Shown here in pieces: positions 1-64,000 of a DNA stretch of 64,000 bases. Numbering within the stretch: the stretch's first letter is position 1; each line of letters opens with the position of its first letter. The stretch is from Paracoccaceae bacterium (GTDB lineage: Bacteria; Pseudomonadota; Alphaproteobacteria; Rhodobacterales; Rhodobacteraceae): contig JAFWNM010000029.1 of assembly GCA_017510335.1 (NCBI GenBank), forward strand, positions 1 to 64,000, read 5' to 3'. Under the pieces are notes generated by a model. It saw only the letters and a list, made by a program, of their open reading frames with translations. It did no database searches and had not been told where the DNA came from. The translations under genes were made by a program, and so were the position numbers.

Positions 1-127
1 CCACCAGTTCCGGCGTGCCCACCGCAAACTCATGCGCCGGACCATGCGCAGGCGCGGACGCAAACCGCGCGCCCCCGTCAACCCGTTCCCCTGAAATCAA
101 ATGCATCCCATGCGGAATATGCGTCAT
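1..127 (-). CDS. Aldehyde dehydrogenase, probably 2-oxoglutarate semialdehyde type (partial)
   Basis: Only the first 42 codons are inside the window; the gene runs off the left edge. The N-terminus contains HEFAVGTPELV, which resembles the start of NADP-dependent aldehyde dehydrogenases that oxidise 2,5-dioxopentanoate to 2-oxoglutarate. It starts 11 bp after the stop of the RraA-like gene and is the last visible gene of the leftward sugar-acid operon. That is where such an enzyme would finish a non-phosphorylative (Weimberg-type) pentonate pathway after the IlvD/Edd and DapA-family steps. The catalytic Cys and Glu lie outside the window, so the specificity is inferred from context. Confidence 0.7.
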   Translation of the reverse strand, partial: MTHIPHGMHLISGERVDGGARFASAPAHGPAHEFAVGTPELV

Positions 128-138
128 TTTCGTGCCTT

Positions 139-864
139 TCATCGTCCGGTTTGTGCGCGCCATTCGGCGAATTTGGTCAGGTTGGACTCGTCCGTGGGTG
201 GGTAAAGCCCAATGATAGCAGCGCCCGCCTCAACCTGTTGCAGAACAAATTCTTCGAACACTTCCATTTCCGCGCATTCGGCAGCGATGTATTCCACCAG
301 ATGGGCGGGAATGACCATAACGCCATCACCATCGCCCAGCAGCACGTCGCCGGGAAACACCGCCACGCCCCCGCATGCCACGGGTATGTTGATATCCAGC
401 GCTTCATGCAGCGTCAGGTTGGTGGGCGCGGATGGTCCCGCGCAATAGGCGGGCATGTCCAGCGCGCCAATGCCTGCCATGTCACGAAAGCCCCCGTCGG
501 ACACCACGCCAGCGGCCCCGCGCATGGCAAGCCGCGTGATCAGGATAGACCCCGCTGTGGCGGCACGCGCATCGCCGCGCGCATCCATCACCAGCACATG
601 ACCGGCAGGACAGGTTTCCATCGCAACGCGCTGCGGATGTTTGGGGTCACGAAAGGCAGTGATGGGGTTGCGATCCTCGCGCGCGGGAATATAGCGCAGC
701 GTGAAGGCCTGCCCGACCATGATTGCCGGTTTTGGCGCGACTGCCCGCACGCCCTGAATGAACTGATTGCGCAATCCGCGTTTATACAGCGCCGTTGCCA
801 CAGAGGCAGTGGACACTTTTTTCAGTATGGCACGCGTGGCGTCGGAAAGGGTGTAGTCACTCAT
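139..864 (-). CDS. RraA-family protein (HMG aldolase/RraA fold)
   Basis: A 241-residue protein of the RraA/demethylmenaquinone methyltransferase-like family. Members are either class II 4-hydroxy-4-methyl-2-oxoglutarate/oxaloacetate aldolases or, like E. coli RraA, RNase E inhibitors. The family core is visible: VMDARGD near residue 93 and SDGGFRD at 122-128, with a glycine and an acidic residue in the usual metal/oxo-acid site, then GDVLLGDGDGVMVIP near 190. It sits 12 bp after the DapA-family gene and 11 bp before the aldehyde dehydrogenase in a sugar-acid operon. A role as an oxo-acid aldolase or lyase is therefore more likely than RNA-decay control. Family membership is clear; the substrate is unknown. 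Confidence 0.9.
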   Translation of the reverse strand: MSDYTLSDATRAILKKVSTASVATALYKRGLRNQFIQGVRAVAPKPAIMVGQAFTLRYIPAREDRNPITAFRDPKHPQRVAMETCPAGHVLVMDARGDARAATAGSILITRLAMRGAAGVVSDGGFRDMAGIGALDMPAYCAGPSAPTNLTLHEALDINIPVACGGVAVFPGDVLLGDGDGVMVIPAHLVEYIAAECAEMEVFEEFVLQQVEAGAAIIGLYPPTDESNLTKFAEWRAQTGR

Positions 865-876
865 GTATATATCCTG

Positions 877-1776
877 TCAGATCAGGTTGTTCTGGGTCAG
901 AAACTGCGCAAGGCGCGATTGCTGGCTGTCGGTCAGCGGCCACGCAGAGGGCGCGCGCGTGGGGCCGCAATCATGGCCTGTGGCTTGCAACGCGGCCTTT
1001 ACGCCGGTGACATTTGTGCCGTTCATTTCTTCGGCGCGGATATCTTCAAATGCGCGCATGCCAGCGATCAGGGCGTTGGCGGTGCGGTAATCGCCGGCTT
1101 CCAATGCGGCATGTATGGCCAGGGACCGTTCGGGCCACACGTTGATCAACCCCGATGTGAAGCCGCGCGCGCCCACGGCATAAAACACCGGCGCCCAGAC
1201 TTCTGCCAGACCGCCCACCCATGTGATGGCGGGGTCGCAGGCGGCAATCGCCTCGGCCAGCCGCAAGGGGTTGGGGGTGGCCCATTTGACGCCGCGCACA
1301 TTGGGCACGGCACATAAATCGGCAATGGCGCGGGTGCCGATGGCGTCATTGCGCAAATACAGCATCATCGGCAACCCGCCCGATGCGTCATTGATGGCAT
1401 GCAGGTAGTCGATCACGCCGCGCGGGGAAACGAACGGGTCGGGGGGCTGGTGGACCATCAGCGCGGTTGCACCTGCATCGGTTGATGCCCGCGCCAGCGC
1501 CACCGCATCGCGCAGGCCGCGCCCCACACCGGCCAGCACGGGCGCGCGGCCATCCACCAGTGCCACCACTTCGCGCGCCATGGTGCAGGCCTCGCTTGTG
1601 GTCAGGGCATAGAATTCGCCTGTATTGCCATTGACCACCGGCATATGCAGGCCCGCGTCAAGGGCGCGGTCCACAATCGGGGCCAGCCGGGCAGGGGCAA
1701 TATCGCCGCTGTCATCATAAGGCGTGACCAGAATGCCGGAAATGCCACTAAGTGCTTGGTCCAGTGTCAGTGTCAT
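877..1776 (-). CDS. DapA/NanA-family aldolase or dehydratase for a 2-keto-3-deoxy sugar acid
   Basis: A class I (Schiff-base) TIM-barrel lyase of the dihydrodipicolinate synthase/N-acetylneuraminate lyase family. With the chosen start it has 299 residues. The carboxylate-binding loop is GNTGEF (about 50-55), the catalytic Tyr is in MLYLRND (Tyr140) and the Schiff-base Lys in RGVKWATPNP (Lys164). Next to an IlvD/Edd sugar-acid dehydratase and an aldehyde dehydrogenase, the likely job is conversion of 2-keto-3-deoxy-pentonate or -hexarate to a semialdehyde, or its cleavage. I start at the ATG at 1776 because GGGAAC lies just upstream; an ATG at 1788, overlapping the dehydratase stop, is the alternative. 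It is cotranscribed, with a gap of about 11 bp. Confidence 0.92.
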   Translation of the reverse strand: MTLTLDQALSGISGILVTPYDDSGDIAPARLAPIVDRALDAGLHMPVVNGNTGEFYALTTSEACTMAREVVALVDGRAPVLAGVGRGLRDAVALARASTDAGATALMVHQPPDPFVSPRGVIDYLHAINDASGGLPMMLYLRNDAIGTRAIADLCAVPNVRGVKWATPNPLRLAEAIAACDPAITWVGGLAEVWAPVFYAVGARGFTSGLINVWPERSLAIHAALEAGDYRTANALIAGMRAFEDIRAEEMNGTNVTGVKAALQATGHDCGPTRAPSAWPLTDSQQSRLAQFLTQNNLI

Positions 1777-1787
1777 ATGCGTTCCCA

Positions 1788-3524
1788 TCAATATATGTCC
1801 GGCTCTCCGGCGGCGCGGCCGAAATCGCGTTCAAGAAAGTCGAAATCGCAGCCCGTGTCAGCTTGGGTCACATGCTTGGAGAACATCCACCCCCAACCGC
1901 GTTCAAAGCGGGGTTCGGGCGCGGGCAGGGCCGCGCGGCGGGCGTCCAGTTCCGCATCATCCACCAGCATATCCAGCCTGCGCGCAGGCAGGTCCAGCCG
2001 CACAATATCGCCGGTTTTCAGCAATGCAAGCGGCCCGCCCACGAAAGATTCCGGCGCCACATGCAGCACGCAGGCCCCGTAAGATGTGCCTGACATGCGC
2101 GCATCGGAAATGCGCAGCATATCGCGGTGGCCCTGTTTGATCAGTGCCTTGGGGATGGGCAGCATGCCCCATTCGGGGAACCCCGGCCCGCCAAGGGGGC
2201 CTGCATTGCGCAACACCAGCACATGATCGGGCGTGACATCAAGGGTGTCATCGTCAATCGCTGCCTTCATCTCTGGGTAGCTGTCAAAGACCAGCGCAGG
2301 CCCTTCGTGGATATGATATTTGGGGTCACAGGCGGCGGGTTTGATGACCGCGCCATTGGGGCACAGATTGCCGCGCAGCACGGCTAGCGACCCTTCGTGA
2401 TAGACAGGGTTTGACAGCGGGCGGATGACATCATCATTGAAAACCTGCGCGCCTTCCAGATTTTCGCCCATGGTTTTGCCAGTGACGGTCAGGCAGGACA
2501 GGTCCAGCCGCGATTCAATTTGCTTCATCAATGCGCGCAGGCCACCTGCATAGAAGAAATCTTCCATCAGGTAGTCTTTGCCTGCGGGGCGGATGTTGGC
2601 AATCAGGGGCGTGGTGCGCCCCAGCGCATCCAGATCGTCCAGTGTCAGGTTGACGCCCGCGCGTCGCGCCATGGCGATCAGGTGCACCACCGCATTGGTG
2701 GAACAGCCTGTGGCCATGGCGACGATGGCGGCGTTTTTCACCGCAGCGTCAGTCACAATGCGGTCGGGCGTCAGGTCTTCCCAGACCATATCAACAATGC
2801 GCCGCCCGCAATCGGCGGCCATGCGCTGATGGCCGCTGTCCACTGCGGGCACCGATGACGCGCCAGGCAGCGTCAGGCCCATGGCGTCGGTAATCGCGGT
2901 CATGGTGCTGGCGGTGCCCATGGTCATGCACACACCGGCAGACCGCGCAATCCCGCCCTGCAGGCCCTGCCATTCATCGTCGGAGATATTGCCCGCGCGG
3001 CGTTCATCCCAGTATTTCCACGCATCAGACCCCGACCCCAGCGCGCGGCCCGCGTAATTGCCACGCAGCATTGGCCCCGCAGGCAGATAGATCATGGGCA
3101 CGCCCGCAGTCAGTGCGCCCATGACCAGCCCCGGCGTGGTCTTGTCGCACCCGCCCATCAGCACCACCCCGTCTAGGGGGTGAGAGCGTATCATCTCCTC
3201 CGTTTCCATGGCCAGCATGTTGCGATACAGCATGGATGTGGGTTTGGTGAAGCTTTCATCCACCGACAGGGACGGCAGTTCAACCGCAAACCCGCCCGCC
3301 TGAAACACACCGCGCTTCACATCCTTGGCGCGTTCACGGAAATGCGAATGGCAGGAATTCAGTTCCGACCATGTGTTCAGAATGCCGATGACAGGCTTGC
3401 CCATAAAATCCGCTTCGGAATAGCCCAGTTGCATCAGCCGCGACCGGTGGCCGAAACTGCGCAGATCATCAGGGCCAAACCAGCGCGCACTGCGCAAGGT
3501 GTCGGGGGTTTTGGTGCGGGTCAT
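1788..3524 (-). CDS. IlvD/Edd-family sugar-acid dehydratase (L-arabinonate dehydratase-like)
   Basis: A 578-residue [2Fe-2S] dehydratase. Three cluster cysteines are visible: Cys58 (SELNSCHSHF), Cys126 (GGCDKTTP) and Cys199 (AGVCMTMGTAS), with Lys128 as the carbamylated metal-binding lysine. The spacing equals that of the structurally known L-arabinonate dehydratase of Rhizobium leguminosarum shifted by one residue, and the length also matches. It should convert an aldonate such as L-arabinonate, or a related pentonate or hexonate, to the 2-keto-3-deoxy acid. The open frame extends upstream to 3854, but that part reads antisense through the 3' end of the TctA gene; the ATG at 3524 matches the family N-terminus. 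It lies between the TctA and DapA-family genes in one leftward operon. Confidence 0.95.
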   Translation of the reverse strand: MTRTKTPDTLRSARWFGPDDLRSFGHRSRLMQLGYSEADFMGKPVIGILNTWSELNSCHSHFRERAKDVKRGVFQAGGFAVELPSLSVDESFTKPTSMLYRNMLAMETEEMIRSHPLDGVVLMGGCDKTTPGLVMGALTAGVPMIYLPAGPMLRGNYAGRALGSGSDAWKYWDERRAGNISDDEWQGLQGGIARSAGVCMTMGTASTMTAITDAMGLTLPGASSVPAVDSGHQRMAADCGRRIVDMVWEDLTPDRIVTDAAVKNAAIVAMATGCSTNAVVHLIAMARRAGVNLTLDDLDALGRTTPLIANIRPAGKDYLMEDFFYAGGLRALMKQIESRLDLSCLTVTGKTMGENLEGAQVFNDDVIRPLSNPVYHEGSLAVLRGNLCPNGAVIKPAACDPKYHIHEGPALVFDSYPEMKAAIDDDTLDVTPDHVLVLRNAGPLGGPGFPEWGMLPIPKALIKQGHRDMLRISDARMSGTSYGACVLHVAPESFVGGPLALLKTGDIVRLDLPARRLDMLVDDAELDARRAALPAPEPRFERGWGWMFSKHVTQADTGCDFDFLERDFGRAAGEPDIY

Positions 3525-3555
3525 GTGGTGCTCCGTTACTGGGGTATTGACGGGG

Positions 3556-5076
3556 TCAATCGACAATATCCGAGAATGTGTTGACGGGTTTGGGGCGCAG
3601 CGCGGAATAGACCTGCCACAGGATCGACAGCGCCGCCAAACCAAGGAAGGTGCCCGCGATGGGGTTGGTGATAAAGCCGGTGAAATCGCCTGCCGAAAGC
3701 TGCAAGCCGCGCCGGAAATTGGTTTCAGCCATGGGGCCAAGGATAAATCCGATGATGAAGGGCGCCGTGGGAATACCCGCCTTGACGAAGGCATAACCCA
3801 GCACCCCGAAGGCCAGAATGGTCCACACATCAAACACACGGCTGGACAGGCCAAACGCGCTCACTGCACACAAGACCAGAATGACGGGCAACAGGATATG
3901 TTTGGGAATGGCCAGCAACCGGATAAAGATACGCAGGCCCAGAAATTCCAGCACCAGCATCATGAAGGCCGAAACGATCAGCGCGGCAAAGATGGTATAA
4001 ACCAGCGTCCCTTGGGTGATAAACAGCATGGGACCGGGCTGGATGCCATGGATCATCAGCCCGCCCAGCAAGATGGCGGTGACTGCATCGCCCGGAATGC
4101 CCAGCGTCAACAACGGGATCATCGCGCCGCCAATGCCCGCGTTATTGGCGGTTTCGCTGGCGACCACGCCCTCAATGGTGCCCTTGCCGAATTTTTCGGG
4201 CGTTTTGGACCGTTTCTTGGCGGCGATATAGGAAATGATATTCGATGTGCCCGCCCCGATACCAGGCAAAATGCCGATAGAAATACCAATCAGCCCTGAC
4301 CGGATGGCATTGGGGATCTGGCCCAGAAATTCGGCCATGGAAAACCCGAAGCCTTTGATCTTGACCATCAGCGGCGCAGCCGTCGGCATGTCACCACGCT
4401 TGCGCGCCTGTTCGGCCACGCGAATAACCTCGGCAATGGCGAACATGCCCACCAGAACGGTTAGAATGGAAAAGCCCGCGTTGATTTCAACCCGCCCGAA
4501 AGTGTAGCGCGTGATCGCATCCACGGGCGCAATACCCACCGTGGACACGGCAAAGCCCGCGACGCCGGCGAAAATGCCCTTGATCATGGACCCTGATGAC
4601 AGCGTGGCAATCAAGGTCAGCGAAAACACCGCGATGGCGAAATATTCATGCGGCCCGAAGGACAGCGCCACCCGCGCCAACGACGGCGCAATGAACATCA
4701 GCGCCGCGATGGACATGATGGTGCCAAGGAACGAAAACACGATCCCCACACCCAGCGCTTTTGCGCCTTCGCCCTTTTCCATCATCGGGCCGCCGTCAAA
4801 TGTGGTGGCAATGGATGATGGCGTGCCGGGAATTTTCAACAAGATCGCGGAAATGAGGGCGCCCGATGTGGCCCCGACAAATAGCGCGATCAGCAGCGAA
4901 ATTCCCGCCGCCGCCCCAAGGCTGTAGGTCATGGGCAAAGTCAGCGCAATGGCCATCACGGCCGTCAGGCCCGGAACCGCCCCGAATACAATGCCCACGG
5001 CCACGCCTATGGTGATCAGGATGAAAATCTGCGGGGACAGGACTGCGGCAAACCCGTGTAGAAGCATGTCAAACAT
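3556..5076 (-). CDS. Tripartite tricarboxylate transporter large permease (TctA)
   Basis: A 506-residue integral membrane protein, the usual TctA length, with many hydrophobic helices. The family's glycine-rich signatures are present: GAVPGLTAVMA near residue 34 and KIPGTPSSIATTFDG near 84, repeated in part as GIGAGTSNIISY in the second half. TctA forms the ion-coupled translocation pore and works with the small subunit TctB and the periplasmic receptor TctC, both encoded just upstream. Followed by the aldonate dehydratase after 31 bp, it probably imports the sugar acid degraded by this operon, not citrate. Confidence 0.96.
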   Translation of the reverse strand: MFDMLLHGFAAVLSPQIFILITIGVAVGIVFGAVPGLTAVMAIALTLPMTYSLGAAAGISLLIALFVGATSGALISAILLKIPGTPSSIATTFDGGPMMEKGEGAKALGVGIVFSFLGTIMSIAALMFIAPSLARVALSFGPHEYFAIAVFSLTLIATLSSGSMIKGIFAGVAGFAVSTVGIAPVDAITRYTFGRVEINAGFSILTVLVGMFAIAEVIRVAEQARKRGDMPTAAPLMVKIKGFGFSMAEFLGQIPNAIRSGLIGISIGILPGIGAGTSNIISYIAAKKRSKTPEKFGKGTIEGVVASETANNAGIGGAMIPLLTLGIPGDAVTAILLGGLMIHGIQPGPMLFITQGTLVYTIFAALIVSAFMMLVLEFLGLRIFIRLLAIPKHILLPVILVLCAVSAFGLSSRVFDVWTILAFGVLGYAFVKAGIPTAPFIIGFILGPMAETNFRRGLQLSAGDFTGFITNPIAGTFLGLAALSILWQVYSALRPKPVNTFSDIVD

Positions 5077-5088
5077 ACGCGGTGCTCC

Positions 5089-5565
5089 TTACGGCAAATA
5101 GGGGGTTAAGGGGCCTGCAGGCAGCATCAGCCGGAACCCATAGCGGAAGGTTATGAAAATGACCGCCGTGCTGAGTATGGCCAGCGCGGCATAGAGCACC
5201 AGTCGGGGCCGCTGGCCGTTTGGCGTCAGGACAATGAACTGCGCGAACAGGAACCCCGTTGCCGCAATGGGAAAGCCCAAGGGGCGCAGGGCCGCGATAA
5301 ACCCCGCCACAAGTCCAAGTGTCGCCAGAACAGTCAGCGCCTGAAGGGGTTGCAGCCTGTCGCGCGGCCCGGACGATTGCACGCCGCGCCGCCACGTCAC
5401 CAGACATTGCAACGCCCCCAACCCGATCATCATCCATGCAAGGGCGTAGGGAAAGAATGTTGCATCCACTGTGCCGCGGCGCGGCAGTTGCATGGTCATA
5501 TACAAGTAGCCCATGCCCACCCCGAGCATGGCAAGCCCGACACCCAGTTCCGTGTTCCGCGACAT
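5089..5565 (-). CDS. Tripartite tricarboxylate transporter small subunit (TctB)
   Basis: A 158-residue protein with about four predicted membrane helices, the normal architecture of TctB. The N-terminal helix runs roughly from residue 7 to 27, followed by the conserved phrase VDATFFPYALAWMM (33-46), which resembles the family's FPxxL segment. Sequence conservation in this subunit is always weak, so the call leans on its position between TctC and TctA. The stop is 12 bp from the TctA start. A 91-bp gap holding a strong stem-loop separates it from the receptor gene upstream. Confidence 0.93.
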   Translation of the reverse strand: MSRNTELGVGLAMLGVGMGYLYMTMQLPRRGTVDATFFPYALAWMMIGLGALQCLVTWRRGVQSSGPRDRLQPLQALTVLATLGLVAGFIAALRPLGFPIAATGFLFAQFIVLTPNGQRPRLVLYAALAILSTAVIFITFRYGFRLMLPAGPLTPYLP

Positions 5566-5596
5566 CGCGCGCCCCTTTTCGCTGCTAGAAGGAAGT

Positions 5597-5637
5597 GGCC
5601 GACAGATAGCCCGTTCTGCGGGGCCTGTCTGTCGGCC
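5597..5637 (-). other. Stem-loop between tctC and tctB
   Basis: GGCCGACAGA (5597-5606) and TCTGTCGGCC (5628-5637) form a perfect 10-bp stem. The inner arms GCCC and GGGC can extend it with a bulge. It lies 20 bp downstream of the receptor stop and 32 bp before the TctB start. No T-run follows, so it looks like a 3' stabilising or attenuating hairpin that keeps receptor mRNA above permease mRNA, not a full terminator. Confidence 0.75.
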
Positions 5638-5656
5638 TGTCGTCGGCCAGCGGGCC

Positions 5657-6622
5657 TTAGCGTGCGGATTGCAGGATTTCGCGATACGGCATGTAAGTAT
5701 CGCGGATCGCGTTCAGCCGCTCAAGCGCTGCATCCTGCGGCAGGAAGGACACGGGCTGTTTGAACCCTTGTTCCAGATCGGCGGCATATTCCGGGATTTC
5801 CGTAATCTGGCGCATGACATCTTCCATCTTGGCCACGATCGCGGGGTCGGTGCCTTTGGGGAACGCGATGATATAGGGGTTGTTCATCACAAAATCGACG
5901 CCCTGTTCGGCGAAGGTGGGAATGTCGCCCAGCAATTCGTTGCGGGTTTCATTCGGTTGCCCCAGAACCACCATCTGCCCTGCGGCGTGGTAATCCTGAA
6001 TGGCCCCGTAAGCAATGCCGCCCACATCAATACGCCCGCCCAGCAAGGCCGCAATCTTGTCCGATGCAGACCCGGTGTCGACTACGCGCATATCCGCGCC
6101 GGTTTCGCGCTGGAAGATGGTCCCTTGCAGGTGCGAATAGCCCCCGAATTCGGTGCCGAACACAACGCTTTGGGGTTCGGCCGTGGTGCGGGCAACAAGG
6201 TCATCCACGCTGGTAATGCCCGATTGGGCGCTGGCGACGAACACTGCGCCCTGGTCGATGGCGGGAATGCAGCAAATTTCGAAATCATCAATGCCGTAAT
6301 CGGCAAGGCCGGACACTTCGGTGACAATCAAATGGCCGGTATGGCCGAACAGCATGGTGTAGCCGTCAGGATCGGCGTCCCTGACTGCGGATGTGGCAAT
6401 CGTGGCCCCGCCGCCGGGCATGTTGGTAACAACCATCGACCCGCCGGTGATCTGTTCGAAATAGCGCGCCATGGTGCGCGAATTGAAATCGGTATCGCCG
6501 CCGGGGCCTGCGCCAATGATGACATTGATGGTGCGCGTGGGCCAATCCGTTTCGGCCAGCGCTGCGCCGGATGTCAGGGCAAGCGCACTGGCAGCGGCCA
6601 ATGCGGAAAATCTGAAAGTCAT
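5657..6622 (-). CDS. Periplasmic solute-binding protein of a TTT transporter (TctC/BugT family)
   Basis: A 321-residue Bug/TctC receptor. The start at 6622 is chosen because GGAGGAACACT precedes it; the open frame itself begins 21 bp further up. Residues 1-23 form a signal peptide (charged start, alanine/leucine core, cleavage after AALA). The mature protein carries the family landmarks: INVIIGAGPGGDTD binding the ligand carboxylate, NMPGGGATIA (about 70-80) and the GTDPAIVAKMED helix near the C-terminus. It is the first gene of the leftward operon and should capture the sugar acid for TctAB. Its promoter shares the intergenic region with the divergent GntR gene. Confidence 0.95.
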   Translation of the reverse strand: MTFRFSALAAASALALTSGAALAETDWPTRTINVIIGAGPGGDTDFNSRTMARYFEQITGGSMVVTNMPGGGATIATSAVRDADPDGYTMLFGHTGHLIVTEVSGLADYGIDDFEICCIPAIDQGAVFVASAQSGITSVDDLVARTTAEPQSVVFGTEFGGYSHLQGTIFQRETGADMRVVDTGSASDKIAALLGGRIDVGGIAYGAIQDYHAAGQMVVLGQPNETRNELLGDIPTFAEQGVDFVMNNPYIIAFPKGTDPAIVAKMEDVMRQITEIPEYAADLEQGFKQPVSFLPQDAALERLNAIRDTYMPYREILQSAR

Positions 6623-6667
6623 GAGTGTTCCTCCACTTTGCAATGTGGCCAGTTGGCCATGTTTGGC

Positions 6668-6680
6668 ACACTAATATATC
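6668..6680. promoter_or_regulatory. Repeat element A, copy 1 (ACACTAATATATC), in the tctC promoter
   Basis: The 13-bp word ACACTAATATATC lies 46 bp upstream of the TctC start. An identical word occurs at 7524-7536 before the second GntR gene, in the opposite sense relative to the gene served. A near-related AT-rich word (CTGATAATATATT) follows at 6698-6710. This is a likely operator or -10 region shared by the promoters of this module; the role is inferred. Confidence 0.5.
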
Positions 6681-6753
6681 AATTTTGGGTTTTCAACTGA
6701 TAATATATTTTCCGGGATCAAGTTTGGTCTATGGAAACCTTGCCGGAATGTTA

Positions 6754-6767
6754 TTACTTTCAAGTAA
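6754..6767. promoter_or_regulatory. Palindrome upstream of the first GntR gene
   Basis: TTACTT-TC-AAGTAA is a perfect 6-2-6 inverted repeat, 18 bp before the ATG of the GntR gene at 6786. Size and position fit a homodimeric winged-helix repressor acting on its own promoter. Nothing shows which of the two GntR proteins would bind it. Confidence 0.5.
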
Positions 6768-6785
6768 AACGGGATTTTCTTCCAC

Positions 6786-7496
6786 ATGCACGCCCTGCCA
6801 CGCAAAAAATCGCGGGCCAGTGAAATATATGACGCCTTGCGCAAGCTGATTGTCACACTGGAACTGCCCCCAAAAGAAGTTCTTCACGAAAAGGACTTGT
6901 GCGACCGATTCGAGGTAAGCCGCACCCCCCTGCGCGAGGCGTTGTTGCGGCTGGCTGAACATGGGCTTGTGACCATCGCGCCCCAGCATGGCACGTTCGT
7001 GTCCGGCATTAGCCCGAACGCAGTCCGACAGGCGCATTTTTTGCGCGTCAATCTGGAAATTCCCGTTGTTCAGCGCCTGTGCGAAACCCCCGACCTTGAT
7101 TTAGCGGTCCCCAACGCAATTTTGTTGGAACAGAAGCTGGCGGCGCAGCAAAATTCCTATGCTGTTTACATGCCGCTGGATGACAGGTTCCACCAATCCC
7201 TGTTCGATCTGGCGGAACTGGGCGGTGTGTGGCAGGTAATCCATGCCAAGAAGGCGCATCTTGATCGTATCCGTTTTCTAAAAGCGGCAGAGCGTAGCGA
7301 ACTTGAAACCCTGACGCGCCAGCACGAAGCCATTCTTGACGCCATTGCGCGTCGGTCCCGCCTTGGCGCTGAAGAACTGGTGCGCGCGCATGTTTCGGGA
7401 TCGGTAAGGTTCATGGAGCAAATCCTTCTGACGCGCCCCGAATTGTTCGAAGCCGACAGCCCGCCCGGGACGGCCGGGGCCGAAGATCCTGCTTGA
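6786..7496 (+). CDS. GntR-family regulator, FadR/FCD subfamily (first of a tandem pair)
   Basis: A 236-residue one-domain-plus-sensor regulator. The N-terminal winged helix (about 8-75) contains LPPKEVLHEKDLCDRF and the recognition segment VSRTPLREALLRL, typical of GntR proteins. The all-helical FCD ligand domain follows, with metal/ligand histidines in RFHQSLF and RQHEAIL. It is divergent from the TctCBA-dehydratase operon across a 163-bp region holding candidate operators, so it probably controls that operon in response to the imported sugar acid or a breakdown product. A second GntR gene follows 67 bp downstream on the same strand. Confidence 0.95.
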   Translation: MHALPRKKSRASEIYDALRKLIVTLELPPKEVLHEKDLCDRFEVSRTPLREALLRLAEHGLVTIAPQHGTFVSGISPNAVRQAHFLRVNLEIPVVQRLCETPDLDLAVPNAILLEQKLAAQQNSYAVYMPLDDRFHQSLFDLAELGGVWQVIHAKKAHLDRIRFLKAAERSELETLTRQHEAILDAIARRSRLGAEELVRAHVSGSVRFMEQILLTRPELFEADSPPGTAGAEDPA

Positions 7497-7516
7497 AATA
7501 TGTTCTAATTTTTCCA

Positions 7517-7536
7517 TAGTGGAACACTAATATATC
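7517..7536. promoter_or_regulatory. Repeat element A, copy 2, with a TAGTG-GAA-CACTA palindrome
   Basis: TAGTG-GAA-CACTA (7517-7529) is a perfect 5-3-5 inverted repeat. It overlaps ACACTAATATATC (7524-7536), the exact 13-bp word also found at 6668-6680 before tctC. It lies 28 bp upstream of the second GntR gene. Probably an operator shared by the two promoters. Confidence 0.5.
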
Positions 7537-7563
7537 GGTCTTGCGTGTTGGGGGGAATTTGGC

Positions 7564-8241
7564 GTGCTGCAATCTGCAAACCATGGCGCCGATCATGATG
7601 TTCTGGGAAGTCTGCGTGCGCGCATATTGTCGCTGGAACTGGCACCTGGGGCAGTGCTGGCGCGCAGCCAGTTGATGCAGCATTATCAGGTCAGCGCCAC
7701 ACCCTTGCGTGATGCCTTCCTGCGCCTGAAAGAAGAAGGGCTGGTCGATATTCGCGCGCAGGCCCGGACGCGCGTTGCCCTGATTGACCTGCACCATGCG
7801 ACCCAGATACATTTCCTGCGCAGCAGCGTTGAACAAACCATCGTGGAAGAACTGGCGCAAGCCCATGACCCCGCACTGATTGACCACCTGCGGCATATGC
7901 TTGATTTGCAGCGCACCTGCCTGGCGCAACAGGATCTGGCCGGGTTCCGCCAACTTGATCTGGCGTTTCACCAGCATTTGTTTGCCACCAGTGGGCATGA
8001 CACGCTATTTCGCTTCATCCGGCGCGAAAGCGGCCATATCGACCGCATCCGCACTTTGCACCTGCCCATGCATGGCAAGGGGGTGCAAATTCTGGAAGAT
8101 CACGCCGCAATAACCGATGCACTTGCGCGCAAGGATGCTGCCGCGGCGCGCGAGGCAATGCGCCGCCACCTGTCACAATCCTTTGTTATCGGGCGCACCC
8201 TGAAGGACCAGCACCCGCAGTTCTTTCGCCACGACGCCTAG
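7564..8241 (+). CDS. GntR-family regulator, FadR/FCD subfamily (second of the pair)
   Basis: A 225-residue GntR protein with a GTG start preceded by TTGGGGGG. The winged helix (about 12-75) has LELAPGAVLARSQLMQHY and VSATPLRDAFLRLKEEG. The FCD domain follows, with the conserved histidines in LDLAFHQHLF and EDHAAI. It is clearly a distinct paralogue of the gene at 6786, not a recent duplicate. Two regulators side by side suggest two effectors or heterologous control of the sugar-acid operon. Its stop overlaps the stop of the convergent MFS gene on the palindrome CTAG at 8238-8241. Confidence 0.94.
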   Translation: MLQSANHGADHDVLGSLRARILSLELAPGAVLARSQLMQHYQVSATPLRDAFLRLKEEGLVDIRAQARTRVALIDLHHATQIHFLRSSVEQTIVEELAQAHDPALIDHLRHMLDLQRTCLAQQDLAGFRQLDLAFHQHLFATSGHDTLFRFIRRESGHIDRIRTLHLPMHGKGVQILEDHAAITDALARKDAAAAREAMRRHLSQSFVIGRTLKDQHPQFFRHDA

Positions 8242-9473
8242 CGCACCACGCGCGGCTGAGGGTCGCTTGTAGCCAGTTCCTGCGTCAGATGGCGGTCGAT
8301 CATGAAACACCCGATCATCAGCAGAATGCACCACCCCCCCATAACAAGGCTTTGGGTCGGGAAATCTATACCCCTGTCAATCAGAATCCCGGTAATGCCC
8401 GGGCCTATGGCGGTTGAAACCACAATGATGGTGGTCGCCAGTGACCTGATGGCCCCCAGATGTCTGGTGCCGTAAGCGATGGGCAGCAATACGCCCCACA
8501 ACGCGCTGGCGGTGCCCTGTGTCATGCCGATGAAGCCAAGCGCCACATACCAACCCGCCACCTGTTCCGCTGGCCCAATCAGCGCCACCCCAATTCCCAT
8601 AGGCAGCAACAGCGCTGTCAGCAAACGCTGCGCACCAAACCTGTCGGCGGCCCATCCCGCCAGAAGTGCGGCAACCACAGTTGTTGTTGCAAACGCGGAA
8701 TAACCGGGGGCCATGGCGGTCAATGTCCAGCCCTTCACCTCGGCGATATGGACCTGATGGAAGAACACGACAGTCGAAATGAACCCCGGCGTCAGCAGCA
8801 CCGGCAACAGCGCCGGCAGCAACCAATGGCGCGCGGCGTCCTGTCTGGTCCATTGTCGTCCGCGCAGCCCTGTTGTCAGTTTTGCCTGTCCGTGCCCCCT
8901 GGGGGTGCGATCATTGCGCAGCAAAGCCCAGATCAAAGGCGCGACCCCAAAGACCAGCACAAGCGCCACAGCGCCCCATGACAGCCGCCAGCCGAAAATC
9001 GCAATCCCCAGAACAGTCAGCACAGGAACGATGACTTCGCCTGCCGGATGGCCCAGATTGGCAATCGACACGGCCTTGCCGCGCTGCGCATCAAACCAGC
9101 GCCCCATCGCGGTCATGGCCATATGACTGAACATGCCCTGCCCACAAAACCGCAGCAGGAACAATGCAATCCCCAGAACCCAGACAGATTGCGCCAACGC
9201 CATGCCCAAAGCTGCAATTGCAAAAAGAACAGTAACGGCAGGGGCAAGGCGGGACAGCGCGATTGTATCCGCCAAAGAGCCGCGCCAGAACATCAAGGCT
9301 GCCGCGCTTAAGGTGGCAATTGTATACAGACTGCCCCAGCTTCCATCTGTCAGGCCGTGTTCCGCCTTGATTGCGCCAGCAAACAAAGAGATGAACCATG
9401 TCTGCCCGAAGGCAGAAACAAATGTCAGCAAAAATCCGGCCGAAAGCCAGCGCAGGTTGTGTCTAAGAAACAT
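8238..9473 (-). CDS. MFS transporter
   Basis: A 411-residue major facilitator protein with about twelve hydrophobic segments and the usual central hydrophilic loop (RNDRTPRGHGQAK). The cytoplasmic loop-2 motif is degenerate: MFWRGSLADTIALSR replaces the classical GxLaDrxGrr, while the second-half copy AGWAADRFGAQR is better preserved. The ATG at 9473 is used because GGAAG lies 8 bp upstream; a longer frame to 9566 lacks such support. Sequence type suggests an organic-anion or oxalate/formate-like porter, but the substrate is unknown. It is monocistronic, convergent with the second GntR gene, and shares the CTAG stop. Confidence 0.9.
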   Translation of the reverse strand: MFLRHNLRWLSAGFLLTFVSAFGQTWFISLFAGAIKAEHGLTDGSWGSLYTIATLSAAALMFWRGSLADTIALSRLAPAVTVLFAIAALGMALAQSVWVLGIALFLLRFCGQGMFSHMAMTAMGRWFDAQRGKAVSIANLGHPAGEVIVPVLTVLGIAIFGWRLSWGAVALVLVFGVAPLIWALLRNDRTPRGHGQAKLTTGLRGRQWTRQDAARHWLLPALLPVLLTPGFISTVVFFHQVHIAEVKGWTLTAMAPGYSAFATTTVVAALLAGWAADRFGAQRLLTALLLPMGIGVALIGPAEQVAGWYVALGFIGMTQGTASALWGVLLPIAYGTRHLGAIRSLATTIIVVSTAIGPGITGILIDRGIDFPTQSLVMGGWCILLMIGCFMIDRHLTQELATSDPQPRVVR

Positions 9474-9973
9474 CTGACGTCTTCCAGCGGTTGGTGCCGC
9501 GTTAACTGGCAGCGCATGTTCACCCGTATGTGTGGTGCAGGCAATACGCTGGCGGGACTGCCCCAAACATTGAGTCTAGCGGATTTCTTCCATTTTTCCT
9601 TAACAGATGCAATTCATTACTTTCCAGCTGCAGCCCGAAGCGACATTCCGGCGGCGGGCAGGACATTTATTTTTACAACATTGCAAGTTGTTATACGCCC
9701 CTGCTTGAATGGTTCCGACATGAAAAAACCCCTATATATTGCCTTCATTCATGAATTTCTTGAACAGGCGCACCGACACCTTGACTTCATTCATGCCGGA
9801 CTCTAGAAAGATATTTACAAATTTTCAAGCTGCGCACAGTGTCGCATAAGCTTCTATTCTGGGCAGTTTGTTCAGTTTCGCAGCGATTGCGGCGTTCCTT
9901 CGCCCCTGACCGCGCGTCTTGGTCTGCCACAGCAAGATTATGCCCCAATCCTAACCAGAATCCGGACCTGAAT
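9474..9973. other. 500-bp intergenic region without a supported gene
   Basis: It lies between the MFS gene start and the start of the orphan DapA-family gene. Several small frames exist, but none has a ribosome site together with a recognisable protein. The right half is less GC-rich (ATTCATGAATTTCTTGAAC near 9747) and probably carries the promoters of both divergent genes. I saw no clear palindrome or repeat. Confidence 0.5.
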
Positions 9974-10858
9974 ATGAAACGATCAGCCTATGTCGCGCTT
10001 GTCACCTGCTTTCATGATGATGAGACAATCAATTTCCAAGCGACCCGCGCACAGGTTCGCCGGCAGATTGCGGCAGGGAACAACATCATGTGTTGCGGCA
10101 CGAATGGTGATTTTTCCGCCCTGACGCATGACGAAAAGATCGCGCTGTGCGAAGCGGTCATGGACGAAGTTGCGGGACGGGTGAATGTTATTGTGAATGC
10201 GGGCTGTCCTGCCACCTATGAAACACTGAAACTCGCGCGCGCGGTTGATGCTTTGGGCGTGCATGGCGTGGCTGTCATCACGCCCTATTTCATTTCCTGC
10301 ACCCAAGACGGCCTGATCCGCCATTTCCAGACTGTCGCAGACGCCGTGACACGCCCGGTTTATTTGTATGACATTCCTGCGCGCACGCAAAACCATATCG
10401 AACCGGCCACCGCGCTGACGCTTGCGGCCCACCCGAACATTCGCGGGATCAAGGATTCTGGCGGCAGCACGGAAACCGTTTTGGAATATCTGGCCGTGGC
10501 CGAACGCGTCCCCGGTTTTGAAGTATTCTGCGCCCCTGACCATCTGGTGCATTGGGGGCTGCAGCAAGGTTGTGCAGGGGTTGTGTCGGGTTTGGGAAAT
10601 GTCGCGCCTGATGTTTTGTCCACGATAGTGGGGGCGTTCAACGCGGACGACACAGCGGCGGCCAATGCCGCACAGGAAATTTTCGCGGGCCTGCGCAAGG
10701 ATTTGTATGCGTTGGGCTTTGCCCCCGCGATGGTCAAGCGTGCGCTGTTTGCGATGGACCCATCCGTTGGCCTGTCGCGCCAGCCAGCGTTGCAACCCGA
10801 TGCCGCACAGGATGCCGCGATTGCCGGTATCCTGCGCCAATACGGGCTAATGCCCTGA
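9974..10858 (+). CDS. DapA/NanA-family lyase (second, orphan copy)
   Basis: A 294-residue Schiff-base TIM barrel of the dihydrodipicolinate synthase family. Seen are CCGTNGDFSALT as the pyruvate-carboxylate loop (about 42-53), YLYDIPART with the catalytic Tyr (about 134) and RGIKDSGGS with the Schiff-base Lys (about 161). It is not a close relative of the copy at 877-1776, whose loop is GNTGEF. The frame is open upstream to 9839, but alignment of the first strand (AYVALVTCF) supports the ATG at 9974; the ribosome site there is weak. It stands alone between an MFS gene and a convergent aminotransferase. A role in biosynthetic lysine formation is less likely than in sugar-acid or hydroxyproline-like catabolism. 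Confidence 0.9.
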   Translation: MKRSAYVALVTCFHDDETINFQATRAQVRRQIAAGNNIMCCGTNGDFSALTHDEKIALCEAVMDEVAGRVNVIVNAGCPATYETLKLARAVDALGVHGVAVITPYFISCTQDGLIRHFQTVADAVTRPVYLYDIPARTQNHIEPATALTLAAHPNIRGIKDSGGSTETVLEYLAVAERVPGFEVFCAPDHLVHWGLQQGCAGVVSGLGNVAPDVLSTIVGAFNADDTAAANAAQEIFAGLRKDLYALGFAPAMVKRALFAMDPSVGLSRQPALQPDAAQDAAIAGILRQYGLMP

Positions 10859-10896
10859 AGGACCGTGCGCAGGACAGGGGTGCAAAGCACTGGCGC

Positions 10897-12066
10897 TTAT
10901 AATAAAGCCCCGATCCGCGACAGTGCTGCCTGAATATTCGCCGCCGAATTCGCGTAGGAAAACCGCAAGAACCCTTCGCCCATGGCACCGAAAGACGTGC
11001 CTGCAATCGTGGCGACCCCTGCCTTGTCCAGAAACATATCCTGGGCTTGTGCAGAAGTCAGGCCGGTGCCGGTAATATTGGCGAAGGCATAAAAGGCCCC
11101 GCGCGGGGTGGTGCACCTAACACCCGGCAGGGCATTCAGCCCGTCGACAATGACGCGGCGGCGCGCGTCAAACTGGGCCACCATGTCGCGCACGTCATCT
11201 TGCGGGCCGGTCAGCGCGGCAAGCCCCGCAAATTGCGCACTGGCATTGACACAGGAATGACAGTTGATTGCCAGCCGCGTGGCATGGGCAACCGCCGCTT
11301 CCGGCCAGACCGCAAACCCAAGCCGCCAGCCCGTCATTGCATAGGTTTTTGACCACCCGTCTAGCATGATAAGCCGGTCGCGTATTTCGGGGTATTGCAA
11401 CAATGATACATGATCCTGCCCGTCATACAGCATCTGCGAATATATCTCGTCCGACAGAATGGCCACATGGGGATGCGCGGCAAGCCCGGCCACCAGCTTG
11501 TCAATCTCGGCCTTTGGTGTGACGCCACCCGTTGGGTTTGCGGGGCTGTTTAGGATGATCAGGCGTGTGCGCGCCGTAATCTGCGCCAAAACAGTTTCGG
11601 CCCGAAAGGCAAACCCGTCCGCTTCTTGCAGGCGCATGGGCACGGGGGTCGCACCGCTGTAACGGATGACGCTTTCATAAATGGGAAACCCCGGATCAGG
11701 AAACAGGATTTCCCCCCCTGCCTGACCAAACATCAGCACGGCAAAGAACATCGTGGGTTTGCCGCCCGGAACAATGACGACATGATCGGGGTTTACCTGT
11801 GTGCCATGGCGCGCTTCCAGATCTGCGGCAACAGCCTCGCGCAGGGCGGGCAGGCCATTTGCGGGCGTATATCCGTGATGGCCATCGCGCAGCGCCTTGA
11901 CCCCTGCTTCGACAATATGGGCGGGCGTAGGAAAGTCTGGCTGGCCGATACCCAGATTGATGATGTCGCGCCCCTGTGCCGCCAGCGCCTGCGCCCTTGC
12001 CAGCACAGTAAAGGCAGATTCCGTTCCAAGCCGCGACAGGCTGTCGGCAAAAATCAGGTCTGGCAT
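10897..12066 (-). CDS. PLP-dependent class I/II aminotransferase
   Basis: A 389-residue fold-type I aminotransferase of the aspartate aminotransferase group. Visible are INLGIGQPDFPTP (substrate entry), NSPANPTGG (the Asn contacting the PLP ring), SDEIYSQM (the Asp binding the pyridine nitrogen), DGWSKTYAMTGWRLGF (the Lys forming the internal aldimine) and FLRFSYANS with the carboxylate-binding Arg. GGAGGGG precedes the start. It is divergent from the split-transketolase operon across 164 bp and convergent with the orphan DapA-family gene. The amino donor is unknown; it could pair with an oxo acid from the neighbouring pathway. Confidence 0.95.
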   Translation of the reverse strand: MPDLIFADSLSRLGTESAFTVLARAQALAAQGRDIINLGIGQPDFPTPAHIVEAGVKALRDGHHGYTPANGLPALREAVAADLEARHGTQVNPDHVVIVPGGKPTMFFAVLMFGQAGGEILFPDPGFPIYESVIRYSGATPVPMRLQEADGFAFRAETVLAQITARTRLIILNSPANPTGGVTPKAEIDKLVAGLAAHPHVAILSDEIYSQMLYDGQDHVSLLQYPEIRDRLIMLDGWSKTYAMTGWRLGFAVWPEAAVAHATRLAINCHSCVNASAQFAGLAALTGPQDDVRDMVAQFDARRRVIVDGLNALPGVRCTTPRGAFYAFANITGTGLTSAQAQDMFLDKAGVATIAGTSFGAMGEGFLRFSYANSAANIQAALSRIGALL

Positions 12067-12230
12067 ATGTCCCCTCCATGACGATTGCCGACCAGTGATA
12101 CATCAAGCGCGCACAGATAATAGTTAAGTTTTACTTACAAGGCTGCGAAGGAAACATGGGTATCTTTGCACGAATTTGCTGCTACCCCTTAATGCAAGGC
12201 CCACAATCAAGGGCCAAAGGGAGGAATAGC

Positions 12231-13085
12231 ATGCGTGTTCAGACCCGTCCCGGCGCAATACAGAACATGTCCCTTGCGCTGCGGGCATGGAATATTCGCC
12301 GCAAGGCCCTGCTGATGGGCGAGGTTCAGGGCCAGGGGTATATCGGACAGGCGCTTGGGGTCGCCGATATGCTGGCAGTGTCCTATTTCCACGCGCTACA
12401 CACCCGCCCCGACGACCCCGAATGGGACGGGCGCGACCGGTTTTACCTGTCGATCGGACATTACGCGATTGCCCTTTACGCCGCCCTGATGGAAGCAGGC
12501 ATTCTGCCCGAGGAAGAATTGGCCACCTATGGCATGGATGACAGCCGCATGCCCATGTCAGGCATGGCTTCCTATACGCCGGGGATGGAAATAACCGGCG
12601 GGTCACTGGGGCAGGGGCTTGGCATTGCCGTTGGTGCGGCACTGGCGCTGAAACGCAAGCAAAACCCGGCTTTCGTCTATAACCTGATGTCAGATGGCGA
12701 ATTGGGCGAAGGGTCCACATGGGAAGCGGTCATGTCAGCCGTGCAATGGAAGCTGGACAACCTTATCTGCATTGTGGATTTCAACAACCAGCAGGCTGAT
12801 GGCCCGTCGCGTGACGCGCTGGCTGTTGGGGCCGAAGCCCCGAAATGGCAGGCTTTTGGCTGGCACGCGCAAGAAGTCGACGGGAATGATATTGAGGCCC
12901 TTGTTGCGGCCTTCGATACGGCGCGCAACCTGCCCGACGCCCGCCCGCGCGTCATTATCTGCAACACCAGGATGTGCAAGGGCGTGCCATTCCTGGAGCA
13001 ACGCGAGATCACGCATTTTGTGCGCGTGGAACCTGATGAATGGTCCAAGGCCCTTGCCGTTCTGGAAGAAGGAAAGCCGCAATGA
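12231..13085 (+). CDS. Transketolase, N-terminal (TPP-binding) subunit
   Basis: A 284-residue half-transketolase carrying the diphosphate-binding domain: SIGHYAIALYAAL, TGGSLGQGLGIAVG and MSDGELGEGSTWEA followed by IVDFNNQQADG, the TPP/Mg motif. The ATG at 12231 has GGGAGGAATAGC before it. With the C-terminal half encoded next (ATGA overlap), it makes a split alpha2beta2 transketolase that moves a two-carbon ketol unit. Such split forms in Rhizobiales and Rhodobacteraceae often serve special sugars (for example the apulose-phosphate enzymes) instead of the pentose phosphate pathway. Its neighbours (SDR, TRAP transporter, dehydrogenases) support that. No sugar kinase is nearby. Confidence 0.95.
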   Translation: MRVQTRPGAIQNMSLALRAWNIRRKALLMGEVQGQGYIGQALGVADMLAVSYFHALHTRPDDPEWDGRDRFYLSIGHYAIALYAALMEAGILPEEELATYGMDDSRMPMSGMASYTPGMEITGGSLGQGLGIAVGAALALKRKQNPAFVYNLMSDGELGEGSTWEAVMSAVQWKLDNLICIVDFNNQQADGPSRDALAVGAEAPKWQAFGWHAQEVDGNDIEALVAAFDTARNLPDARPRVIICNTRMCKGVPFLEQREITHFVRVEPDEWSKALAVLEEGKPQ

Positions 13086-14113
13086 CATTTTCCTCCATGG
13101 CGCGGAAATACGAACCGCGCACGCCACCGGCACAAAAGGTCGCCACCTCTGCGATGATCGCATCGCTTGCCGCCGAGGGGTATGACACAGTTGCCGCCCC
13201 TTTTGGCCATGCGTTGGTTGAACAGGCCCAAAAGGACGCGCGCATTGTCGGATTGTCGGCAGATCTGTCAAAATATACTGACCTGCATATTTTCGCGCAG
13301 GCCATGCCGGACAGGTTCTACCAGATGGGCATGGCCGAACAGTTGCTGATGTCCGCAGCCGCCGGAATGGCCCGCGAAGGGTTCATTCCCTTCGCCACAA
13401 CCTATGCCGTATTTGCCAGCCGCCGCGCCTATGATTTTATTGCCATGGCGATTGCGGAAGAAAACCTGCCTGTCAAGATTGTGTGCGCCCTTCCGGGCCT
13501 GACCAGCGGGTATGGTCCAAGCCATCAGGCGACCGAAGATCTGGCCATTTTCCGGGGGCTGCCCAATATGGTCCTGATTGACCCCTGTGATGCCTGCGAT
13601 GTGGCCGGAATGGTGCCCGCGATGATGGGGCATGACGGCCCGGTTTATGCACGCCTTTTGCGCGGCAAGGTGCCCACAGTGCTGACCCGCCACAAACCGG
13701 ACTACCAGTTCCAGCTTGGCCGCGCGCAAATGATCCGCGAAGGGCGCGATGCTTTGGTCATTTCATCGGGTATCATGACCATGCGCGCCCTGGACGCGGC
13801 CGACGCACTGGCCGCCGATAATGTGGATGTGGCAGTGCTGCATGTGCCCACCATCAAACCGCTGGACGTGCCCACCATTCTGGCCGAGGCCCGCAAGGGC
13901 GGGCGATTGGTTGTCACTGCGGAAAACCACACCCTGAACGGCGGACTTGGCGAGGCGGTGGCGCGTGAACTGATGTTGGCGGGCGTGCATGCACCATTCA
14001 GGATGATTGGCTTGCCGGATGAATTTCTGGAAGCGGGCGCATTGCCAACATTGCATGACATGTATGGCCTGTCGGTCGCCCGGGTCACAGAACAGATCAA
14101 GGCGTGGCTGTAG
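13082..14113 (+). CDS. Transketolase, C-terminal (Pyr/TKC) subunit
   Basis: A 343-residue partner of the preceding gene. The pyrimidine-binding domain shows MGMAEQLLMSAAAGMA with the catalytic Glu that activates TPP, then ATTYAVFASRRAYD and GLTSGYGPSHQATED with a conserved His. The TKC domain has VISSGIMT and VTAENHTLNGGLGEAVA. The true start (13082) overlaps the previous stop as ATGA, so the two subunits are translationally coupled. A frame beginning at 13040 is an artefact of the upstream gene. The substrate is unresolved: the usual phosphate-binding residues cannot be judged without an alignment. Confidence 0.95.
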   Translation: MTFSSMARKYEPRTPPAQKVATSAMIASLAAEGYDTVAAPFGHALVEQAQKDARIVGLSADLSKYTDLHIFAQAMPDRFYQMGMAEQLLMSAAAGMAREGFIPFATTYAVFASRRAYDFIAMAIAEENLPVKIVCALPGLTSGYGPSHQATEDLAIFRGLPNMVLIDPCDACDVAGMVPAMMGHDGPVYARLLRGKVPTVLTRHKPDYQFQLGRAQMIREGRDALVISSGIMTMRALDAADALAADNVDVAVLHVPTIKPLDVPTILAEARKGGRLVVTAENHTLNGGLGEAVARELMLAGVHAPFRMIGLPDEFLEAGALPTLHDMYGLSVARVTEQIKAWL

Positions 14114-14144
14114 GTTTTGCATCACTAACGAGGGAAACAGGCAC

Positions 14145-14900
14145 ATGGGCCTTCTGGACGGAAAAATTGCCATCATCACCGGCGCAGCCAGCCCGCGCGG
14201 GTTGGGCAAGGCCACAGCGCGGTTGTTTGCGGAACATGGCGCGCAGGTGGTCATCATGGATCTGGACGCGGGGCAGGCACAGGCGGCTAGCGCCGACCTG
14301 CCGGGCAAGGGGCATATCGGTATTGGCGGGAATGTCTGTAGCCTGGACGATTGCGCCGGGGCAACGCGGGCCGCACTGGACGCCTTTGGCAGGATTGATA
14401 TTCTGGTGAATAATGCGGGCATTACCCAGCCGCTGAAAATCATGGATATTGCGCCAGACAATTATGATGCGGTGACAGATGTGAACCTGCGCGGCACCCT
14501 TTATATGTCGCAAGCTGTCATTCCCACCATGCGCGCGCAAAAATCGGGCAGCATTGTCAACATGTCCTCTGTATCGGCGCAGCGCGGCGGTGGTATTTTT
14601 GGCGGCCCGCATTATTCGGCGGCCAAGGCGGGTATCCTGGGCCTGACCAAAGCCATGGCCCGCGAACTGGCCCCCGAGAATATTCGGGCAAATGCGATTT
14701 GCCCAGGGTTCATCGCCACCGACATTACCGCAGGCAAACTGACGGACGACATGCGCGCCCAGGTGCTGGCAGGCATCCCGATGGGACGGGCAGGCACCGC
14801 CAAGGATGTGGCGGGATGCGCGCTGTTTCTGGCGTCGGCGCTGTCATCCTACTGCACGGGAACAGAACTTGATGTGAATGGCGGGTCACTGATCCATTAG
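14145..14900 (+). CDS. Short-chain dehydrogenase/reductase
   Basis: A 251-residue classical SDR: TGAASPRGLG cofactor loop (12-21), NNAG (about 87-90), catalytic Ser in SSVSAQRG, and HYSAAKAG with the Tyr and Lys. The C-terminus LDVNGGSLI is typical of polyol and sugar dehydrogenases. The start at 14145 has GAGGGAAAC upstream, 31 bp after the transketolase. It probably oxidises a polyol or hydroxy group to the ketone handled by the split transketolase, or reduces its product. After it the transcript reaches a 332-bp gap with a weak hairpin and a candidate GntR operator. Confidence 0.93.
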   Translation: MGLLDGKIAIITGAASPRGLGKATARLFAEHGAQVVIMDLDAGQAQAASADLPGKGHIGIGGNVCSLDDCAGATRAALDAFGRIDILVNNAGITQPLKIMDIAPDNYDAVTDVNLRGTLYMSQAVIPTMRAQKSGSIVNMSSVSAQRGGGIFGGPHYSAAKAGILGLTKAMARELAPENIRANAICPGFIATDITAGKLTDDMRAQVLAGIPMGRAGTAKDVAGCALFLASALSSYCTGTELDVNGGSLIH

Positions 14901-15232
14901 GCCAGATCGCGCTTGGCCAGTATGGAAGATGAACCAAACCATCTTCGCGCGTTTATCCTTCGATATGATTAAGAATTCCAAATGTTTTGATTAGTTTTCC
15001 TTAGGTGACTTGAAGGAAGAAATAGGAAAACCTGTCATCAGTTTTCGCAACACAGGACCAGAATCGTAACGAACGCTGGAATGAAGCGGTTTTTTGGAGG
15101 AAATGCCGCAATTCAGATCAGCAGGACGAAATGGACAGGGGCACAGCTTGGTATGCCAGTTGGTATGCGCGAATGTGCTGGCTGTTTATGTGCTTGCGGA
15201 CCCTTTCGGGCCGCAACTTTAGGGAGGGAAAC
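14901..15232. other. 332-bp intergenic region: weak hairpin and dctP promoter
   Basis: No gene is supported. At 14925-14946 GAAGATG and CATCTTC form a 7-bp stem with an 8-base loop and only a short T-poor tail, so it is at best a weak terminator after the SDR gene. AT-richer sequence follows (14960-15010), then the operator at 15149-15170. Confidence 0.5.
15149..15170. promoter_or_regulatory. Candidate GntR operator, copy 1 (before dctP)
   Basis: TGGTATGCCAGTTGGTATGC contains a near-palindromic TGGTATGCCA. It matches the element at 18939-18960 at 16 of 22 positions (15 of the first 18). It lies 62 bp upstream of the dctP ATG. TGGTATACCA-like palindromes are typical of the FadR/FCD branch, so the natural binder is the GntR protein at 18970. 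Confidence 0.65.
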
Positions 15233-16213
15233 ATGAAACTTGCATATCTCGCAGCAGCTGTCTGTCTGGGCCTTGGCGGCTTGCCTGCCGTTGCCCAGCA
15301 ATACCAGCTTTCGCACAATGCCGCGCCCGGCAACCCGAAATCCGACGCATCCCTGTTGTTTGCCGAACTGGTGAACGACCGGACCGAAGGGCGCGTCACG
15401 ATTGATGTGGGCGGTTCTGCGCAGTTTGGCGAAGACGCCGAGGCGCTGACAAACATGCGTCTGGGCACCATGGCCTTCAGCGCGAATTCCCAAGGCACCA
15501 GTTCGGCCGTTGTGCCGGAACTGGCGGTTCTGGGACTGCCATTCCTGTTTGACAGCCTGCCACAGGCATGGAAGGTCATGGATGGCCCCATCGGCGCGCA
15601 ACTGGCCGAAGCCGCCGAAGCGCAAGGCCTGGTGATGCTGGCATTCTGGGACAATGGCATTCGTCAGACATCCAACAATGTGCGTCCGATCAACAGCCCT
15701 GCTGATCTGGCCGGCCTGAAAATCCGCACGCCACCGGACCCCATTACCGTTGATATCTTCAACGCGCTTGGGGCCAACCCCTTGCCGCTGGCATTTTCGG
15801 AACTTTACATCGCGTTGCAACAGGGCGTTGTCGATGGGCAGGAAAACCCGCTTATCAACATCTATTCGTCCAAACTGTATGAAGTGCAGAAGTATATTTC
15901 GCTGACAGGCCACAAGTATGAGGCAACCTTCCTGCTGGCGTCCAAGGTCATCTGGGACACCTTTTCGGCTGAAGATCAGGAAATAATTCGCGCCGCAGCA
16001 CTGGAAGCGGGGGAGTATAACCGCCAGCGTTCCCTGAACGACGAAATGGAACTGCGCGCAACCCTGGAAGCCGCCGGCGTTGAATTCAACGAACTGGACT
16101 CGGGGCCGTTTCAGGAAGCAACCCAGCCGGTTTATGACCAGTGGGGCGCACAATTCCCTGAACTGGTAGACGCAATTGTGGCGGCGGCTGCCGCTGCAAA
16201 GGTCGAGGAGTGA
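15233..16213 (+). CDS. TRAP transporter periplasmic receptor, DctP family
   Basis: A 326-residue DctP-type receptor. GGGAGGGAAAC sets the start at 15233; the frame upstream lies in the promoter. Residues 1-21 are a signal peptide ending PAVAQ. Family hallmarks are RQTSNNVRPINSPADLAG with the carboxylate-binding Arg in LKIRTPPDP (about 165), then ALQQGVVDGQENPL. It is the first gene of a DctPQM operon and should bind an organic or sugar acid for Na-coupled uptake. Its stop overlaps the dctQ start (TGATG). The operator shared with the downstream GntR gene links it to region-3 metabolism. Confidence 0.96.
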   Translation: MKLAYLAAAVCLGLGGLPAVAQQYQLSHNAAPGNPKSDASLLFAELVNDRTEGRVTIDVGGSAQFGEDAEALTNMRLGTMAFSANSQGTSSAVVPELAVLGLPFLFDSLPQAWKVMDGPIGAQLAEAAEAQGLVMLAFWDNGIRQTSNNVRPINSPADLAGLKIRTPPDPITVDIFNALGANPLPLAFSELYIALQQGVVDGQENPLINIYSSKLYEVQKYISLTGHKYEATFLLASKVIWDTFSAEDQEIIRAAALEAGEYNRQRSLNDEMELRATLEAAGVEFNELDSGPFQEATQPVYDQWGAQFPELVDAIVAAAAAAKVEE

Positions 16214-16773
16214 TGACCACCCCCACCAAGCTTAGCAAGGCGGGTTCCCCCGCCTTGCGTGTTGCCAATGCCATAGGTTGGGCATTGGACCGGCTAGCCA
16301 TCGCAATTGCATTTTCGGCATTGGTGGCCATGTTTCTGGCGCTTATCGCAGATGTGATTGTGCGCTACATGACAACACGCGGGCTTGGCTGGCCGACCGA
16401 GGTGCCGAACCTGTTGTTTCCGTGGCTTATCATGGGCGGAATCGTTGTGGGCGCGCACCGGGGGGCGCATATCGCGGCCACCACCATGATTGACATGCTG
16501 CCTGTGTCCAAGGCGCGTATTCTGGCGCTTGCAACACAGGTGCTTCTGGCGGGGGTGTTCGCGTCGCTGGCGTGGATTTCGCTGAAGGTGATCGCCGTGA
16601 CAGGCCAGCAGGTATTCCCGTTGACGCGCATTCCACAGCTATGGGCCTATGCGGCCATTACCTTCGGCTGTGCGGGCATTGCCTTATCTGCCGTTGTCAA
16701 TTTTGTGCGCATCCTGAGTGCCGATGATCCACGATACCCCCTAGAACGCCCATCAGCGGAGCATCAGATATGA
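16213..16773 (+). CDS. TRAP transporter small membrane subunit, DctQ family
   Basis: A 186-residue protein with four predicted membrane helices (about 26-50, 64-82, 104-125, 143-163). The conserved segment LADVIVRYMTTRGLGWPTEVPNLL is split here over helix 1 and the first loop, followed by VVGAHRGAHIA, both characteristic of DctQ. The ATG at 16213 overlaps the dctP stop; a GTG at 16210 in the same frame is a slightly longer alternative. It joins DctM to form the membrane complex. The end overlaps the dctM start (ATGA). Confidence 0.93.
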   Translation: MTTPTKLSKAGSPALRVANAIGWALDRLAIAIAFSALVAMFLALIADVIVRYMTTRGLGWPTEVPNLLFPWLIMGGIVVGAHRGAHIAATTMIDMLPVSKARILALATQVLLAGVFASLAWISLKVIAVTGQQVFPLTRIPQLWAYAAITFGCAGIALSAVVNFVRILSADDPRYPLERPSAEHQI

Positions 16774-18029
16774 CCCTTGTTATGCTATGCGTCTTTTTCC
16801 TGCTGCTTGTCCTGTCCATGCCCGTGGGTTACGCCCTTATCATCAGCGCGGGCACTGCCATTCTTTGGCAGGGTAGCATTCCGGTTGTTCTGGTGGTTGT
16901 GAAACTGTTTCAGCCATCCCAAAGCTTTCCGCTTCTTGCGATCCCGTTTTTCATTCTGTCAGGCTCGTTGATGATGTCGGGCAAGCTGGGTGCGCAGTTG
17001 GTGCAATTTGCCGCGCGGCTTGTTGGGCGGTTTCACGGCGGCATGGGGCAGGTGTCTGTTGTTGGGTCAACAATCTTTGGCGGGGTGTCAGGGTCCGCCG
17101 TGGCCGAGGCTTCGGCGCTGGGATCCATGTTGATCCCGTGGCAAAAACGCGAAGGGTATCCGCCTGCATTTGCCGCGGCCGTCACCGCATCTTCGGCCGT
17201 AATCGCTGGGTTGATCCCGCCATCCATTCCGCTGATCCTGTTTTCAACTGTGTCGAACGTGTCCATCGCGGCGCTGTTCACCGCGGCAATTCTGCCGGGG
17301 TTGATGCTGGCCGCCGGCATGATGATGGTGTGCTACTTCAGCGGCAGGTTGCGCGGGTTTCCGCGCCTGACAGAACACAAGGACCCCCGCAAGATTGGCT
17401 GGATTTTGCTTCATGCCCTTCCTGCATTGCTGATGCCGGTTTTCATTATCGTATTGTTGCGCACCGGCATTGCCACCCCAACCGAAGTCAGCGTCATTGC
17501 TGTGGCCTATGCGCTGGTTGTCAGTGCTGTTGTGTACCGCGATCTTACATTCGCGTCCATTTACGCGTCCTTGCTGACCACTGTAATCACAACTGGCATT
17601 GTTATGCTGGTGATTGTCGCATCCAGTCTGGTGGGGCATGTGCTGGTGACTGAACGCATTCCCACAATGGTAGCAACCTGGGCGATGGAGTCATTGGGAA
17701 CGCCGTGGCTTATCTTGCTGATGATGACAGTCATCATGCTGACAATCGGCATGTTTCTGGACCTGCCCGCCGCCATCTTGTTGCTGGGACCAATCTTCGT
17801 TGCGATTGGCAACATGATCGGCCTTGATCTGGTGCAGCTGGGGGTCATTGTTTGCATCAACCTGTCCATCGGCCTGTTTACGCCGCCTGTCGGGACAACG
17901 CTTTTCATTGGTGCGGCCATCGCCCGCGTGCCGATCGGGGCAGTAATCAAGGAATTGTGGCCCTTCTATCTTGTGGGTCTGACTGTGCTGTTCCTGATGA
18001 TGTATGTCCCCGCACTGACACTGTATTAA
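16770..18029 (+). CDS. TRAP transporter large membrane subunit, DctM family
   Basis: A 419-residue permease with about twelve helices, the normal DctM size. Signatures are LLAIPFFILSGSLMMSGK near 50-67, VVGSTIFGGVSGSAVAEASA near 90-109, PPSIPLILFSTVSN and the second-half repeat INLSIGLFTPPVGTTLF. It translocates the substrate caught by the DctP protein two genes upstream. The start overlaps dctQ by 4 bp. The gene ends 16 bp before the beta-hydroxyacid dehydrogenase gene, which is preceded by AAGGAGGGCAC, so transport and the first oxidation step are probably cotranscribed. Confidence 0.96.
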   Translation: MTLVMLCVFFLLLVLSMPVGYALIISAGTAILWQGSIPVVLVVVKLFQPSQSFPLLAIPFFILSGSLMMSGKLGAQLVQFAARLVGRFHGGMGQVSVVGSTIFGGVSGSAVAEASALGSMLIPWQKREGYPPAFAAAVTASSAVIAGLIPPSIPLILFSTVSNVSIAALFTAAILPGLMLAAGMMMVCYFSGRLRGFPRLTEHKDPRKIGWILLHALPALLMPVFIIVLLRTGIATPTEVSVIAVAYALVVSAVVYRDLTFASIYASLLTTVITTGIVMLVIVASSLVGHVLVTERIPTMVATWAMESLGTPWLILLMMTVIMLTIGMFLDLPAAILLLGPIFVAIGNMIGLDLVQLGVIVCINLSIGLFTPPVGTTLFIGAAIARVPIGAVIKELWPFYLVGLTVLFLMMYVPALTLY

Positions 18030-18045
18030 GAAGGAGGGCACGCAG

Positions 18046-18921
18046 ATGACGCATATTGCCTTCATAGGGCTTGGGGCGATGGGCAGCGCCATGGCGCACA
18101 ACCTTGTTCAGGCTGCTTTCACCGTGACAGGGTTTGACCTGAACAAGGACGCGCTGGCGGCATTGGTGCGCAGTGGCGGGCAGGCAGCGGACAGCGCTGC
18201 AGCGGCGGCCCGGGACGCGGATGTGCTGATCCTGATGGTCGTCAACATGGATCAGGCAAAGGCAGTGCTGTTTGACCAAGGGGCCTTGGCGGCGTTGCCC
18301 GCCCATGCGTCTGTTTGTCTGATGGCGACCTGTCCGCCCGCTGCGGTGCGGGATCTGGCCAAACAGGTTTGCGCCACAGGGCGCGGGTTTGTTGATTGCC
18401 CGGTGTCGGGCGGGGTGGCGGGCGCGCGCGATGCCAGCCTGACCATTATGGTGGGTGCGCCCGCGCCGGATCTTGACGCAGTGCGCCCTGTGCTGGCAGC
18501 GCTTGGCGCGCGTATCTTCCATGTCGGACCGAATGCAGGTCAGGGGGCCAGCGTGAAGGCCATAAACCAGCTTCTATGCGGGGTTCAGCTTGTGGCCGCC
18601 GCCGAAGCGCTGGCCCTTGGCGAACGCGAGGGCGTCGACACGAACGTGTTGCTGGATATCTTGCAAGGATCATCCGCAAGCAGCTGGATGCTGTCGGACC
18701 GTGGCCCGCGCATGCTGCAGGATGCCCCCGAAGTGACATCCGCAGTGGATATTTTTGTCAAGGATATGACTATCGCGCTGGACGCGGGGCGCGCGGCAAA
18801 AATGGGTCTGCCGCTGGCATCTGTGGCGATGCAGCTTTTCGCAGCTGAAAGCGGGGCTGGCGGTGGCCGGAATGATGACAGTCAGGTGATCCGCGCCTAC
18901 CGGCGCATGAACGGGTTTTGA
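18046..18921 (+). CDS. NAD-binding beta-hydroxyacid dehydrogenase (3-HIBDH/LtnD family)
   Basis: A 291-residue enzyme of the 3-hydroxyisobutyrate/tartronate-semialdehyde/L-threonate dehydrogenase family. The Rossmann motif is GLGAMGSAMA (8-17), the substrate motif DCPVSGGVAGA (about 117-127) and the catalytic Lys lies in ASVKAINQLL (about 171). The C-terminal helix SASSWMLSDRGPRML resembles LtnD and GarR relatives. It oxidises a 2- or 3-hydroxy acid and directly follows the TRAP operon, so its substrate is probably the imported compound. No DUF1537 kinase, the usual LtnD partner, is in the window, so a four-carbon threonate pathway is not established. Confidence 0.93.
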   Translation: MTHIAFIGLGAMGSAMAHNLVQAAFTVTGFDLNKDALAALVRSGGQAADSAAAAARDADVLILMVVNMDQAKAVLFDQGALAALPAHASVCLMATCPPAAVRDLAKQVCATGRGFVDCPVSGGVAGARDASLTIMVGAPAPDLDAVRPVLAALGARIFHVGPNAGQGASVKAINQLLCGVQLVAAAEALALGEREGVDTNVLLDILQGSSASSWMLSDRGPRMLQDAPEVTSAVDIFVKDMTIALDAGRAAKMGLPLASVAMQLFAAESGAGGGRNDDSQVIRAYRRMNGF

Positions 18922-18938
18922 ATTTTTAATGTCCAGGA

Positions 18939-18960
18939 TGGTATACCAGATGGCATATCA
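18939..18960. promoter_or_regulatory. Candidate GntR operator, copy 2 (before its own regulator gene)
   Basis: TGGTATACCA (18939-18948) is a perfect 10-bp palindrome, followed by a second half-copy TGGCATATCA with the same phasing as at 15149-15170. It ends 9 bp before the ATG of the GntR gene, so the site would autoregulate the gene by blocking transcription. Confidence 0.7.
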
Positions 18961-18969
18961 CGTCAGATC

Positions 18970-19647
18970 ATGACAACGCAGGCAGAAAAGCTATATGCCG
19001 AACTTCGATCAGATATTCTGAATCTGGTGCTTGGTCCGGGCATGCGCCTGTCCGAGCGCGATATTGAAGCCCGTTATGGCGGCCCCTCGCGCACGCCCAT
19101 TCGCGGCGCGCTTTTGCGGCTGGAAGCGGACAGGCTGGTGCAGAAGGTAGACAGGGTGTGGTCGGTCACGCCCCTGTCCATCACCCATATTCTGCAAGCC
19201 TGCGAATTCAGGATCGGCATTGAACGCGAAGGTGTGACACTGGCCTGCGAACGTGCCACCCCCGCACAGCTTGACGCCCTGGAGGAAGCGCATATCCCTG
19301 TGCATACCGATGCCAGCCGCAACGACTGGCTGCGCAGCGGGCAGGAATTTCATGTCGAACTGATGCGCCTTTCGGGCAATGATCTGTATGTCGAGGCAAT
19401 GCAGGACGTGATGCAGCGGCTGGCGCGTATCCGCTGGCTTGAAGTGATGGACGAAGCCGGACGCGCGCGCACCATCATCGAACATCGTGAAATCCTGCGG
19501 CATCTGCGCGCGGGCAACACCCAGGCCGCGCGTGACACAGTGACCCGCCACGCGCTGGAAACCCAAAAACGCCATCAGGACACGCTGTCAACATCGGTCA
19601 TGCGGGCAGGCAGCCTGGTCGTCAGAGGAAGCAGTTATGTCAAGTGA
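18970..19647 (+). CDS. GntR-family regulator, FadR/FCD subfamily
   Basis: A 225-residue regulator. The winged helix (about 5-70) contains LVLGPGMRLSERDIEARY and the slightly odd recognition helix GPSRTPIRGALLRLEADRL, where the common RExL is RGAL. The FCD domain carries the metal-site pattern FHVELMRLSGN and EHREILRHLRAG. It lies inside the region-3 gene row, directly between the hydroxyacid dehydrogenase and the CoA-transferase, and overlaps the latter by 11 bp. Two near-identical operators, before its own gene and before dctP, identify its likely targets. Confidence 0.95.
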   Translation: MTTQAEKLYAELRSDILNLVLGPGMRLSERDIEARYGGPSRTPIRGALLRLEADRLVQKVDRVWSVTPLSITHILQACEFRIGIEREGVTLACERATPAQLDALEEAHIPVHTDASRNDWLRSGQEFHVELMRLSGNDLYVEAMQDVMQRLARIRWLEVMDEAGRARTIIEHREILRHLRAGNTQAARDTVTRHALETQKRHQDTLSTSVMRAGSLVVRGSSYVK

Positions 19648-20851
19648 TCACCCCATACCCGCCAGCGGCCCATTGTCCGGCCTGCGCGTCATCGAAATGG
19701 GAAGCTTCATCGCGGGGCCGTTCTGCGGGCAGCTTTTGGCCGATCTGGGCGCCGATGTTATCAAGATAGAACCCCCGCGCAAGGGCGATGCGATGCGCGA
19801 ATGGGGCGCTGCACGCAAGAACGGTGAAACCCTGTGGTGGTCGGTGATTGCGCGCAACAAGCGTTCCCTGGCGCTGGACCTGCGCGGGGCCGAGGGGCAG
19901 AAGGTTGTCAGCGCCCTGCTTGGCCACGCCGACATTCTGGTTGAGAATTTTCGTCCCGGCACGTTGGAAAAATGGGGCCTTGCGCCCGACAGCTTGATGG
20001 CGCGCAACCCGCGCCTGATTGTCGCGCGGGTTTCGGGGTTTGGTCAGACCGGCCCATGGGCAGGGCGCACAGGCTTTGGCGCAATTGCCGAAGCGATGGC
20101 CGGTCTGCGCCATCTTGGCGGGTTTGCGGACCGCCCGCCCGTGCGAACGGGATTGTCGGTCGGGGACAGTCTGGCGGGCATGTTCACCTGTATCGGGGTT
20201 CTGGCCGCGCTGCATGAACGCGACAAATCCGGCCAGGGGCAGGTGGTGGATGTGGGCATTACCGATGCCGTTCTGGCCATCAGCGAAAGCATCCTGGCCG
20301 AATTCAGCGCAACCGGGGCCGTGCGCGGGCGCACCGGAACCAGCCTGCCGCGCATTGCGCCGTCCAATATCTATCCTGTAGCGGGGGATGGCTGGGTGCT
20401 GATTGCCGCAAACGGGGACGCGATTTTCCGGCGTCTGGCCAGGGCAATGGGCCAGCCTGCCTTATGCGATGACCCGCGATTTGCCACGCATATGGCACGC
20501 GGCGACAACCAGCAGGTTCTGGACCAGATCATCGCGGACTGGACTGCGCGACACACCGAAAGCGCGTTGCTGGCCCTTATGGAAGATCACGCCATCCCCG
20601 CCGGGCCCATCTGCACCGCCGCCGATGTTCACGCAAACCCCCATTTTCGCGCACGCGGCGCAGTGGTGGATATTCCCACACAGCGTTTCGGTTCGCTGAC
20701 CATGCAAGGGGTTGTGCCGCGCTTGTCGCGCACACCCGGTGCAATCCGGTGGGACGGCCCGCAACTTGGGGAACATACCGACCAGATACTGGGCAGCCTG
20801 GGCTATGGGGGGCACGATATTGAAGCACTGCGCGCCAAAGGGACTATCTGA
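19637..20851 (+). CDS. Class III CoA-transferase (CaiB/BaiF family)
   Basis: A 404-residue formyl-CoA-transferase-like enzyme. Recognised are GLRVIEMGSFIAGPFCGQLL at the start, LGADVIKIEPP, NKRSLALDLRG, ENFRPG and VDVGITDAVLAI with the catalytic Asp (about 216) that carries the CoA anhydride. The start has AGAGGAAGC upstream. It should charge an organic acid with CoA from succinyl-CoA or acetyl-CoA. The third gene after it encodes an HMG-CoA-lyase family enzyme. This pairing occurs in hydroxymethylglutarate, citramalate and itaconate degradation, so the acid is probably a 3-hydroxy or 3-hydroxy-3-methyl dicarboxylate. Confidence 0.93.
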   Translation: MSSDHPIPASGPLSGLRVIEMGSFIAGPFCGQLLADLGADVIKIEPPRKGDAMREWGAARKNGETLWWSVIARNKRSLALDLRGAEGQKVVSALLGHADILVENFRPGTLEKWGLAPDSLMARNPRLIVARVSGFGQTGPWAGRTGFGAIAEAMAGLRHLGGFADRPPVRTGLSVGDSLAGMFTCIGVLAALHERDKSGQGQVVDVGITDAVLAISESILAEFSATGAVRGRTGTSLPRIAPSNIYPVAGDGWVLIAANGDAIFRRLARAMGQPALCDDPRFATHMARGDNQQVLDQIIADWTARHTESALLALMEDHAIPAGPICTAADVHANPHFRARGAVVDIPTQRFGSLTMQGVVPRLSRTPGAIRWDGPQLGEHTDQILGSLGYGGHDIEALRAKGTI

Positions 20852-20936
20852 AACCGGCCGCCCGTTGCCGCACCTGCAGGCCCCACATTCATGAAAACAT
20901 GACCGCACAAGAGGGCCGTCATCTAGGGAGAGAGAA

Positions 20937-22100
20937 GTGAGTTTTGCGTCACCACAGGTTTTCGGGGCGATTGCCCGCATCGTGCATGGTGCAGGCGTCA
21001 TTGCCAGCGTGCCGCAGGAAGTGCAGCGCCTGAATGGCGCGCGCGTTCTGCTGGTCAGTGACATGGGATTGCAGCGTGCCGGTCTGGTCGCGCAGGTCAC
21101 AGACCTGTTGCAGGGGCTGGATGTCGCGCAGTTTCTGGATGTGGAACCCGATCCCAGTCTGGAAACAGTCCGGTCCTGCGCGCAGGCCGCGCGCGCGCAT
21201 CGCGCCGATCTGGTGATTGGCCTTGGCGGGGGCAGCGTGCTGGATGTCGCCAAATGCGCAGCCGCGCTGGTGCACAATCAGGGCGATGTGCACGAATACC
21301 TTGGCATAGACAAAATTCCCGTCGCTGCGGTCCCCAAGATCATGATCCCGACGACAGCCGGCACCGGCAGCGAGGTGACGAATGTTGCCGTGCTAAGCCT
21401 GAAGGCGGAACGCACCAAGAAAGGCATTGTTTCGCGCCATTTGCTGGCGGATTGCGCGCTGCTTGACCCTGAACTGACGCTTGGATTGCCCCCCGCCATG
21501 ACCGCTGCCACTGGCATGGACGCCCTGACCCACGCGATAGAAGCGTATGTATCGCGCTTTGCCCAGCCCTTGACGGATTATTTCGCGCTGCAGGCCATTG
21601 GCAAGCTGTCGGCGCATCTGCGCATAGCGGTGCATCATGGAACCAATCTGCCCGCGCGTCAGGAAACGATGATGGCCAGCCTGTTCGGCGGGCTTGCCTT
21701 TGGCAGTGCGGCAACTGGCATGGTGCACGGGTTGGCCATGCCACTGGGGGGGCAGTTCAACATCGCACATGGAATTGCCAATGCTGTGTTGTTGCCCCAT
21801 GTGATGCGCTGGAACATGGTGGCCGCGATGCCCCGGTTCGCCCAAATCGCGCAGGCTATGGGCCAGCCTGTTGCGGGCCTGTCACCGCAGGATGCCGCCT
21901 TGCAGGCCATTGTCGCGGTTGAACACCTGTCTGCAGATATCGGCATTCCGCGCTGGCTGGATGATCTGGGCATTCCACGATCCGCAATTGACGCGCTGGT
22001 TGATGACGCCATGACCAATATGCGGCAAGTCCTGCCAAACCCCCGCGATGTGACGCGCGACGGGTTGGTGCATATTCTGAACGGGGCGTTCCGGCCATGA
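20937..22100 (+). CDS. Iron-containing alcohol dehydrogenase (group III)
   Basis: A 387-residue member with a GTG start after AGGGAGAGAGAA. The NAD loop GLGGGSVLDVAK lies near residue 98, PTTAGTGSEVTNVA near 140. The metal ligands are in LPPAMTAATGMDALTHAIEAY (Asp and first His) and GMVHGLAMPLGG with NIAHGIAN (remaining His). It oxidises an alcohol to an aldehyde or the reverse. In this gene order (CoA-transferase, ADH, HMG-CoA-lyase family, aldehyde dehydrogenase) it would begin an alcohol-aldehyde-acid series that feeds the CoA-transferase. It overlaps the next gene by 4 bp. Confidence 0.94.
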   Translation: MSFASPQVFGAIARIVHGAGVIASVPQEVQRLNGARVLLVSDMGLQRAGLVAQVTDLLQGLDVAQFLDVEPDPSLETVRSCAQAARAHRADLVIGLGGGSVLDVAKCAAALVHNQGDVHEYLGIDKIPVAAVPKIMIPTTAGTGSEVTNVAVLSLKAERTKKGIVSRHLLADCALLDPELTLGLPPAMTAATGMDALTHAIEAYVSRFAQPLTDYFALQAIGKLSAHLRIAVHHGTNLPARQETMMASLFGGLAFGSAATGMVHGLAMPLGGQFNIAHGIANAVLLPHVMRWNMVAAMPRFAQIAQAMGQPVAGLSPQDAALQAIVAVEHLSADIGIPRWLDDLGIPRSAIDALVDDAMTNMRQVLPNPRDVTRDGLVHILNGAFRP

Positions 22101-23038
22101 CACATATTGCCCTGCCAGACACTGTGCGCATCGTGGATGTAGGCCCCCGTGACGGATTGCAAAATGAACCGAAAATGCTGCCCACCGCGCAGAAAATCCA
22201 GCTGGTGCAGGCCCTGTGCGCCGCTGGCGTGCACGAGATCGAGGTAACATCATTCACGCACCCGCGCTGGATACCGAACCTTGCAGATGCCGAGGATGTT
22301 GTCCGCGCCACCCGCGACATGGGTTTCACGTCCTTTGCGCTGGTGCCCAACAGGCGCGGGCTGGACCGCGCCCTGGCTGCCGGGGTGGATGGGGTAACCT
22401 TGGTAATGTCCGTAACCGATGGGCATAATCAGGCCAATCTGAACCGCAGCGCCGCAGACAGCCTTGAGGAATTGCTGACCCTTCACGCATTGGCCGCGCA
22501 GGCGGGGCTGAAGGTGCGTGTTTCGCTGTCGGTTGTGTTTGGATGTCCTTTTGCAGGGGCGGTGTCACCCGACGCGGTGGTGCAGGTCATTGACAGGTTT
22601 GTGGCCGCCGGCGCGCGCAGAATAGGGCTGTGCGACACAATCGGGGTTGCCTTGCCCCATCAGGTGCATGCCCTGTCGGCACAACTGATGGCGCGCCACA
22701 GGGACGTGGAATTTGAACTGCACCTGCATGACACGCGCGGCATGGCACTGGCCAATGCATTCGCGGGCCTTCTGGCTGGCATAAAAAGTTTTGATGCGGC
22801 CATCGGGGGGTTGGGCGGGTGCCCCTATGCCCCCGGCGCCACTGGCAACAGCGCCAGCGAAGACCTGAACGCCATGCTGACAGGAATGGGCATTGCAACC
22901 GGGATCAATCAGGAAAACCTGCTGCAGGGCGCGGCGCTTCTGGCTGACTGGCGCGGCCGCCCGCTTGAAAGTGCTGCATGGCGGCTGGCGACCGCCCACA
23001 AAACCCTATGCCCAAAACCGAAGGGAAACCCCGCATGA
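22097..23038 (+). CDS. Hydroxymethylglutaryl-CoA lyase family enzyme
   Basis: A 313-residue TIM-barrel lyase. VGPRDGLQNE (15-24) gives the catalytic Arg18 and metal Asp19. ELHLHDTRG supplies the metal histidines 209 and 211, and the signature GGLGGCPYAPGATGN (237-251) holds the catalytic Cys242. Length and motifs match bacterial HMG-CoA lyase, which splits HMG-CoA to acetyl-CoA and acetoacetate; relatives split citramalyl-CoA-like or other 3-hydroxyacyl-CoA esters. With the CoA-transferase two genes upstream it forms an activation-cleavage pair. The start overlaps the ADH stop (ATGA) and the end overlaps the aldehyde dehydrogenase start in the same way. Confidence 0.94.
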   Translation: MTHIALPDTVRIVDVGPRDGLQNEPKMLPTAQKIQLVQALCAAGVHEIEVTSFTHPRWIPNLADAEDVVRATRDMGFTSFALVPNRRGLDRALAAGVDGVTLVMSVTDGHNQANLNRSAADSLEELLTLHALAAQAGLKVRVSLSVVFGCPFAGAVSPDAVVQVIDRFVAAGARRIGLCDTIGVALPHQVHALSAQLMARHRDVEFELHLHDTRGMALANAFAGLLAGIKSFDAAIGGLGGCPYAPGATGNSASEDLNAMLTGMGIATGINQENLLQGAALLADWRGRPLESAAWRLATAHKTLCPKPKGNPA

Positions 23039-24519
23039 CCCAGACCTTCCAGATATTCATTGACGGTGCATATTGCGACGCGGCGACCGGCCAATGGTTT
23101 GATACGCTGGACCCGTATACTGGCGAAACCTGGGCGCAAATTCCGCGCTGCGGGGCGGAAGACGTGGATCGCGCGGTCGCGGCTGCGCGCCGCGCCATGA
23201 CAACCGGGCCGTGGGCCACCATGACCGCCACGCAGCGCGGCAAGATCATGCACCGGCTGGGGGACCTGGTGGCGGAACATGCCGACAGGCTGGCCGCGCT
23301 GGAAGTGCGCGACAACGGCAAATTGCTGGCAGAAATGGCAGGGCAACTGAAATATCATCCGGAATGGTGGTATTATTACGGCGGGCTGGCGGACAAGATT
23401 GAAGGGTCTGTCGTGCCCATCGACAAGCCCGATCTGTTTACCTACACCACACATGAACCAGTGGGCGTTGTGGCCGCGATAACGGCGTGGAATTCGCCTT
23501 TGTTGTTCATTGCGTGGAAATGCGCACCTGCGCTTGCTGCGGGGTGTTCGGTTGTCATCAAACCTTCGGAATTCACGTCTGCGTCGACCCTGGCATTCAT
23601 GGAACTGACCAAACAGGCCGGTTTTCCGGACGGGGTGTGGAATGTTGTTACCGGATTTGGCCCCGAAGTTGGCGCCGAACTGGTTGCACACAAGGATGTG
23701 GCCAAGATAACCTTCACCGGGTCCGACACCACGGGGCGAAAAATCTATGAAGCGGCGGCGCGGGGGCTGAAGCGGGTGTCGCTGGAACTGGGCGGCAAAT
23801 CCCCAAACATCGTTTTTGCCGATGCCGATCTGGATGCCGCGGTGGCCGGGGCCGTGTCCGGCATTTTTGCCGCGACCGGCCAGACCTGCATCGCCGGATC
23901 GCGCTTGCTGGTGCAGAATTCCATAAAGGACGCGTTCACCGAAAAAATGCTGGCCGTGGCCCGCGACGCACGCATGGGCGACCCCATGCAACCAGACACC
24001 CATATTGGCCCTGTGACAACCCAGCCGCAGTTTCAGAAAATCCTGTCCTATATCGACATTGCGAAATCAGAAGGGGCGCGGTGTATCTTCGGCGGGAACC
24101 GTGCACAGGGACCGGGGCTGGAAAACGGGTTGTTTGTCGAACCCACCATTTTTACGGATGTGTCAAATTCCATGCGCATCGCCCAGGAAGAAGTGTTCGG
24201 CCCGGTCCTGTCGATCATCGGTTTCGACGAGGAGGAAGACGCGGTGCAGCTTGGAAATGACGTTATCTATGGCCTTGCTGCAGGGGTCTGGACAAAGGAC
24301 ATTGCCCGCGCCATGCGCATGAGCAAGGCGCTGAAAGCGGGTATTGTGTGGGTCAACACCTACCGGGTAATCAGCTATATGATGCCCTTTGGGGGGGTCA
24401 AACAATCCGGGATCGGACGGGAAAGCGGCATTCGCGCCATAGAGGAGTTTCTGGAAACGAAAGCCGTGTGGATATCCACATCTGACGCGCCCCCTGCAAA
24501 CCCGTTTATCCAGCGCTGA
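23035..24519 (+). CDS. NAD(P)-dependent aldehyde dehydrogenase
   Basis: A 494-residue classical ALDH. ITAWNSPLLFIAWK is the cofactor and oxyanion Asn region, KPSEFTSAST follows, FTGSDTTGRKI is the Rossmann turn, LELGGKSP holds the general base Glu251 and GQTCIAGSR the nucleophile Cys285. PFGGVKQSGIGRESG lies near the end. The ATG at 23035 overlaps the lyase stop. It should oxidise the aldehyde produced by the neighbouring iron ADH to an acid for the CoA-transferase. The sequence is closest in style to broad-range betaine/2-hydroxymuconic semialdehyde-type ALDHs; specificity cannot be read. Confidence 0.95.
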   Translation: MTQTFQIFIDGAYCDAATGQWFDTLDPYTGETWAQIPRCGAEDVDRAVAAARRAMTTGPWATMTATQRGKIMHRLGDLVAEHADRLAALEVRDNGKLLAEMAGQLKYHPEWWYYYGGLADKIEGSVVPIDKPDLFTYTTHEPVGVVAAITAWNSPLLFIAWKCAPALAAGCSVVIKPSEFTSASTLAFMELTKQAGFPDGVWNVVTGFGPEVGAELVAHKDVAKITFTGSDTTGRKIYEAAARGLKRVSLELGGKSPNIVFADADLDAAVAGAVSGIFAATGQTCIAGSRLLVQNSIKDAFTEKMLAVARDARMGDPMQPDTHIGPVTTQPQFQKILSYIDIAKSEGARCIFGGNRAQGPGLENGLFVEPTIFTDVSNSMRIAQEEVFGPVLSIIGFDEEEDAVQLGNDVIYGLAAGVWTKDIARAMRMSKALKAGIVWVNTYRVISYMMPFGGVKQSGIGRESGIRAIEEFLETKAVWISTSDAPPANPFIQR

Positions 24520-24592
24520 TGCAGGGTGCCTGCGCGGGTCATGGTGCCAAAACCCTCTCAACATTTTGCCGAAGTTCCGCTAGCGTGACCAT

Positions 24593-25567
24593 ATGGCCTT
24601 GCACCCGAACCTGAATTCCCTTGCGTATTTCGAAGCCGTTGCCCGTTTGGGCAGGGTCACGCTGGCGGCGACCGAACTTGGTGTGTCCTCTGCAGCCATA
24701 AGCCAGCAACTGAAGGCGCTGGAAGAACAATATGGCGTGTTGCTGTTTCGCCGCGAAAACCGGCGCCTGACATTGACCCTTGATGGCGAAATGCTGTTTC
24801 AGGCCACAACCAGCGCGTTGCAAATGATCCGCGGCGCGCAGGCGACCATCCGGCGCCAGCACAATAGCCATAACCTGACTTTGCGCGTCAGCCCCACATT
24901 CGGGGTGCGCTGGCTGTCGATGCGCCTGAAACGGTTTATTGATGCAAACCCCGACTGGGGCCTGCATGTTGATGCCGCGCCTGATTTCACCAATTTCGAA
25001 ACTGAAGTGGTGGATCTTGACCTGCGCTATGGAACGGGGGCCTGGGATGGGTTGTATTCAGAATGCATTATTCGGGATCTTGTGCTGCCAATGTGTTCAC
25101 CGGACTATCTGGCAGAACTGCAGGCCACAGGCGGCACGCCGGCCGAACAACTGGCGCGCGCACGGATTATTCGCTGTGTGAAATCGTTGTATCAATGGGA
25201 CATCTGGCTTGCCCGTCACGGCATTGACCGGCCCGAGGAGAAGCGCCAGTTGCGGTTTGACCGTTCCTCAATGGTCATTGATCTGGCGCGACAGGGCGGG
25301 GGTGTCATACTTGAAAGCATGACACTGGCCTTTGAAGACCTGAAACGAGGAACGCTTGTGCCGTTTTCCCCGGTGTTTCAGGCTGTGGAATTCCCGGCTT
25401 ACTGGATTGTCTGCCCGTTGCGGCACACCAACCGCCGTATTGTCCGGCTGTTTTCCGACTGGGTGCGCGAAGAAGGGCGCGCGCATGACACGCAGGCGCA
25501 AGCGATCCTTGCAGCCTATGGCTGCACGCACCGCCCGGTTGAGGAGATGGAACTTATTCTGGGTTGA
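24593..25567 (+). CDS. LysR-family regulator (GcvA-like)
   Basis: A 324-residue LTTR. The N-terminal HTH (about 5-64) reads LNSLAYFEAVARLG followed by ELGVSSAAISQQLKALEEQ, the pattern of the GcvA/AmpR branch. The effector domain has LTLRVSPTFGVRWLSMRL (about 95-112) and DLDLRYGTGAWDG. It lies 73 bp after the aldehyde dehydrogenase on the same strand and is convergent with the ABC receptor gene. Unusually for a LysR protein it is not divergent from a target, so it probably regulates the region-3 genes or acts elsewhere. Confidence 0.93.
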   Translation: MALHPNLNSLAYFEAVARLGRVTLAATELGVSSAAISQQLKALEEQYGVLLFRRENRRLTLTLDGEMLFQATTSALQMIRGAQATIRRQHNSHNLTLRVSPTFGVRWLSMRLKRFIDANPDWGLHVDAAPDFTNFETEVVDLDLRYGTGAWDGLYSECIIRDLVLPMCSPDYLAELQATGGTPAEQLARARIIRCVKSLYQWDIWLARHGIDRPEEKRQLRFDRSSMVIDLARQGGGVILESMTLAFEDLKRGTLVPFSPVFQAVEFPAYWIVCPLRHTNRRIVRLFSDWVREEGRAHDTQAQAILAAYGCTHRPVEEMELILG

Positions 25568-25737
25568 ACGCTGCGGGGCAGGGCGCGAAACCACCAGATT
25601 TTGCGCCCCACCCCCTTAATTTTGAACGGTTTCAACAAAATCCGCCATCACCGTGTTTTGACAGCGTTTTAGAAAGTGCCGCGTTCATGGGCAGTCACGG
25701 GACATGCTCCAATTCATGAAGCTCGTGTGTTCAGGAA

Positions 25738-25764
25738 GCTCAAAACCGGTTCCCGGTTTTGAGC
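25738..25764. terminator. Strong hairpin between convergent LysR and ABC receptor genes
   Basis: GCTCAAAACCGG and CCGGTTTTGAGC form a perfect 12-bp stem with a TTC loop, 8 bp beyond the stop of the leftward receptor gene. No T-run follows on either strand. It may act as a bidirectional mRNA end or be a short palindromic repeat; the flanks carry ACATGCTC and GAGCAACATGC. Confidence 0.65.
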
Positions 25765-25772
25765 AACATGCA

Positions 25773-26762
25773 CTAGTTGAACGCCGCGTCCGTGACGGCC
25801 GTTGTTGTCGCGCCGACAGGTTCAGACGTGATGACAGGATCGGACCCGCCACCCAACAAGGTTGCAACGGTGCGCGCGTAATCATCCATGTCCAGCGTGC
25901 CGTTCGACCCTTCGATCAGCAGGGCAACTTCGCCCATCATGCGGATCTGGTGTTCTTCGGTTTGCGCGCCGGTATCGTCATATTCCAGCACAATCATTGC
26001 GGCTTCTTCGACATTTTCGGCGGCCCATTCCCAACCACGCATCGACGCCCGCACAAAACGCGCCATCTTGTCCACGAATTCAGGGTCTTCCAGATTGCTT
26101 TCCAGAACATACAGCCCGTCTTCCAGCGTGGCGACGCCCTGATCTTCATATTTGAACGTCACAAGTTCGTCTTCGCTGATGCCCGCATCGATGACCTGCC
26201 AGTATTCATTATAGGTCATGGTGCTGATGCAATCAGCCTGACGCTGCAACAGCGGGTCCACGTTGAAACCCTGACGCAGCACTTCAACGCCTTCATCCCC
26301 GCCATCAGTTGGAATGCCAAGGGTGCTCATCCAGCTTAGGAACGGGTATTCATTCCCGAAGAACCACACGCCAAGGGTACGGCCAGGAAAATCCTCTGGG
26401 CCGGTCACGCCAGTTTCGGCCAGACAGGTCAGCATCATCCCTGATGATTTGAAGGGTTGCGCAATATTCACCAGCGGCAGGCCGTTTTCACGCGCGGCCA
26501 ATGCGGCAGGCATCCATTCAACAATCACATCCGCGCCACCACCCGCAATCACCTGCGGCGGCGCGATATCCGGGCCACCTGCGCGGATGGTCACGTTCAG
26601 CCCTTCTTCTTCGTAAAAGCCGTTTTCCAGCGCGACATAATAGCCCCCGAACTGCGCTTGTGTGACCCATTTCAATTGAAGTGTCACATCATCCAGTGCC
26701 CATGCCGCTGGCGCCAGCCCCAGACCAAGGGCCGCGACCGATCCGTATATTGCCTTTTTCAT
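25773..26762 (-). CDS. ABC transporter substrate-binding protein, NMT1/ThiY-like
   Basis: A 329-residue periplasmic receptor of the SsuA/THI5/NMT1 group. The start at 26762 follows GGAGGTGATAAAA; a GTG three codons upstream is less likely. The signal peptide is 1-23 (ends PAAWA). The mature N-terminus DDVTLQLKWVTQAQFGGYYVALENG is the classic NMT1-like opening, with QLKW and the GYY aromatic clamp for a flat ring. It is the last gene of a leftward operon (pydC, pydB, ATPase, two permeases, receptor). It should therefore bind a pyrimidine, hydantoin or ureido compound for uptake into the reductive pathway. Confidence 0.94.
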   Translation of the reverse strand: MKKAIYGSVAALGLGLAPAAWALDDVTLQLKWVTQAQFGGYYVALENGFYEEEGLNVTIRAGGPDIAPPQVIAGGGADVIVEWMPAALAARENGLPLVNIAQPFKSSGMMLTCLAETGVTGPEDFPGRTLGVWFFGNEYPFLSWMSTLGIPTDGGDEGVEVLRQGFNVDPLLQRQADCISTMTYNEYWQVIDAGISEDELVTFKYEDQGVATLEDGLYVLESNLEDPEFVDKMARFVRASMRGWEWAAENVEEAAMIVLEYDDTGAQTEEHQIRMMGEVALLIEGSNGTLDMDDYARTVATLLGGGSDPVITSEPVGATTTAVTDAAFN

Positions 26763-26807
26763 TTTTATCACCTCCGTGTTGCCTGGCCCATGGCTGGGGC
26801 GCAGGTG

Positions 26808-27902
26808 TTAACGCTTGCGTTGTGACGGGTGCCAGAAAGTGACCCCGCGTTCGGCAAGCGCAAGAATGCCGTAGAACAGCGACCCCGCGAGGGCTGCTAC
26901 GGCAATTTCTGCCCAGACCATGTCCAGTTGCAACCGTCCCACCTCGGTCGAGATGCGAAAGCCCATGCCCCGCGTGGGAGAGCCGAAAAATTCGGCAACA
27001 ATCGCCCCGATGAGGGCCAGTGTCGATGATATTTTCAGCCCGTTGAAGATAAACGGCGTGGCCGCAGGCAAGCGCAGTTTCAGCAACGCCTGACCCCAGC
27101 TTGCATTATAGGTGCGCATCAGGTCGCGTTGCATGGCATCAGTCGCGGCCAGCCCTTGAACCGTGTTCACCAACATGGGGAAAAACACCATCGCCACAAC
27201 CACCGCCGCCTTGGATGGCCAGTCAAAACCGAACCACATGACCATAATGGGCGCTGTGCCGATGATGGGCAGCGCGGCCAGAAAATTGCCCACCGGCAGC
27301 AGGCCACGGCGCAGGAAATCGGACCTGTCCACCAGCAGCGCAAAGATGAACGCCGCACCCACCCCAATGGCAAAGCCCGACAGCGCACCCTTGACGAAGG
27401 TTTGCACGAAATCCACCCACAAGATATCTGTGGAACGGATCAACCTGTCCCAGATCAGGGATGGGGCCGGCAGGATGACCCGAGGGACATTCAGCGCGCG
27501 CACGACCGCTTCCCATAACCACAGCAGCGTCGCGCCAAACGCAAGTGGTGCAAGCAGGGACTGCCCGCGACCTGCCAGGCCAGACAGGCGCGGACTTTCT
27601 GCAACCAGCGCCACCAGGAACCATGCCCCCAGCCATACTGCCACGATCATGGCCCAGAAGGGCAAGGTGGATTGCGCGAAGGGAAGCAGCGACAGCGCCG
27701 CGACGCCAAGACAGGCTGCAATCAGCGCAATCATAAGCCAGATCATCCGCGCAAGGGGCACCAAAAAGATCAGGCCAGCGGCAAGAACAGCGATCACTGC
27801 CACAAAGGGCAAGCTGCCTGTCCCCCCCAGCCCGACCGCGACAAGCAACGCCAGCATCATGCCTGCCCATTGCACGCCGCCGGTATTTTGCAAAACCCTC
27901 AT
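26808..27902 (-). CDS. ABC transporter permease with extended hydrophobic N-terminus
   Basis: A 364-residue permease. The C-terminal 230 residues are a normal SsuC/TauC-type BPD_transp_1 domain with the EAA-like loop MRTYNASWGQALLKLRLPAATP near 285. About 110 residues of extra hydrophobic sequence (roughly four helices, 12-105) precede the usual start, which makes it larger than its 298-residue partner. The start overlaps that partner's stop by 4 bp. With the second permease it forms the membrane pore for the NMT1-type receptor encoded 45 bp further on. The extension is seen; its purpose is unknown. Confidence 0.93.
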   Translation of the reverse strand: MRVLQNTGGVQWAGMMLALLVAVGLGGTGSLPFVAVIAVLAAGLIFLVPLARMIWLMIALIAACLGVAALSLLPFAQSTLPFWAMIVAVWLGAWFLVALVAESPRLSGLAGRGQSLLAPLAFGATLLWLWEAVVRALNVPRVILPAPSLIWDRLIRSTDILWVDFVQTFVKGALSGFAIGVGAAFIFALLVDRSDFLRRGLLPVGNFLAALPIIGTAPIMVMWFGFDWPSKAAVVVAMVFFPMLVNTVQGLAATDAMQRDLMRTYNASWGQALLKLRLPAATPFIFNGLKISSTLALIGAIVAEFFGSPTRGMGFRISTEVGRLQLDMVWAEIAVAALAGSLFYGILALAERGVTFWHPSQRKR

Positions 27903-28795
27903 GCTGCCATTCCCATGCGTTTAAGCGTCACACGCTGGAGTATGCTGATCAGGGCGACCATGCTGGCCGCCAGAATGGCCGCGGCAAACAACGCCGACCA
28001 GATTTGCACGGTCTGGCCGTAATAGCTGCCCGAAAGCAACCGCGCGCCAAGCCCCGCCACTGCACCCGTAGGCAGTTCCGCGACAATCGCACCGACAAGC
28101 GCCGCCGCAATGGCCACCTTGAGCGAGGTGAACAAATAGGGCATCGACGAGGGCAAGCGCAGTTTCAAAAGCACTTGCGGCCCGCTGGCGTAGTAGGTTT
28201 TCATCAGATCAAGCTGCATATGGTCCGGCGCGCGCAACCCCTTGACCATACCCACAACCACCGGAAAGAAGGACAGATAGGTTGAGATGATGGCCTTCGG
28301 GACCAGACCCGTTATGCCCACAGCATTCAGGACCACGATGATCATGGGCGCAATGGCCAGAATGGGGATGGTCTGACTGGCAATGGCCCAAGGCATGATG
28401 CTGGCATCCATCGCGCGGTTATGCACGATACCAATCGCCAAGGATATGCCCAGCACCGAACCTATCGCAAACCCCAGCAGCGTGGCCGACAATGTGACCC
28501 AACCGTGATAGACTAGAGAGCGGTTGGACAGGCTGCCAGTGTTGACGATGCCACGCCTGCCGGTCAGTTCCTCGACCACTGTTGAATTCCACAATTCCGC
28601 AGCCACCTGATGGGGCGCGGGCAAGCGCGGGCGTTGCTGGGACATGGTGTCAGTTACAAGCGCGATGAAGGACAGGTCCTGACCCGCACGGCGGGCCTGA
28701 TCCTGCGCCCATTGCTGGTTCATGGGAATGACGGCCGCATACCAGATGGCGATCAATGCGGCACTGACAGCCAGAACAGGAACAAGGTTACGCAT
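27899..28795 (-). CDS. ABC transporter permease (SsuC/TauC type)
   Basis: A 298-residue inner-membrane permease with an N-terminal helix (4-25), a periplasmic stretch (26-95), then five or so helices of the BPD_transp_1 domain. The ATPase-coupling EAA loop is DLMKTYYASGPQVLLKLRLP near 197-216, followed by SSMPYLFTSLKVAIAAALVGAIVAE. It overlaps the next permease by 4 bp. Upstream, 83 bp containing a Rhodobacteraceae-type GC-rich repeat separate it from the ATPase gene. It is part of the importer in the pyrimidine-degradation operon. Confidence 0.94.
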   Translation of the reverse strand: MRNLVPVLAVSAALIAIWYAAVIPMNQQWAQDQARRAGQDLSFIALVTDTMSQQRPRLPAPHQVAAELWNSTVVEELTGRRGIVNTGSLSNRSLVYHGWVTLSATLLGFAIGSVLGISLAIGIVHNRAMDASIMPWAIASQTIPILAIAPMIIVVLNAVGITGLVPKAIISTYLSFFPVVVGMVKGLRAPDHMQLDLMKTYYASGPQVLLKLRLPSSMPYLFTSLKVAIAAALVGAIVAELPTGAVAGLGARLLSGSYYGQTVQIWSALFAAAILAASMVALISILQRVTLKRMGMAA

Positions 28796-28798
28796 GCA

Positions 28799-28878
28799 CC
28801 CCCCTGTTGCAGGGGGCGCTGCCCCCGTCGCGCTGGCGCGCGACTCCCCCGGGATATTTTTGCCAGAATGAAGGGGTA
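28799..28878. repeat. GC-rich Rhodobacteraceae-type intergenic repeat inside the pyd/ABC operon
   Basis: The gap between the ATPase and first permease genes is filled by CCCCCTG-TTG-CAGGGGG overlapping GGGGGC-GCT-GCCCCC, two mutually exclusive hairpins. A GC-rich CGCGCTGGCGCGCG tract follows, then CCCCCGGGATATTTTTGCC. Units ending in GGGATATTTTTGCCAGAATGAAG-like sequence are, from memory, scattered through many Rhodobacteraceae genomes. I found no second copy in this window. It may lower or process the permease part of the transcript. Confidence 0.65.
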
Positions 28879-29673
28879 TTAGTCATCCAGATGCCCCGCG
28901 CGCAGGCCATCACGCACGCGGTGCGCAATGGCGATGAATTCGGGGCTGTCGCGGATATCCAGCGGGCGGATGCGCGGCAGCGGGCTGTCGATGATGTCGG
29001 TGATGCGGCCCGGGCGGGGCGACATGACCACGATTTTTGTGGACAGATACACGGCTTCGGGGATGGAGTGGGTCACAAAGCCGATGGTTTTTTCGGTGCG
29101 CGCCCAGAGTTCAAGAAGCTGTTCATTCAGCCTGTCGCGCACGATTTCGTCCAATGCGCCGAAAGGTTCATCCATCAGCAGGATATCTGCATCAAAGGCC
29201 AATGCCCGCGCGATGGAGGCGCGTTGCTGCATGCCCCCCGAAAGCTGCCACGGGAATTTGCGCGCGAAGCCTGACAATTCTACCAGTTCCAGCACCTTTT
29301 CCACGCGCGAATTCTGTTCGGTGGCTGAATAGCCCATGATTTCAAGCGGCAGTTTGATATTGCCTGCGATGGTGCGCCAGGGATAAAGGTCCGCTGCCTG
29401 GAACACATAGCCATAGGCGCGTGCGCGGCGGGCAGCATCTGGCGACATTCCGTTGACGGTGATACTGCCCGATGTGGGGTGTTCCAGATCCGCGATGACA
29501 CGCAGAAAGGTGGTCTTGCCGCAGCCGGACGGGCCGATGAAGCTGACGAATTCGCCCTTGGCGATGTCAAGCGTGACATCCTTGAGGGCGTGAACAGGGC
29601 CATCCCCTGTCTGGAAGGTCAGGCTGAGGTCGCGCGCGGAGATGACCGGCGCTGCAGAGCTGTCTTTCATCAT
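28879..29673 (-). CDS. ABC transporter ATP-binding protein (SsuB/TauB type)
   Basis: A 264-residue ATPase. The Walker A motif is GPSGCGKTT (about 49-57), the Q-loop lies in VFQAADLYPWRTI, the signature is LSGGMQQRASIARAL, the Walker B DILLMDEPFGALDE and the switch His is in FVTHSIPEAV. The start is the first of two adjacent ATGs (29673), overlapping the PydB stop as ATGA; a longer frame to 29733 is antisense noise. It energises the two permeases encoded downstream. The overlap with pydB ties uptake tightly to dihydropyrimidine hydrolysis. Confidence 0.95.
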   Translation of the reverse strand: MMKDSSAAPVISARDLSLTFQTGDGPVHALKDVTLDIAKGEFVSFIGPSGCGKTTFLRVIADLEHPTSGSITVNGMSPDAARRARAYGYVFQAADLYPWRTIAGNIKLPLEIMGYSATEQNSRVEKVLELVELSGFARKFPWQLSGGMQQRASIARALAFDADILLMDEPFGALDEIVRDRLNEQLLELWARTEKTIGFVTHSIPEAVYLSTKIVVMSPRPGRITDIIDSPLPRIRPLDIRDSPEFIAIAHRVRDGLRAGHLDD

Positions 29674-31121
29674 ACCCCCGAAGCCGGAATACCGGCACGC
29701 GCGACAGGGCGCGGGGCGGTCAGGTCTTTCCATGCTGACAAGGCCTGATTGACCGGCCCGTTGGGACAGCGTTCAATGAATTGCCCATGCCCTTCTTGCC
29801 CGTCAAAGGTGCCATCATTCACCATGACGCGCCCGCGCGACAGCACATAGCGCGGCAGGCCGGTGACTTCGTGCCCTTCAAAGACGTTATAATCGATATT
29901 GGACGCCTGCGTGCTGGCCGTGATGGTTTTTGATTTTTCTGGGTCCCAGACCACCAGATCGGCATCGGCCCCGACCGCCACGGCGCCCTTGCGCGGATAC
30001 ATTCCGAAAATCTTGGCGACATTGGTGGATGTGACGGCCACAAATTCATTCATGGTCAGCCGGCCCGTGCGCACGCCGTAAGTCCACAGCATGGGCATGC
30101 GATCTTCCAGCCCGCCGGTGCCATTGGGGATTTTGGTGAAATCGCCCACACCATAGCGTTTCTGGTCGGTGCTGAAGGCGCAGTGATCAGTTGCCACGAC
30201 CGACAGGCTGCCGCTGGCCAGACCGTTCCACAAACTGTCCTGATGCATTTTGTTGCGGAAGGGGGGCGACATGACGCGGCGCGCGGCGTGGTCCCAGTCA
30301 GGGTTGAAATACTCAGACTCGTCCAGTGTCAGGTGCTGGATCAGCGGTTCCCCCCAGACGCGTTTTCCCGCCTGCCGCGCGCGGCGGATCGCTTCATGCG
30401 CTTCCTCGCAGGATGTATGGACGACATAAAGGGGCACACCCGCCATATCGGCGATCATGATGGCGCGGTTTGTGGCTTCGCCTTCAACTTGGGTGGGGCG
30501 GGAATAGGCATGCGCTTCGGGGCCGGTGTTCCCCTCAGTCAGCAGGCGGGCGGAGAGTTCCGCCACCACATCGCCGTTTTCGGCATGGACCATGGCAATG
30601 GCCCCCAATTCGCGCAGGCGCTGGAAGGATGCGAAAAGTTCGTCATCATTGACCATAAGCGCGCCCTTATAGGCCAGAAAATGCTTGAAGCTGGTGATGC
30701 CGCGCGCGACCACTTCGGGCATTTCATCAAACACCTGTTGCGACCACCATGTGACCGCCATGTGATAGGAATAATCGCAATGCGCGCGCCCCGATTTGTT
30801 GTCCCACATTTTCAGTGCGTCCAGCAGGCCCTGACCGGGGCTTGGCAGCGCGAAATCAATCACCATGGTGGTGCCGCCTGACAGGGCCGCGCGGGTGCCG
30901 GATTCGAAATCATCGCTGGAATAGGTGCCCATGAAGGGCATTTCCAGATGCGTATGCGGGTCAATCCCGCCGGGCATGACATAAGCGCCTGTGGCATCCA
31001 GTTCGCGGTCGCCCGACAGGTTTGGGCCAATCTCAAGGATCTTGCCACCGTCAATGCGGATATCGGCCTTGTAGGTCAGGTCATGGGTGACAATGGTGCC
31101 GTTCTTGATGACGGTGCTCAT
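29670..31121 (-). CDS. pydB: Dihydropyrimidinase (D-hydantoinase)
   Basis: A 483-residue cyclic amidohydrolase that opens 5,6-dihydrouracil or dihydrothymine to N-carbamoyl-beta-amino acids. The binuclear zinc site is visible: HTHLEMP (His56, His58), the carboxylated Lys of HFLAYKG (Lys152), VVHTSCEEA, and TDHCAFSTDQK with the metal Asp. The length matches bacterial hydantoinases. AGGGAGTTAACACC precedes the start. The gene follows pydC by 59 bp and overlaps the ABC ATPase gene. Its substrate would be made by PreTA, and its product used by PydC. Confidence 0.96.
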   Translation of the reverse strand: MSTVIKNGTIVTHDLTYKADIRIDGGKILEIGPNLSGDRELDATGAYVMPGGIDPHTHLEMPFMGTYSSDDFESGTRAALSGGTTMVIDFALPSPGQGLLDALKMWDNKSGRAHCDYSYHMAVTWWSQQVFDEMPEVVARGITSFKHFLAYKGALMVNDDELFASFQRLRELGAIAMVHAENGDVVAELSARLLTEGNTGPEAHAYSRPTQVEGEATNRAIMIADMAGVPLYVVHTSCEEAHEAIRRARQAGKRVWGEPLIQHLTLDESEYFNPDWDHAARRVMSPPFRNKMHQDSLWNGLASGSLSVVATDHCAFSTDQKRYGVGDFTKIPNGTGGLEDRMPMLWTYGVRTGRLTMNEFVAVTSTNVAKIFGMYPRKGAVAVGADADLVVWDPEKSKTITASTQASNIDYNVFEGHEVTGLPRYVLSRGRVMVNDGTFDGQEGHGQFIERCPNGPVNQALSAWKDLTAPRPVARAGIPASGV

Positions 31122-31180
31122 GGTGTTAACTCCCTGTATCGTTTACCGCATTTTACGGTTGGTATTTCCGGCTCAACCAC

Positions 31181-32431
31181 TCAGCCCACCACCTCGGCAG
31201 TTTCGAGCACGGCGTGCATCAGCACATTGGCACCCGCTTCGGCCCATTGGGGAAAAATCTCCTCTGCCTCGTTATGGGACAGGCCGTCAACGCAGGGACA
31301 CATGACCATGGTGGTGGGGTAAAGGCGGTTGATCCAGCACGCGTCATGCCCTGCGCCGGAAATAATGTCCATATGGCTGTAGCCCAGCCGGTCGGCTGCA
31401 TCGCGCACGCGGCCCACAAGTGTTTCGTCAAAGGCGGGCGGATCGAAGAAACCCACCAGTTCGCTTGAGAATTTCACCCCGATATCGGCGCAAAGGCCAG
31501 GGGCGCGGGCATTGAGTTCGGCCACCATCGCTTCCAATGTGTCCAGCACATGGGACCGGAAATCGATAGTAAAGACCACCTTTTCGGGGATGACATTGCG
31601 CGAATTGGGGTAGACATCGATCTGCCCGATTGCGCCCACGGCGTTGGGCTGGTGCTTCAGGGCTATTTCATGGACCAGTTCGGTCACGCGTGCCAGCCCG
31701 CGCCCGGCATTGCGGCGCATATACATGGGGGTTGATCCGGTGTGCTGGCCCTTGCCGGTCACGGTGCATTCAACCCAGCGCAGCCCCTGCCCGTGGGTGA
31801 CAACGCCCACCTGTTTGCCCTCGGCCTCCAGTATCGGGCCTTGTTCGATATGCAATTCAAAAAAGCTGTGCATCTTTCGCTTGCCCACCGGCTCGGGGCC
31901 TTTCCAGCCGATGCGTTCCAACTCATCCCCGAAGCGTTTGCCCTGCGCATCGGTGCGGTCATAGGCCCAATCGCGGTCCAGCACGCCCGCAAACACGCCA
32001 GAGGCCAGCATGGCGGGGGCAAAGCGCGTGCCTTCTTCATTGGTCCAGTTGGTCACAACAATGGGGCGGCGGGTTTTGACCCCCAGATCGCGCAGGGTGC
32101 GGACAACCTCCAGCCCCGCCAGCACGCCCAACACGCCGTCATATTTGCCGCCAGTGGGCTGGGTGTCCAGATGGCTGCCGACATAGACAGGCAGGGCGTC
32201 GGGGTCGGTTCCTTCGAACCGCGCGAACATTGTGCCCATGTCATCCACGCCCATGGTGCCACCTGCATCCTGACACCAGCGCTGGAACAGATGGCGCGCT
32301 TCGCCATCTTCATCGGTCACAGTCTGGCGGTTGTTGCCACCTGCAATGCCCGGGCCGATTTTCGCCATTTCCATCAGGCTGTCCCAAAGGCGTTCAGCGT
32401 TGATTTTCATGTTTGCGGCTGGTGCGGTCAT
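31181..32431 (-). CDS. pydC: N-carbamoyl-beta-alanine amidohydrolase (beta-ureidopropionase, M20 family)
   Basis: A 416-residue zinc amidase of the allantoate/N-carbamoyl-amino-acid amidohydrolase family. Metal ligands appear in GSHLDTQPTGGKYDGVLG, TNEEGTRFAPAMLASGVF (bridging and general-base Glu), HIEQGP and SGAGHDACW. It splits N-carbamoyl-beta-alanine to beta-alanine, CO2 and ammonia, the last step of the reductive route. AGGGAG lies 7 bp before the ATG. As first gene of the leftward operon it is divergent from rutR, with a RutR-like box between them. Some homologues act on N-carbamoyl-L-amino acids; the neighbours favour the pyrimidine role. Confidence 0.94.
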   Translation of the reverse strand: MTAPAANMKINAERLWDSLMEMAKIGPGIAGGNNRQTVTDEDGEARHLFQRWCQDAGGTMGVDDMGTMFARFEGTDPDALPVYVGSHLDTQPTGGKYDGVLGVLAGLEVVRTLRDLGVKTRRPIVVTNWTNEEGTRFAPAMLASGVFAGVLDRDWAYDRTDAQGKRFGDELERIGWKGPEPVGKRKMHSFFELHIEQGPILEAEGKQVGVVTHGQGLRWVECTVTGKGQHTGSTPMYMRRNAGRGLARVTELVHEIALKHQPNAVGAIGQIDVYPNSRNVIPEKVVFTIDFRSHVLDTLEAMVAELNARAPGLCADIGVKFSSELVGFFDPPAFDETLVGRVRDAADRLGYSHMDIISGAGHDACWINRLYPTTMVMCPCVDGLSHNEAEEIFPQWAEAGANVLMHAVLETAEVVG

Positions 32432-32558
32432 GCGCGGCTCCCTGCGTGTGCTGCCTTGATGGCGGCTTGTTTTGGTGTTTGTTGTCCCGTTGGCAAACGG
32501 TCAGTGCCTGTCGCATGTTTGCATCGCTTGCGCCCGGACCAATGGGACGCTATCAAGT

Positions 32559-32574
32559 TTGACCAATCAGTCAA
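32559..32574. promoter_or_regulatory. RutR-like box between pydC and rutR
   Basis: TTGACCA-AT-CAGTCAA matches the E. coli RutR consensus TTGACCA-NN-TGGTCAA at 12 of 14 specified positions. It lies 128 bp upstream of the pydC start and 16 bp before the rutR start. It fits repression of the pyd operon and autoregulation, relieved by uracil. Confidence 0.7.
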
Positions 32575-32589
32575 GAAGCTTATCCGCCC

Positions 32590-33240
32590 ATGTCCGCGCC
32601 CCGCCCAACGCCCGCTGAAAAATCCGGCAGCGCAAAAACGCCGCCGCGCTCGCGCATTCAGCGGCGCAACCGCCAGATTATTCTGGATGCCGCGCTGGAC
32701 GTGTTTTCCACGCATGGGTTTCGCGGCGCGACCCTTGACCAGATTGCAACGCAGGCGGGGTTGTCCAAGCCCAATCTGCTGTATTATTTCGACAGCAAGG
32801 ACGCCATTCACCGCGAATTGCTGACGCGGCTGCTGGACACATGGCTGGACCCGCTGCGCATGCTGGATGCGCGCGGTGACCCGCACGCTGAAATCATGGC
32901 CTATATGCGCCGCAAGCTGCAGATGTCGCGGGATTTTCCGCGCGAAAGCCGGTTGTTCGCCAATGAAATCCTGCAAGGTGCGCCGCGAATGGAACCCTTC
33001 ATCCGCAACGACTTGCGCGCGCTTGTCGATGACAAGGCCCGGCTTTTGCAGGCATGGGCAGACGGGGGGCGCATTGCGCGGATTGACCCCTATCACCTGA
33101 TCTTTTCGATCTGGTCGCTGACCCAGCATTACGCCGATTTCGCCCCCCAGATCGCTATGATCCGCGGCGACGGGCATGACCCGTTGGACGGCGCCGAGGC
33201 GTTTCTGGAACATCTTTACACCCGCCTTCTTGCGCCCTGA
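32590..33240 (+). CDS. rutR: TetR-family pyrimidine regulator RutR
   Basis: A 216-residue TetR protein. The HTH spans about 23-70: ILDAALDVFSTHGFRGATL followed by IATQAGLSKPNLLYYFDSK. The C-terminal domain is of the YcdC/RutR type, with FPRESRLFANEILQGAPRM and FSIWSLTQHYADF, the motifs that form the uracil pocket in RutR. An N-terminal tail of about 20 basic/proline residues precedes the HTH. It is divergent from pydC-pydB-ABC and convergent with preA; its stop TGA abuts the preA stop in the palindrome TGATCA (33238-33243). Confidence 0.94.
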   Translation: MSAPRPTPAEKSGSAKTPPRSRIQRRNRQIILDAALDVFSTHGFRGATLDQIATQAGLSKPNLLYYFDSKDAIHRELLTRLLDTWLDPLRMLDARGDPHAEIMAYMRRKLQMSRDFPRESRLFANEILQGAPRMEPFIRNDLRALVDDKARLLQAWADGGRIARIDPYHLIFSIWSLTQHYADFAPQIAMIRGDGHDPLDGAEAFLEHLYTRLLAP

Positions 33241-34542
33241 TCACTCTGCCGCTTTGGCCATCGGGTTGTTGGGGTGGGTTGTCCAGTTGGCATACTCGCC
33301 CACCTTATCGCCGGTGCGCGGGTCGGTGCTGCCCTTGGGCATTTGTTCCATGGTGATGCAATCCTGCACAGGACAGACATTGATGCACAGGTTGCACGCC
33401 ACGCATTCCGCATCGATGACTTCGAACGTGCGGTCGGGTGACATGGAAATTGCCTGATGCGATGTGTCTTCGCAGGCTGCAAAACAACGCCCGCAGGAAA
33501 TGCACAGGTCCTGATTTATCTTGGCCTTGGTGACATAATTCAGGTTCAGATATTGCCAATCGGTCACATTGGGCACGGCGCGGCCAACCAACTGGTCAAC
33601 TGATGTGAAGCCTTTTTGGTCCATGTAATGTGACAAGCCCGCAGTCAGTTCCTTGATGATACCAAACCCGTAGGTCATGGCCGCCGTGCACACCTGTACA
33701 TTGCCTGCACCAAGCGTCAGGAATTCCGCCGCATCGCGCCATGTGGTCACGCCACCAATGCCGGAAATGGGCAGGTCGCGGGTTTTTGCACTGCGGGCGA
33801 TTTCGGCAACCATGTTCAGCGCAATGGGTTTGACCGCAGGCCCGCAATAGCCCCCATGCGCGCCCTTGCCGTCAATCATGGGTTCGGGGCTGAAATCATC
33901 CAGATTGACCGATGTGATGGAGTTGATCGTGTTGATCAATGACACGGCATCCGCACCGCCGCGTTTTGCGGCCTCGGCGGGTTTGCGGATGTCGGCGATA
34001 TTGGGCGTCAGTTTAACGATACAGGGCATGCGCGAATGCTGCTTTACCCAGCGCGTGACCATTTCGATATATTCCGGCACCTGGCCCACGGCCGCGCCCA
34101 TGCCACGTTCACTCATGCCATGGGGACAGCCGAAATTCAACTCCACCCCGTCGGCTTCGGTATCTTCAACATGTTTGAGGATAGCCTTCCACGATTCCTC
34201 GTCGCAGGGCACCATCAACGACACAATCATCGCGCGGTCAGGCCAGTTGCGTTTGACCTGCTTGATTTCGCGCAGGTTCACCTCCAGCGGGCGGTCGGTG
34301 ATCAGTTCAATATTGTTCAGGCCCAGAAGGCGACGGTCCGCGCCCCAGATCGCGCCGTAGCGCGGGCCGTTCACATTGACGACGGGCGGCCCTTCGGACC
34401 CCAGTGTTTTCCACACCACCCCGCCCCAACCGGCCTTGAACGCGCGTTCCACGTTATAGGCCTTGTCGGTCGGCGGGGCAGAGGCCAGCCAATAGGGGTT
34501 GGGGGATTTGATGCCGATGAAATTCGTTGTCAGATTGGCCAT
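33241..34542 (-). CDS. preA: NAD-dependent dihydropyrimidine dehydrogenase, subunit PreA
   Basis: A 433-residue flavoprotein. Residues 1-310 are a dihydroorotate-dehydrogenase-like FMN barrel with NFGCPHGMSERGMGAAVGQ (active-site Cys) and GIGGVTTWRDAAEFL (FMN phosphate). The C-terminal part has two 4Fe-4S clusters: CISCGRCFAACEDTS and CVACNLCINVCPVQDCI. It reduces uracil or thymine with electrons passed from PreT. TAGGGAGTTAGC precedes the ATG. It follows preT by 28 bp in a leftward operon of its own, separate from pydCB but framed by the same regulator. Confidence 0.96.
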   Translation of the reverse strand: MANLTTNFIGIKSPNPYWLASAPPTDKAYNVERAFKAGWGGVVWKTLGSEGPPVVNVNGPRYGAIWGADRRLLGLNNIELITDRPLEVNLREIKQVKRNWPDRAMIVSLMVPCDEESWKAILKHVEDTEADGVELNFGCPHGMSERGMGAAVGQVPEYIEMVTRWVKQHSRMPCIVKLTPNIADIRKPAEAAKRGGADAVSLINTINSITSVNLDDFSPEPMIDGKGAHGGYCGPAVKPIALNMVAEIARSAKTRDLPISGIGGVTTWRDAAEFLTLGAGNVQVCTAAMTYGFGIIKELTAGLSHYMDQKGFTSVDQLVGRAVPNVTDWQYLNLNYVTKAKINQDLCISCGRCFAACEDTSHQAISMSPDRTFEVIDAECVACNLCINVCPVQDCITMEQMPKGSTDPRTGDKVGEYANWTTHPNNPMAKAAE

Positions 34543-34570
34543 TTTGCTAACTCCCTAAGGGTGTGTGCGC

Positions 34571-35914
34571 TTACGCATCGTTTTTCATCAGACTTGCGTG
34601 AATGCTCTCGGCCGCGTCACGGCCTTGGGCCACTGCGGTGACGGTCAGATCCTCGCCGCCGCCGGTGCAATCGCCGCCCGCCCAGACACCGGCTTGCGTT
34701 GTGCGTCCGGCACTGTCCGCCGCGATCTTGCGCCGCTCCAGCGTCAGCGCTGCGGGCGCGCCGTCAAGCGTTTGCCCGATGGCCTTGAACAACTGGTCGG
34801 CGCGCAGGCGGAATGTCTCGCCCGTGGGTTCCAGCCCTGTTTCACCCGCGTGGGTATAGGCGAATTCGACTTCTTGCAGGGTGCCATTGGCATGAATCGC
34901 AATCGGCATGGCGTTGGTGATGATCTTCACGCCTTCGTTTGCGGCGTGGTTCAATTCATAATCGGATGCGCCCATCGCATCGCGCCCGCGCCGGTATACC
35001 ATGGTCACATGTTCGGCCCCCAGCAGGCGCGATTGCACCGCGGCGTCCACCGCCGTCATGCCCCCCCCGATGACCACGACATGGCGACCAATGGGCAAGG
35101 TCGACAAGTCATCTGTCTGGCGCAATTCGGCAATGAACTCCACCGCATCGCGCGCAGTTGGTATATCTTCGCCGTCCAGGCCCAGTGCGTTGACACCGGC
35201 AAGGCCGATACCCAGAAAAACTGCATCATGGGTTTCCTGCAATTCGGTCAAACTGCCATCGCGGCCCAGTGTCCAGCCCTGCCGCAATGTAATTCCGCCA
35301 ATTTGCAGCAACCAGTCCACTTCAGCCTGTGCAAACCCGTGCGCCGCCTTGTAGGCGGCGATGCCGTATTCGTTCAGCCCGCCCGCTTTTTCGCGCTTGT
35401 CAAAGATGGTCACATCATGGCCGTGCATCGCCAGCCGGTGCGCACAGGCCAGTCCCGCTGGCCCCGCACCCACAACGGCGACATGTTTGCCAGTGGGCAC
35501 CGCGCGGGTGTAGGGGTGGGAATTCTTCGCAATCAGGGTGTCAGTGGCGTAGCGTTGCAAACGGCCAATCTCGACGGGTTTGCCTTCGGCGGCTTCGCGC
35601 ACGCAGGCCCCTTCGCACAATGTCTCGGTCGGGCAAACACGGGCGCACATGCCGCCAAGGATGTTTTGGTCAAAGATGGTGCGCGCCGCCGCCTGTGGTT
35701 GGCCCGCCTGAATTTGGCGGATGAACAGTGGAATGTCGATTTCCGTGGGGCAGGCCGTAATGCAAGGCGCGTCATGGCAGAAATAACACCTGTCGGCGGC
35801 AACCATGGCTTCATGCGCGTCAAGATCGGGGTAAAGGTCGTCGAAATGCTGCGCGTAATCTTCGGGATGCAACCTGCCGGCGACGATACCGGAAGTTGTG
35901 ATGCTGTGTGACAT
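34571..35914 (-). CDS. preT: NAD-dependent dihydropyrimidine dehydrogenase, subunit PreT
   Basis: A 447-residue NADH-oxidising partner of PreA, related to the small subunit of glutamate synthase. N-terminal Fe-S ligands are in CYFCHDAPCITACPTEID and CARVCPTETLCEGAC. The FAD site is VVGAGPAGLACAHRL, the NAD site VVIGGGMTAVDAAVQ, and GGDCTGGGEDLTVTAVAQG closes the FAD domain. I start at 35914 (AAGGGG upstream) because the family N-terminus fits; the open frame extends to 35989 through the promoter. A RutR-like box lies 68 bp upstream. It leads the preT-preA operon. Confidence 0.96.
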   Translation of the reverse strand: MSHSITTSGIVAGRLHPEDYAQHFDDLYPDLDAHEAMVAADRCYFCHDAPCITACPTEIDIPLFIRQIQAGQPQAAARTIFDQNILGGMCARVCPTETLCEGACVREAAEGKPVEIGRLQRYATDTLIAKNSHPYTRAVPTGKHVAVVGAGPAGLACAHRLAMHGHDVTIFDKREKAGGLNEYGIAAYKAAHGFAQAEVDWLLQIGGITLRQGWTLGRDGSLTELQETHDAVFLGIGLAGVNALGLDGEDIPTARDAVEFIAELRQTDDLSTLPIGRHVVVIGGGMTAVDAAVQSRLLGAEHVTMVYRRGRDAMGASDYELNHAANEGVKIITNAMPIAIHANGTLQEVEFAYTHAGETGLEPTGETFRLRADQLFKAIGQTLDGAPAALTLERRKIAADSAGRTTQAGVWAGGDCTGGGEDLTVTAVAQGRDAAESIHASLMKNDA

Positions 35915-35981
35915 TGGCTGGCCCCTTGTGGCTGGCAGAATGACGTTCTGGTGCATTGACAGGAAAGCACGGCTTAAAAAA

Positions 35982-35997
35982 TTTATCAATTGGTAAA
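35982..35997. promoter_or_regulatory. RutR-like box upstream of preT
   Basis: TTTATCA-AT-TGGTAAA has the 7-2-7 layout of the RutR box with one mismatch between its own arms. It matches the E. coli consensus TTGACCA-NN-TGGTCAA at 11 of 14 specified positions. It is weaker than the box at 32559-32574 but lies 68 bp upstream of preT, where a repressor of the preTA operon would bind. Confidence 0.5.
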
Positions 35998-36150
35998 ATT
36001 TTTGAACTGCGCTGAAATTTTCAGCCTACTGGTGTGCATCACGCGCAACAAAACATCATTTCGGAAATTGCCAGGACCGTCTGCGGGCCTGCGCCACTGC
36101 ATCGTGCATTTCTACTGTGTTTGGTGGGCAGGCTGTGTCCCAATACGCAT

Positions 36151-36178
36151 ATGGCGCGGTGACATCCCACCGCGCCAT
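36151..36178. terminator. Stem-loop after uxuA
   Basis: ATGGCGCGGTG and CACCGCGCCAT form a perfect 11-bp stem with the loop ACATCC, 51 bp past the uxuA stop on the leftward strand. There is no T-run, so it is a likely mRNA 3' end or Rho-assisted terminator of the glucuronide operon. Confidence 0.6.
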
Positions 36179-36229
36179 CGACGCATTTTCAAATAGAAGC
36201 GGGGTCGCTTGCCCGATACGAAGCGTTAC

Positions 36230-37420
36230 TTACGAAGCGCCGGACCAGCGCAGCGCATGTTCAATACCGCGAATCTCTGCCATGCCGCGCAGGCGGCCGA
36301 CAGCGGAATACCCGGGCCGATAGTCGCTGCGCAGGTCGCTTTGCAGTGCATGCCCGTGGTCGGGCCGGAAGGGCAAGGGCGCGCCGCGCGCGGCTTCCAG
36401 ACGCAGAACTTCGGCGACAAGGGCCACCATGTCGGTATCCCCCCCAAGATGGGCGGCTTCCTGAAAACTCTCGCCTTCCAGACCATCGCTAAGGTCCGAT
36501 ACAGGGTCGCGCAGGGTATTGCGCAGGTGCAGGAAATAGACCCGCGCACCGTGCTTGCGCAAAATGGCGGGCAAGTCATTGTCTGGACGCACACCCAGTG
36601 ACCCGGCGCAGAAGGTGAACCCGTTGGCCGCATCCGGGTGCATCTGGGCAATGGCATCAAGATCATCGCATGTGGACACGACACGCGGCAGCCCGAACAA
36701 GGCGCGGGGCGGGTCGTCGGGGTGAATGGCCAGCCGGACGCCTGCGTCTGCAAGCTGGGGGATAACGCGGTTCAGGAACTGGTGCAAATGCTGACGCAAC
36801 TGCGGGGCGCTGATGCGTTGATACTGGTTAATCTGGGCGCGGAATGCATCCAGTGTGTAGCTTTCCTCGGACCCTGGCAAACCGGCGATGATGGTGTCGG
36901 CCAGTGCGGTTTGCGCAGTGTCGTCCAATGCCGCAAACCGGCGGGCGGCTTCGGCGCGTGTTTGCGCATTATAGTCGCCTTCTGCCCCGTCGCGTTCCAG
37001 GATGAACATGTCGAACACAGCCAGATCAACACGGTCGAAACGCAGGCATTCGGCCCCGTCATCCATGACATGGCGCAAACGCGTGCGCGTCCAGTCCAGG
37101 ACCGGCATGAAATTGTAACAGATCGTCGTGATCCCGCATTGCGCCAGATTCAGCGCAGATGCGGCCCAGATATCCGCGAGCTCCTGCCAGCCGTCAGTGC
37201 CAAGTTTGACGGCTTCGGGGACGGGTATGCTTTCGACAACCTGCCAGCGCAGGCCGGCGGCTTCTATCATGGACTTGCGGTCCATGATGGCACTGACAGG
37301 CCACAGCACACCATTGGGTATCTGATGAAGGGCGGTTACAATTCCGGTTGCACCGGCCTGCCGCACATCGGCAAGCGAAACAGGGTCGTCCGGGCCAAAC
37401 CAACGCCAAGTATAGTCCAT
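36230..37420 (-). CDS. uxuA: Mannonate dehydratase
   Basis: A 396-residue UxuA (E. coli enzyme: 394). It begins MDYTWRWFGPDDPVSL like the family and shows TALHQIPNGVLWPV (about 29-42), VVESIPVPEAVKLG, CYNFMPVLDWTRT with a metal Cys-region, LAIHPDDPP with the metal His and Asp, and RNTLRDP. It dehydrates D-mannonate to 2-keto-3-deoxygluconate using Mn or Fe. AGAGGATACC precedes the start. It is the last gene of the leftward operon receptor-glucuronidase-regulator-uxuA. Uronate isomerase (UxaC) and fructuronate reductase (UxuB), needed between glucuronate and mannonate, are not in the window. Confidence 0.96.
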   Translation of the reverse strand: MDYTWRWFGPDDPVSLADVRQAGATGIVTALHQIPNGVLWPVSAIMDRKSMIEAAGLRWQVVESIPVPEAVKLGTDGWQELADIWAASALNLAQCGITTICYNFMPVLDWTRTRLRHVMDDGAECLRFDRVDLAVFDMFILERDGAEGDYNAQTRAEAARRFAALDDTAQTALADTIIAGLPGSEESYTLDAFRAQINQYQRISAPQLRQHLHQFLNRVIPQLADAGVRLAIHPDDPPRALFGLPRVVSTCDDLDAIAQMHPDAANGFTFCAGSLGVRPDNDLPAILRKHGARVYFLHLRNTLRDPVSDLSDGLEGESFQEAAHLGGDTDMVALVAEVLRLEAARGAPLPFRPDHGHALQSDLRSDYRPGYSAVGRLRGMAEIRGIEHALRWSGAS

Positions 37421-37448
37421 ATTCAGGTATCCTCTGGGTCAAAACCAG

Positions 37449-38192
37449 TCAGCGAAACACTTTCGAAACTTCGCGAGAGTCGAACAAGTAACCGTCAAAG
37501 CCGGGGTCTTCGTCATCTGACAGGTCCATCAAGGTCACGCGCACGTTTTCCAGATGCTGCCACATGGCACTTCTGGCGGCTTCGGGGTCGCGGCGTTGCA
37601 GGGCGGCCAGAATGGCACTGTGGTCATCCAGCCAGCGCAGGCGGTAATCTGTGACAAAGATTCGCTCGTGCAGGCGCGCCCACATGCGACTTCCTTCGCG
37701 TTTTTCCCACAGCTCGTTCACAGTGTCGACCAGAACACTGTTCTGTGTCGCTTCGGCGATCAGGCGGTGGAACAATTCATCGCCGGAATAATCCTGTGCG
37801 CCACTTGCAATGCTGCTGCGTTCCAGTTCCAGCGCGTCGCGCATGCGCACAATATCGGCCTTGGTGACGGTGGAGGCCGCAAGCCCCGCCACAGCGCTTT
37901 CCAGCAGCTGCCGGGCCTGAATCAGTTCAAACGGGCCAATGTCGTTCGCATCGCCCTTGGGCGTGGTGCCCGCCATGGCCTTCAGGTAAATGCCCGAACC
38001 CTTGCGCACTTCCAGCATGCCTTCGATTTCCATCAGCAAAATTGCTTCACGCGCAGCGGATCGCCCGACCTGCAATTGCTCTGCAATCTGGCGTTCGGTC
38101 AGGATGCGGTCGCCGGGGGCGTAGCCGCCCTGCAAGATCAGCGCGCGCAATCCTTCGGCCACATCCTGATAGCGTTTTGTCGTGCGCGCCAT
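37449..38192 (-). CDS. GntR/FCD regulator, UxuR/ExuR-like
   Basis: A 247-residue FadR-type regulator. The HTH has YAPGDRILTERQIAEQLQ and VGRSAAREAILLMEIEGMLEVRKGSGIYL (split across the wing), and the acidic FCD domain includes DELFHRLIAEATQN and DDHSAILAALQRRD with the metal-binding His. The Ser-Ala-Ala in place of the usual Ser-x-Pro at the recognition helix start resembles the ExuR/UxuR branch. The gene sits between beta-glucuronidase and uxuA (1-bp overlap TGATG upstream), and a perfect UxuR/ExuR-type operator lies at the head of the operon. Its effector is probably a uronate or fructuronate. Confidence 0.93.
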   Translation of the reverse strand: MARTTKRYQDVAEGLRALILQGGYAPGDRILTERQIAEQLQVGRSAAREAILLMEIEGMLEVRKGSGIYLKAMAGTTPKGDANDIGPFELIQARQLLESAVAGLAASTVTKADIVRMRDALELERSSIASGAQDYSGDELFHRLIAEATQNSVLVDTVNELWEKREGSRMWARLHERIFVTDYRLRWLDDHSAILAALQRRDPEAARSAMWQHLENVRVTLMDLSDDEDPGFDGYLFDSREVSKVFR

Positions 38193-39982
38193 CAGATATC
38201 CCCCTTGGCGCGCGCATGATAGAATGCTGCCAGCACCCCGAAGGCGGCTTTCTTGGTGCGTTTATCCGCCGCAATCAGGCCCTTCTTGTTAAACCCGTTC
38301 TGAAAAATATTCTGGCGCCGTTCAACGCGGAAATCATACAAAATCCAGGGGGACATGCCTTTGACATAGTCCAGATCGCGCAGAATCTCGATTTGCTGGC
38401 GGTAAACCTGTGTCATGTAAGCTTCACTGAACAGCCCCGTTTCAGGTGCCCCATTGCCGATAGCGCCATCTGCGCCTGTTTCCGAAATGACCACGGGCCT
38501 GTCAGGGGCCGAATTTCGGCCGATTTCGATCAGGTCTGTAATATTTTCGTCATACCACCCGTAATATTCATTGATGCCGATCACGTCCAGATGTTCCGCC
38601 AAGCGGTCTTCGATACGGTTACGAGTGTGGTTTATCAGGCAGGCGGCGGCAATCAGGCGGGTGTCATCGGCGCGGCGTGCGGCATCGGTCAATGCGCGCA
38701 TGAAGGACAGGCGCGCATCCGTATCGGGGTTTTCATTGCCGATGGACCAGATGATCACGCTGGCGCGGTTGCGGTCACGCCGGATCAGTTCCAGAAGCTG
38801 GTTTTCCGCATCGGCATAGGTTGCAGGATTGTCAAAAGCTATGGCCCAATACACCGGAATTTCCTGCCACAGCATGAAGCCCAGTTCATCGGCCAGTTGG
38901 GCGGCGCGTTCATGGTGGGGGTAATGGGCCAGCCGCAGGAAATTGCAGCCCAGTTCCTTTGCGTGCTGGAAGCGGGCGCGCAAATCATCCTCGGTGGTGA
39001 CCTTGCCAAGGGTCAGGTCATCTTCATGCACGGAAATACCGCGCAGCCAGACGGGTTCGCCATTCAGCAAGATATCCGTGCCGCGCCGTATGATGGTACG
39101 AAACCCCACGCGGTCAGCAACCAGGTCATCCCCGAAACGGGCCTGAACATCATACAGTTTCGGGGTGTCCGGTGACCATAATTCGGGCTGTGCGGCAATG
39201 ACAGCACTGCCGCGACCGTTTACAATGGGGATGGTCTGATCCAAGCCCAGTTCGGGGATGGACAGTCGCACATCGCCACTATTTGCGCCGTCAATTTCCA
39301 CATCAACCGCGATTGACGCGCCATCCGCGCCAAGGCGCAGGCCCAGATCGCTGATAAACGCGGCGGGCAGGTCGAACAGCTGCGTTTCGCGGTATATGCC
39401 GCCATAATTGAACCAGTCGGTGTTGCGCATGGGCACGCGGTCCAGCGTCCGGGTGTTGTTGACACACAACATCAGCCAGTTGCGCCCATCTTGCAAATCA
39501 TCCGTCAGTTCCACACAAAACGGCGTGGACCCGCCCAGATGGTTGCCAAGAAACTTGCAGTTCAGGAACACCTTGCAGTCATATTGCGCAGCCCCGATGC
39601 GCAGGATCTGGCGCCGCCCGGTGCGGGGGCTGTGGTCCAGCGCGCGGGTATACCAGGCGCTGCCTTCATAGAAATACCACTTTTCCTTCAGCATCTGCCA
39701 GTTGGCGGGCACCGGGACCGTTTCGCCCATATAGGGGTCATAATCCCATGGTTCGGTGCGGGTTTCGGGGGCGGCGGGCTGCATGGCAAACCATTTCTGG
39801 CGCAGACCTGTATCCAGCAGGTCCACACAGAAATTCCAGTTCCCATCCAGCGACTGCGCGGCACGTCCACCCGTGAAAAGAAGCCCCTTATGGGTCAGCG
39901 TGCGCGTATCATAGGGCGCTGCATAATCTTCATCATGCAGGGCCTGAAGCGCATTCTCTCCTATGGATGAACGTTCCAGCAT
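38192..39982 (-). CDS. uidA: Beta-glucuronidase (glycoside hydrolase family 2)
   Basis: A 596-residue GH2 enzyme with no signal peptide, so cytoplasmic. The domain order is a jelly roll (about 45-205, SLDGNWNF and YGGIYRETQLF), an immunoglobulin-like domain (210-300) and a TIM barrel (300-596). The catalytic acid/base is Glu417 in IIWSIGNENP and the nucleophile Glu501 in VISETGADG. NEYYGWY (471-477) is typical of beta-glucuronidases; the length matches E. coli UidA (603). It cleaves beta-glucuronides brought in by the TRAP system encoded just upstream. GGGGGAGAG precedes the start. The gap to the receptor gene is 31 bp. Confidence 0.92.
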   Translation of the reverse strand: MLERSSIGENALQALHDEDYAAPYDTRTLTHKGLLFTGGRAAQSLDGNWNFCVDLLDTGLRQKWFAMQPAAPETRTEPWDYDPYMGETVPVPANWQMLKEKWYFYEGSAWYTRALDHSPRTGRRQILRIGAAQYDCKVFLNCKFLGNHLGGSTPFCVELTDDLQDGRNWLMLCVNNTRTLDRVPMRNTDWFNYGGIYRETQLFDLPAAFISDLGLRLGADGASIAVDVEIDGANSGDVRLSIPELGLDQTIPIVNGRGSAVIAAQPELWSPDTPKLYDVQARFGDDLVADRVGFRTIIRRGTDILLNGEPVWLRGISVHEDDLTLGKVTTEDDLRARFQHAKELGCNFLRLAHYPHHERAAQLADELGFMLWQEIPVYWAIAFDNPATYADAENQLLELIRRDRNRASVIIWSIGNENPDTDARLSFMRALTDAARRADDTRLIAAACLINHTRNRIEDRLAEHLDVIGINEYYGWYDENITDLIEIGRNSAPDRPVVISETGADGAIGNGAPETGLFSEAYMTQVYRQQIEILRDLDYVKGMSPWILYDFRVERRQNIFQNGFNKKGLIAADKRTKKAAFGVLAAFYHARAKGDI

Positions 39983-40013
39983 GCCGGCTCTCCCCCGAAA
40001 CCTTTTTTGAGCC

Positions 40014-40997
40014 TTAGTTGGCCAGTGCCTTGATGCTGTCGATCAGGGCAGCCAGTTCAGGCGATTGTGCTGCCACTTCTTCATGCATGGGCAGCACGGC
40101 TTCAATGAAGGGGCCTTTTTCCACTGTGTTGATTGTCACGCCCATTTCGGCCTGTGCAGTTTCAAGCGATGCCTGCGCAATCGCATCCCAGCTTTCGCGG
40201 TGGAAAGCTTGCGATTCCAGCGCGGCGGTGCGCAATGCCTGCTGGTGTTCTTCGGACATCGCGTCCCATGCGCAGCTTGAAATCACCACAACCGACGGAA
40301 TGATCGTGTGTTCATTCAACGAGAAGTAATCCGCAACTTCACCATGACGCGCGGTTGTCAGCGCGGTGGGGTTGTTTTCGGCCATGTTCACGACGCCCTG
40401 TTGCAAGGCGCTATACAATTCGCCCCAGTCGATGGGGGTGGGGTTGCCGCCCAGCAGTTCCACCATGCGAATGGCCGACGGGCTGGGTTGCACGCGCACA
40501 TTCACACCAGCCAGATCGGCAGGGCTGTTGATGGGGCGGTCACCATAGAAGGACCGTGCGCCTTCGGTCAGGAAGGAAACCCCCAGGAAACCCTTGTCGG
40601 CAGAGGCGTTCAGAATGGTCTGGCCCACTTCGCCGTCGATAACTTCAAAGAAGTGGTCTTCGCTTTCGAAGATGAAGGGCAGGTTGATCGCGCTGTAAAG
40701 CGGCTCAAACGCTTCCAGTTCGGCCGCGTTGGAGCGTGCCATTTCCAGCGCGCAGTTCTGCACCAGTTCCATTGATTCGCGCTGCGTGCCAAGCTGGGCA
40801 TTGGGGAAAACCTGAATGCGGTAGGCATTGTCGGTCAGTTCGGCAAAACGCTCGCCCATGAATTCCATGCTGATATGCGTGGGGTGGTCGGCGGGGTTAT
40901 TGTGGTTCAGCCGCAGCAGCGTTTGTGCGTTTGCCGCTGCGCCAAGTGCCAGACTTGCGGTCGTGGCAAGCGCAATGGTGCGTGTAAATTGGGCCAT
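40014..40997 (-). CDS. TRAP receptor, DctP family (glucuronide/uronate operon)
   Basis: A 327-residue DctP-type receptor. GGGAGGAAAACACC marks the ATG at 40997; the upstream frame crosses the operator region. The signal peptide is 1-24 (ends ANAQ). DRPINSPADLAGVNVRVQPSP contains the ligand-binding Arg, and SALQQGVVNMAENNP replaces the common VDGQENP, a change seen in uronate-type receptors. Its permease subunits are encoded divergently at 41225-43032 instead of downstream, an uncommon split of a DctPQM set. The shared 227-bp region carries the UxuR-type operator. Confidence 0.95.
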   Translation of the reverse strand: MAQFTRTIALATTASLALGAAANAQTLLRLNHNNPADHPTHISMEFMGERFAELTDNAYRIQVFPNAQLGTQRESMELVQNCALEMARSNAAELEAFEPLYSAINLPFIFESEDHFFEVIDGEVGQTILNASADKGFLGVSFLTEGARSFYGDRPINSPADLAGVNVRVQPSPSAIRMVELLGGNPTPIDWGELYSALQQGVVNMAENNPTALTTARHGEVADYFSLNEHTIIPSVVVISSCAWDAMSEEHQQALRTAALESQAFHRESWDAIAQASLETAQAEMGVTINTVEKGPFIEAVLPMHEEVAAQSPELAALIDSIKALAN

Positions 40998-41112
40998 GGT
41001 GTTTTCCTCCCGATGGTGTGGTGTGGTGGTCGTGCGAAGGGGACACATGGGTGCATGTGCCCTCTGGTCGCCAAGATGACGACCAAAACATACATTAGTC
41101 AACCCATTTCAT

Positions 41113-41130
41113 AAATTGGTTGACCAATTT
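41113..41130. promoter_or_regulatory. UxuR/ExuR-type operator in the divergent dctP/dctQM promoter
   Basis: AAATTGGT-TG-ACCAATTT is a perfect 8-2-8 palindrome. It equals the E. coli ExuR/UxuR consensus (AAATTGGT-AT-ACCAATTT) except for the two central bases. A second, weaker copy (TAGTCAACCCATTT, 41096-41109, 10 of 14 matches) lies exactly 21 bp away, two helical turns. It is centred between both operons, so the UxuR-like GntR protein could control both. Confidence 0.85.
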
Positions 41131-41224
41131 GCAGGATCTTGTCAGAAGGTCTGACATCGGTGGTATGGTCCGGCAACGGCACCCACGCGGTTGCGCGTAA
41201 ATTTCGCCACAGGGAGGGACGGAA

Positions 41225-41737
41225 ATGAAACGCCTTGTCGACAGATTGCTGGAAACCATCATTGTGGTGATATTCGCGATCATTGTTGCCAGCATCGTCT
41301 GGCAGGTCTTTTCCCGCTACGTCCTGCAGGCCCCCAGCACCGTTACGGGCGAATTTGCGCGGCTTTTGTTCATGTGGCTGGCGCTGATCGGCGGGGCCTA
41401 TACCTTCGGGCAGGCCAAACATCTGGCCATCGACATTGTGCCCATGCTGTTGCCAAGCCGTATGCGCCAGATCGTGAACGTGGTGATTCTGGCCCTTGTG
41501 GCGGGTTTCGCGATTCTGGTCATGATCAAGGGCGGCTGGTCGCTGACAAGCCGCACATTGGCGTCAGGCCAGATCACCCCCACGCTGCGTTTGCCCATGG
41601 GCTATGTCTATGGCGCCATACCGTTTTCAGGGGGCGTGATCGTTTTTTACTGTGTGCATTTCCTGCACCGCCTGTGGCGCGACCCTGACGATGTGCTGGT
41701 CGGCCGAACCGAATCCCAGATCGAGGTGCAGCCATGA
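41225..41737 (+). CDS. TRAP small membrane subunit, DctQ family (glucuronide operon)
   Basis: A 170-residue protein with four predicted helices (about 8-30, 42-62, 85-105, 124-148). The DctQ motif VASIVWQVFSRYVL followed by STVTGEFARLLFMWLALIGG is well preserved. AGGGAGGGACGG lies before the ATG. It pairs with the DctM gene (4-bp ATGA overlap) and with the receptor encoded divergently at 40014-40997. The operator at 41113-41130 is about 95 bp upstream. Confidence 0.94.
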   Translation: MKRLVDRLLETIIVVIFAIIVASIVWQVFSRYVLQAPSTVTGEFARLLFMWLALIGGAYTFGQAKHLAIDIVPMLLPSRMRQIVNVVILALVAGFAILVMIKGGWSLTSRTLASGQITPTLRLPMGYVYGAIPFSGGVIVFYCVHFLHRLWRDPDDVLVGRTESQIEVQP

Positions 41738-43032
41738 CCACCGCCATTTTCGTCCTGTTCGGGTCTTTCGGGTTGATGATGCTGATTGGCGTGCCAATTG
41801 CATTCGCCATCGGGATTGCGGCGGCGCTGACATTCCTGTTGTTCATGGGGTTCGACCAATCCATGTTCATTGTGGCGCAGCAAATGGCGTCAGGGCTGGA
41901 CAGTTTCACGCTGCTGGCCATTCCGCTGTTCATCCTTGCGGGCAATATCATGAACCGTGGTGGCATTGCGCGGCGGCTGATCGAACTGGCCAAGGTTCTG
42001 GGCGGGCGGCTGCCCGGCGCGCTGGTGCATGTGAACATCATTGCAAATATGCTGTTCGGGTCCATTTCGGGTTCGGCAGTGGCATCGGCCGCGGCGGTGG
42101 GGGGCGTTATGGCGCCCGTGCAAAAGCGCGAAGGCTATGACCCCGCCTTTACCACAGCCGCCAATGTGGCGTCCTGCCCGACAGGGTTGCTGATCCCGCC
42201 CAGCACAACGCTGATTGTCTATTCATTGATCACCGGCGGCACGTCGATTGCTGCGCTGTTTCTGGCAGGCTACCTGCCCGGCATCCTGATGGGGTTGTCA
42301 CTGATGGTGGTGGCGGGGATCATTTCCAAGAAGCGCGGCTATCCGGTCGCACCCAAACCCACGGTGACCGAAGCACTGGTCGCCGCACGCGATGCGGTTC
42401 TGCCTTTGGGGCTGATTGTCATCATCATGGGGGGCATTGTGGGCGGTATCTTCACCGCGACCGAGGCTTCGGGCATAGCTGTGGCCTATGCGCTGCTGCT
42501 GGCCTTGGTGTGGTATCGCGAAATCAGCCTGCGCGACCTGCCCAAAATCCTGATCGAGTCTGCAGTCACCACGTCGATTGTTCTGCTGATGATCGGCTGT
42601 TCGATTGCCATGTCGCGGGTCATGGCCTTCGGGGGCATTCCGGGCGCGATCTCCAGCTTCATGCTGGGGCTGACCGACAACCCCTATATGATCTTGCTGG
42701 TGGTTGTGATTGTCTTGTTGGTCATCGGCACGTTCATGGACATGACACCCGCCTTGCTGATTTTCACACCGATCTTCATGCCGATCATGAATGATCTGGG
42801 CATCGATCCGGTGCATTTCGGGATCATCATGACCATCAACCTGTGTGTGGGGATTTGCACGCCACCTGTGGGGTCAGCGTTGTTTGTGGGCTGTTCCATC
42901 AGCGGCGTGTCCATCGCCAAGGTGCTGCGCCCGATGATGCCCTTCTATGGGGTGCTGATCGCAATTGTGCTGCTGGTCACGTTTGTGCCTGAAATCAGCC
43001 TGTTCCTGCCGCGCCTATTGTTGGGATACTAA
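41734..43032 (+). CDS. TRAP large membrane subunit, DctM family (glucuronide operon)
   Basis: A 432-residue permease with about twelve helices. Typical DctM stretches are FTLLAIPLFILAGNIMNRGGIA, NIIANMLFGSISGSAVASAAAV (split in two halves around GSISGS), IPPSTTLIVYS, and the second-half repeat INLCVGICTPPVGSALFVG. The gene starts within dctQ (ATGA) and ends 4 bp before the GH31 glycosidase gene, so uptake and hydrolysis are cotranscribed. The cargo is probably a uronate-containing di- or oligosaccharide, as both associated glycosidases are cytoplasmic. Confidence 0.96.
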   Translation: MTTAIFVLFGSFGLMMLIGVPIAFAIGIAAALTFLLFMGFDQSMFIVAQQMASGLDSFTLLAIPLFILAGNIMNRGGIARRLIELAKVLGGRLPGALVHVNIIANMLFGSISGSAVASAAAVGGVMAPVQKREGYDPAFTTAANVASCPTGLLIPPSTTLIVYSLITGGTSIAALFLAGYLPGILMGLSLMVVAGIISKKRGYPVAPKPTVTEALVAARDAVLPLGLIVIIMGGIVGGIFTATEASGIAVAYALLLALVWYREISLRDLPKILIESAVTTSIVLLMIGCSIAMSRVMAFGGIPGAISSFMLGLTDNPYMILLVVVIVLLVIGTFMDMTPALLIFTPIFMPIMNDLGIDPVHFGIIMTINLCVGICTPPVGSALFVGCSISGVSIAKVLRPMMPFYGVLIAIVLLVTFVPEISLFLPRLLLGY

Positions 43033-43036
43033 CTAA

Positions 43037-45406
43037 ATGAAAACACTAGAAAACTGGTCCCTTCAGTCGCATGATGGCTGTTGCGTTACCCTGCTGGTCG
43101 AAGGCCAGCACACCCTGACCATAGAAGCGCTGGAACACGCGCAGTTTCGTGTTCGTCTGCGCAAGGACGGCCAGTGGCGGCTGGCACGCAGCTGGACCGT
43201 AGCCCCCGAAGGGCCGCTGCCGCGCGACGGGCGCGCACGCGATTCACGCGACGGGTTTTCCTGCCCGAACGTGGATGTGGTGCAACAGGATGGCGCTGTC
43301 ACCATTGCAACCGACAGCCTGCGCGCCATCATCCGCACACCCTTGCAGATTTGCTGGCAAGCCAGGATTGACGGACAGTGGCGCGATGTGGCGCAGGACC
43401 GCCCCACAGGGGCCTATATGTTGGGACGGCGCGACCACCGCAACGCCCATTTCATGGCCCGTGACCGCCGCGAACATGTCTTTGGGCTGGGCGAGAAGGC
43501 AGGCCCGCTGGAGCGCAGCGGCCGTCGCTATGAGATGCGCAACCTTGATGCGATGGGATATGACGCGCACACGACAGACCCGCTTTACAAACACATTCCT
43601 TTCACCCTGACGCGCACGCCGGATGCAGGCAGTTTCAGCCTGTTTTATGATACTTTGGCAGGGTGCTGGTTCGACCTTGGCAATGAACTGGACAATTACC
43701 ACACCCCCTATCGCAGTTTTCGCGCAGAAGATGGCGATCTGGACTATTACTTCACATGGGCGCCCGACATGCTGGCGCTGGTCAAGGCACAGCAACATCT
43801 GACGGGCGGAATGGCGTTTCCACCGCGCTGGTCGCTGGGGTATTCGGGGTCCACCATGGCCTATACCGACGCCCCTGATGCACAGGCGCAGATGCTGGGT
43901 TTTCTGGATGCCTTGCGCACCCATGACATACCTTGCGACAGCTTCCACCTGTCATCGGGCTACACCTCGATTGATGGCAAGCGCTATGTGTTCAACTGGA
44001 ACACGGACAAATTCCCCGACATCGCGGGGTTTGCGCGCGCCTATGCGGATGCGGGCATTCATATTATCGCCAATATCAAACCCTGCCTGTTGCAAGACCA
44101 CCCGCGTTATGCCGAGGCGGCAGGGCAGGGGTTGTTCATCCGCGACAGCGACACTGGCGCGCCGGAACTATCCATGTTCTGGGACGCAAAAGGGTCGCAT
44201 CTGGATTTCACCAACCCCGACACGCTGGACTGGTGGCAGGGCAATGTCACAACCGCGCTGCTGGACAAGGGGCTTGACAGCACATGGAACGACAATAACG
44301 AATTCGAGGTCTGGGATCATCACGCCCGGTGCCACGGCTTTGGCGCGCCCATCGACATGGGGCTTATTCGGCCCCTTCATGCACTGCTGATGACCCAAGC
44401 CTCCGAGGCAGCGCAGAAGGCGCACGCGCCCGACAAACGCCCCTACCTGATTACGCGCGCGGGCTGTGCGGGGTTGCAACGCCATGCGCAGACATGGACA
44501 GGCGACAACCGCACCAGTTGGGACAGCCTGCGCTGGAATATCCGCATGGGGCTGGGGTTGGCGATGTCGGGCATTTCCAATATCGGGCATGATGTGGGCG
44601 GGTTTGCAGGTCCGCAGCCGGACGGGGAATTGCTGTTGCGCTGGGTGCAGAATGGCATTTTCCACCCGCGTTTCGTGATCCACAGCTGGAATGATGACGG
44701 GTCGGTGACCGAACCCTGGACGCATGCCGACATGTTGCCGTTGATCCGCGATGCAATGGCGCTGCGCTACCGGCTGCTGCCCTATCTGTATACCTGCCTT
44801 TGGCAGGCCGTCACAACAGGCGAGCCGATGTTGCGGCCCACCTTCCTTGACCATGAAAATGACCCCGAATGTCTGGCCGATACCGATGATTTCATGCTGG
44901 GGCGTGATCTTCTGGTGGCCAATGTGGTGGACCCGCGCGCGCGCATCCGCCGCGTATACCTGCCGCAAAACGCGACAGGCTGGTGGGATTTCCACGCAGG
45001 CACATGGCATAAGGGCGGGCAGTGGCTGGACATCGCGGTTTCGCTGGACAGCATACCGTTGTTTGTCCGCGCCGGCGCAGTTTTGCCACTGGCGCGACAA
45101 GGCGCGCGGTCGGACGAGGCCGCCAGCGTGGCGGCAGTGTTTCCTGCACCCGATCATGGCGTATATGTATCGCAAAGCTATGAGGATGGCGGCGACAATG
45201 CCGATGCCCTGTCGGGGAACCATTGCATAACACGGTTTGAACTGTCACGGAACGCAGCGGAACTGTCCCTTGCCGTGACGCTGTCAGGCCAGCGGGCTTT
45301 CGCAGCTGAAAAGCTGCGGCTGGCCCTGCCGGAAACCGCGCGTGGTCCTGTGCGGATCGGGGGCAAGGCTGTGGCGCACGGGCAATCCTTCAGCATTCGG
45401 GAGTGA
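43037..45406 (+). CDS. Glycoside hydrolase family 31 (alpha-glucosidase/alpha-xylosidase type)
   Basis: A 789-residue GH31 enzyme without a signal peptide. HVFGLGEKAGPLERSGRRY (148-166) is the conserved pre-barrel strand. The nucleophile is Asp419 in STWNDNNEFEV and the acid/base Asp490 in TWTGDNRTSW. GHDVGGFAGP and PRFVIHSWN follow, then the beta-sandwich C-terminal domains from about 650. It removes alpha-linked glucose, xylose or a related residue. The gene lies 4 bp after dctM in the glucuronide module, so the natural substrate may be an alpha-glycoside of glucuronic acid or a branched xylan/glycan fragment. The exact linkage cannot be read. Confidence 0.93.
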   Translation: MKTLENWSLQSHDGCCVTLLVEGQHTLTIEALEHAQFRVRLRKDGQWRLARSWTVAPEGPLPRDGRARDSRDGFSCPNVDVVQQDGAVTIATDSLRAIIRTPLQICWQARIDGQWRDVAQDRPTGAYMLGRRDHRNAHFMARDRREHVFGLGEKAGPLERSGRRYEMRNLDAMGYDAHTTDPLYKHIPFTLTRTPDAGSFSLFYDTLAGCWFDLGNELDNYHTPYRSFRAEDGDLDYYFTWAPDMLALVKAQQHLTGGMAFPPRWSLGYSGSTMAYTDAPDAQAQMLGFLDALRTHDIPCDSFHLSSGYTSIDGKRYVFNWNTDKFPDIAGFARAYADAGIHIIANIKPCLLQDHPRYAEAAGQGLFIRDSDTGAPELSMFWDAKGSHLDFTNPDTLDWWQGNVTTALLDKGLDSTWNDNNEFEVWDHHARCHGFGAPIDMGLIRPLHALLMTQASEAAQKAHAPDKRPYLITRAGCAGLQRHAQTWTGDNRTSWDSLRWNIRMGLGLAMSGISNIGHDVGGFAGPQPDGELLLRWVQNGIFHPRFVIHSWNDDGSVTEPWTHADMLPLIRDAMALRYRLLPYLYTCLWQAVTTGEPMLRPTFLDHENDPECLADTDDFMLGRDLLVANVVDPRARIRRVYLPQNATGWWDFHAGTWHKGGQWLDIAVSLDSIPLFVRAGAVLPLARQGARSDEAASVAAVFPAPDHGVYVSQSYEDGGDNADALSGNHCITRFELSRNAAELSLAVTLSGQRAFAAEKLRLALPETARGPVRIGGKAVAHGQSFSIRE

Positions 45407-45551
45407 CAAGACATAGCGCGTGCGCGGATTGATTGGCGTTTTGCGGACATTTGGCAATGCCGTTGGTTGCGCAAACAAGCCCACAGGCCGCCCATGGTGC
45501 GCGCTAAGTCCATGCCTCAACCGCCGAGAAAGGCCACATCCGCCTTCGCGG

Positions 45552-46391
45552 TCAAGTCGCTATCAGCAGCACCTCTGCGGTGACGCAGATCGCATTTGCG
45601 TCGGGCATAAGCCCGCCCGCATAGGCACGCCCGTCAAACCCCACTGACGCCACATCCAGCGCCACATTGCCTGCCTGCACCCAGCCGTCACGCATCAGAA
45701 TTTCGGTGGCGTAACTGTCCAGGATGATGCCCTCGCGAAAACTCGTGCCAACCAGACTGCCAATCCCGTGAATGCTGGCCGTCTGCAGGCCATGACGGGC
45801 CGCGATGCGTTCCAATGCCTGCCCGATATCCTGATTGGGGCGCAAGGTCGCCAATACGGCATTGGACGCGCGGGCCGTTGGTGGGGTTTCCTTTGGCTGG
45901 AACAGCGCAAATTCTGTTTCCGGATCATCCGCGACATGCAGCGCCGCACCTTCGATCGCCCAGCCGGTCACCTGACAATCGCCAGCAAGAACCGACTCCG
46001 CGCAAAGCACATGCCCCATCGCAGGGGTCGCCCCGTCCCAACGCCCATGACAATGCAAAAAACGCTTGCCATCGCGCCACCCCGCATGCACGCCCGCTTC
46101 CATAAGGCGCACAGGCTGCAAGGGCGCATGGGTCTGGCTATACCATGCAGCATGCCCGTCACCGGGGGCAGGGGCAGGAATAACGAAGCGCAGCGCGGAC
46201 AGCATGGCCCCGTCCAGCCGCAAATAGGCCGCGTGAATGCCCGCCTGCGACAAGGCATCGTCAATCGCCTGCGTGATGTCTGCCCCCCCGCGCATTGTCA
46301 GCGACACAGGCCGCGCATGACATGCCAGCGCATGATCGCGCACAGGCGCAACAGGGCCGGGATGCGCGATATGGCGCAGCGCCCGCGTCAT
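45552..46391 (-). CDS. Protein with two PPC/DUF296-type domains
   Basis: A 279-residue protein that appears to hold two plant-and-prokaryote-conserved (PPC, DUF296) units, about 1-150 and 155-279. The first has FLHCHGRWDGATPAMGHVL with His-x-His as a possible metal site. The second has IHGIGSLVGTSF and GRAYAGGL-type turns. Single PPC proteins are trimeric and DNA- or ligand-binding; the function of the double form is unknown to me. It overlaps the acyl-CoA ligase gene by 4 bp (ATGA) as the last gene of the thiolase-ligase operon, which points to a metabolic accessory role. The gene is convergent with the GH31 gene across 145 bp in which I see no clear terminator. Confidence 0.75.
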   Translation of the reverse strand: MTRALRHIAHPGPVAPVRDHALACHARPVSLTMRGGADITQAIDDALSQAGIHAAYLRLDGAMLSALRFVIPAPAPGDGHAAWYSQTHAPLQPVRLMEAGVHAGWRDGKRFLHCHGRWDGATPAMGHVLCAESVLAGDCQVTGWAIEGAALHVADDPETEFALFQPKETPPTARASNAVLATLRPNQDIGQALERIAARHGLQTASIHGIGSLVGTSFREGIILDSYATEILMRDGWVQAGNVALDVASVGFDGRAYAGGLMPDANAICVTAEVLLIAT

Positions 46392-47992
46392 GACGGTGGC
46401 ACAGGCAGTTGCCCGCGAATTTGCAATTCTTCATGGATCATTTTCTTGGTAATCTTGCCATATCCCGATTTCGGCAGGGCATCCCAGAACACCATGTGGC
46501 GCGGCATCTTGTAGCGCGGCAATTTTGGGCCCAACCATTCCAGTAGCGCTTCCGGGGATGGGGCGGCCCCTGTGCGCGGCACGCAAACCGCCATGCCCAC
46601 CTCGCCCCAGACCTGATCCGGGATGCCCAGAACCGCCACTTCGGACAAATCAGGGTGCAACAGCAGTTTTTCCTCGATCTCGCGCGGGTAGATGTTGGAA
46701 CCGCCGGAAATATACATGTCAGACGCGCGCCCTGTCAGATAGACAAACCCCTGCGCATCCATATGGCCCAGATCGCCGGTCAGAAACCAGCCGTTGCGAA
46801 AGGATTTCGCATTCGCATCGGGGTTGTTGAAATACCCCGCGAACACCGCAGGGCCGATCACGGCAATTTCGCCGGTTTGCCCAAAGGGCAGTTCGTTGCC
46901 GTGTTCATCCTGAATTTGCACCTGCATTCCGGTGCGGGCAAACCCGCATGTGCCAATGCGCATGGACGTATCATCTAGGTGGTGGTGGCAGGGTGGCAGG
47001 ACAGTAATATTCCCCGTCACCTCGCCCAGTCCGAAATACTGCACCAGAACCGGCCCAAGCTTTTGCAACGCGCGCACCTGATCGGCGCGATACATCGGCG
47101 CACCTGCATAAATGACATGGCGCAGGCTGGAATGGTCATGCAGGTCCACCGCGTCATGTTCGACCAGCAGTTTGACAATGGTGGGCACAGTAAACATGTT
47201 GGTCACGCGCCACTGCGCGACAAGCGCCCAAATCTCGGCAGGGTCAAAACCGGCACCCGAAGGCAGGATCGTCTTGACCCCATGCGCGACCTGCGCAAGC
47301 TGGTGAATGCCCGCCCCGTGCGACAAGGGTGCGACGACAAGCGACGCATCATCAGGGCCAGTGTCGGGCATCAGGTCGCACAGGTGGTTTGTCACCACAA
47401 AGGCCAGTTGCCCATGTGTCAGCACTGCCGCCTTGGGTTTGCCGGTTGTGCCGGAGGTAAAGAAAAACCACGCCGGATCATCGCGTTGAACGGCAACGGG
47501 GACGGGGATCTGGCCGATATGGCGCGCGACCAGCGCATCATAATCCTGCGCAAAGGGCGCGGAACCGATTGCGATGGTGAATTCGACCAGACTGGTGCAG
47601 GCCGCCGCATGGTCGGGGAATTGCGCGCCGCAAATCAACCCGCGCGCGCCAGAAGACTGCGCAAGCCCTGCCAGATCATCGGGGGACAGGCGGTAATTGG
47701 CGGGCACCCAGATCGCGCCAATGCGCCAGCAAGCAAACATTGCTTCCAGCATCTGGTTGCAATTGGCAGATTGCACCAGAATTCGGTCGCCCTTGGTCAC
47801 GCCGTAGTCATGGGCCAGCGCATGGGCAAAGGCACTGGCGCGCGCGTCCATTTCGGCCCATGTCCATGTGTCGCCCCCCCACACGAAGCCCACTGCAGCG
47901 CCCAGCCTGCGCGCGCTTTCGGTCAACAGATGCGACAGGTTCATCACGCGCGTGGAATAGGGCGTCATGCCTGAAGAAAGATCATCCCTCAT
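46388..47992 (-). CDS. Acyl-CoA synthetase / AMP-dependent CoA ligase
   Basis: A 534-residue ANL-superfamily ligase. The P-loop is FFTSGTTGKPKAAVLTHG (about 174-191). YFGLGEVTG is the A5 motif, TGDLGHMDAQGFVYLTGR the A7/A8 hinge, and PKSGYGKITKK near the end has the catalytic Lys. It activates a carboxylic acid through an acyl-adenylate; the type is closest to medium-chain or aromatic acid ligases (MenE/FadD3-like). The start overlaps the thiolase stop (ATGA). Together with the thiolase it would activate and cleave a 3-oxoacyl chain. No acyl-CoA dehydrogenase or hydratase is in the window. Confidence 0.94.
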   Translation of the reverse strand: MRDDLSSGMTPYSTRVMNLSHLLTESARRLGAAVGFVWGGDTWTWAEMDARASAFAHALAHDYGVTKGDRILVQSANCNQMLEAMFACWRIGAIWVPANYRLSPDDLAGLAQSSGARGLICGAQFPDHAAACTSLVEFTIAIGSAPFAQDYDALVARHIGQIPVPVAVQRDDPAWFFFTSGTTGKPKAAVLTHGQLAFVVTNHLCDLMPDTGPDDASLVVAPLSHGAGIHQLAQVAHGVKTILPSGAGFDPAEIWALVAQWRVTNMFTVPTIVKLLVEHDAVDLHDHSSLRHVIYAGAPMYRADQVRALQKLGPVLVQYFGLGEVTGNITVLPPCHHHLDDTSMRIGTCGFARTGMQVQIQDEHGNELPFGQTGEIAVIGPAVFAGYFNNPDANAKSFRNGWFLTGDLGHMDAQGFVYLTGRASDMYISGGSNIYPREIEEKLLLHPDLSEVAVLGIPDQVWGEVGMAVCVPRTGAAPSPEALLEWLGPKLPRYKMPRHMVFWDALPKSGYGKITKKMIHEELQIRGQLPVPPS

Positions 47993-49158
47993 TTCACGCG
48001 CTCCATGATGGACACATAATTTGCCACCGCCGCACCGCCCATGTTGAATACGCCCGCAAGGTTGGCACCCTTGATCTGCATGTCGCCCGCATCATCCATC
48101 AATTGCATTGCGGCCATGACATGCATGGACACACCCGTTGCACCAATCGGGTGGCCCTTGGACTTCAGGCCCCCCGACGGGTTGACAGGCAGCCGCCCGT
48201 CCTTGCGGGTAATCCCGTCGCGAATAACGCGGTGGCCTTGTCCGGCCTGGGCCAGGCCCATGGCTTCATATTCCAGCATTTCCGCGATGGTGAAACAATC
48301 ATGGCTTTCAACAAGGCTCAGGTCATCAAGGGTGACGCCCGCTGCCGCCAGCGCCTTGGCCCATGCCATACGCGCGCCGCGAAATTCCAGCACATCACGG
48401 CGGGACAGGGCCATAATGTCATTGGCTTGTTCGCGGGCGCGAAAACCGATCGCGCGGGGCATTGTGGCCGCAAGTTCGGCACTGGCCAGCACCAGAACCG
48501 CCGCCCCGTCCGAGATAAGCGAACAGTCCGTGCGGCGCAGAGGACCGGCCACAACAGGGTTGCGGTCCGACACAGTGTTGCAAAATTCCACACCGAAATC
48601 CTTGCGCATATGGGCATAGGGGTTGGCCATGCCATTGGCGTGGTTCTTCGCGGCAATCATGGCCAGTTCTTCGGACCGGTCCCCATAGCGCTGGAAATAC
48701 GAATTGGCGATGGTGCCGAACAGTCCCGCAAACCCGCCGTCAATATCAGCTTCTTCCGCGCGGTAGCTGGCGCCCAGCAGAATGTCGCCCACATCGGCGG
48801 TGGGGGTCGCCGTCATTTTCTCAGCACCCACCACCAAGGCGATATTCCCGCGGCCGGATTCGATAAAATCCATCGCGCCAAACAACGCCGCCGACCCCGT
48901 AGCGCAGGCGTTTTCGAACCGTGTCGCGGGCGTATGGGCAAAGCGCGCATCGCCCATGGCCACAAGCGCCGCCTGAAAATCCTGCTTGGCGAAGCCGTTG
49001 TTGTAAACGCCCGCGAAAATACCGTCCACATCGGCTGCATCAATGCCCGCATGCTCCAGCGCGGGGGCAATGGCGGCGGCCATAAGGGATTCGGTGTCGG
49101 GATGGTCTGATTTGCCAAAAGGGGTATGCCCCCAGCCAATGATCTGTGCGCGTGTCAT
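47989..49158 (-). CDS. Thiolase, SCP2/acetyl-CoA acetyltransferase-like family
   Basis: A 389-residue thiolase of the SCP-x type. The acyl-carrying Cys85 is in ENACATGSAA, the His in VESHDCFTIAEMLEYE, and GGLKSKGHPIGATG near the C-terminus is a clear thiolase signature. SCP2-type thiolases usually work with a small zinc-ribbon/OB-fold (DUF35) protein. None is encoded here; the operon holds a PPC-domain protein instead. It is the first gene after IclR (18-bp gap), all leftward, so it is probably in one transcript with the regulator. Confidence 0.93.
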   Translation of the reverse strand: MTRAQIIGWGHTPFGKSDHPDTESLMAAAIAPALEHAGIDAADVDGIFAGVYNNGFAKQDFQAALVAMGDARFAHTPATRFENACATGSAALFGAMDFIESGRGNIALVVGAEKMTATPTADVGDILLGASYRAEEADIDGGFAGLFGTIANSYFQRYGDRSEELAMIAAKNHANGMANPYAHMRKDFGVEFCNTVSDRNPVVAGPLRRTDCSLISDGAAVLVLASAELAATMPRAIGFRAREQANDIMALSRRDVLEFRGARMAWAKALAAAGVTLDDLSLVESHDCFTIAEMLEYEAMGLAQAGQGHRVIRDGITRKDGRLPVNPSGGLKSKGHPIGATGVSMHVMAAMQLMDDAGDMQIKGANLAGVFNMGGAAVANYVSIMERVK

Positions 49159-49176
49159 ATCATGGTTTCCTTGCTG

Positions 49177-49980
49177 TCATGCGTGGTCGGTGTGGCCTTG
49201 CGCCAACCGTTGTTCGATTTGGCGCGCCTGTGCGCGCAAGGCGTGCAACATTTCGCTGCGGCGCGGTTCGCGCATCCTGCTTTCGATGGCGGCCAGCGAC
49301 AGTGCACCAACAAGCCGCGAATCCGGCCCATGCAGCGCCACGCCAAGCCCCCATGAATCTTCAAATATCAGGCCGGGATTAAGGGCATATCCTTGGGCGC
49401 GCGTGCGCGTCACATGGGCGCGCAAACCTTCGCCGCCCAGTCGCGGGTAGTTTTCGCGCAATTCGTCGGCTGTCGCGGCAATGACGGCATCCACCTCCGC
49501 GTCGGGCAGGGCGGCCAGCATGGCCAGCGACCCCGCACCCACGCCCAAGGGATGGTGCCCCCCCGGCATAAGGGCATATGTGCGTATGGGGTGGGTGCCA
49601 TCCTCGCGGTGCAGGCAAACGGCATATACACCGCGCCGGACAGACAGAAACGCCGCGTCCCCCGTGCTGCGCGCAAGCTGCTGCAAGCTGTCCATGGCCA
49701 GTGACAAAAGCCCGTGCCGCCCCTGCGCCATCAACCCCAGCAGATACGCCTCGCTGCCCAGATGATAGGCGCGCGAATCGGGTGCCTGTTCAACCAGCCC
49801 CGCACGCATCAGCGCCAGAAGCAGGCGGCGCACTGTGGCCTTGTTCAGGCCCGACTGACCAACCAGCGCAGTCAAGGTCAGTCCCTGCGCAGAATGCCGC
49901 CCGATAAGGCCCAGCAACGACAGCGCCCTGTCGACGCTTTGCGCGCCGCCAATCACGGGTTCTGCCCTGTCGTGTTTCAT
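49177..49980 (-). CDS. IclR-family regulator
   Basis: A 267-residue IclR protein. The winged helix (about 12-72) contains SVDRALSLLGLIG and LVGQSGLNKATVRRLLLALMRAGLVEQ. The effector domain has YHLGSEAYLLG, VYAVCLHREDG and PLGVGAGSLAMLAALPDAE, the usual ligand-pocket turns. It heads the leftward thiolase-ligase-PPC row and is divergent from the DctPQM-SDR operon at 50177, so it probably controls both in response to a carboxylic acid. Candidate sites in the 196-bp divergent region are weak. Confidence 0.95.
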   Translation of the reverse strand: MKHDRAEPVIGGAQSVDRALSLLGLIGRHSAQGLTLTALVGQSGLNKATVRRLLLALMRAGLVEQAPDSRAYHLGSEAYLLGLMAQGRHGLLSLAMDSLQQLARSTGDAAFLSVRRGVYAVCLHREDGTHPIRTYALMPGGHHPLGVGAGSLAMLAALPDAEVDAVIAATADELRENYPRLGGEGLRAHVTRTRAQGYALNPGLIFEDSWGLGVALHGPDSRLVGALSLAAIESRMREPRRSEMLHALRAQARQIEQRLAQGHTDHA

Positions 49981-50176
49981 ATTATGGACCTAATAGTAGC
50001 GATTGCCGCAGCGAAAACCACAGTGATGATTTGCCTATTGTTGATTTATCTTTTCAAAGTTGCAAGTTTTTCTTGCATTCTGGAATTTGAACGGTCCACT
50101 ATATGAACGCCATACAGGGTTCGGTTTGTGCAACGTCATGGCGCAGGCCGCTGAACACCACGAGGAGGAGGAAAAC

Positions 50177-51181
50177 ATGACATTTGCACGCGTAAGCGGG
50201 ACAGCACTTGCTGCCGCATTGGCCGGCATGATCGGCCTTGGTGCAGCGGGCGCGGAGACACTGCGCCTGTCACATAACACAGGCGATACGACAACCTGGC
50301 ATCAGGGCGCTGAGAAATTCGGTGAATTGCTGGCCGAACGCACCGACGGCGCGCTGGATGTGCGCGTGTTCCCCAATGCCCAGCTTTCGGGCGGGGACCA
50401 GATGCGTCAGGCCGAGATGGTCGGGCGCGGCGCGCTGGATCTGGTTGTCACCTCGGCTATCAACGTGACGCCGCTGGTGCCGGAAATGGCGGTCTTCTCA
50501 CTGCCATATCTGTATTCCAGCTATGAACAGGTGGACGCCACAACCCAGGGCGCACCGGGCGAAATGCTGGCCGATATCCTGCTGGACAAGGGGATTGTCG
50601 TGTTGGCATGGGGCGAAAACGGATTTCGCGAAGTGACAAACAACGTACGGCCCATCCGCACGCCCGAAGATATGCGCGGGCTGAACATGCGCGTGGCCGG
50701 GCCAATGTATATTGACGTCATGAACGCATTGGGCGCCAACCCGCAGCAAATGCAGTGGGGCGAAACAATGTCGGCGCTGCAACAGGGCGTTGTCGATGGT
50801 CAGGAAAACCCCATTGGCGCGGTGATCATTCCCCAACAGGTATACGAGGTTCAAAAGCACCTGACCGCATGGCATTATTCCTATGACCCCATCTTCCTTG
50901 GCATTTCCAAGGCAAAATGGGACAGCTATGATGCCGATATGCAAACCATCCTGCGTGAAACCGCACAGGAAGCCATGGCCTATCAGCGCGAGATTACACG
51001 CGACGGCACCGCGCAAGGCATCGACTTCCTGTGCGAACAGGGCATGGAAGTTTATGAACCCACCGCGGAAGAACTGGAAGCATTCCGCACCGCCACACAA
51101 CCCGCATTCGACCAATGGGCCGAACGTGTAGGGCCGGAAATCGTGGGCGCGTTTCAGGACGCTATCGGCGCAGTGAACTAA
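50177..51181 (+). CDS. TRAP receptor, DctP family (IclR-linked operon)
   Basis: A 334-residue receptor. The ATG at 50177 has GAGGAGGAGGAAAAC upstream. The signal peptide is 1-26 (ends AAGAE). Binding landmarks are EVTNNVRPIRTPEDMRG then LNMRVAGPMYIDVMNALG with the conserved Arg, and SALQQGVVDGQENPIGAV. TSAINVTPLVPEMAVFSLPYL is typical of C4-dicarboxylate or related acid receptors. It leads a dctPQM-SDR operon divergent from IclR, with a terminator-like hairpin before dctQ. The ligand is unknown, perhaps the acid later activated by the CoA ligase. Confidence 0.96.
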   Translation: MTFARVSGTALAAALAGMIGLGAAGAETLRLSHNTGDTTTWHQGAEKFGELLAERTDGALDVRVFPNAQLSGGDQMRQAEMVGRGALDLVVTSAINVTPLVPEMAVFSLPYLYSSYEQVDATTQGAPGEMLADILLDKGIVVLAWGENGFREVTNNVRPIRTPEDMRGLNMRVAGPMYIDVMNALGANPQQMQWGETMSALQQGVVDGQENPIGAVIIPQQVYEVQKHLTAWHYSYDPIFLGISKAKWDSYDADMQTILRETAQEAMAYQREITRDGTAQGIDFLCEQGMEVYEPTAEELEAFRTATQPAFDQWAERVGPEIVGAFQDAIGAVN

Positions 51182-51192
51182 GGTCTGGCCAT

Positions 51193-51218
51193 CCCATGGC
51201 CCCTGTTCGGGCCATGGG
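51193..51218 (+). terminator. Terminator-like hairpin between dctP and dctQ
   Basis: CCCATGGCCC and GGGCCATGGG form a perfect 10-bp stem with the loop CTGTTC, followed by GTTTATTT. It begins 12 bp after the dctP stop and ends 24 bp before the dctQ start. It resembles a leaky Rho-independent terminator that reduces permease expression relative to the receptor. Confidence 0.8.
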
Positions 51219-51242
51219 GTTTATTTGTGGGGGGCGCTGCAG

Positions 51243-51731
51243 ATGATACGTTTCCTTTTGCGCGACGCTGAAAAGATCATCTGCGCAATCCTGTTTCTGG
51301 GCATGACCCTGTTGGGGTTTGCAAATGTCGTGGTGCGCTATGGCACGAACCTGTCCTTCGCATCCAGCGAGGAATTGCTGGTCAACGGGTTCCTGCTGCT
51401 GACGGTTTTCGGCGCGGCACTGGCCGCACGCCGGGGCGAGCATCTGGCCGTCACTTTGGTCCATGACATGTTGCCGCGCCTGCTGTGGGTGCCGGTGTTT
51501 TTGATGTCGGTCGCGCTGTCAGTGGGGTTGCTGGCACTGTCGGCATGGTTTTCGTGGGACGCGATGATGAACATCAAACGCGTCGGCATGAGGTCCTATG
51601 GGCTGGGAATCCCGGCTTGGTATTATCAGGCCGCACTTCCGTTCGGGTTTGGTCTGATCATCTTGCGGTATCTGCAGCACGCCTGGGAAGTTTTGCACGG
51701 CAAGGACAGCTGGGGCACGCCTGATGTTTGA
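51243..51731 (+). CDS. TRAP small membrane subunit, DctQ family (IclR-linked operon)
   Basis: A 162-residue protein with four predicted helices. LGFANVVVRYGTNLSFASSEELL is the DctQ helix-1/loop motif, followed by GAALAARRGEHLAVTL. I start at the ATG at 51243, with GGGGGG upstream; a GTG at 51225 in frame would add six residues that run into the ribosome site. The gene overlaps dctM by 8 bp. Helix 4 ends in ILRYLQHAWE. Confidence 0.92.
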   Translation: MIRFLLRDAEKIICAILFLGMTLLGFANVVVRYGTNLSFASSEELLVNGFLLLTVFGAALAARRGEHLAVTLVHDMLPRLLWVPVFLMSVALSVGLLALSAWFSWDAMMNIKRVGMRSYGLGIPAWYYQAALPFGFGLIILRYLQHAWEVLHGKDSWGTPDV

Positions 51732-53058
51732 ATTTCTGGGCATATCATCAGCGGGAACGCAGATGATCATCATCTTTTTCCTGTTGATGGCCGTGCGCCT
51801 GCCAGTGGCGTTTGCGCTGGGGCTGTCAGCAATTTATGCGATGTGGGAAATCGGGTTCGGGCTGGAACTTGCGGGCGACCTGATTGCCACGGGCATCACC
51901 AAATTCTCGCTTCTGGCGATCCCGTTTTTCATTCTGGCGGGCACGCTGATGGGCAGCCTGGGCATTGCGGAACGCATGATCCGGTTTTTCCGCGTGGCCG
52001 TTGGGGGGCTGCCCGGCGGGATGGGGGTTGTGGGCACGGTGGTGTGCCTGTTCTGGGGCGCGGTCAGCGGGTCCGGCCCTGCATCGGTTGCCGCCATCGG
52101 CCCCATGATTATCAAAGGCATGGAAGAAGACGGATATGACCGCGCTTTTGCTGCCGGGCTGGTGTGCACGGGGGCCGCGTTTTCCATCGTGATCCCGCCC
52201 TCCATCGGGTTGGTGATTTACGGGGTCATTGCGGAAACATCCATTTCGCGGCTGTTTATTGCCGCCATTATTCCGGGCGTGTTCATGGCGCTGACAATGG
52301 CTGCCGTGCTGCCCTTCGCGCGCCGCCACACAGCGCGCGCCACATCGCCCAGTCTGGCAGCCCTGATGCCTGAACCCTATGCCGATGAAACACGCGCGCG
52401 GCGCTTATGGCTAAGTTTCCGGGACAGTTTCTGGGGCCTGATGACGCCGGTGGTCATTCTGGGCGGTATCTATTCCGGTATTTTCACCCCGACCGAGGCC
52501 GCACTGGTCGCCACGGTCTATGCGCTGGGTGTGGGCGCATTGGCCTATCGCACGCTGACACTGCGCAAACTGTATGATGCGTTGGGCACGGCGGCGGCGT
52601 CATCTGCGGTGGTTATGCTGATTGTGGCCTATGCCAGCCTGTTTGGCTGGGTGGTGACAGTCGATGATCTGGTGCGCAGCTATTCCGGCGCGCTTTTGGG
52701 ACTAAGCCAGAATGAATGGATCATCTTGCTGGTGATCATGGTCATCTTGCTGGTTGCTGGCATGTTCATGGACCCTGTGACAGTCATGTTCATCGCGCTG
52801 CCCATTTTCCTGCCGGTGGTGCGGGAAATGGGGTGGGACCCGGTGTGGTTCGGGGTGCTGGTCATGGTCAATCTGGCCATCGGGCTGATCACGCCGCCAG
52901 TGGGCATAAACCTTTATGTGGCAGCCAATGTCACCCGCATGAGGATTGAACAGGTCGCGCGCGGCACAATGCCCTTCTTGCTGGCGTCCCTTGTTGGGAT
53001 TGCGATTGTGGCGGCGGTTCCGTCCATGTCGCAAATCCTGCTGCACTGGTTGCGTTAG
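51724..53058 (+). CDS. TRAP large membrane subunit, DctM family (IclR-linked operon)
   Basis: A 444-residue permease with about twelve helices. Signatures are SLLAIPFFILAGTLMGSLGIAE (around 55), CLFWGAVSGSGPASVAAIGP, PPSIGLVIYGVI and VNLAIGLITPPVGINLYVAAN. A hydrophilic loop of about 45 residues (HTARATSPSL and following) divides the two halves, slightly longer than in the other two DctM proteins here. It translocates the acid bound by the receptor at 50177. The SDR gene follows after 43 bp. Confidence 0.96.
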   Translation: MFEFLGISSAGTQMIIIFFLLMAVRLPVAFALGLSAIYAMWEIGFGLELAGDLIATGITKFSLLAIPFFILAGTLMGSLGIAERMIRFFRVAVGGLPGGMGVVGTVVCLFWGAVSGSGPASVAAIGPMIIKGMEEDGYDRAFAAGLVCTGAAFSIVIPPSIGLVIYGVIAETSISRLFIAAIIPGVFMALTMAAVLPFARRHTARATSPSLAALMPEPYADETRARRLWLSFRDSFWGLMTPVVILGGIYSGIFTPTEAALVATVYALGVGALAYRTLTLRKLYDALGTAAASSAVVMLIVAYASLFGWVVTVDDLVRSYSGALLGLSQNEWIILLVIMVILLVAGMFMDPVTVMFIALPIFLPVVREMGWDPVWFGVLVMVNLAIGLITPPVGINLYVAANVTRMRIEQVARGTMPFLLASLVGIAIVAAVPSMSQILLHWLR

Positions 53059-53101
53059 CGCGCGACGAGCCACAAATTCCAGAGACAGAAAGGCAAGTTG
53101 A

Positions 53102-53869
53102 ATGACTGTGAAAACAGCAATCGTAACAGGTGCGGCGCGCGGCATAGGTCTGGCAACTACGCGCCTGTTTCTGGCGCAGGGCTGGCATGTGGCCATGATT
53201 GACCGCGACGCGCCGGCCCTGCACGATGCCGCACAGGGCCTGACGGGTGCGCAGCCGTTTGACTGCGATGTGTCGCTGCCAGATCAGGTTGAAGAAATGG
53301 TCGCGCAAGTGCTGGCGGAATTCGGGCGTATTGATGCCCTGGTCAATAATGCAGGCGTGGCCGATTTCCGGCCAATGGGCGACACCGACCTTGCCATCTG
53401 GCGGCAGGTGATGGCCACCAATCTGGACGGGGTTTTCCTGACATCGCAGGCGGTTGTCCCGCATCTGAAGGTGCAAGGCGGCGCGATTGTCAATATCGCG
53501 TCCATTTCCGGCCTGCGCGCCAGCACCTTGCGGGTGGCCTATGGCACATCCAAGGCGGCGGTTATTCACCTGACCGGGCAGCAGGCGGCGGAACTTGGGG
53601 AATGGGGCATTCGCGCCAATTGCGTGGCCCCCGGCCCTGTGGACACGAAACTGGCGCTGGCGGTGCATTCACCGGAAATCCGCGCCGCATATCATGATGC
53701 CATCCCCCTGAACCGCTATGGCAAGGAAACCGAGATTGCCGAGGTGATCACCTTCCTGTGTTCGGACAGGGCAAGCTATGTCACCGGCCAGACAGTGGCG
53801 GTTGATGGCGGGTTTGATGCTGTGGGCGTGGGGTTGCCCGCATTGCGCGCCGGGTCGCAAGACAGGTAG
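53102..53869 (+). CDS. Short-chain dehydrogenase/reductase
   Basis: A 255-residue classical SDR. The TGAARGIG cofactor loop is at 9-16, DCDVS near 59 (adenine ring), NNAG near 83-86, the catalytic Ser in ASISGLRAS, and Tyr/Lys in VAYGTSKAAV. The C-terminal YVTGQTVAVDGGFDAVGVG is standard. AAAGG precedes the start. As the last gene of the dctPQM operon it probably oxidises a hydroxy group of the imported compound. Its stop codon lies inside a hairpin (53861-53883), and the operon is convergent with pdxA2. Confidence 0.93.
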   Translation: MTVKTAIVTGAARGIGLATTRLFLAQGWHVAMIDRDAPALHDAAQGLTGAQPFDCDVSLPDQVEEMVAQVLAEFGRIDALVNNAGVADFRPMGDTDLAIWRQVMATNLDGVFLTSQAVVPHLKVQGGAIVNIASISGLRASTLRVAYGTSKAAVIHLTGQQAAELGEWGIRANCVAPGPVDTKLALAVHSPEIRAAYHDAIPLNRYGKETEIAEVITFLCSDRASYVTGQTVAVDGGFDAVGVGLPALRAGSQDR

Positions 53870-53930
53870 TTTTCTACCCTGTCCGGCCCCTGCGCCAACG
53901 TAACGCTGCGTCACCCTACTGGCGCAGGGG
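53861..53930. terminator. Double inverted-repeat bidirectional terminator region
   Basis: First stem: GACAGG-TAG, TTTT loop, CTA-CCCTGTC (53861-53883, one bulged C); it contains the SDR stop codon. Second: CCCCTGCGCCA (53887-53897) and TGGCGCAGGGG (53920-53930), a perfect 11-bp repeat with a 22-base loop, whose right arm lies in the last codons of pdxA2. Both separate two convergent operons. Confidence 0.7.
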
Positions 53931-54912
53931 CGCGGGCGGCATTGGCCAGCCGCAACGCATATTCAATTGCGCAGATCATGTTCGCATGATTGGCCTTGCC
54001 GGTTCCCGCGATGTCAAACGCTGTGCCATGGTCAACCGAACTGCGGTCAATCGGCAAGCCCAGTGACACATTCACGGCAGTATCAAACGCCACCAGCTTG
54101 ATGGGGATATGCCCCTGATCATGGTATTGCGCCACAACCAGATCAAATGCGCCATGATAGGCACGATGATAGACCGTATCGGCAGAAACGGGGCCTGATA
54201 CGTCAATCCCCTCGGCGCGGGCAGCAGCTACAGCAGGAACAACCTGATCATCATCTTCGCGCCCGAACAGCCCCGCTTCGCCGCAATGGGGGTTGATGCC
54301 CGCAACTGCAATGCGCGGGTGTGTCAACCCCATGCGCTGCATATGCGCATGCCCCATGCGGATGGTTTGCAAAATGCGTTCGGGGCTCGCGCGGGTGATG
54401 GCCTCGCGTAGGGCGACATGTGTGGACACATGAATGACGTTCAGGCGTTCGGATGCAAGCAGCATCCATGCCCCTTTCTGGCCAGTCAGATGGGCCAGCA
54501 AGCCGGTATGCCCGTCATGATGATGCCCCGCCGCGTTCAGCGCTTCCTTGTTGATGGGCGCTGTGACCATGCCAGCGGCCTGACGGGATTGCACCATCTG
54601 CACTGCAGTCTTGATATAGCGATAGGCGGCCTCGCCGCAGGCGGGGGACAAAACACCAAAGCTGTCAGGCAGGCCCGGACAGGGCACATGGCGCAGCAAA
54701 AGCGCACCATCCGGTTTTTCTGCCGCGTCCCAGTCCACCAGTGGCAAATCCAGCTTGCAGGCAGTTTTGGCCCGTTCCAGAACAGCGCGGTCCCCCACAA
54801 CCACCAGCCCGGCGCGCCGGTCGGCTGGCAGGTCGGCGGCGGCGCGCAGCGTCACTTCGGCACCAACGCCGGACGGGTCACCAATGGTTATGGCGATTGG
54901 GGTGGCTTTCAT
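53911..54912 (-). CDS. pdxA2: PdxA2-type 4-hydroxythreonine-4-phosphate dehydrogenase family enzyme
   Basis: A 333-residue metal-dependent NAD enzyme of the PdxA family. [12 protein letters not shown] opens the chain. The metal/substrate residues are in [15 protein letters not shown] (about 133-147), [15 protein letters not shown] and [11 protein letters not shown]. Catabolic PdxA2 proteins oxidise and decarboxylate 4-phospho-D-erythronate or -L-threonate; TphB-like relatives act on cis-diols. PdxA2 genes usually neighbour a DUF1537 kinase, which is absent here. GGAG lies before the ATG at 54912. It is 159 bp downstream of the iron ADH on the same strand, perhaps a separate transcript. Confidence 0.92.
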
Positions 54913-55071
54913 GCGTTTCTCCGTTTCAAGAAAGGGTGCACTTTCGGGGTATCCGATAGCGGCAACACTGCGACCGGCGCAATGGCGCGGCGTCAAACCT
55001 TAGCGCATGTCGCGTTCATTCGCATTCAGGCGACACGCGCTAACTTATTGATTTTGAACGTTCGAGAAGCT

Positions 55072-56190
55072 CTAATACGCGGCCTTATACAGCCCAAGAA
55101 TGTCACTGACCGACAGATCGCGCGGGTTAAAATCCAGCAACCTGCGGATGGCATGCGCTTCGCTTGCCATTTCCGGCAGGTCCGATTCCGGCACATCATG
55201 CGTGCGCAGCCGCATATCCATGCCCAGCGATTCACACCATGCGATGGCCCCGTCGCGCACAGCCATTTCATCGGGTGCCGCGAACCCCAGCGCCTGACAA
55301 ACAAGGGCCGTCTTGTCGCGGCACGCCCCCAGATTGGCCGCCAGTGTGTGCGGAAAAATCAGGGCATTGGCCAGACCATGCGGCATGTGGTGGCGTGTTC
55401 CCAGCGGATAGGCAACCGCATGACCAGCAGTGGTGTTCACCGGACCCAGACACACCCCCCCATAATAGGATGCAAGCAACATGGCCGCACGCGCGGACAT
55501 ATTGCTGCCATCATGCACGGCGTGATGCAAATTCTGGCCAATCAGGCGGATACCGTGCAGCGCGAATGCGTCTATCATGGGATGGGCGCGCAGGCTGGTA
55601 AACGCCTCAACACAATGGGCCAAGGCGTCAATGCCGGTCGCTGCCGTAATCGCGGGCGGCAGGGACAGCGTCAGTTCAGGGTCAAGCACAACCAGATCCG
55701 CCAGCATATGCGCGCTTTCCGTGGCAATTTTGCGCAGGGTTGCCGGGTCGGTCAGCAACGCGCGGGTGCCCGCCTCGCTGCCTGTTCCGGCGGTCGTGGG
55801 CACCTGAACCAGCATGACGCTGCGCGCAGGTGCGCGATGCGGGCCGCTGACATCGTCGAAATGAAGCGAATTCCCGACCAGAACAGAAACCAGTTTCGCC
55901 ATGTCCATGGCACTGCCGCCCCCGAACCCGACAATAACATCAGGCTGCGCCGCACGGGCCGCCCGCAGTGCCGCGTCCAGTGCATCCGTATCAGGTTCGG
56001 GTGTCACCGGGTGGCACGGTGTGGCAGGATCAAGCCCCAGCACATCAAGCCGTGTTGCATTGAACGCATCGGCAATCACGACAGGGCGCGTATACCCGGC
56101 ATCTTTCAGGCAAGCTGCGACGCTGGCCGCCGTTCCTGCCCCCAGTTGCATGCGCCGCGGCTGCAAAACCTCGATCGAGCGTTCCATCAT
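55072..56190 (-). CDS. Iron-containing alcohol dehydrogenase (second copy)
   Basis: A 372-residue group III ADH. GFGGGSAMDMAKLVSVL is the NAD loop (about 89-105), VPTTAGTGSEAGTRAL follows, and the metal residues lie in PPAITAATGIDALAHCVEAF and TTAGHAVAYPLG with HMPHGLANA. It is only distantly similar to the copy at 20937-22100. It resembles maleylacetate reductase/lactaldehyde reductase-like members that occur with PdxA2 or TRAP genes. The first of two ATGs at 56190/56187 is taken, with GAGG 9 bp upstream; a longer frame to 56238 would cross the candidate operator, whose left arm covers the start codon. Confidence 0.92.
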   Translation of the reverse strand: MMERSIEVLQPRRMQLGAGTAASVAACLKDAGYTRPVVIADAFNATRLDVLGLDPATPCHPVTPEPDTDALDAALRAARAAQPDVIVGFGGGSAMDMAKLVSVLVGNSLHFDDVSGPHRAPARSVMLVQVPTTAGTGSEAGTRALLTDPATLRKIATESAHMLADLVVLDPELTLSLPPAITAATGIDALAHCVEAFTSLRAHPMIDAFALHGIRLIGQNLHHAVHDGSNMSARAAMLLASYYGGVCLGPVNTTAGHAVAYPLGTRHHMPHGLANALIFPHTLAANLGACRDKTALVCQALGFAAPDEMAVRDGAIAWCESLGMDMRLRTHDVPESDLPEMASEAHAIRRLLDFNPRDLSVSDILGLYKAAY

Positions 56191-56257
56191 GTTGACAAGC
56201 CTCAAACTGAAAAATCTTGCCTTGGACGCTAGGTTCAATATTACAACTTGTCAACAT
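56189..56257. promoter_or_regulatory. Pair of inverted 11-bp sites at the iron ADH start
   Basis: ATGTTGACAAG (56189-56199) and its exact complement CTTGTCAACAT (56247-56257) face each other across 47 bp. The left copy includes the ADH start codon. Spacing and perfect identity suggest two half-operators for one regulator, perhaps with looping. The nearest regulator gene is the GntR at 60818. Confidence 0.6.
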
Positions 56258-56569
56258 ATGAATGCGACGTCTTTGCGTCAGAATTCTTGACGTCGGCATA
56301 TTCGAAATAAATATGTTATTATTATTCATTATGTTGCGTGATAATTTCAAAAATAGCTCACTATCAGCACAAGGCATCATCGCCGGAAAGTCAGGAAAAG
56401 TGACCGAACAACCGCCACTAAAATTACCTATTGACAAATTTTCATCGAAGCAACAGGTTTGGCATGTTGCTGTTTGCAAGCAGCGTGACAGGAGGGGGGC
56501 GCGCAGCCACGCCACGGCTGTGACCCTGCGGCACCAGATGACAGACAACAAACCAGAGTGGAGGAAAGA
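56191..56569. other. 379-bp divergent promoter region
   Basis: No gene is supported between the iron ADH and TAXI receptor starts. It contains the inverted sites at 56189-56257 and an AT-rich stretch (about 56290-56360, ATATGTTATTATTATTCATTATG). A more GC-rich leader then runs to the receptor's GGAGG. It should hold promoters in both directions. Confidence 0.55.
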
Positions 56570-57571
56570 ATGACCATCAAAATAAACAAGCTTGGCGCGG
56601 CAGCAGCGCTTGCAATACTGGCACAGCCAGTGCTTGCAAATGACGTATCGCTTAGCCTGATAAGCCAGGCACCCGGCAGCAGCTGGTATTCCTACGGATC
56701 AACTTTCGGCGAGATCATCTCCGATTCGGAAGGCGAGTTCAGCATTTCCGTAGACGTTCTGCCCCGTGGGGGCGGCATGACCAACCCGGTTGCAGCAAGT
56801 CAGGGCGTGGCCGATCTGGCTTTCGCCACTGCCAATGCCGCTGTCTGGGCACGCGATGGAATCGGAGAGGATTTTGAGGGCCGCCAAAGCCAGGATATTC
56901 GCGCGGTCGTCGGCGGCCTGCAGATTGCGCATACCACAATCGCTGCACGCAAGGCGTATGTGGAAAGCACCGGACAAGACACGCTGGAAGCCATGATGGC
57001 CGGGCCGAATTACCCGCGCATCGTCATGAAACCGCAAGGGTCGCAAGTGCCGATCATGGCAGATTACATATTCCAGGCCATGGAGTCCGGCCTGGAGGAC
57101 ATGCGCGATAAAGGGGCCATCACGCAGATCAGCACCGCGCAGATTGCCCAGATGTTGCGCGACGGCACCGCAGATGTCTATATCGAAAACTCGCCCGTGG
57201 GCCAGGCAACCATGACCGAGGTGACATTGACAACCGACATGGTGTTCGTTCCGTTTCCGGAAAACGTGCTGGACCACATGACGACCCTTGGCGCGGCAGC
57301 AGGCAATATGCCTGCCGGCAGCTACCCCGGACAGGACGGGGACTATCTGAACCCCACATCAGCCACCATCCTGATTGCAAACAAGGATGTATCTGCCGAT
57401 GTCATCTATCAGGTGACCAAGGCACTGGTCGAACAGCGCGACGCAATTGCAGAAGCCTATCCCGCGCTGGCGGACTGGGACCCGCAAGCGGGCGCACAAC
57501 CAGATCAGGCAGTCATCGAACTGCATGAAGGTGCCGCACGCTATTACCGCGAACGTGGCTGGATCGAGTGA
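56570..57571 (+). CDS. TAXI-family TRAP solute receptor
   Basis: A 333-residue receptor of the TRAP-associated extracytoplasmic immunogenic (TAXI) class, which pairs with fused TRAP permeases. The signal peptide is 1-24 (ends PVLAN). The family pattern appears as SQAPGSSWYSYGSTFGEI near 30-47, GGGMTNPVAASQGVADLAFAT and IENSPVGQATMTE. GTGGAGGAAAGA precedes the ATG. TAXI receptors bind organic acids such as glutamate-, 2-oxoglutarate- or sialic-acid-like anions; the ligand here is open. A stem-loop separates it from the permease gene. Confidence 0.93.
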   Translation: MTIKINKLGAAAALAILAQPVLANDVSLSLISQAPGSSWYSYGSTFGEIISDSEGEFSISVDVLPRGGGMTNPVAASQGVADLAFATANAAVWARDGIGEDFEGRQSQDIRAVVGGLQIAHTTIAARKAYVESTGQDTLEAMMAGPNYPRIVMKPQGSQVPIMADYIFQAMESGLEDMRDKGAITQISTAQIAQMLRDGTADVYIENSPVGQATMTEVTLTTDMVFVPFPENVLDHMTTLGAAAGNMPAGSYPGQDGDYLNPTSATILIANKDVSADVIYQVTKALVEQRDAIAEAYPALADWDPQAGAQPDQAVIELHEGAARYYRERGWIE

Positions 57572-57587
57572 TCACCCACACATGACA

Positions 57588-57615
57588 GGCCGCCGCCGCA
57601 TCTGTTGCGGCGGCC
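57588..57615 (+). other. Stem-loop between TAXI receptor and fused permease genes
   Basis: GGCCGCCGC and GCGGCGGCC form a perfect 9-bp GC stem with a 10-base loop, 16 bp after the receptor stop and 33 bp before the permease start. ATTTG follows. It is the third receptor/permease junction in the window with such a structure. Confidence 0.75.
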
Positions 57616-57648
57616 ATTTGCTACGCGCCAGTTCCGCAGGAGGGCCAC

Positions 57649-59541
57649 ATGACCGCCAGACGTTTTCTGACATTCGACATGATGCTACGGTTGTTTCAGG
57701 TCGTGCTGTCCTTCGTGTATGTTGGCTTCCTGCTGCGCCAGTTCTGGCAGCCGGTCGCCCCGTTAGCGGCCGCATCCTTTCATGTTTATATGGCGGTCGC
57801 GCTTGTTTTCGCGTTCAACCCTCTCGACTGGCAGGGCACCGCGAAACGCGCTTTGGGGCGTGTGATCGACCTGTCGGGGCTGTTGCTGTCACTGGGCATA
57901 GCGTGGCTGTATATGGGCGAAATCACCCGGCTTGAACGGCGGTTCGAAATGATAGACCCCGTTCTTGCGCTGGATATCTTTTTGCATGTTGCGGGGCTGG
58001 TGCTGATATTCGAGGCCGTGCGCCGGTCCGTCGGTTGGTCCTTGCTAAGCGTTGTGCTGGTGTTTCTGGCCTATGGGTATTTCGGCTACATGTTCCCCGG
58101 CTGGATGGCTTTCCCGGGCTTCAGCATGGCGACACAGGCAGAACTGATCACCATGCAAACCGAAGGCATTTTTGGCATAACGGCCAGTGCCGCGATAAAT
58201 TTCGTGTTCTTTTTCGTGTTGTTCGGCGCGGTGTTCACCTTCACGGGTGGGGGTGCGCTGTTCATTGACCTGGCCATGCGCATGACCGCCAGGTTGAAGG
58301 GGGGCGCGGCGAAAATGTCGCTTGTGGGGTCGGCGCTGTTTGGCATGGTGTCCGGGTCGGCCATTGCCAACACCACATCGACCGGCGTTCTGACCATCCC
58401 CATCATGACACGCTCTGGTTATACCAAGGATCAGGCGGCGGCGACCGAAGCCATTGCCTCTACCGGCGGGCAGTTGATGCCGCCCATCATGGGGGTCGCA
58501 GCTTTTGTCATGGCCGACATGCTGGGCATTCCCTATGCGACAATCGCCGCAGCGGGGCTGATACCGGCGCTGGCGTTCTACTTCGCGCTGTTTGTCATTG
58601 TGGATTTGCGGGCGCGCAAATACGGCGTGGGCAATGTCGCACCGGAATTGCTGGATATTCCCCCGGTTCTGCCGCGCGTGCATCTGCTGATTGCCCCGCT
58701 GATGATGATTGGCACACTGATCGTAGGGTATTCCGCCGCTTATGCCGCACTTGTGGGCACAGTGGCCGCGCTGGTGGTTCCGATGCTGCGCAAATCAACA
58801 CGCTACAGCCTGCGCGGCCTGTTTGATTGCGTGCTGGAAACCGCCAAGCAAATGGCGTGGATCTCGGCCCCGCTGGCGGCGGTGGGTGTTGTGATGGTGA
58901 TCGCCACACAATCCAACCTTGCGCTGAAATTCGTGCGCCTGCTGTCCGATCTGGGGTCAGGCAATCTGTATCTGTCGCTGATACTGGTCATTTTCGGCTG
59001 CATCATCATGGGCATGGGGTTGCCGACTGTCGCGGCCTATATCATCGGATCGCTGGTTTTCGTGCCCGCGCTGATGGATCTGGGCATTGACCGTTTGGCG
59101 GCCAATCTGTTCGTTTTGTATTATTGCGTGCTGTCAATGGTGACCCCGCCGGTTGCGCTGTGTTCCTACGCGGCCTCGGCCATTGCCAGATCGGATGCCA
59201 GCAAGACCGGGCTTCTGGCCTTTGGGTATTCGCTGGTCATCTTTCTGGTGCCCTTCGGCTTCATCAATGACCCACATATCCTGTGGCAGGGCACAGCGTT
59301 TGAAATTGCAACCGGCGCGGCGGGCATGTTGCTGGCAACCTTTGCCTGGGCAGTGTTCCTGATGGGCTGGTTAAAGGGCGATCTGGGGCGCATTGAACGC
59401 GCGCTGTTTCTGGGGTGCAGCCTTGCATTGGTCCTGTTGCCGACATTGTCACCGGGTTGGGGACTGTCGCTGGCGGGGATTGCCGGCTTGCTGGTCTGGC
59501 GCTTTTGGGTGCGGGGGCGTCTGGCCCTTGCACGATCCTGA
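57649..59541 (+). CDS. Fused TRAP permease (DctQM type)
   Basis: A 630-residue membrane protein. About 160 N-terminal residues make four helices like DctQ. The rest is a DctM domain with GGGALFIDLAMRMTARLKGG, LVGSALFGMVSGSAIANTTSTG, GQLMPPIMGVAAFVMADMLG and the second-half motif VLSMVTPPVALCSYAASA. The DUF3394-like C-terminal tail is short. GCAGGAGGGCC precedes the ATG. Such fusions partner TAXI receptors, as encoded immediately upstream. It is followed after 23 bp by the Asp-box protein gene, so the substrate is probably connected with that protein. Confidence 0.95.
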   Translation: MTARRFLTFDMMLRLFQVVLSFVYVGFLLRQFWQPVAPLAAASFHVYMAVALVFAFNPLDWQGTAKRALGRVIDLSGLLLSLGIAWLYMGEITRLERRFEMIDPVLALDIFLHVAGLVLIFEAVRRSVGWSLLSVVLVFLAYGYFGYMFPGWMAFPGFSMATQAELITMQTEGIFGITASAAINFVFFFVLFGAVFTFTGGGALFIDLAMRMTARLKGGAAKMSLVGSALFGMVSGSAIANTTSTGVLTIPIMTRSGYTKDQAAATEAIASTGGQLMPPIMGVAAFVMADMLGIPYATIAAAGLIPALAFYFALFVIVDLRARKYGVGNVAPELLDIPPVLPRVHLLIAPLMMIGTLIVGYSAAYAALVGTVAALVVPMLRKSTRYSLRGLFDCVLETAKQMAWISAPLAAVGVVMVIATQSNLALKFVRLLSDLGSGNLYLSLILVIFGCIIMGMGLPTVAAYIIGSLVFVPALMDLGIDRLAANLFVLYYCVLSMVTPPVALCSYAASAIARSDASKTGLLAFGYSLVIFLVPFGFINDPHILWQGTAFEIATGAAGMLLATFAWAVFLMGWLKGDLGRIERALFLGCSLALVLLPTLSPGWGLSLAGIAGLLVWRFWVRGRLALARS

Positions 59542-59564
59542 CACTTATCTGGCGGAGAGAATAT

Positions 59565-60683
59565 ATGACACATCCTGAAACAGCCTTCGCTGTCACTGAC
59601 CTGCCCACGTCGCGGGTCCAGAACCACGCATCCTTCTTGTGCGAATTGCCGGATGACACGCTTCTATGCACATGGTTTGGTGGCACAATGGAAGGGAAAT
59701 CCGATATTTCGATTTTCCTGTCCCGGCTTGGCCCCGATGGCTGGTCGCCAGCGCAGCAAATGTCGGATGATGCAGACAGGTCCGAACAGAACCCCGTTCT
59801 GTTTGTGGACCCCGAACAACGCCTTTGGCTGCTATACACTGCGCAACCAGGGGGCCGCCAGAATGACGCGCAAGTGCGGTATCGTGTGTCAGATGACATG
59901 GGCAAAAGCTGGTCCGCACCCAAACAGCTTTTCCCGCAACTGGGGCGTTTCGTGCGCCAGACACCCATTGTGACGGCAGACGGGCGCTGGCTGTTGCCAG
60001 TGTTTCGCTGCCTGAAGCAGGGCGATCTTCCCTGGACAGGCGAAGCCGATGACGCCGCCATCATGGTGTCCACCGATCAGGGCGCAACATGGCACGAACA
60101 CGTCCTGCCAGAATCTGGCGGGTGTGTGCATATGAACATTGTTCCGCTGGACGGCGCAGGGATGGTGGCGTTTTTCCGCAGCCGCTGGGCCGAACATGTC
60201 TATCGCTGCCGGTCCGATGATGCAGGGCGCAGCTGGAGTGTGCCGGAACCTGCGGGCCTGCCCAACAACAATTCCTCGGTTCAGGCGACGCGCCTTGCGG
60301 ATGGGCGCGTGGCGCTGGTCTATAATCATGCCAGCCGCGCCGATGCCGAGGGGCGGCGGGTTTCGCTATATGACGAAATCGAAGATGACAGCGGCACCGA
60401 CCAGCCCCAAGCCCCCGCCGGGCGCGCGTTCTGGGGCGCGCCACGCGCGCCGCTATCGCTGGCGCTGTCATCTGATGGCGGCGAAAGCTGGGAAAAACGG
60501 ATCGATCTGGCCTTCAGCGACGGGTATTGCCTGTCCAACAATTCCGAGGCGCAAATCAACCGCGAATTGTCCTATCCGGCCATCTTGCAAACGCGCGATG
60601 GCCGTGTGCACGTCACCTACACGCATTTCCGCCAGACCATCCGGCACATGATTGTGCCCCAGACGGCGCTGCGCAACGGGTAG
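59565..60683 (+). CDS. Cytoplasmic Asp-box (BNR/sialidase-fold) protein
   Basis: A 372-residue six-bladed-propeller protein with four clear Asp boxes, SDDMGKSW (109-116), STDQGATW (169-176), SDDAGRSW (217-224) and SSDGGESW (302-309). It has an FLCELPDDTLLCTWFGG opening, EQNPVLFVDPEQRLWLLYT, and RELSYPAILQTRDGRVHVTYTH near the end. The start at 59565 follows GGCGGAGAGA; a longer frame overlaps the permease. No signal peptide. It belongs to the bacterial exo-alpha-sialidase-like (BNR_2) family, but an active-site Arg triad cannot be confirmed by eye. It may hydrolyse or lyse an imported glycoside or nonulosonate derivative. Confidence 0.88.
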   Translation: MTHPETAFAVTDLPTSRVQNHASFLCELPDDTLLCTWFGGTMEGKSDISIFLSRLGPDGWSPAQQMSDDADRSEQNPVLFVDPEQRLWLLYTAQPGGRQNDAQVRYRVSDDMGKSWSAPKQLFPQLGRFVRQTPIVTADGRWLLPVFRCLKQGDLPWTGEADDAAIMVSTDQGATWHEHVLPESGGCVHMNIVPLDGAGMVAFFRSRWAEHVYRCRSDDAGRSWSVPEPAGLPNNNSSVQATRLADGRVALVYNHASRADAEGRRVSLYDEIEDDSGTDQPQAPAGRAFWGAPRAPLSLALSSDGGESWEKRIDLAFSDGYCLSNNSEAQINRELSYPAILQTRDGRVHVTYTHFRQTIRHMIVPQTALRNG

Positions 60684-60817
60684 GGGGTGATTTACAAACG
60701 CAGAAGGAAGCACAGGCACCATTGGCATATCCTACTGGTGCCGCCTGCCTGAATGCTTGATAAGGTTATGCAACAAGGCGTAATGTAGCACGCCTGCATA
60801 TAACCCAAGGTCGACGA

Positions 60818-61537
60818 ATGCCCCAACAGAAACCACGCACAAATCTGGCCGAACGTGTTTATCATACGATCTACAGCCGGATAGCGAACGGGGATTACCT
60901 GCCAGAACAGAAGCTTCCACCGGAAACCGCCTTGTCCGAAGAACTGGGCATTTCGCGCCCTGTCTTGCGCGATGCGCTGGAACGGCTGCGCGAAGAAGGG
61001 CTGGTCAGTTCCCGTCAGGGGGCCGGGAATTTTGTAACCGCGCGGATGCAAGCGCCATTGGGCTATGGCCGGATTGAAACCATTGCCGATATTCAGCGAT
61101 GCTATGAATTCCGCCTGACCATCGAACCGCAGGCGGCTTCACTGGCTGCGGAACGGCGCGACCCTGACGCAATGGCCGAACTGGCGCGCGCACTGGACCT
61201 GATGCGCGCCGCCACAGGGTCCATGACGCACCGCGAAGATGCAGATTTCGCCTTTCATCTGGCAGTCGCAAGGGCGTCCAACAATTTTTTCTTCGAAGCG
61301 ACATTGCGCGCCTTGCATGAAAACATTGCCGTGGGGATGAAAATGCACGGCCAGTCATTGCTGCGCGACGGACAACAAAGCCTGCAACAGGTGCTGGACG
61401 AACATGGCCGCATCCATGACGCAATCGCGGGCGGAAATGCCGCCTTGGCGCGTCAGGAAATGTTCGATCATATCGAACAATCCCGCAGCCGGCTGTTTGG
61501 CGGTGTTCTGGTCGACCTGCGCAAAAAACCGGCCTGA
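60818..61537 (+). CDS. GntR-family regulator, FadR/FCD subfamily
   Basis: A 239-residue regulator. The HTH (about 10-75) has LPEQKLPPETALSEELG and ISRPVLRDALERLREEGLVSSRQGAGNFV (two parts of helix and wing). The FCD domain carries FHLAVARASNN and DEHGRIHDAIAGGN with the metal His. AAGG precedes the ATG. It follows the TAXI-permease-Asp-box operon by 134 bp and is convergent with the EamA gene, ending 9 bp from it. It probably controls the TAXI operon and the divergent ADH/PdxA2 genes, perhaps through the paired sites at 56189-56257. Confidence 0.95.
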   Translation: MPQQKPRTNLAERVYHTIYSRIANGDYLPEQKLPPETALSEELGISRPVLRDALERLREEGLVSSRQGAGNFVTARMQAPLGYGRIETIADIQRCYEFRLTIEPQAASLAAERRDPDAMAELARALDLMRAATGSMTHREDADFAFHLAVARASNNFFFEATLRALHENIAVGMKMHGQSLLRDGQQSLQQVLDEHGRIHDAIAGGNAALARQEMFDHIEQSRSRLFGGVLVDLRKKPA

Positions 61538-61546
61538 TCTGCCGCC

Positions 61547-62440
61547 TTATTTCCGGCGCCGGCTGCCATTGGCAGCAACGGCAGCCCCCGTCATAAGCAA
61601 GGGCACCGACAAAAAGAACGCAGGCCCGATCGGTGTGCCGAACAACAGCAAATCCGTCATCACCGCCCAGATCAGGGTCAGGTATTCAAAGGGCGCGATG
61701 GCCGATGCCTCGGCCAGTTTCAGCGACAGTGTGGTTGCAATATGCGCAAGCCCCCCGAACAGCCCCGCCGCAATCAACACCACCAGTTCCAACCCCTGCG
61801 GCATGACCCACCCCAAAGGCAGGGTTGCCAGACCGCCAATCGCGGCAATCAGCGCAAAATAGAAGGCAATCGCGCCGGGATGTTCTGTTCGTGTCAGATG
61901 GCGCACCTGCAGCATGGCCAACGCGGTCAGAATGCCCGCACACAGCCCCAGCGCGATACCTGTCAGGCGTTCGGCGTTCCAGTCCCCGGCAATTTCCGGC
62001 AAGGTCAGCACCAGCACCGCCGACAACCCCAGAACCAGCCCGGCCAGCCGCGCCGGGGTCAACCGTTCGCCCATCAGCAACACTGCCAGAAATGACATGA
62101 ACAGCGGCGACATATAACTTAGCAATGTGGTTTCAGCGACCGTCAGGCGGGCCACGGCGGCAAAGGATGCGAACATGGACACACCGCCCAGCACCGACCG
62201 CAAGATATGTCCCATGGGCCTGCGGGTGCGCAAACCCGACGGAAATTCCCGCAACACCACCAGATACACGACCAGCGGCACCATCCCGAAAAAAGACCGG
62301 AAGAACACAATCTGCCCCAACGGAATACTGTCCGACAGGACCTTGACGCAGGCCATCATCGCCGCAAGCAGGAACCCCGCCAGAATTCGCAAGGCAATTC
62401 CCTGTCCAGTAGGGCCTGTCCGGTTCCATAATGTGGTCAT
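61547..62440 (-). CDS. EamA/DMT-family transporter
   Basis: A 297-residue membrane protein with ten predicted helices in two EamA repeats. The first repeat has IVFFRSFFGMVPLVVYL and LSYMSPLFMSFLAVLLMGERLTPARLAG (both sides of helix 4). The second has EYLTLIWAVMTDLLLFG. I use the ATG at 62440, because the longer frame to 62539 encodes a non-hydrophobic Cys/Arg-rich start; no strong ribosome site is seen. Members export amino acids, purines or other metabolites. The gene is 400 bp away from the oxygenase gene upstream on the same strand, so a link is only possible. Confidence 0.9.
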   Translation of the reverse strand: MTTLWNRTGPTGQGIALRILAGFLLAAMMACVKVLSDSIPLGQIVFFRSFFGMVPLVVYLVVLREFPSGLRTRRPMGHILRSVLGGVSMFASFAAVARLTVAETTLLSYMSPLFMSFLAVLLMGERLTPARLAGLVLGLSAVLVLTLPEIAGDWNAERLTGIALGLCAGILTALAMLQVRHLTRTEHPGAIAFYFALIAAIGGLATLPLGWVMPQGLELVVLIAAGLFGGLAHIATTLSLKLAEASAIAPFEYLTLIWAVMTDLLLFGTPIGPAFFLSVPLLMTGAAVAANGSRRRK

Positions 62441-62839
62441 GGTGGTTGGTCGCGCGTTGTGGCAGCATCTGCAGGTGAACGGAACGGGGCACCCGTTTTT
62501 CAAGCGCGTGCTGGTGGGCCGCCTTGCACCTGCTGTCAAGCACGTTACAGCGGAACCGGCGGGGGCGCGCTTGTGTTCTCAGCGGGGCCAAAGCTTGGTC
62601 TTGCGCCCTTCATCGCGCGCTGCGCCGTATTTGTAAACTTGAAAACCCAATATTTCTGTTTTGAACGTGGCTTTCTTTGGCCTTGTTCCCATGGCCGTCC
62701 GTATCGCCCTATAAAAAAGAAGAATATGCCCGCAGCCTTAGGGGCGCGACAATGAAGAAAATCGCTGACAAATTTGGACAGTTTTCAAACTGATGCCAGT
62801 TCTACCAGACACCCCGGCAGTGCTGAACAGCCTGTCCCC
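62441..62839. other. 399-bp intergenic region without a supported gene
   Basis: It lies between the EamA gene and the end of the NdmC-like gene. Small frames (for example 62459-62755 on the + strand) have no recognisable protein or ribosome site. The part 62630-62790 is AT-richer, with ATAAAAAAGAAGAATATG near 62710. I see no palindrome of note. Confidence 0.5.
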
Positions 62840-63685
62840 TCATGCCCCCGTCGGGCCAAGCGTGGTGCCATAGACGAAGCCCTTTTCCTTCAGCCAGCGC
62901 CGATAGGCGATGGATGACGCATCGGCGCGGGTGGGCGTTTCCAGACGCGGTTCCAGCGGCAATAACCGTGGGCGCTGGTTTTCCAGAATGATGCGGTCTT
63001 GCAAAAATATGACCTGCTGAAACCCGATCAGGTCGCGTTGGTGCGATGCATTGTCAATCAGGAACATCATTGCATGCGCACGGCATAGATCAGGCGCCAT
63101 TGGTTGAACAAACAGACAGATCACATCCCAGCGGTCCGGGTCTGACGGGCAGGTTTTATACAGCATCACCACCAGCGGGCGCGCAACACGATACATATAG
63201 CGCGTGTCAATCGCATCCGTGGCCGAAAGCGCGGCTTTGGGTTGCACAAACTTGCAATCCGTGGCCCACACCTCGTCCACATCACGCCGAATTTCGCACG
63301 CGTAGTGCAACACTTCTGTATGGGGTTCCGACCCCAGAATATCAGTATGAACAAACGGAAAATGCGCCATATCCAGAAAATTCTCGACAATACGCAACCC
63401 GGATGCGCGCACTGTCACGCCGCCGCATGCCACATGCCGGCGGTCAGGTTCATCCGCTTCCGCAATCGCGGGCAGTCCGGTGTCTGGGCGGCCCAGCGTT
63501 GCCCAAAGATGGCCAAAGCCCAGCATATGCTGGACAGGCTGGCCATTGGCATGCACCGCGAAATTCTGCGAAGTGCGCTGAATATCAAGCGATTGTCCAA
63601 GAAGCATATTCTGGCTGGACCCTTGTGGAATTACATCAAGGGGGTCCAGACAATACCATTGGTTCAATGCGGCCTTGTCTGCCAT
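62840..63685 (-). CDS. Rieske-less oxygenase alpha subunit, NdmC-like (N-demethylase family)
   Basis: A 281-residue protein with the catalytic half of a Rieske non-heme iron oxygenase. The mononuclear iron site is ENFLDMAHFPFVH (101-113: bridging Asp105, His108, His113). The N-terminal 70 residues keep the length of a Rieske domain but have no Cys-x-His...Cys-x2-His ligands. This matches NdmC of Pseudomonas putida CBB5 in length and remembered motifs (MAHFPFVHTDILG, LYKTCPSDPDRWD and AYRRWLKEKG). NdmC removes the N7-methyl group of 7-methylxanthine with the reductase NdmD, which carries an extra Rieske centre. No such reductase is in the window. The substrate here may be a methylpurine or another N-methyl compound. 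Confidence 0.85.
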   Translation of the reverse strand: MADKAALNQWYCLDPLDVIPQGSSQNMLLGQSLDIQRTSQNFAVHANGQPVQHMLGFGHLWATLGRPDTGLPAIAEADEPDRRHVACGGVTVRASGLRIVENFLDMAHFPFVHTDILGSEPHTEVLHYACEIRRDVDEVWATDCKFVQPKAALSATDAIDTRYMYRVARPLVVMLYKTCPSDPDRWDVICLFVQPMAPDLCRAHAMMFLIDNASHQRDLIGFQQVIFLQDRIILENQRPRLLPLEPRLETPTRADASSIAYRRWLKEKGFVYGTTLGPTGA

Positions 63686-63960
63686 CTGAGCCCGCCTTGT
63701 TGAAGATCACCACAGCCATCAACCTGCATGGGCGGGGCGCGCAAAGTCAACTGGCGCGACAGCAGGCTGGCCATTGCAAAGATGGCAGTGCGCGCGCCCA
63801 TACGCCCGCTGCACATTATTGATGCGCTGGCGCGCAATTTTCATACATTTCATGCGCGGCAGCATTCGGGGGTTGTTGCGCAGAACACAACACTTGACGG
63901 TTTCCATCCGGCGCCAAAAGCTGCGGGTAAACCTGCCCCGCGCATTCGACGGAACCCGCA

Positions 63961-64000
63961 ATGAACACCACTGTCACCCTTGAATTTCTGGGCGATCTTC
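63961..64000 (+). CDS. Start of an unidentified gene (partial)
   Basis: An ATG at 63961 opens a frame that runs off the right edge (13 codons, beginning MNTTVTLEFLGDL). GGAACC lies just upstream. It is divergent from the NdmC-like gene across 275 bp, in which I see no other gene. Thirteen residues are too few for a family call. The context of an N-demethylase-like gene makes a purine or N-methyl compound enzyme possible. Confidence 0.4.
   Translation, partial: MNTTVTLEFLGDL

Follow-up and report, generated by a model that had tools for sequence, protein, structure and literature searches.

How does an oxygenase whose chain carries a mononuclear iron site and no Rieske cluster receive its electrons? 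The question is raised by an open reading frame at the right-hand end of the window, the 64,000-nucleotide stretch of DNA analysed here, which comprises positions 1–64,000 of contig C23 (JAFWNM010000029.1) of a Paracoccaceae bacterium (assembly GCA_017510335.1). The genome of 3.61 Mb is held in 43 contigs, and C23 itself runs on to position 162,444. We refer to the NdmC-like catalytic half as C and to the Rieske half as R; the window copy of C is C-A and the second copy in the same genome is C-B. Our main reading, to which we assign a probability of about 0.8, is that C and R constitute a two-part Rieske oxygenase, the parts being complementary, half-degenerate paralogues of one SxtT-like alpha subunit. 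The relevant features are as follows.

62840–63685, minus strand: C-A, catalytic half, NdmC-type, VanA_C domain, no Rieske cluster; ORF of 281 residues
62996–62998, minus strand: codon of Asp230, putative third iron ligand
63347–63373, minus strand: codons of D105-MA-H108-FPFV-H113, columns invariant in alignments
63521–63685, minus strand: residues 1–55 of C-A, apparent Rieske-domain scaffold remnant with the cluster-binding lobe deleted (hhalign, model)
63686–63960, no strand: divergent intergenic stretch (from the ORF layout) between C-A on the minus strand and the acylphosphatase-like/Rieske/GST/LysR unit on the plus strand
C23 63961–64215, plus strand: acylphosphatase-like ORF, 84 residues, opening the R unit; the window holds its first 40 bases (63961–64000)
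C23 64219–64911, plus strand, right of the window: R, free-standing Rieske protein of 230 residues (Pfam Rieske)
C23 64908–65540, plus strand: GST, NdmE-like, with GST Pfam domains
About C23 70695–71561, plus strand: C-B, second catalytic half, its homologous stretch placed at 70734–71558, 60% identical to C-A

The window protein

The motif D-x2-H-x4-H, which the initial annotation placed at residues 105–113, is present as Asp105, His108 and His113 in a genuine reading frame. We take Asp105 to be the bridging aspartate, His108 and His113 to be the histidine ligands of the mononuclear iron and, presumably, Asp230 to be the third ligand. Pfam identifies a VanA_C domain at residues 93–267 (E 2.5e-20) together with a sub-threshold match to KshA_C. 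It finds no Rieske domain in C-A at E≤1, which bears out the annotated lack of cluster ligands, and NCBIfam gives no match at E≤1. A sequencing error confined to one contig, the initial proviso, is ruled out as the cause because the motif C-x-H...C-x2-H is absent from 98 of 98 distinct NdmC-like proteins.

The N-terminal region had been described as normal in length, which is incorrect. Residue 56 of C-A pairs with residue 112 of SxtDIOX/SxtT (334 residues), so that about 56 N-terminal residues, those of the cluster-binding lobe, are missing. What is left in residues 1–55 appears to be the remaining scaffold of a Rieske domain: both the strands of the AlphaFold model and the VIA alignment to SxtT start at residue 1, and hhalign pairs the first 70 residues with the N-terminus of R at a probability of 97.9 (E 4.3e-13; reversed control, E 0.31).

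C-A does belong to the NdmC type, as first suggested, but it is far from 'nearly the same' as NdmC, being 44–46% identical to the NdmC-type proteins of the ndm-like operons L016–L019. These operons lie on plasmids of Pseudomonas putida MT178, Klebsiella, P. fulva and Paraburkholderia caffeinilytica, and their proteins are labelled NdmC-type from gene context, each being adjoined by an NdmD-type reductase and accompanied by a GST. Some of the operons also carry complete NdmA/B-type oxygenases and formaldehyde genes. In a quick 86-row tree with a long root branch, C-A groups with the operon proteins, split from six complete oxygenases with an SH-aLRT value of 99, and its own clade is separate from theirs. 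The solved structures nearest to C-A by sequence are SxtDIOX/GxtA (1e-20) and SxtT (6.8e-19), followed by NdmB and NdmA (5.7e-7 to 2.9e-6), and a profile search with C gives 8.5e-39 for SxtDIOX versus 1.5e-15 for NdmA. Overall, we conclude from these sequence comparisons that C-A is an NdmC-type Rieske-less oxygenase and not a complete alpha subunit.

The Rieske half

It had been foreseen that the cluster might be encoded on a separate adjacent subunit, C-A then falling into an ordinary oxygenase family. The adjacent subunit exists, in the form of R (C23 64219–64911), but the family is that of NdmC. Some 530 bp separate the starts of R and C-A. Pfam Rieske matches occur at six places in the genome, the best being C23 64246–64500, which is the sole one on that contig. 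The protein consists of a full Rieske domain (E 1.5e-21) followed by some 110 residues that have no Pfam match, and its chain ends after this second domain with no fused reductase. The N-terminal parts of four NdmD-type proteins (585–588 residues) align with the whole of R at 28–34% identity, and the reductase continues beyond.

AlphaFold models and profile searches reveal that C and R each resemble a whole Rieske-oxygenase alpha subunit in which the opposite domain has decayed, and both are nearest to SxtT/GxtA. R is predicted to hold a shrunken catalytic-type domain, devoid of iron ligands, beside the domain of the Rieske [2Fe-2S] cluster. The kinship between the C-terminus of R and the catalytic domain of C derives mainly from the comparison of folds, since the sequence match is weak: hhalign of these two segments gives E 0.0023 (reversed control, 0.053), the profile of the R C-terminus alone gives an unsupportive E 0.93 against complete oxygenases, and global profile alignment of R with complete oxygenases yields no convincing C-terminal register.

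The metal-site motifs are divided between the two halves. The cluster motif C-x-H...C-x2-H is found in 84 of 84 R proteins (80 distinct) and in none of the 98 C proteins (all distinct), and the bridging-Asp/His/His pattern in every one of the 98 C proteins and in none of the 84 R proteins, counts that are in part a product of selection, one scan pattern covering ENFLD and R being defined as a Rieske match scoring below 40 bits against C. Six proteins were set aside as having both halves; all are complete oxygenases of the plasmid loci L016–L019, and none comes from the 80 genome loci described below.

Spread and linkage of the two halves

One contig scan returned at least 515 relatives, from which the best 80 loci were kept, a choice biased to close relatives. 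The 80 loci represent 76 contigs, four of which gave two overlapping loci each, so that four R proteins are counted twice. Among these best 80 of at least 515, R is present in 77 loci, each of which also has a GST no more than 2 kb from R, and a BMP protein is present in 60 of the 80. The distance between R and C is at most 1 kb in 22 of the 80; elsewhere, importer genes or a long operon come between them. The genomes of L077, L086 and L092 have no R at the locus and, on a whole-genome search, one near-full-length R elsewhere; in two of the three, C-B is on a different contig from R. We considered whether the R-less loci had merely been cut, and this is wrong for L077 and L092, where at least 4 kb to the left of LysR is free of R, which was found on another contig, as it was in the L086 genome.

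In a less biased, class-wide sample, C occurs at E≤1e-40 in 8 of 385 genomes, ours included, and in each of these eight a C gene has a near-full-length match to R next to it. R adjoins 9 of the 11 C genes in this sample, the exceptions being our own C-B and the second C of G326. Eight loci from seven of these genomes comprise one fused (L107) and seven unfused forms, with a GST in all. The R match of G310 contains stops in the wider alignment, yet a 197-residue ORF is open. Within its own genus, C is found in 3 of 38 genomes, the present one included, so that the cluster is accessory. Two strongly diverged NdmC-like proteins with long branches, L114:3672–4574 and L072:2164–3111, may represent further specificities; the former has no adjacent Rieske gene.

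Genes for C outnumber those for R two to one in 9 of 16 genomes (our own, G413, which is the L086 genome, G422–G425, G426, G427 and G326), a share that is not that of a random sample because G422–G425 were chosen for two C genes already seen on one contig. The ratio is 2:2 in one genome (G287) and 1:1 in six (G403, which is 79% complete, G099, G169, G193, where R is fused, G194 and G310). The thresholds for these counts varied: 1e-40 for C (0.001 in our own genome), and 1e-10 or 1e-30 with near-full-length coverage for R.

Fused and free forms

The fused NdmD form is found in none of the 80 loci (best 80 of at least 515). Fourteen plasmid loci (L011–L024) include six fused forms (L016–L021) and six with an unfused R (L012–L015, L022 and L023), L022 having in addition a separate VanB-type reductase gene. 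There is no R in the plasmid record of L011, and a Roseicitreum plasmid has C and no R. In L024 (NZ_CP036516.1), an R match lies in two pieces in different frames at 149178–149842, at the other end of the record.

A C tree was built from 80 C proteins (of 107, thinned) and six complete oxygenases; it is a quick tree with no bootstrap and a long outgroup branch. The eight proteins with a fused partner fall into one clade of 11 (SH-aLRT 95), together with three unfused ones. The remaining 69 are labelled unfused, four of them (L011, L024, L077 and L092) having had no R in the locus at labelling. A quick R tree, also with no bootstrap, agrees with it at a lower support value (75). Because the fused forms fall in one small clade, the fused NdmD form is probably derived.

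A broader proposal, which we hold with somewhat more confidence than doubt, is that electron transfer is obligatory between complementary pseudo-alpha subunits with one metal centre each, that R is often shared by two C proteins of different specificity, that the free form is ancestral to the NdmD of caffeine degraders, and that the genes belong to a widespread, undescribed alphaproteobacterial pathway of purine type.

Gene context and substrate

The stretch between C-A and the R unit (63686–63960) is a probable shared promoter region. The R unit runs in the order acylphosphatase-like ORF, R, GST, LysR, two-subunit ThDP enzyme, GMC oxidoreductase, amidohydrolase, C-B, XDH-type subunits (FAD/Mo and 2Fe-2S) and aldehyde dehydrogenase. 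Further right on C23 are an 8-oxoguanine-deaminase-family enzyme (above the NCBIfam cut-off), a second amidohydrolase, 2OG oxygenases and a BMP-type ABC importer. The name of the acylphosphatase-like ORF is taken from annotated relatives, its own copy having no Pfam match; such an ORF lies within 1.5 kb of R in 66 of the 77 R-holding loci (best 80 of at least 515 relatives). The FAD-binding and molybdopterin-binding parts of the XDH-type enzyme form one ORF of about 1035 residues (C23 about 71567–74674; L007:13568–16675). Within the window, to the left of C-A at 57649–60683, inspection by eye points to an apparently separate catabolic cluster: a large TRAP-type permease ORF and, after it, an ORF whose features resemble those of a sialidase (BNR).

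With guanine deaminase and enzymes of the 8-oxoguanine-deaminase family, a BMP-type importer and the XDH-type enzyme as neighbours, the gene context suggests a substrate with a purine-like ring. Pterin and queuine side chains were also considered as candidates. The GMC oxidoreductase and ThDP decarboxylase would be superfluous to a simple N-demethylation, which leaves them unexplained; taken with the aldehyde dehydrogenase, they point to a side chain that exceeds methyl in size or to a carbon step further along the pathway. According to PMC13054789, N2,N2-dimethylguanine is hydrolysed by some enzymes from the same group as the neighbouring deaminases, so that N-alkylated purines are a fair guess, and methylxanthine N-demethylation by C/R is possible. 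Searches of open-licence papers showed nothing relevant on methylguanine demethylation or on a cytokinin substrate, the latter having been raised since rhizobia carry the cluster.

Alternative explanations

The substrate could be more specific still if C-A were a true NdmC, that is, a 7-methylxanthine N7-demethylase (or 7-methylguanine N7-demethylase) working with an unfused Rieske part of NdmD. Homologues of NdmC, NdmE and the N-terminal part of NdmD are all present, as are purine-type deaminases and the XDH-type enzyme, and the bacterial enzymes acting on N2,N2-dimethylguanine cited above fit such a function. We nevertheless find this doubtful. The identity to the operon proteins is just 44–46%, their clade is another one, and the cluster contains extra enzymes. 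Moreover, C23 encodes no other Rieske protein and hence no NdmA/NdmB-type oxygenase, and inspection by eye of C23 62500–95999 revealed no NCS2 symporter or formaldehyde-detoxifying gene, in which respect the ndm-like operons differ.

Less probable again is the idea that R is a mere Rieske-type ferredoxin, a mobile carrier from a generic reductase to C whose C-terminal domain is unrelated to oxygenases. Small Rieske ferredoxins are known electron carriers, the Rieske domain of R is on a polypeptide of its own, often encoded several kilobases from C, and the CarAc ferredoxin is among its profile matches (E 1.7e-6). However, the closest matches of R are oxygenase alpha subunits (SxtT 1.6e-38, NdmA 5e-26), and its fold matches whole alpha subunits across both domains, 50 of the 50 entries listed being oxygenases, some of them solved with a ferredoxin. 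The Rieske ferredoxin of three-component oxygenases has about 100–115 residues and feeds an alpha subunit equipped with a Rieske cluster as well; here, the alpha subunit C is without a cluster and R has 230 residues and a second domain. Its length is 200–249 residues in 82 of 84 cases, the other two being overlong ORFs (289 and 325 residues). That C is a degenerate, non-catalytic relic of Rieske-domain loss would account for the absent cluster lobe, but the ligand columns and 50 further columns are invariant across a 41-row alignment of C and its gene context is kept across many genera, and we consider this scarcely credible.

Proposed mechanism and electron supply

Returning to the two-part oxygenase, computation shows the existence of both halves along with their motifs, the folds predicted for them, and the linkage and numbers of their genes, whereas complex formation, the electron path, the class of substrate and a chemistry of N-dealkylation are what we infer. 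Ordinary Rieske oxygenases pass the electron between alpha subunits, the cluster belonging to one and the receiving iron to another (PMC12445004). As C keeps the bridging Asp and the ligands and R keeps the cluster, an R–C interface would rebuild this path. C and R would pack side by side like neighbouring alpha subunits of the ordinary enzymes, and the electron would move from the R cluster across the interface, via Asp105 of C, to the iron at His108/His113/Asp230, where O2 would be activated. The GST-like protein probably assists assembly, a role that follows the one proposed for the GST-like NdmE in parts of PMC4408171 and PMC13237722. In the present genome, the single R would serve both C-A and C-B, probably on related purine-like substrates.

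A matching reductase had been expected nearby. Following the contig to the right, as had been advised, did lead to the anticipated GST and an XDH-type enzyme, but C23 to the right of the window encodes no NdmD-type reductase; the genome's own two matches are on other contigs. For the reductase part of the L017 NdmD-type protein, the top hit falls in the reductase end of a P450 fusion (contig C43) and the next is a membrane-type oxidoreductase on contig C9 (E 1.5e-7), both of which were rejected. NAD_binding_1 matches occur at four places in the genome, none of them on C23, and no VanB/NdmD-type reductase of at least 80 bits is present in the 80 loci (best 80 of at least 515 relatives). Since no dedicated reductase was found and the best match is to a P450 fusion, our guess would be that a general ferredoxin/reductase pair supplies the electrons. 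Read by eye, the C43 (L105) ORF at 259–2445 encodes 728 residues in which a cytochrome P450 is joined to a VanB-type reductase.

Relation to known systems

The closest described system is NdmCDE, which is the 7-methylxanthine N7-demethylase of P. putida CBB5. Passages of PMC4408171 present it, like C/R/GST, as a Rieske-less catalytic subunit with the cluster on another polypeptide and a GST-like third protein, but its Rieske part forms one chain, NdmD, with an FMN/NADH/ferredoxin reductase, whereas here R is a free-standing protein of 230 residues. Unlike NdmCDE, moreover, the present system has no dedicated reductase near, one R facing two catalytic paralogues and a different gene context. 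The same passages call NdmCDE 'very unique' and already report both that NdmC lacks a Rieske cluster, which resides on NdmD instead, and that Sinorhizobium and Mesorhizobium possess homologues of ndmCDE; the structure of the NdmCDE complex is unsolved according to part of PMC13237722. In the open-licence literature, we found no report of a free-standing Rieske partner, of an alpha-subunit fold in the Rieske half, of half-degenerate alpha subunits or of one Rieske protein with two catalytic paralogues.

SxtT and GxtA (SxtDIOX), which act on saxitoxins and are the nearest solved structures of C and R, carry both metal centres in a single chain as complete alpha subunits, unlike either half. NdmA and NdmB, the methylxanthine N1- and N3-demethylases, share the fold of C and R and possibly the N-dealkylation chemistry, but they are complete alpha subunits, Rieske cluster included, and match C more weakly in sequence than does SxtDIOX.

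These comparisons suggest that NdmCDE is the fused tip of a larger family built on two complementary, half-dead subunits. With the Rieske centre and the iron site on separable proteins, each could be mutated, titrated or exchanged independently of the other, an approach that is difficult with one-chain oxygenases, and C/R would offer a natural system for studying one electron-carrying subunit that serves two oxygenases. The conserved, undescribed gene cluster of purine type extends to rhizobia, acetic acid bacteria and marine roseobacters. On the Paracoccus alcaliphilus plasmid (L022), separate Rieske, NdmC-like and GST genes are likewise accompanied by a BMP importer and an 8-oxoguanine deaminase, but a VanB-type reductase gene lies in the cluster, that is, NdmD in two pieces.
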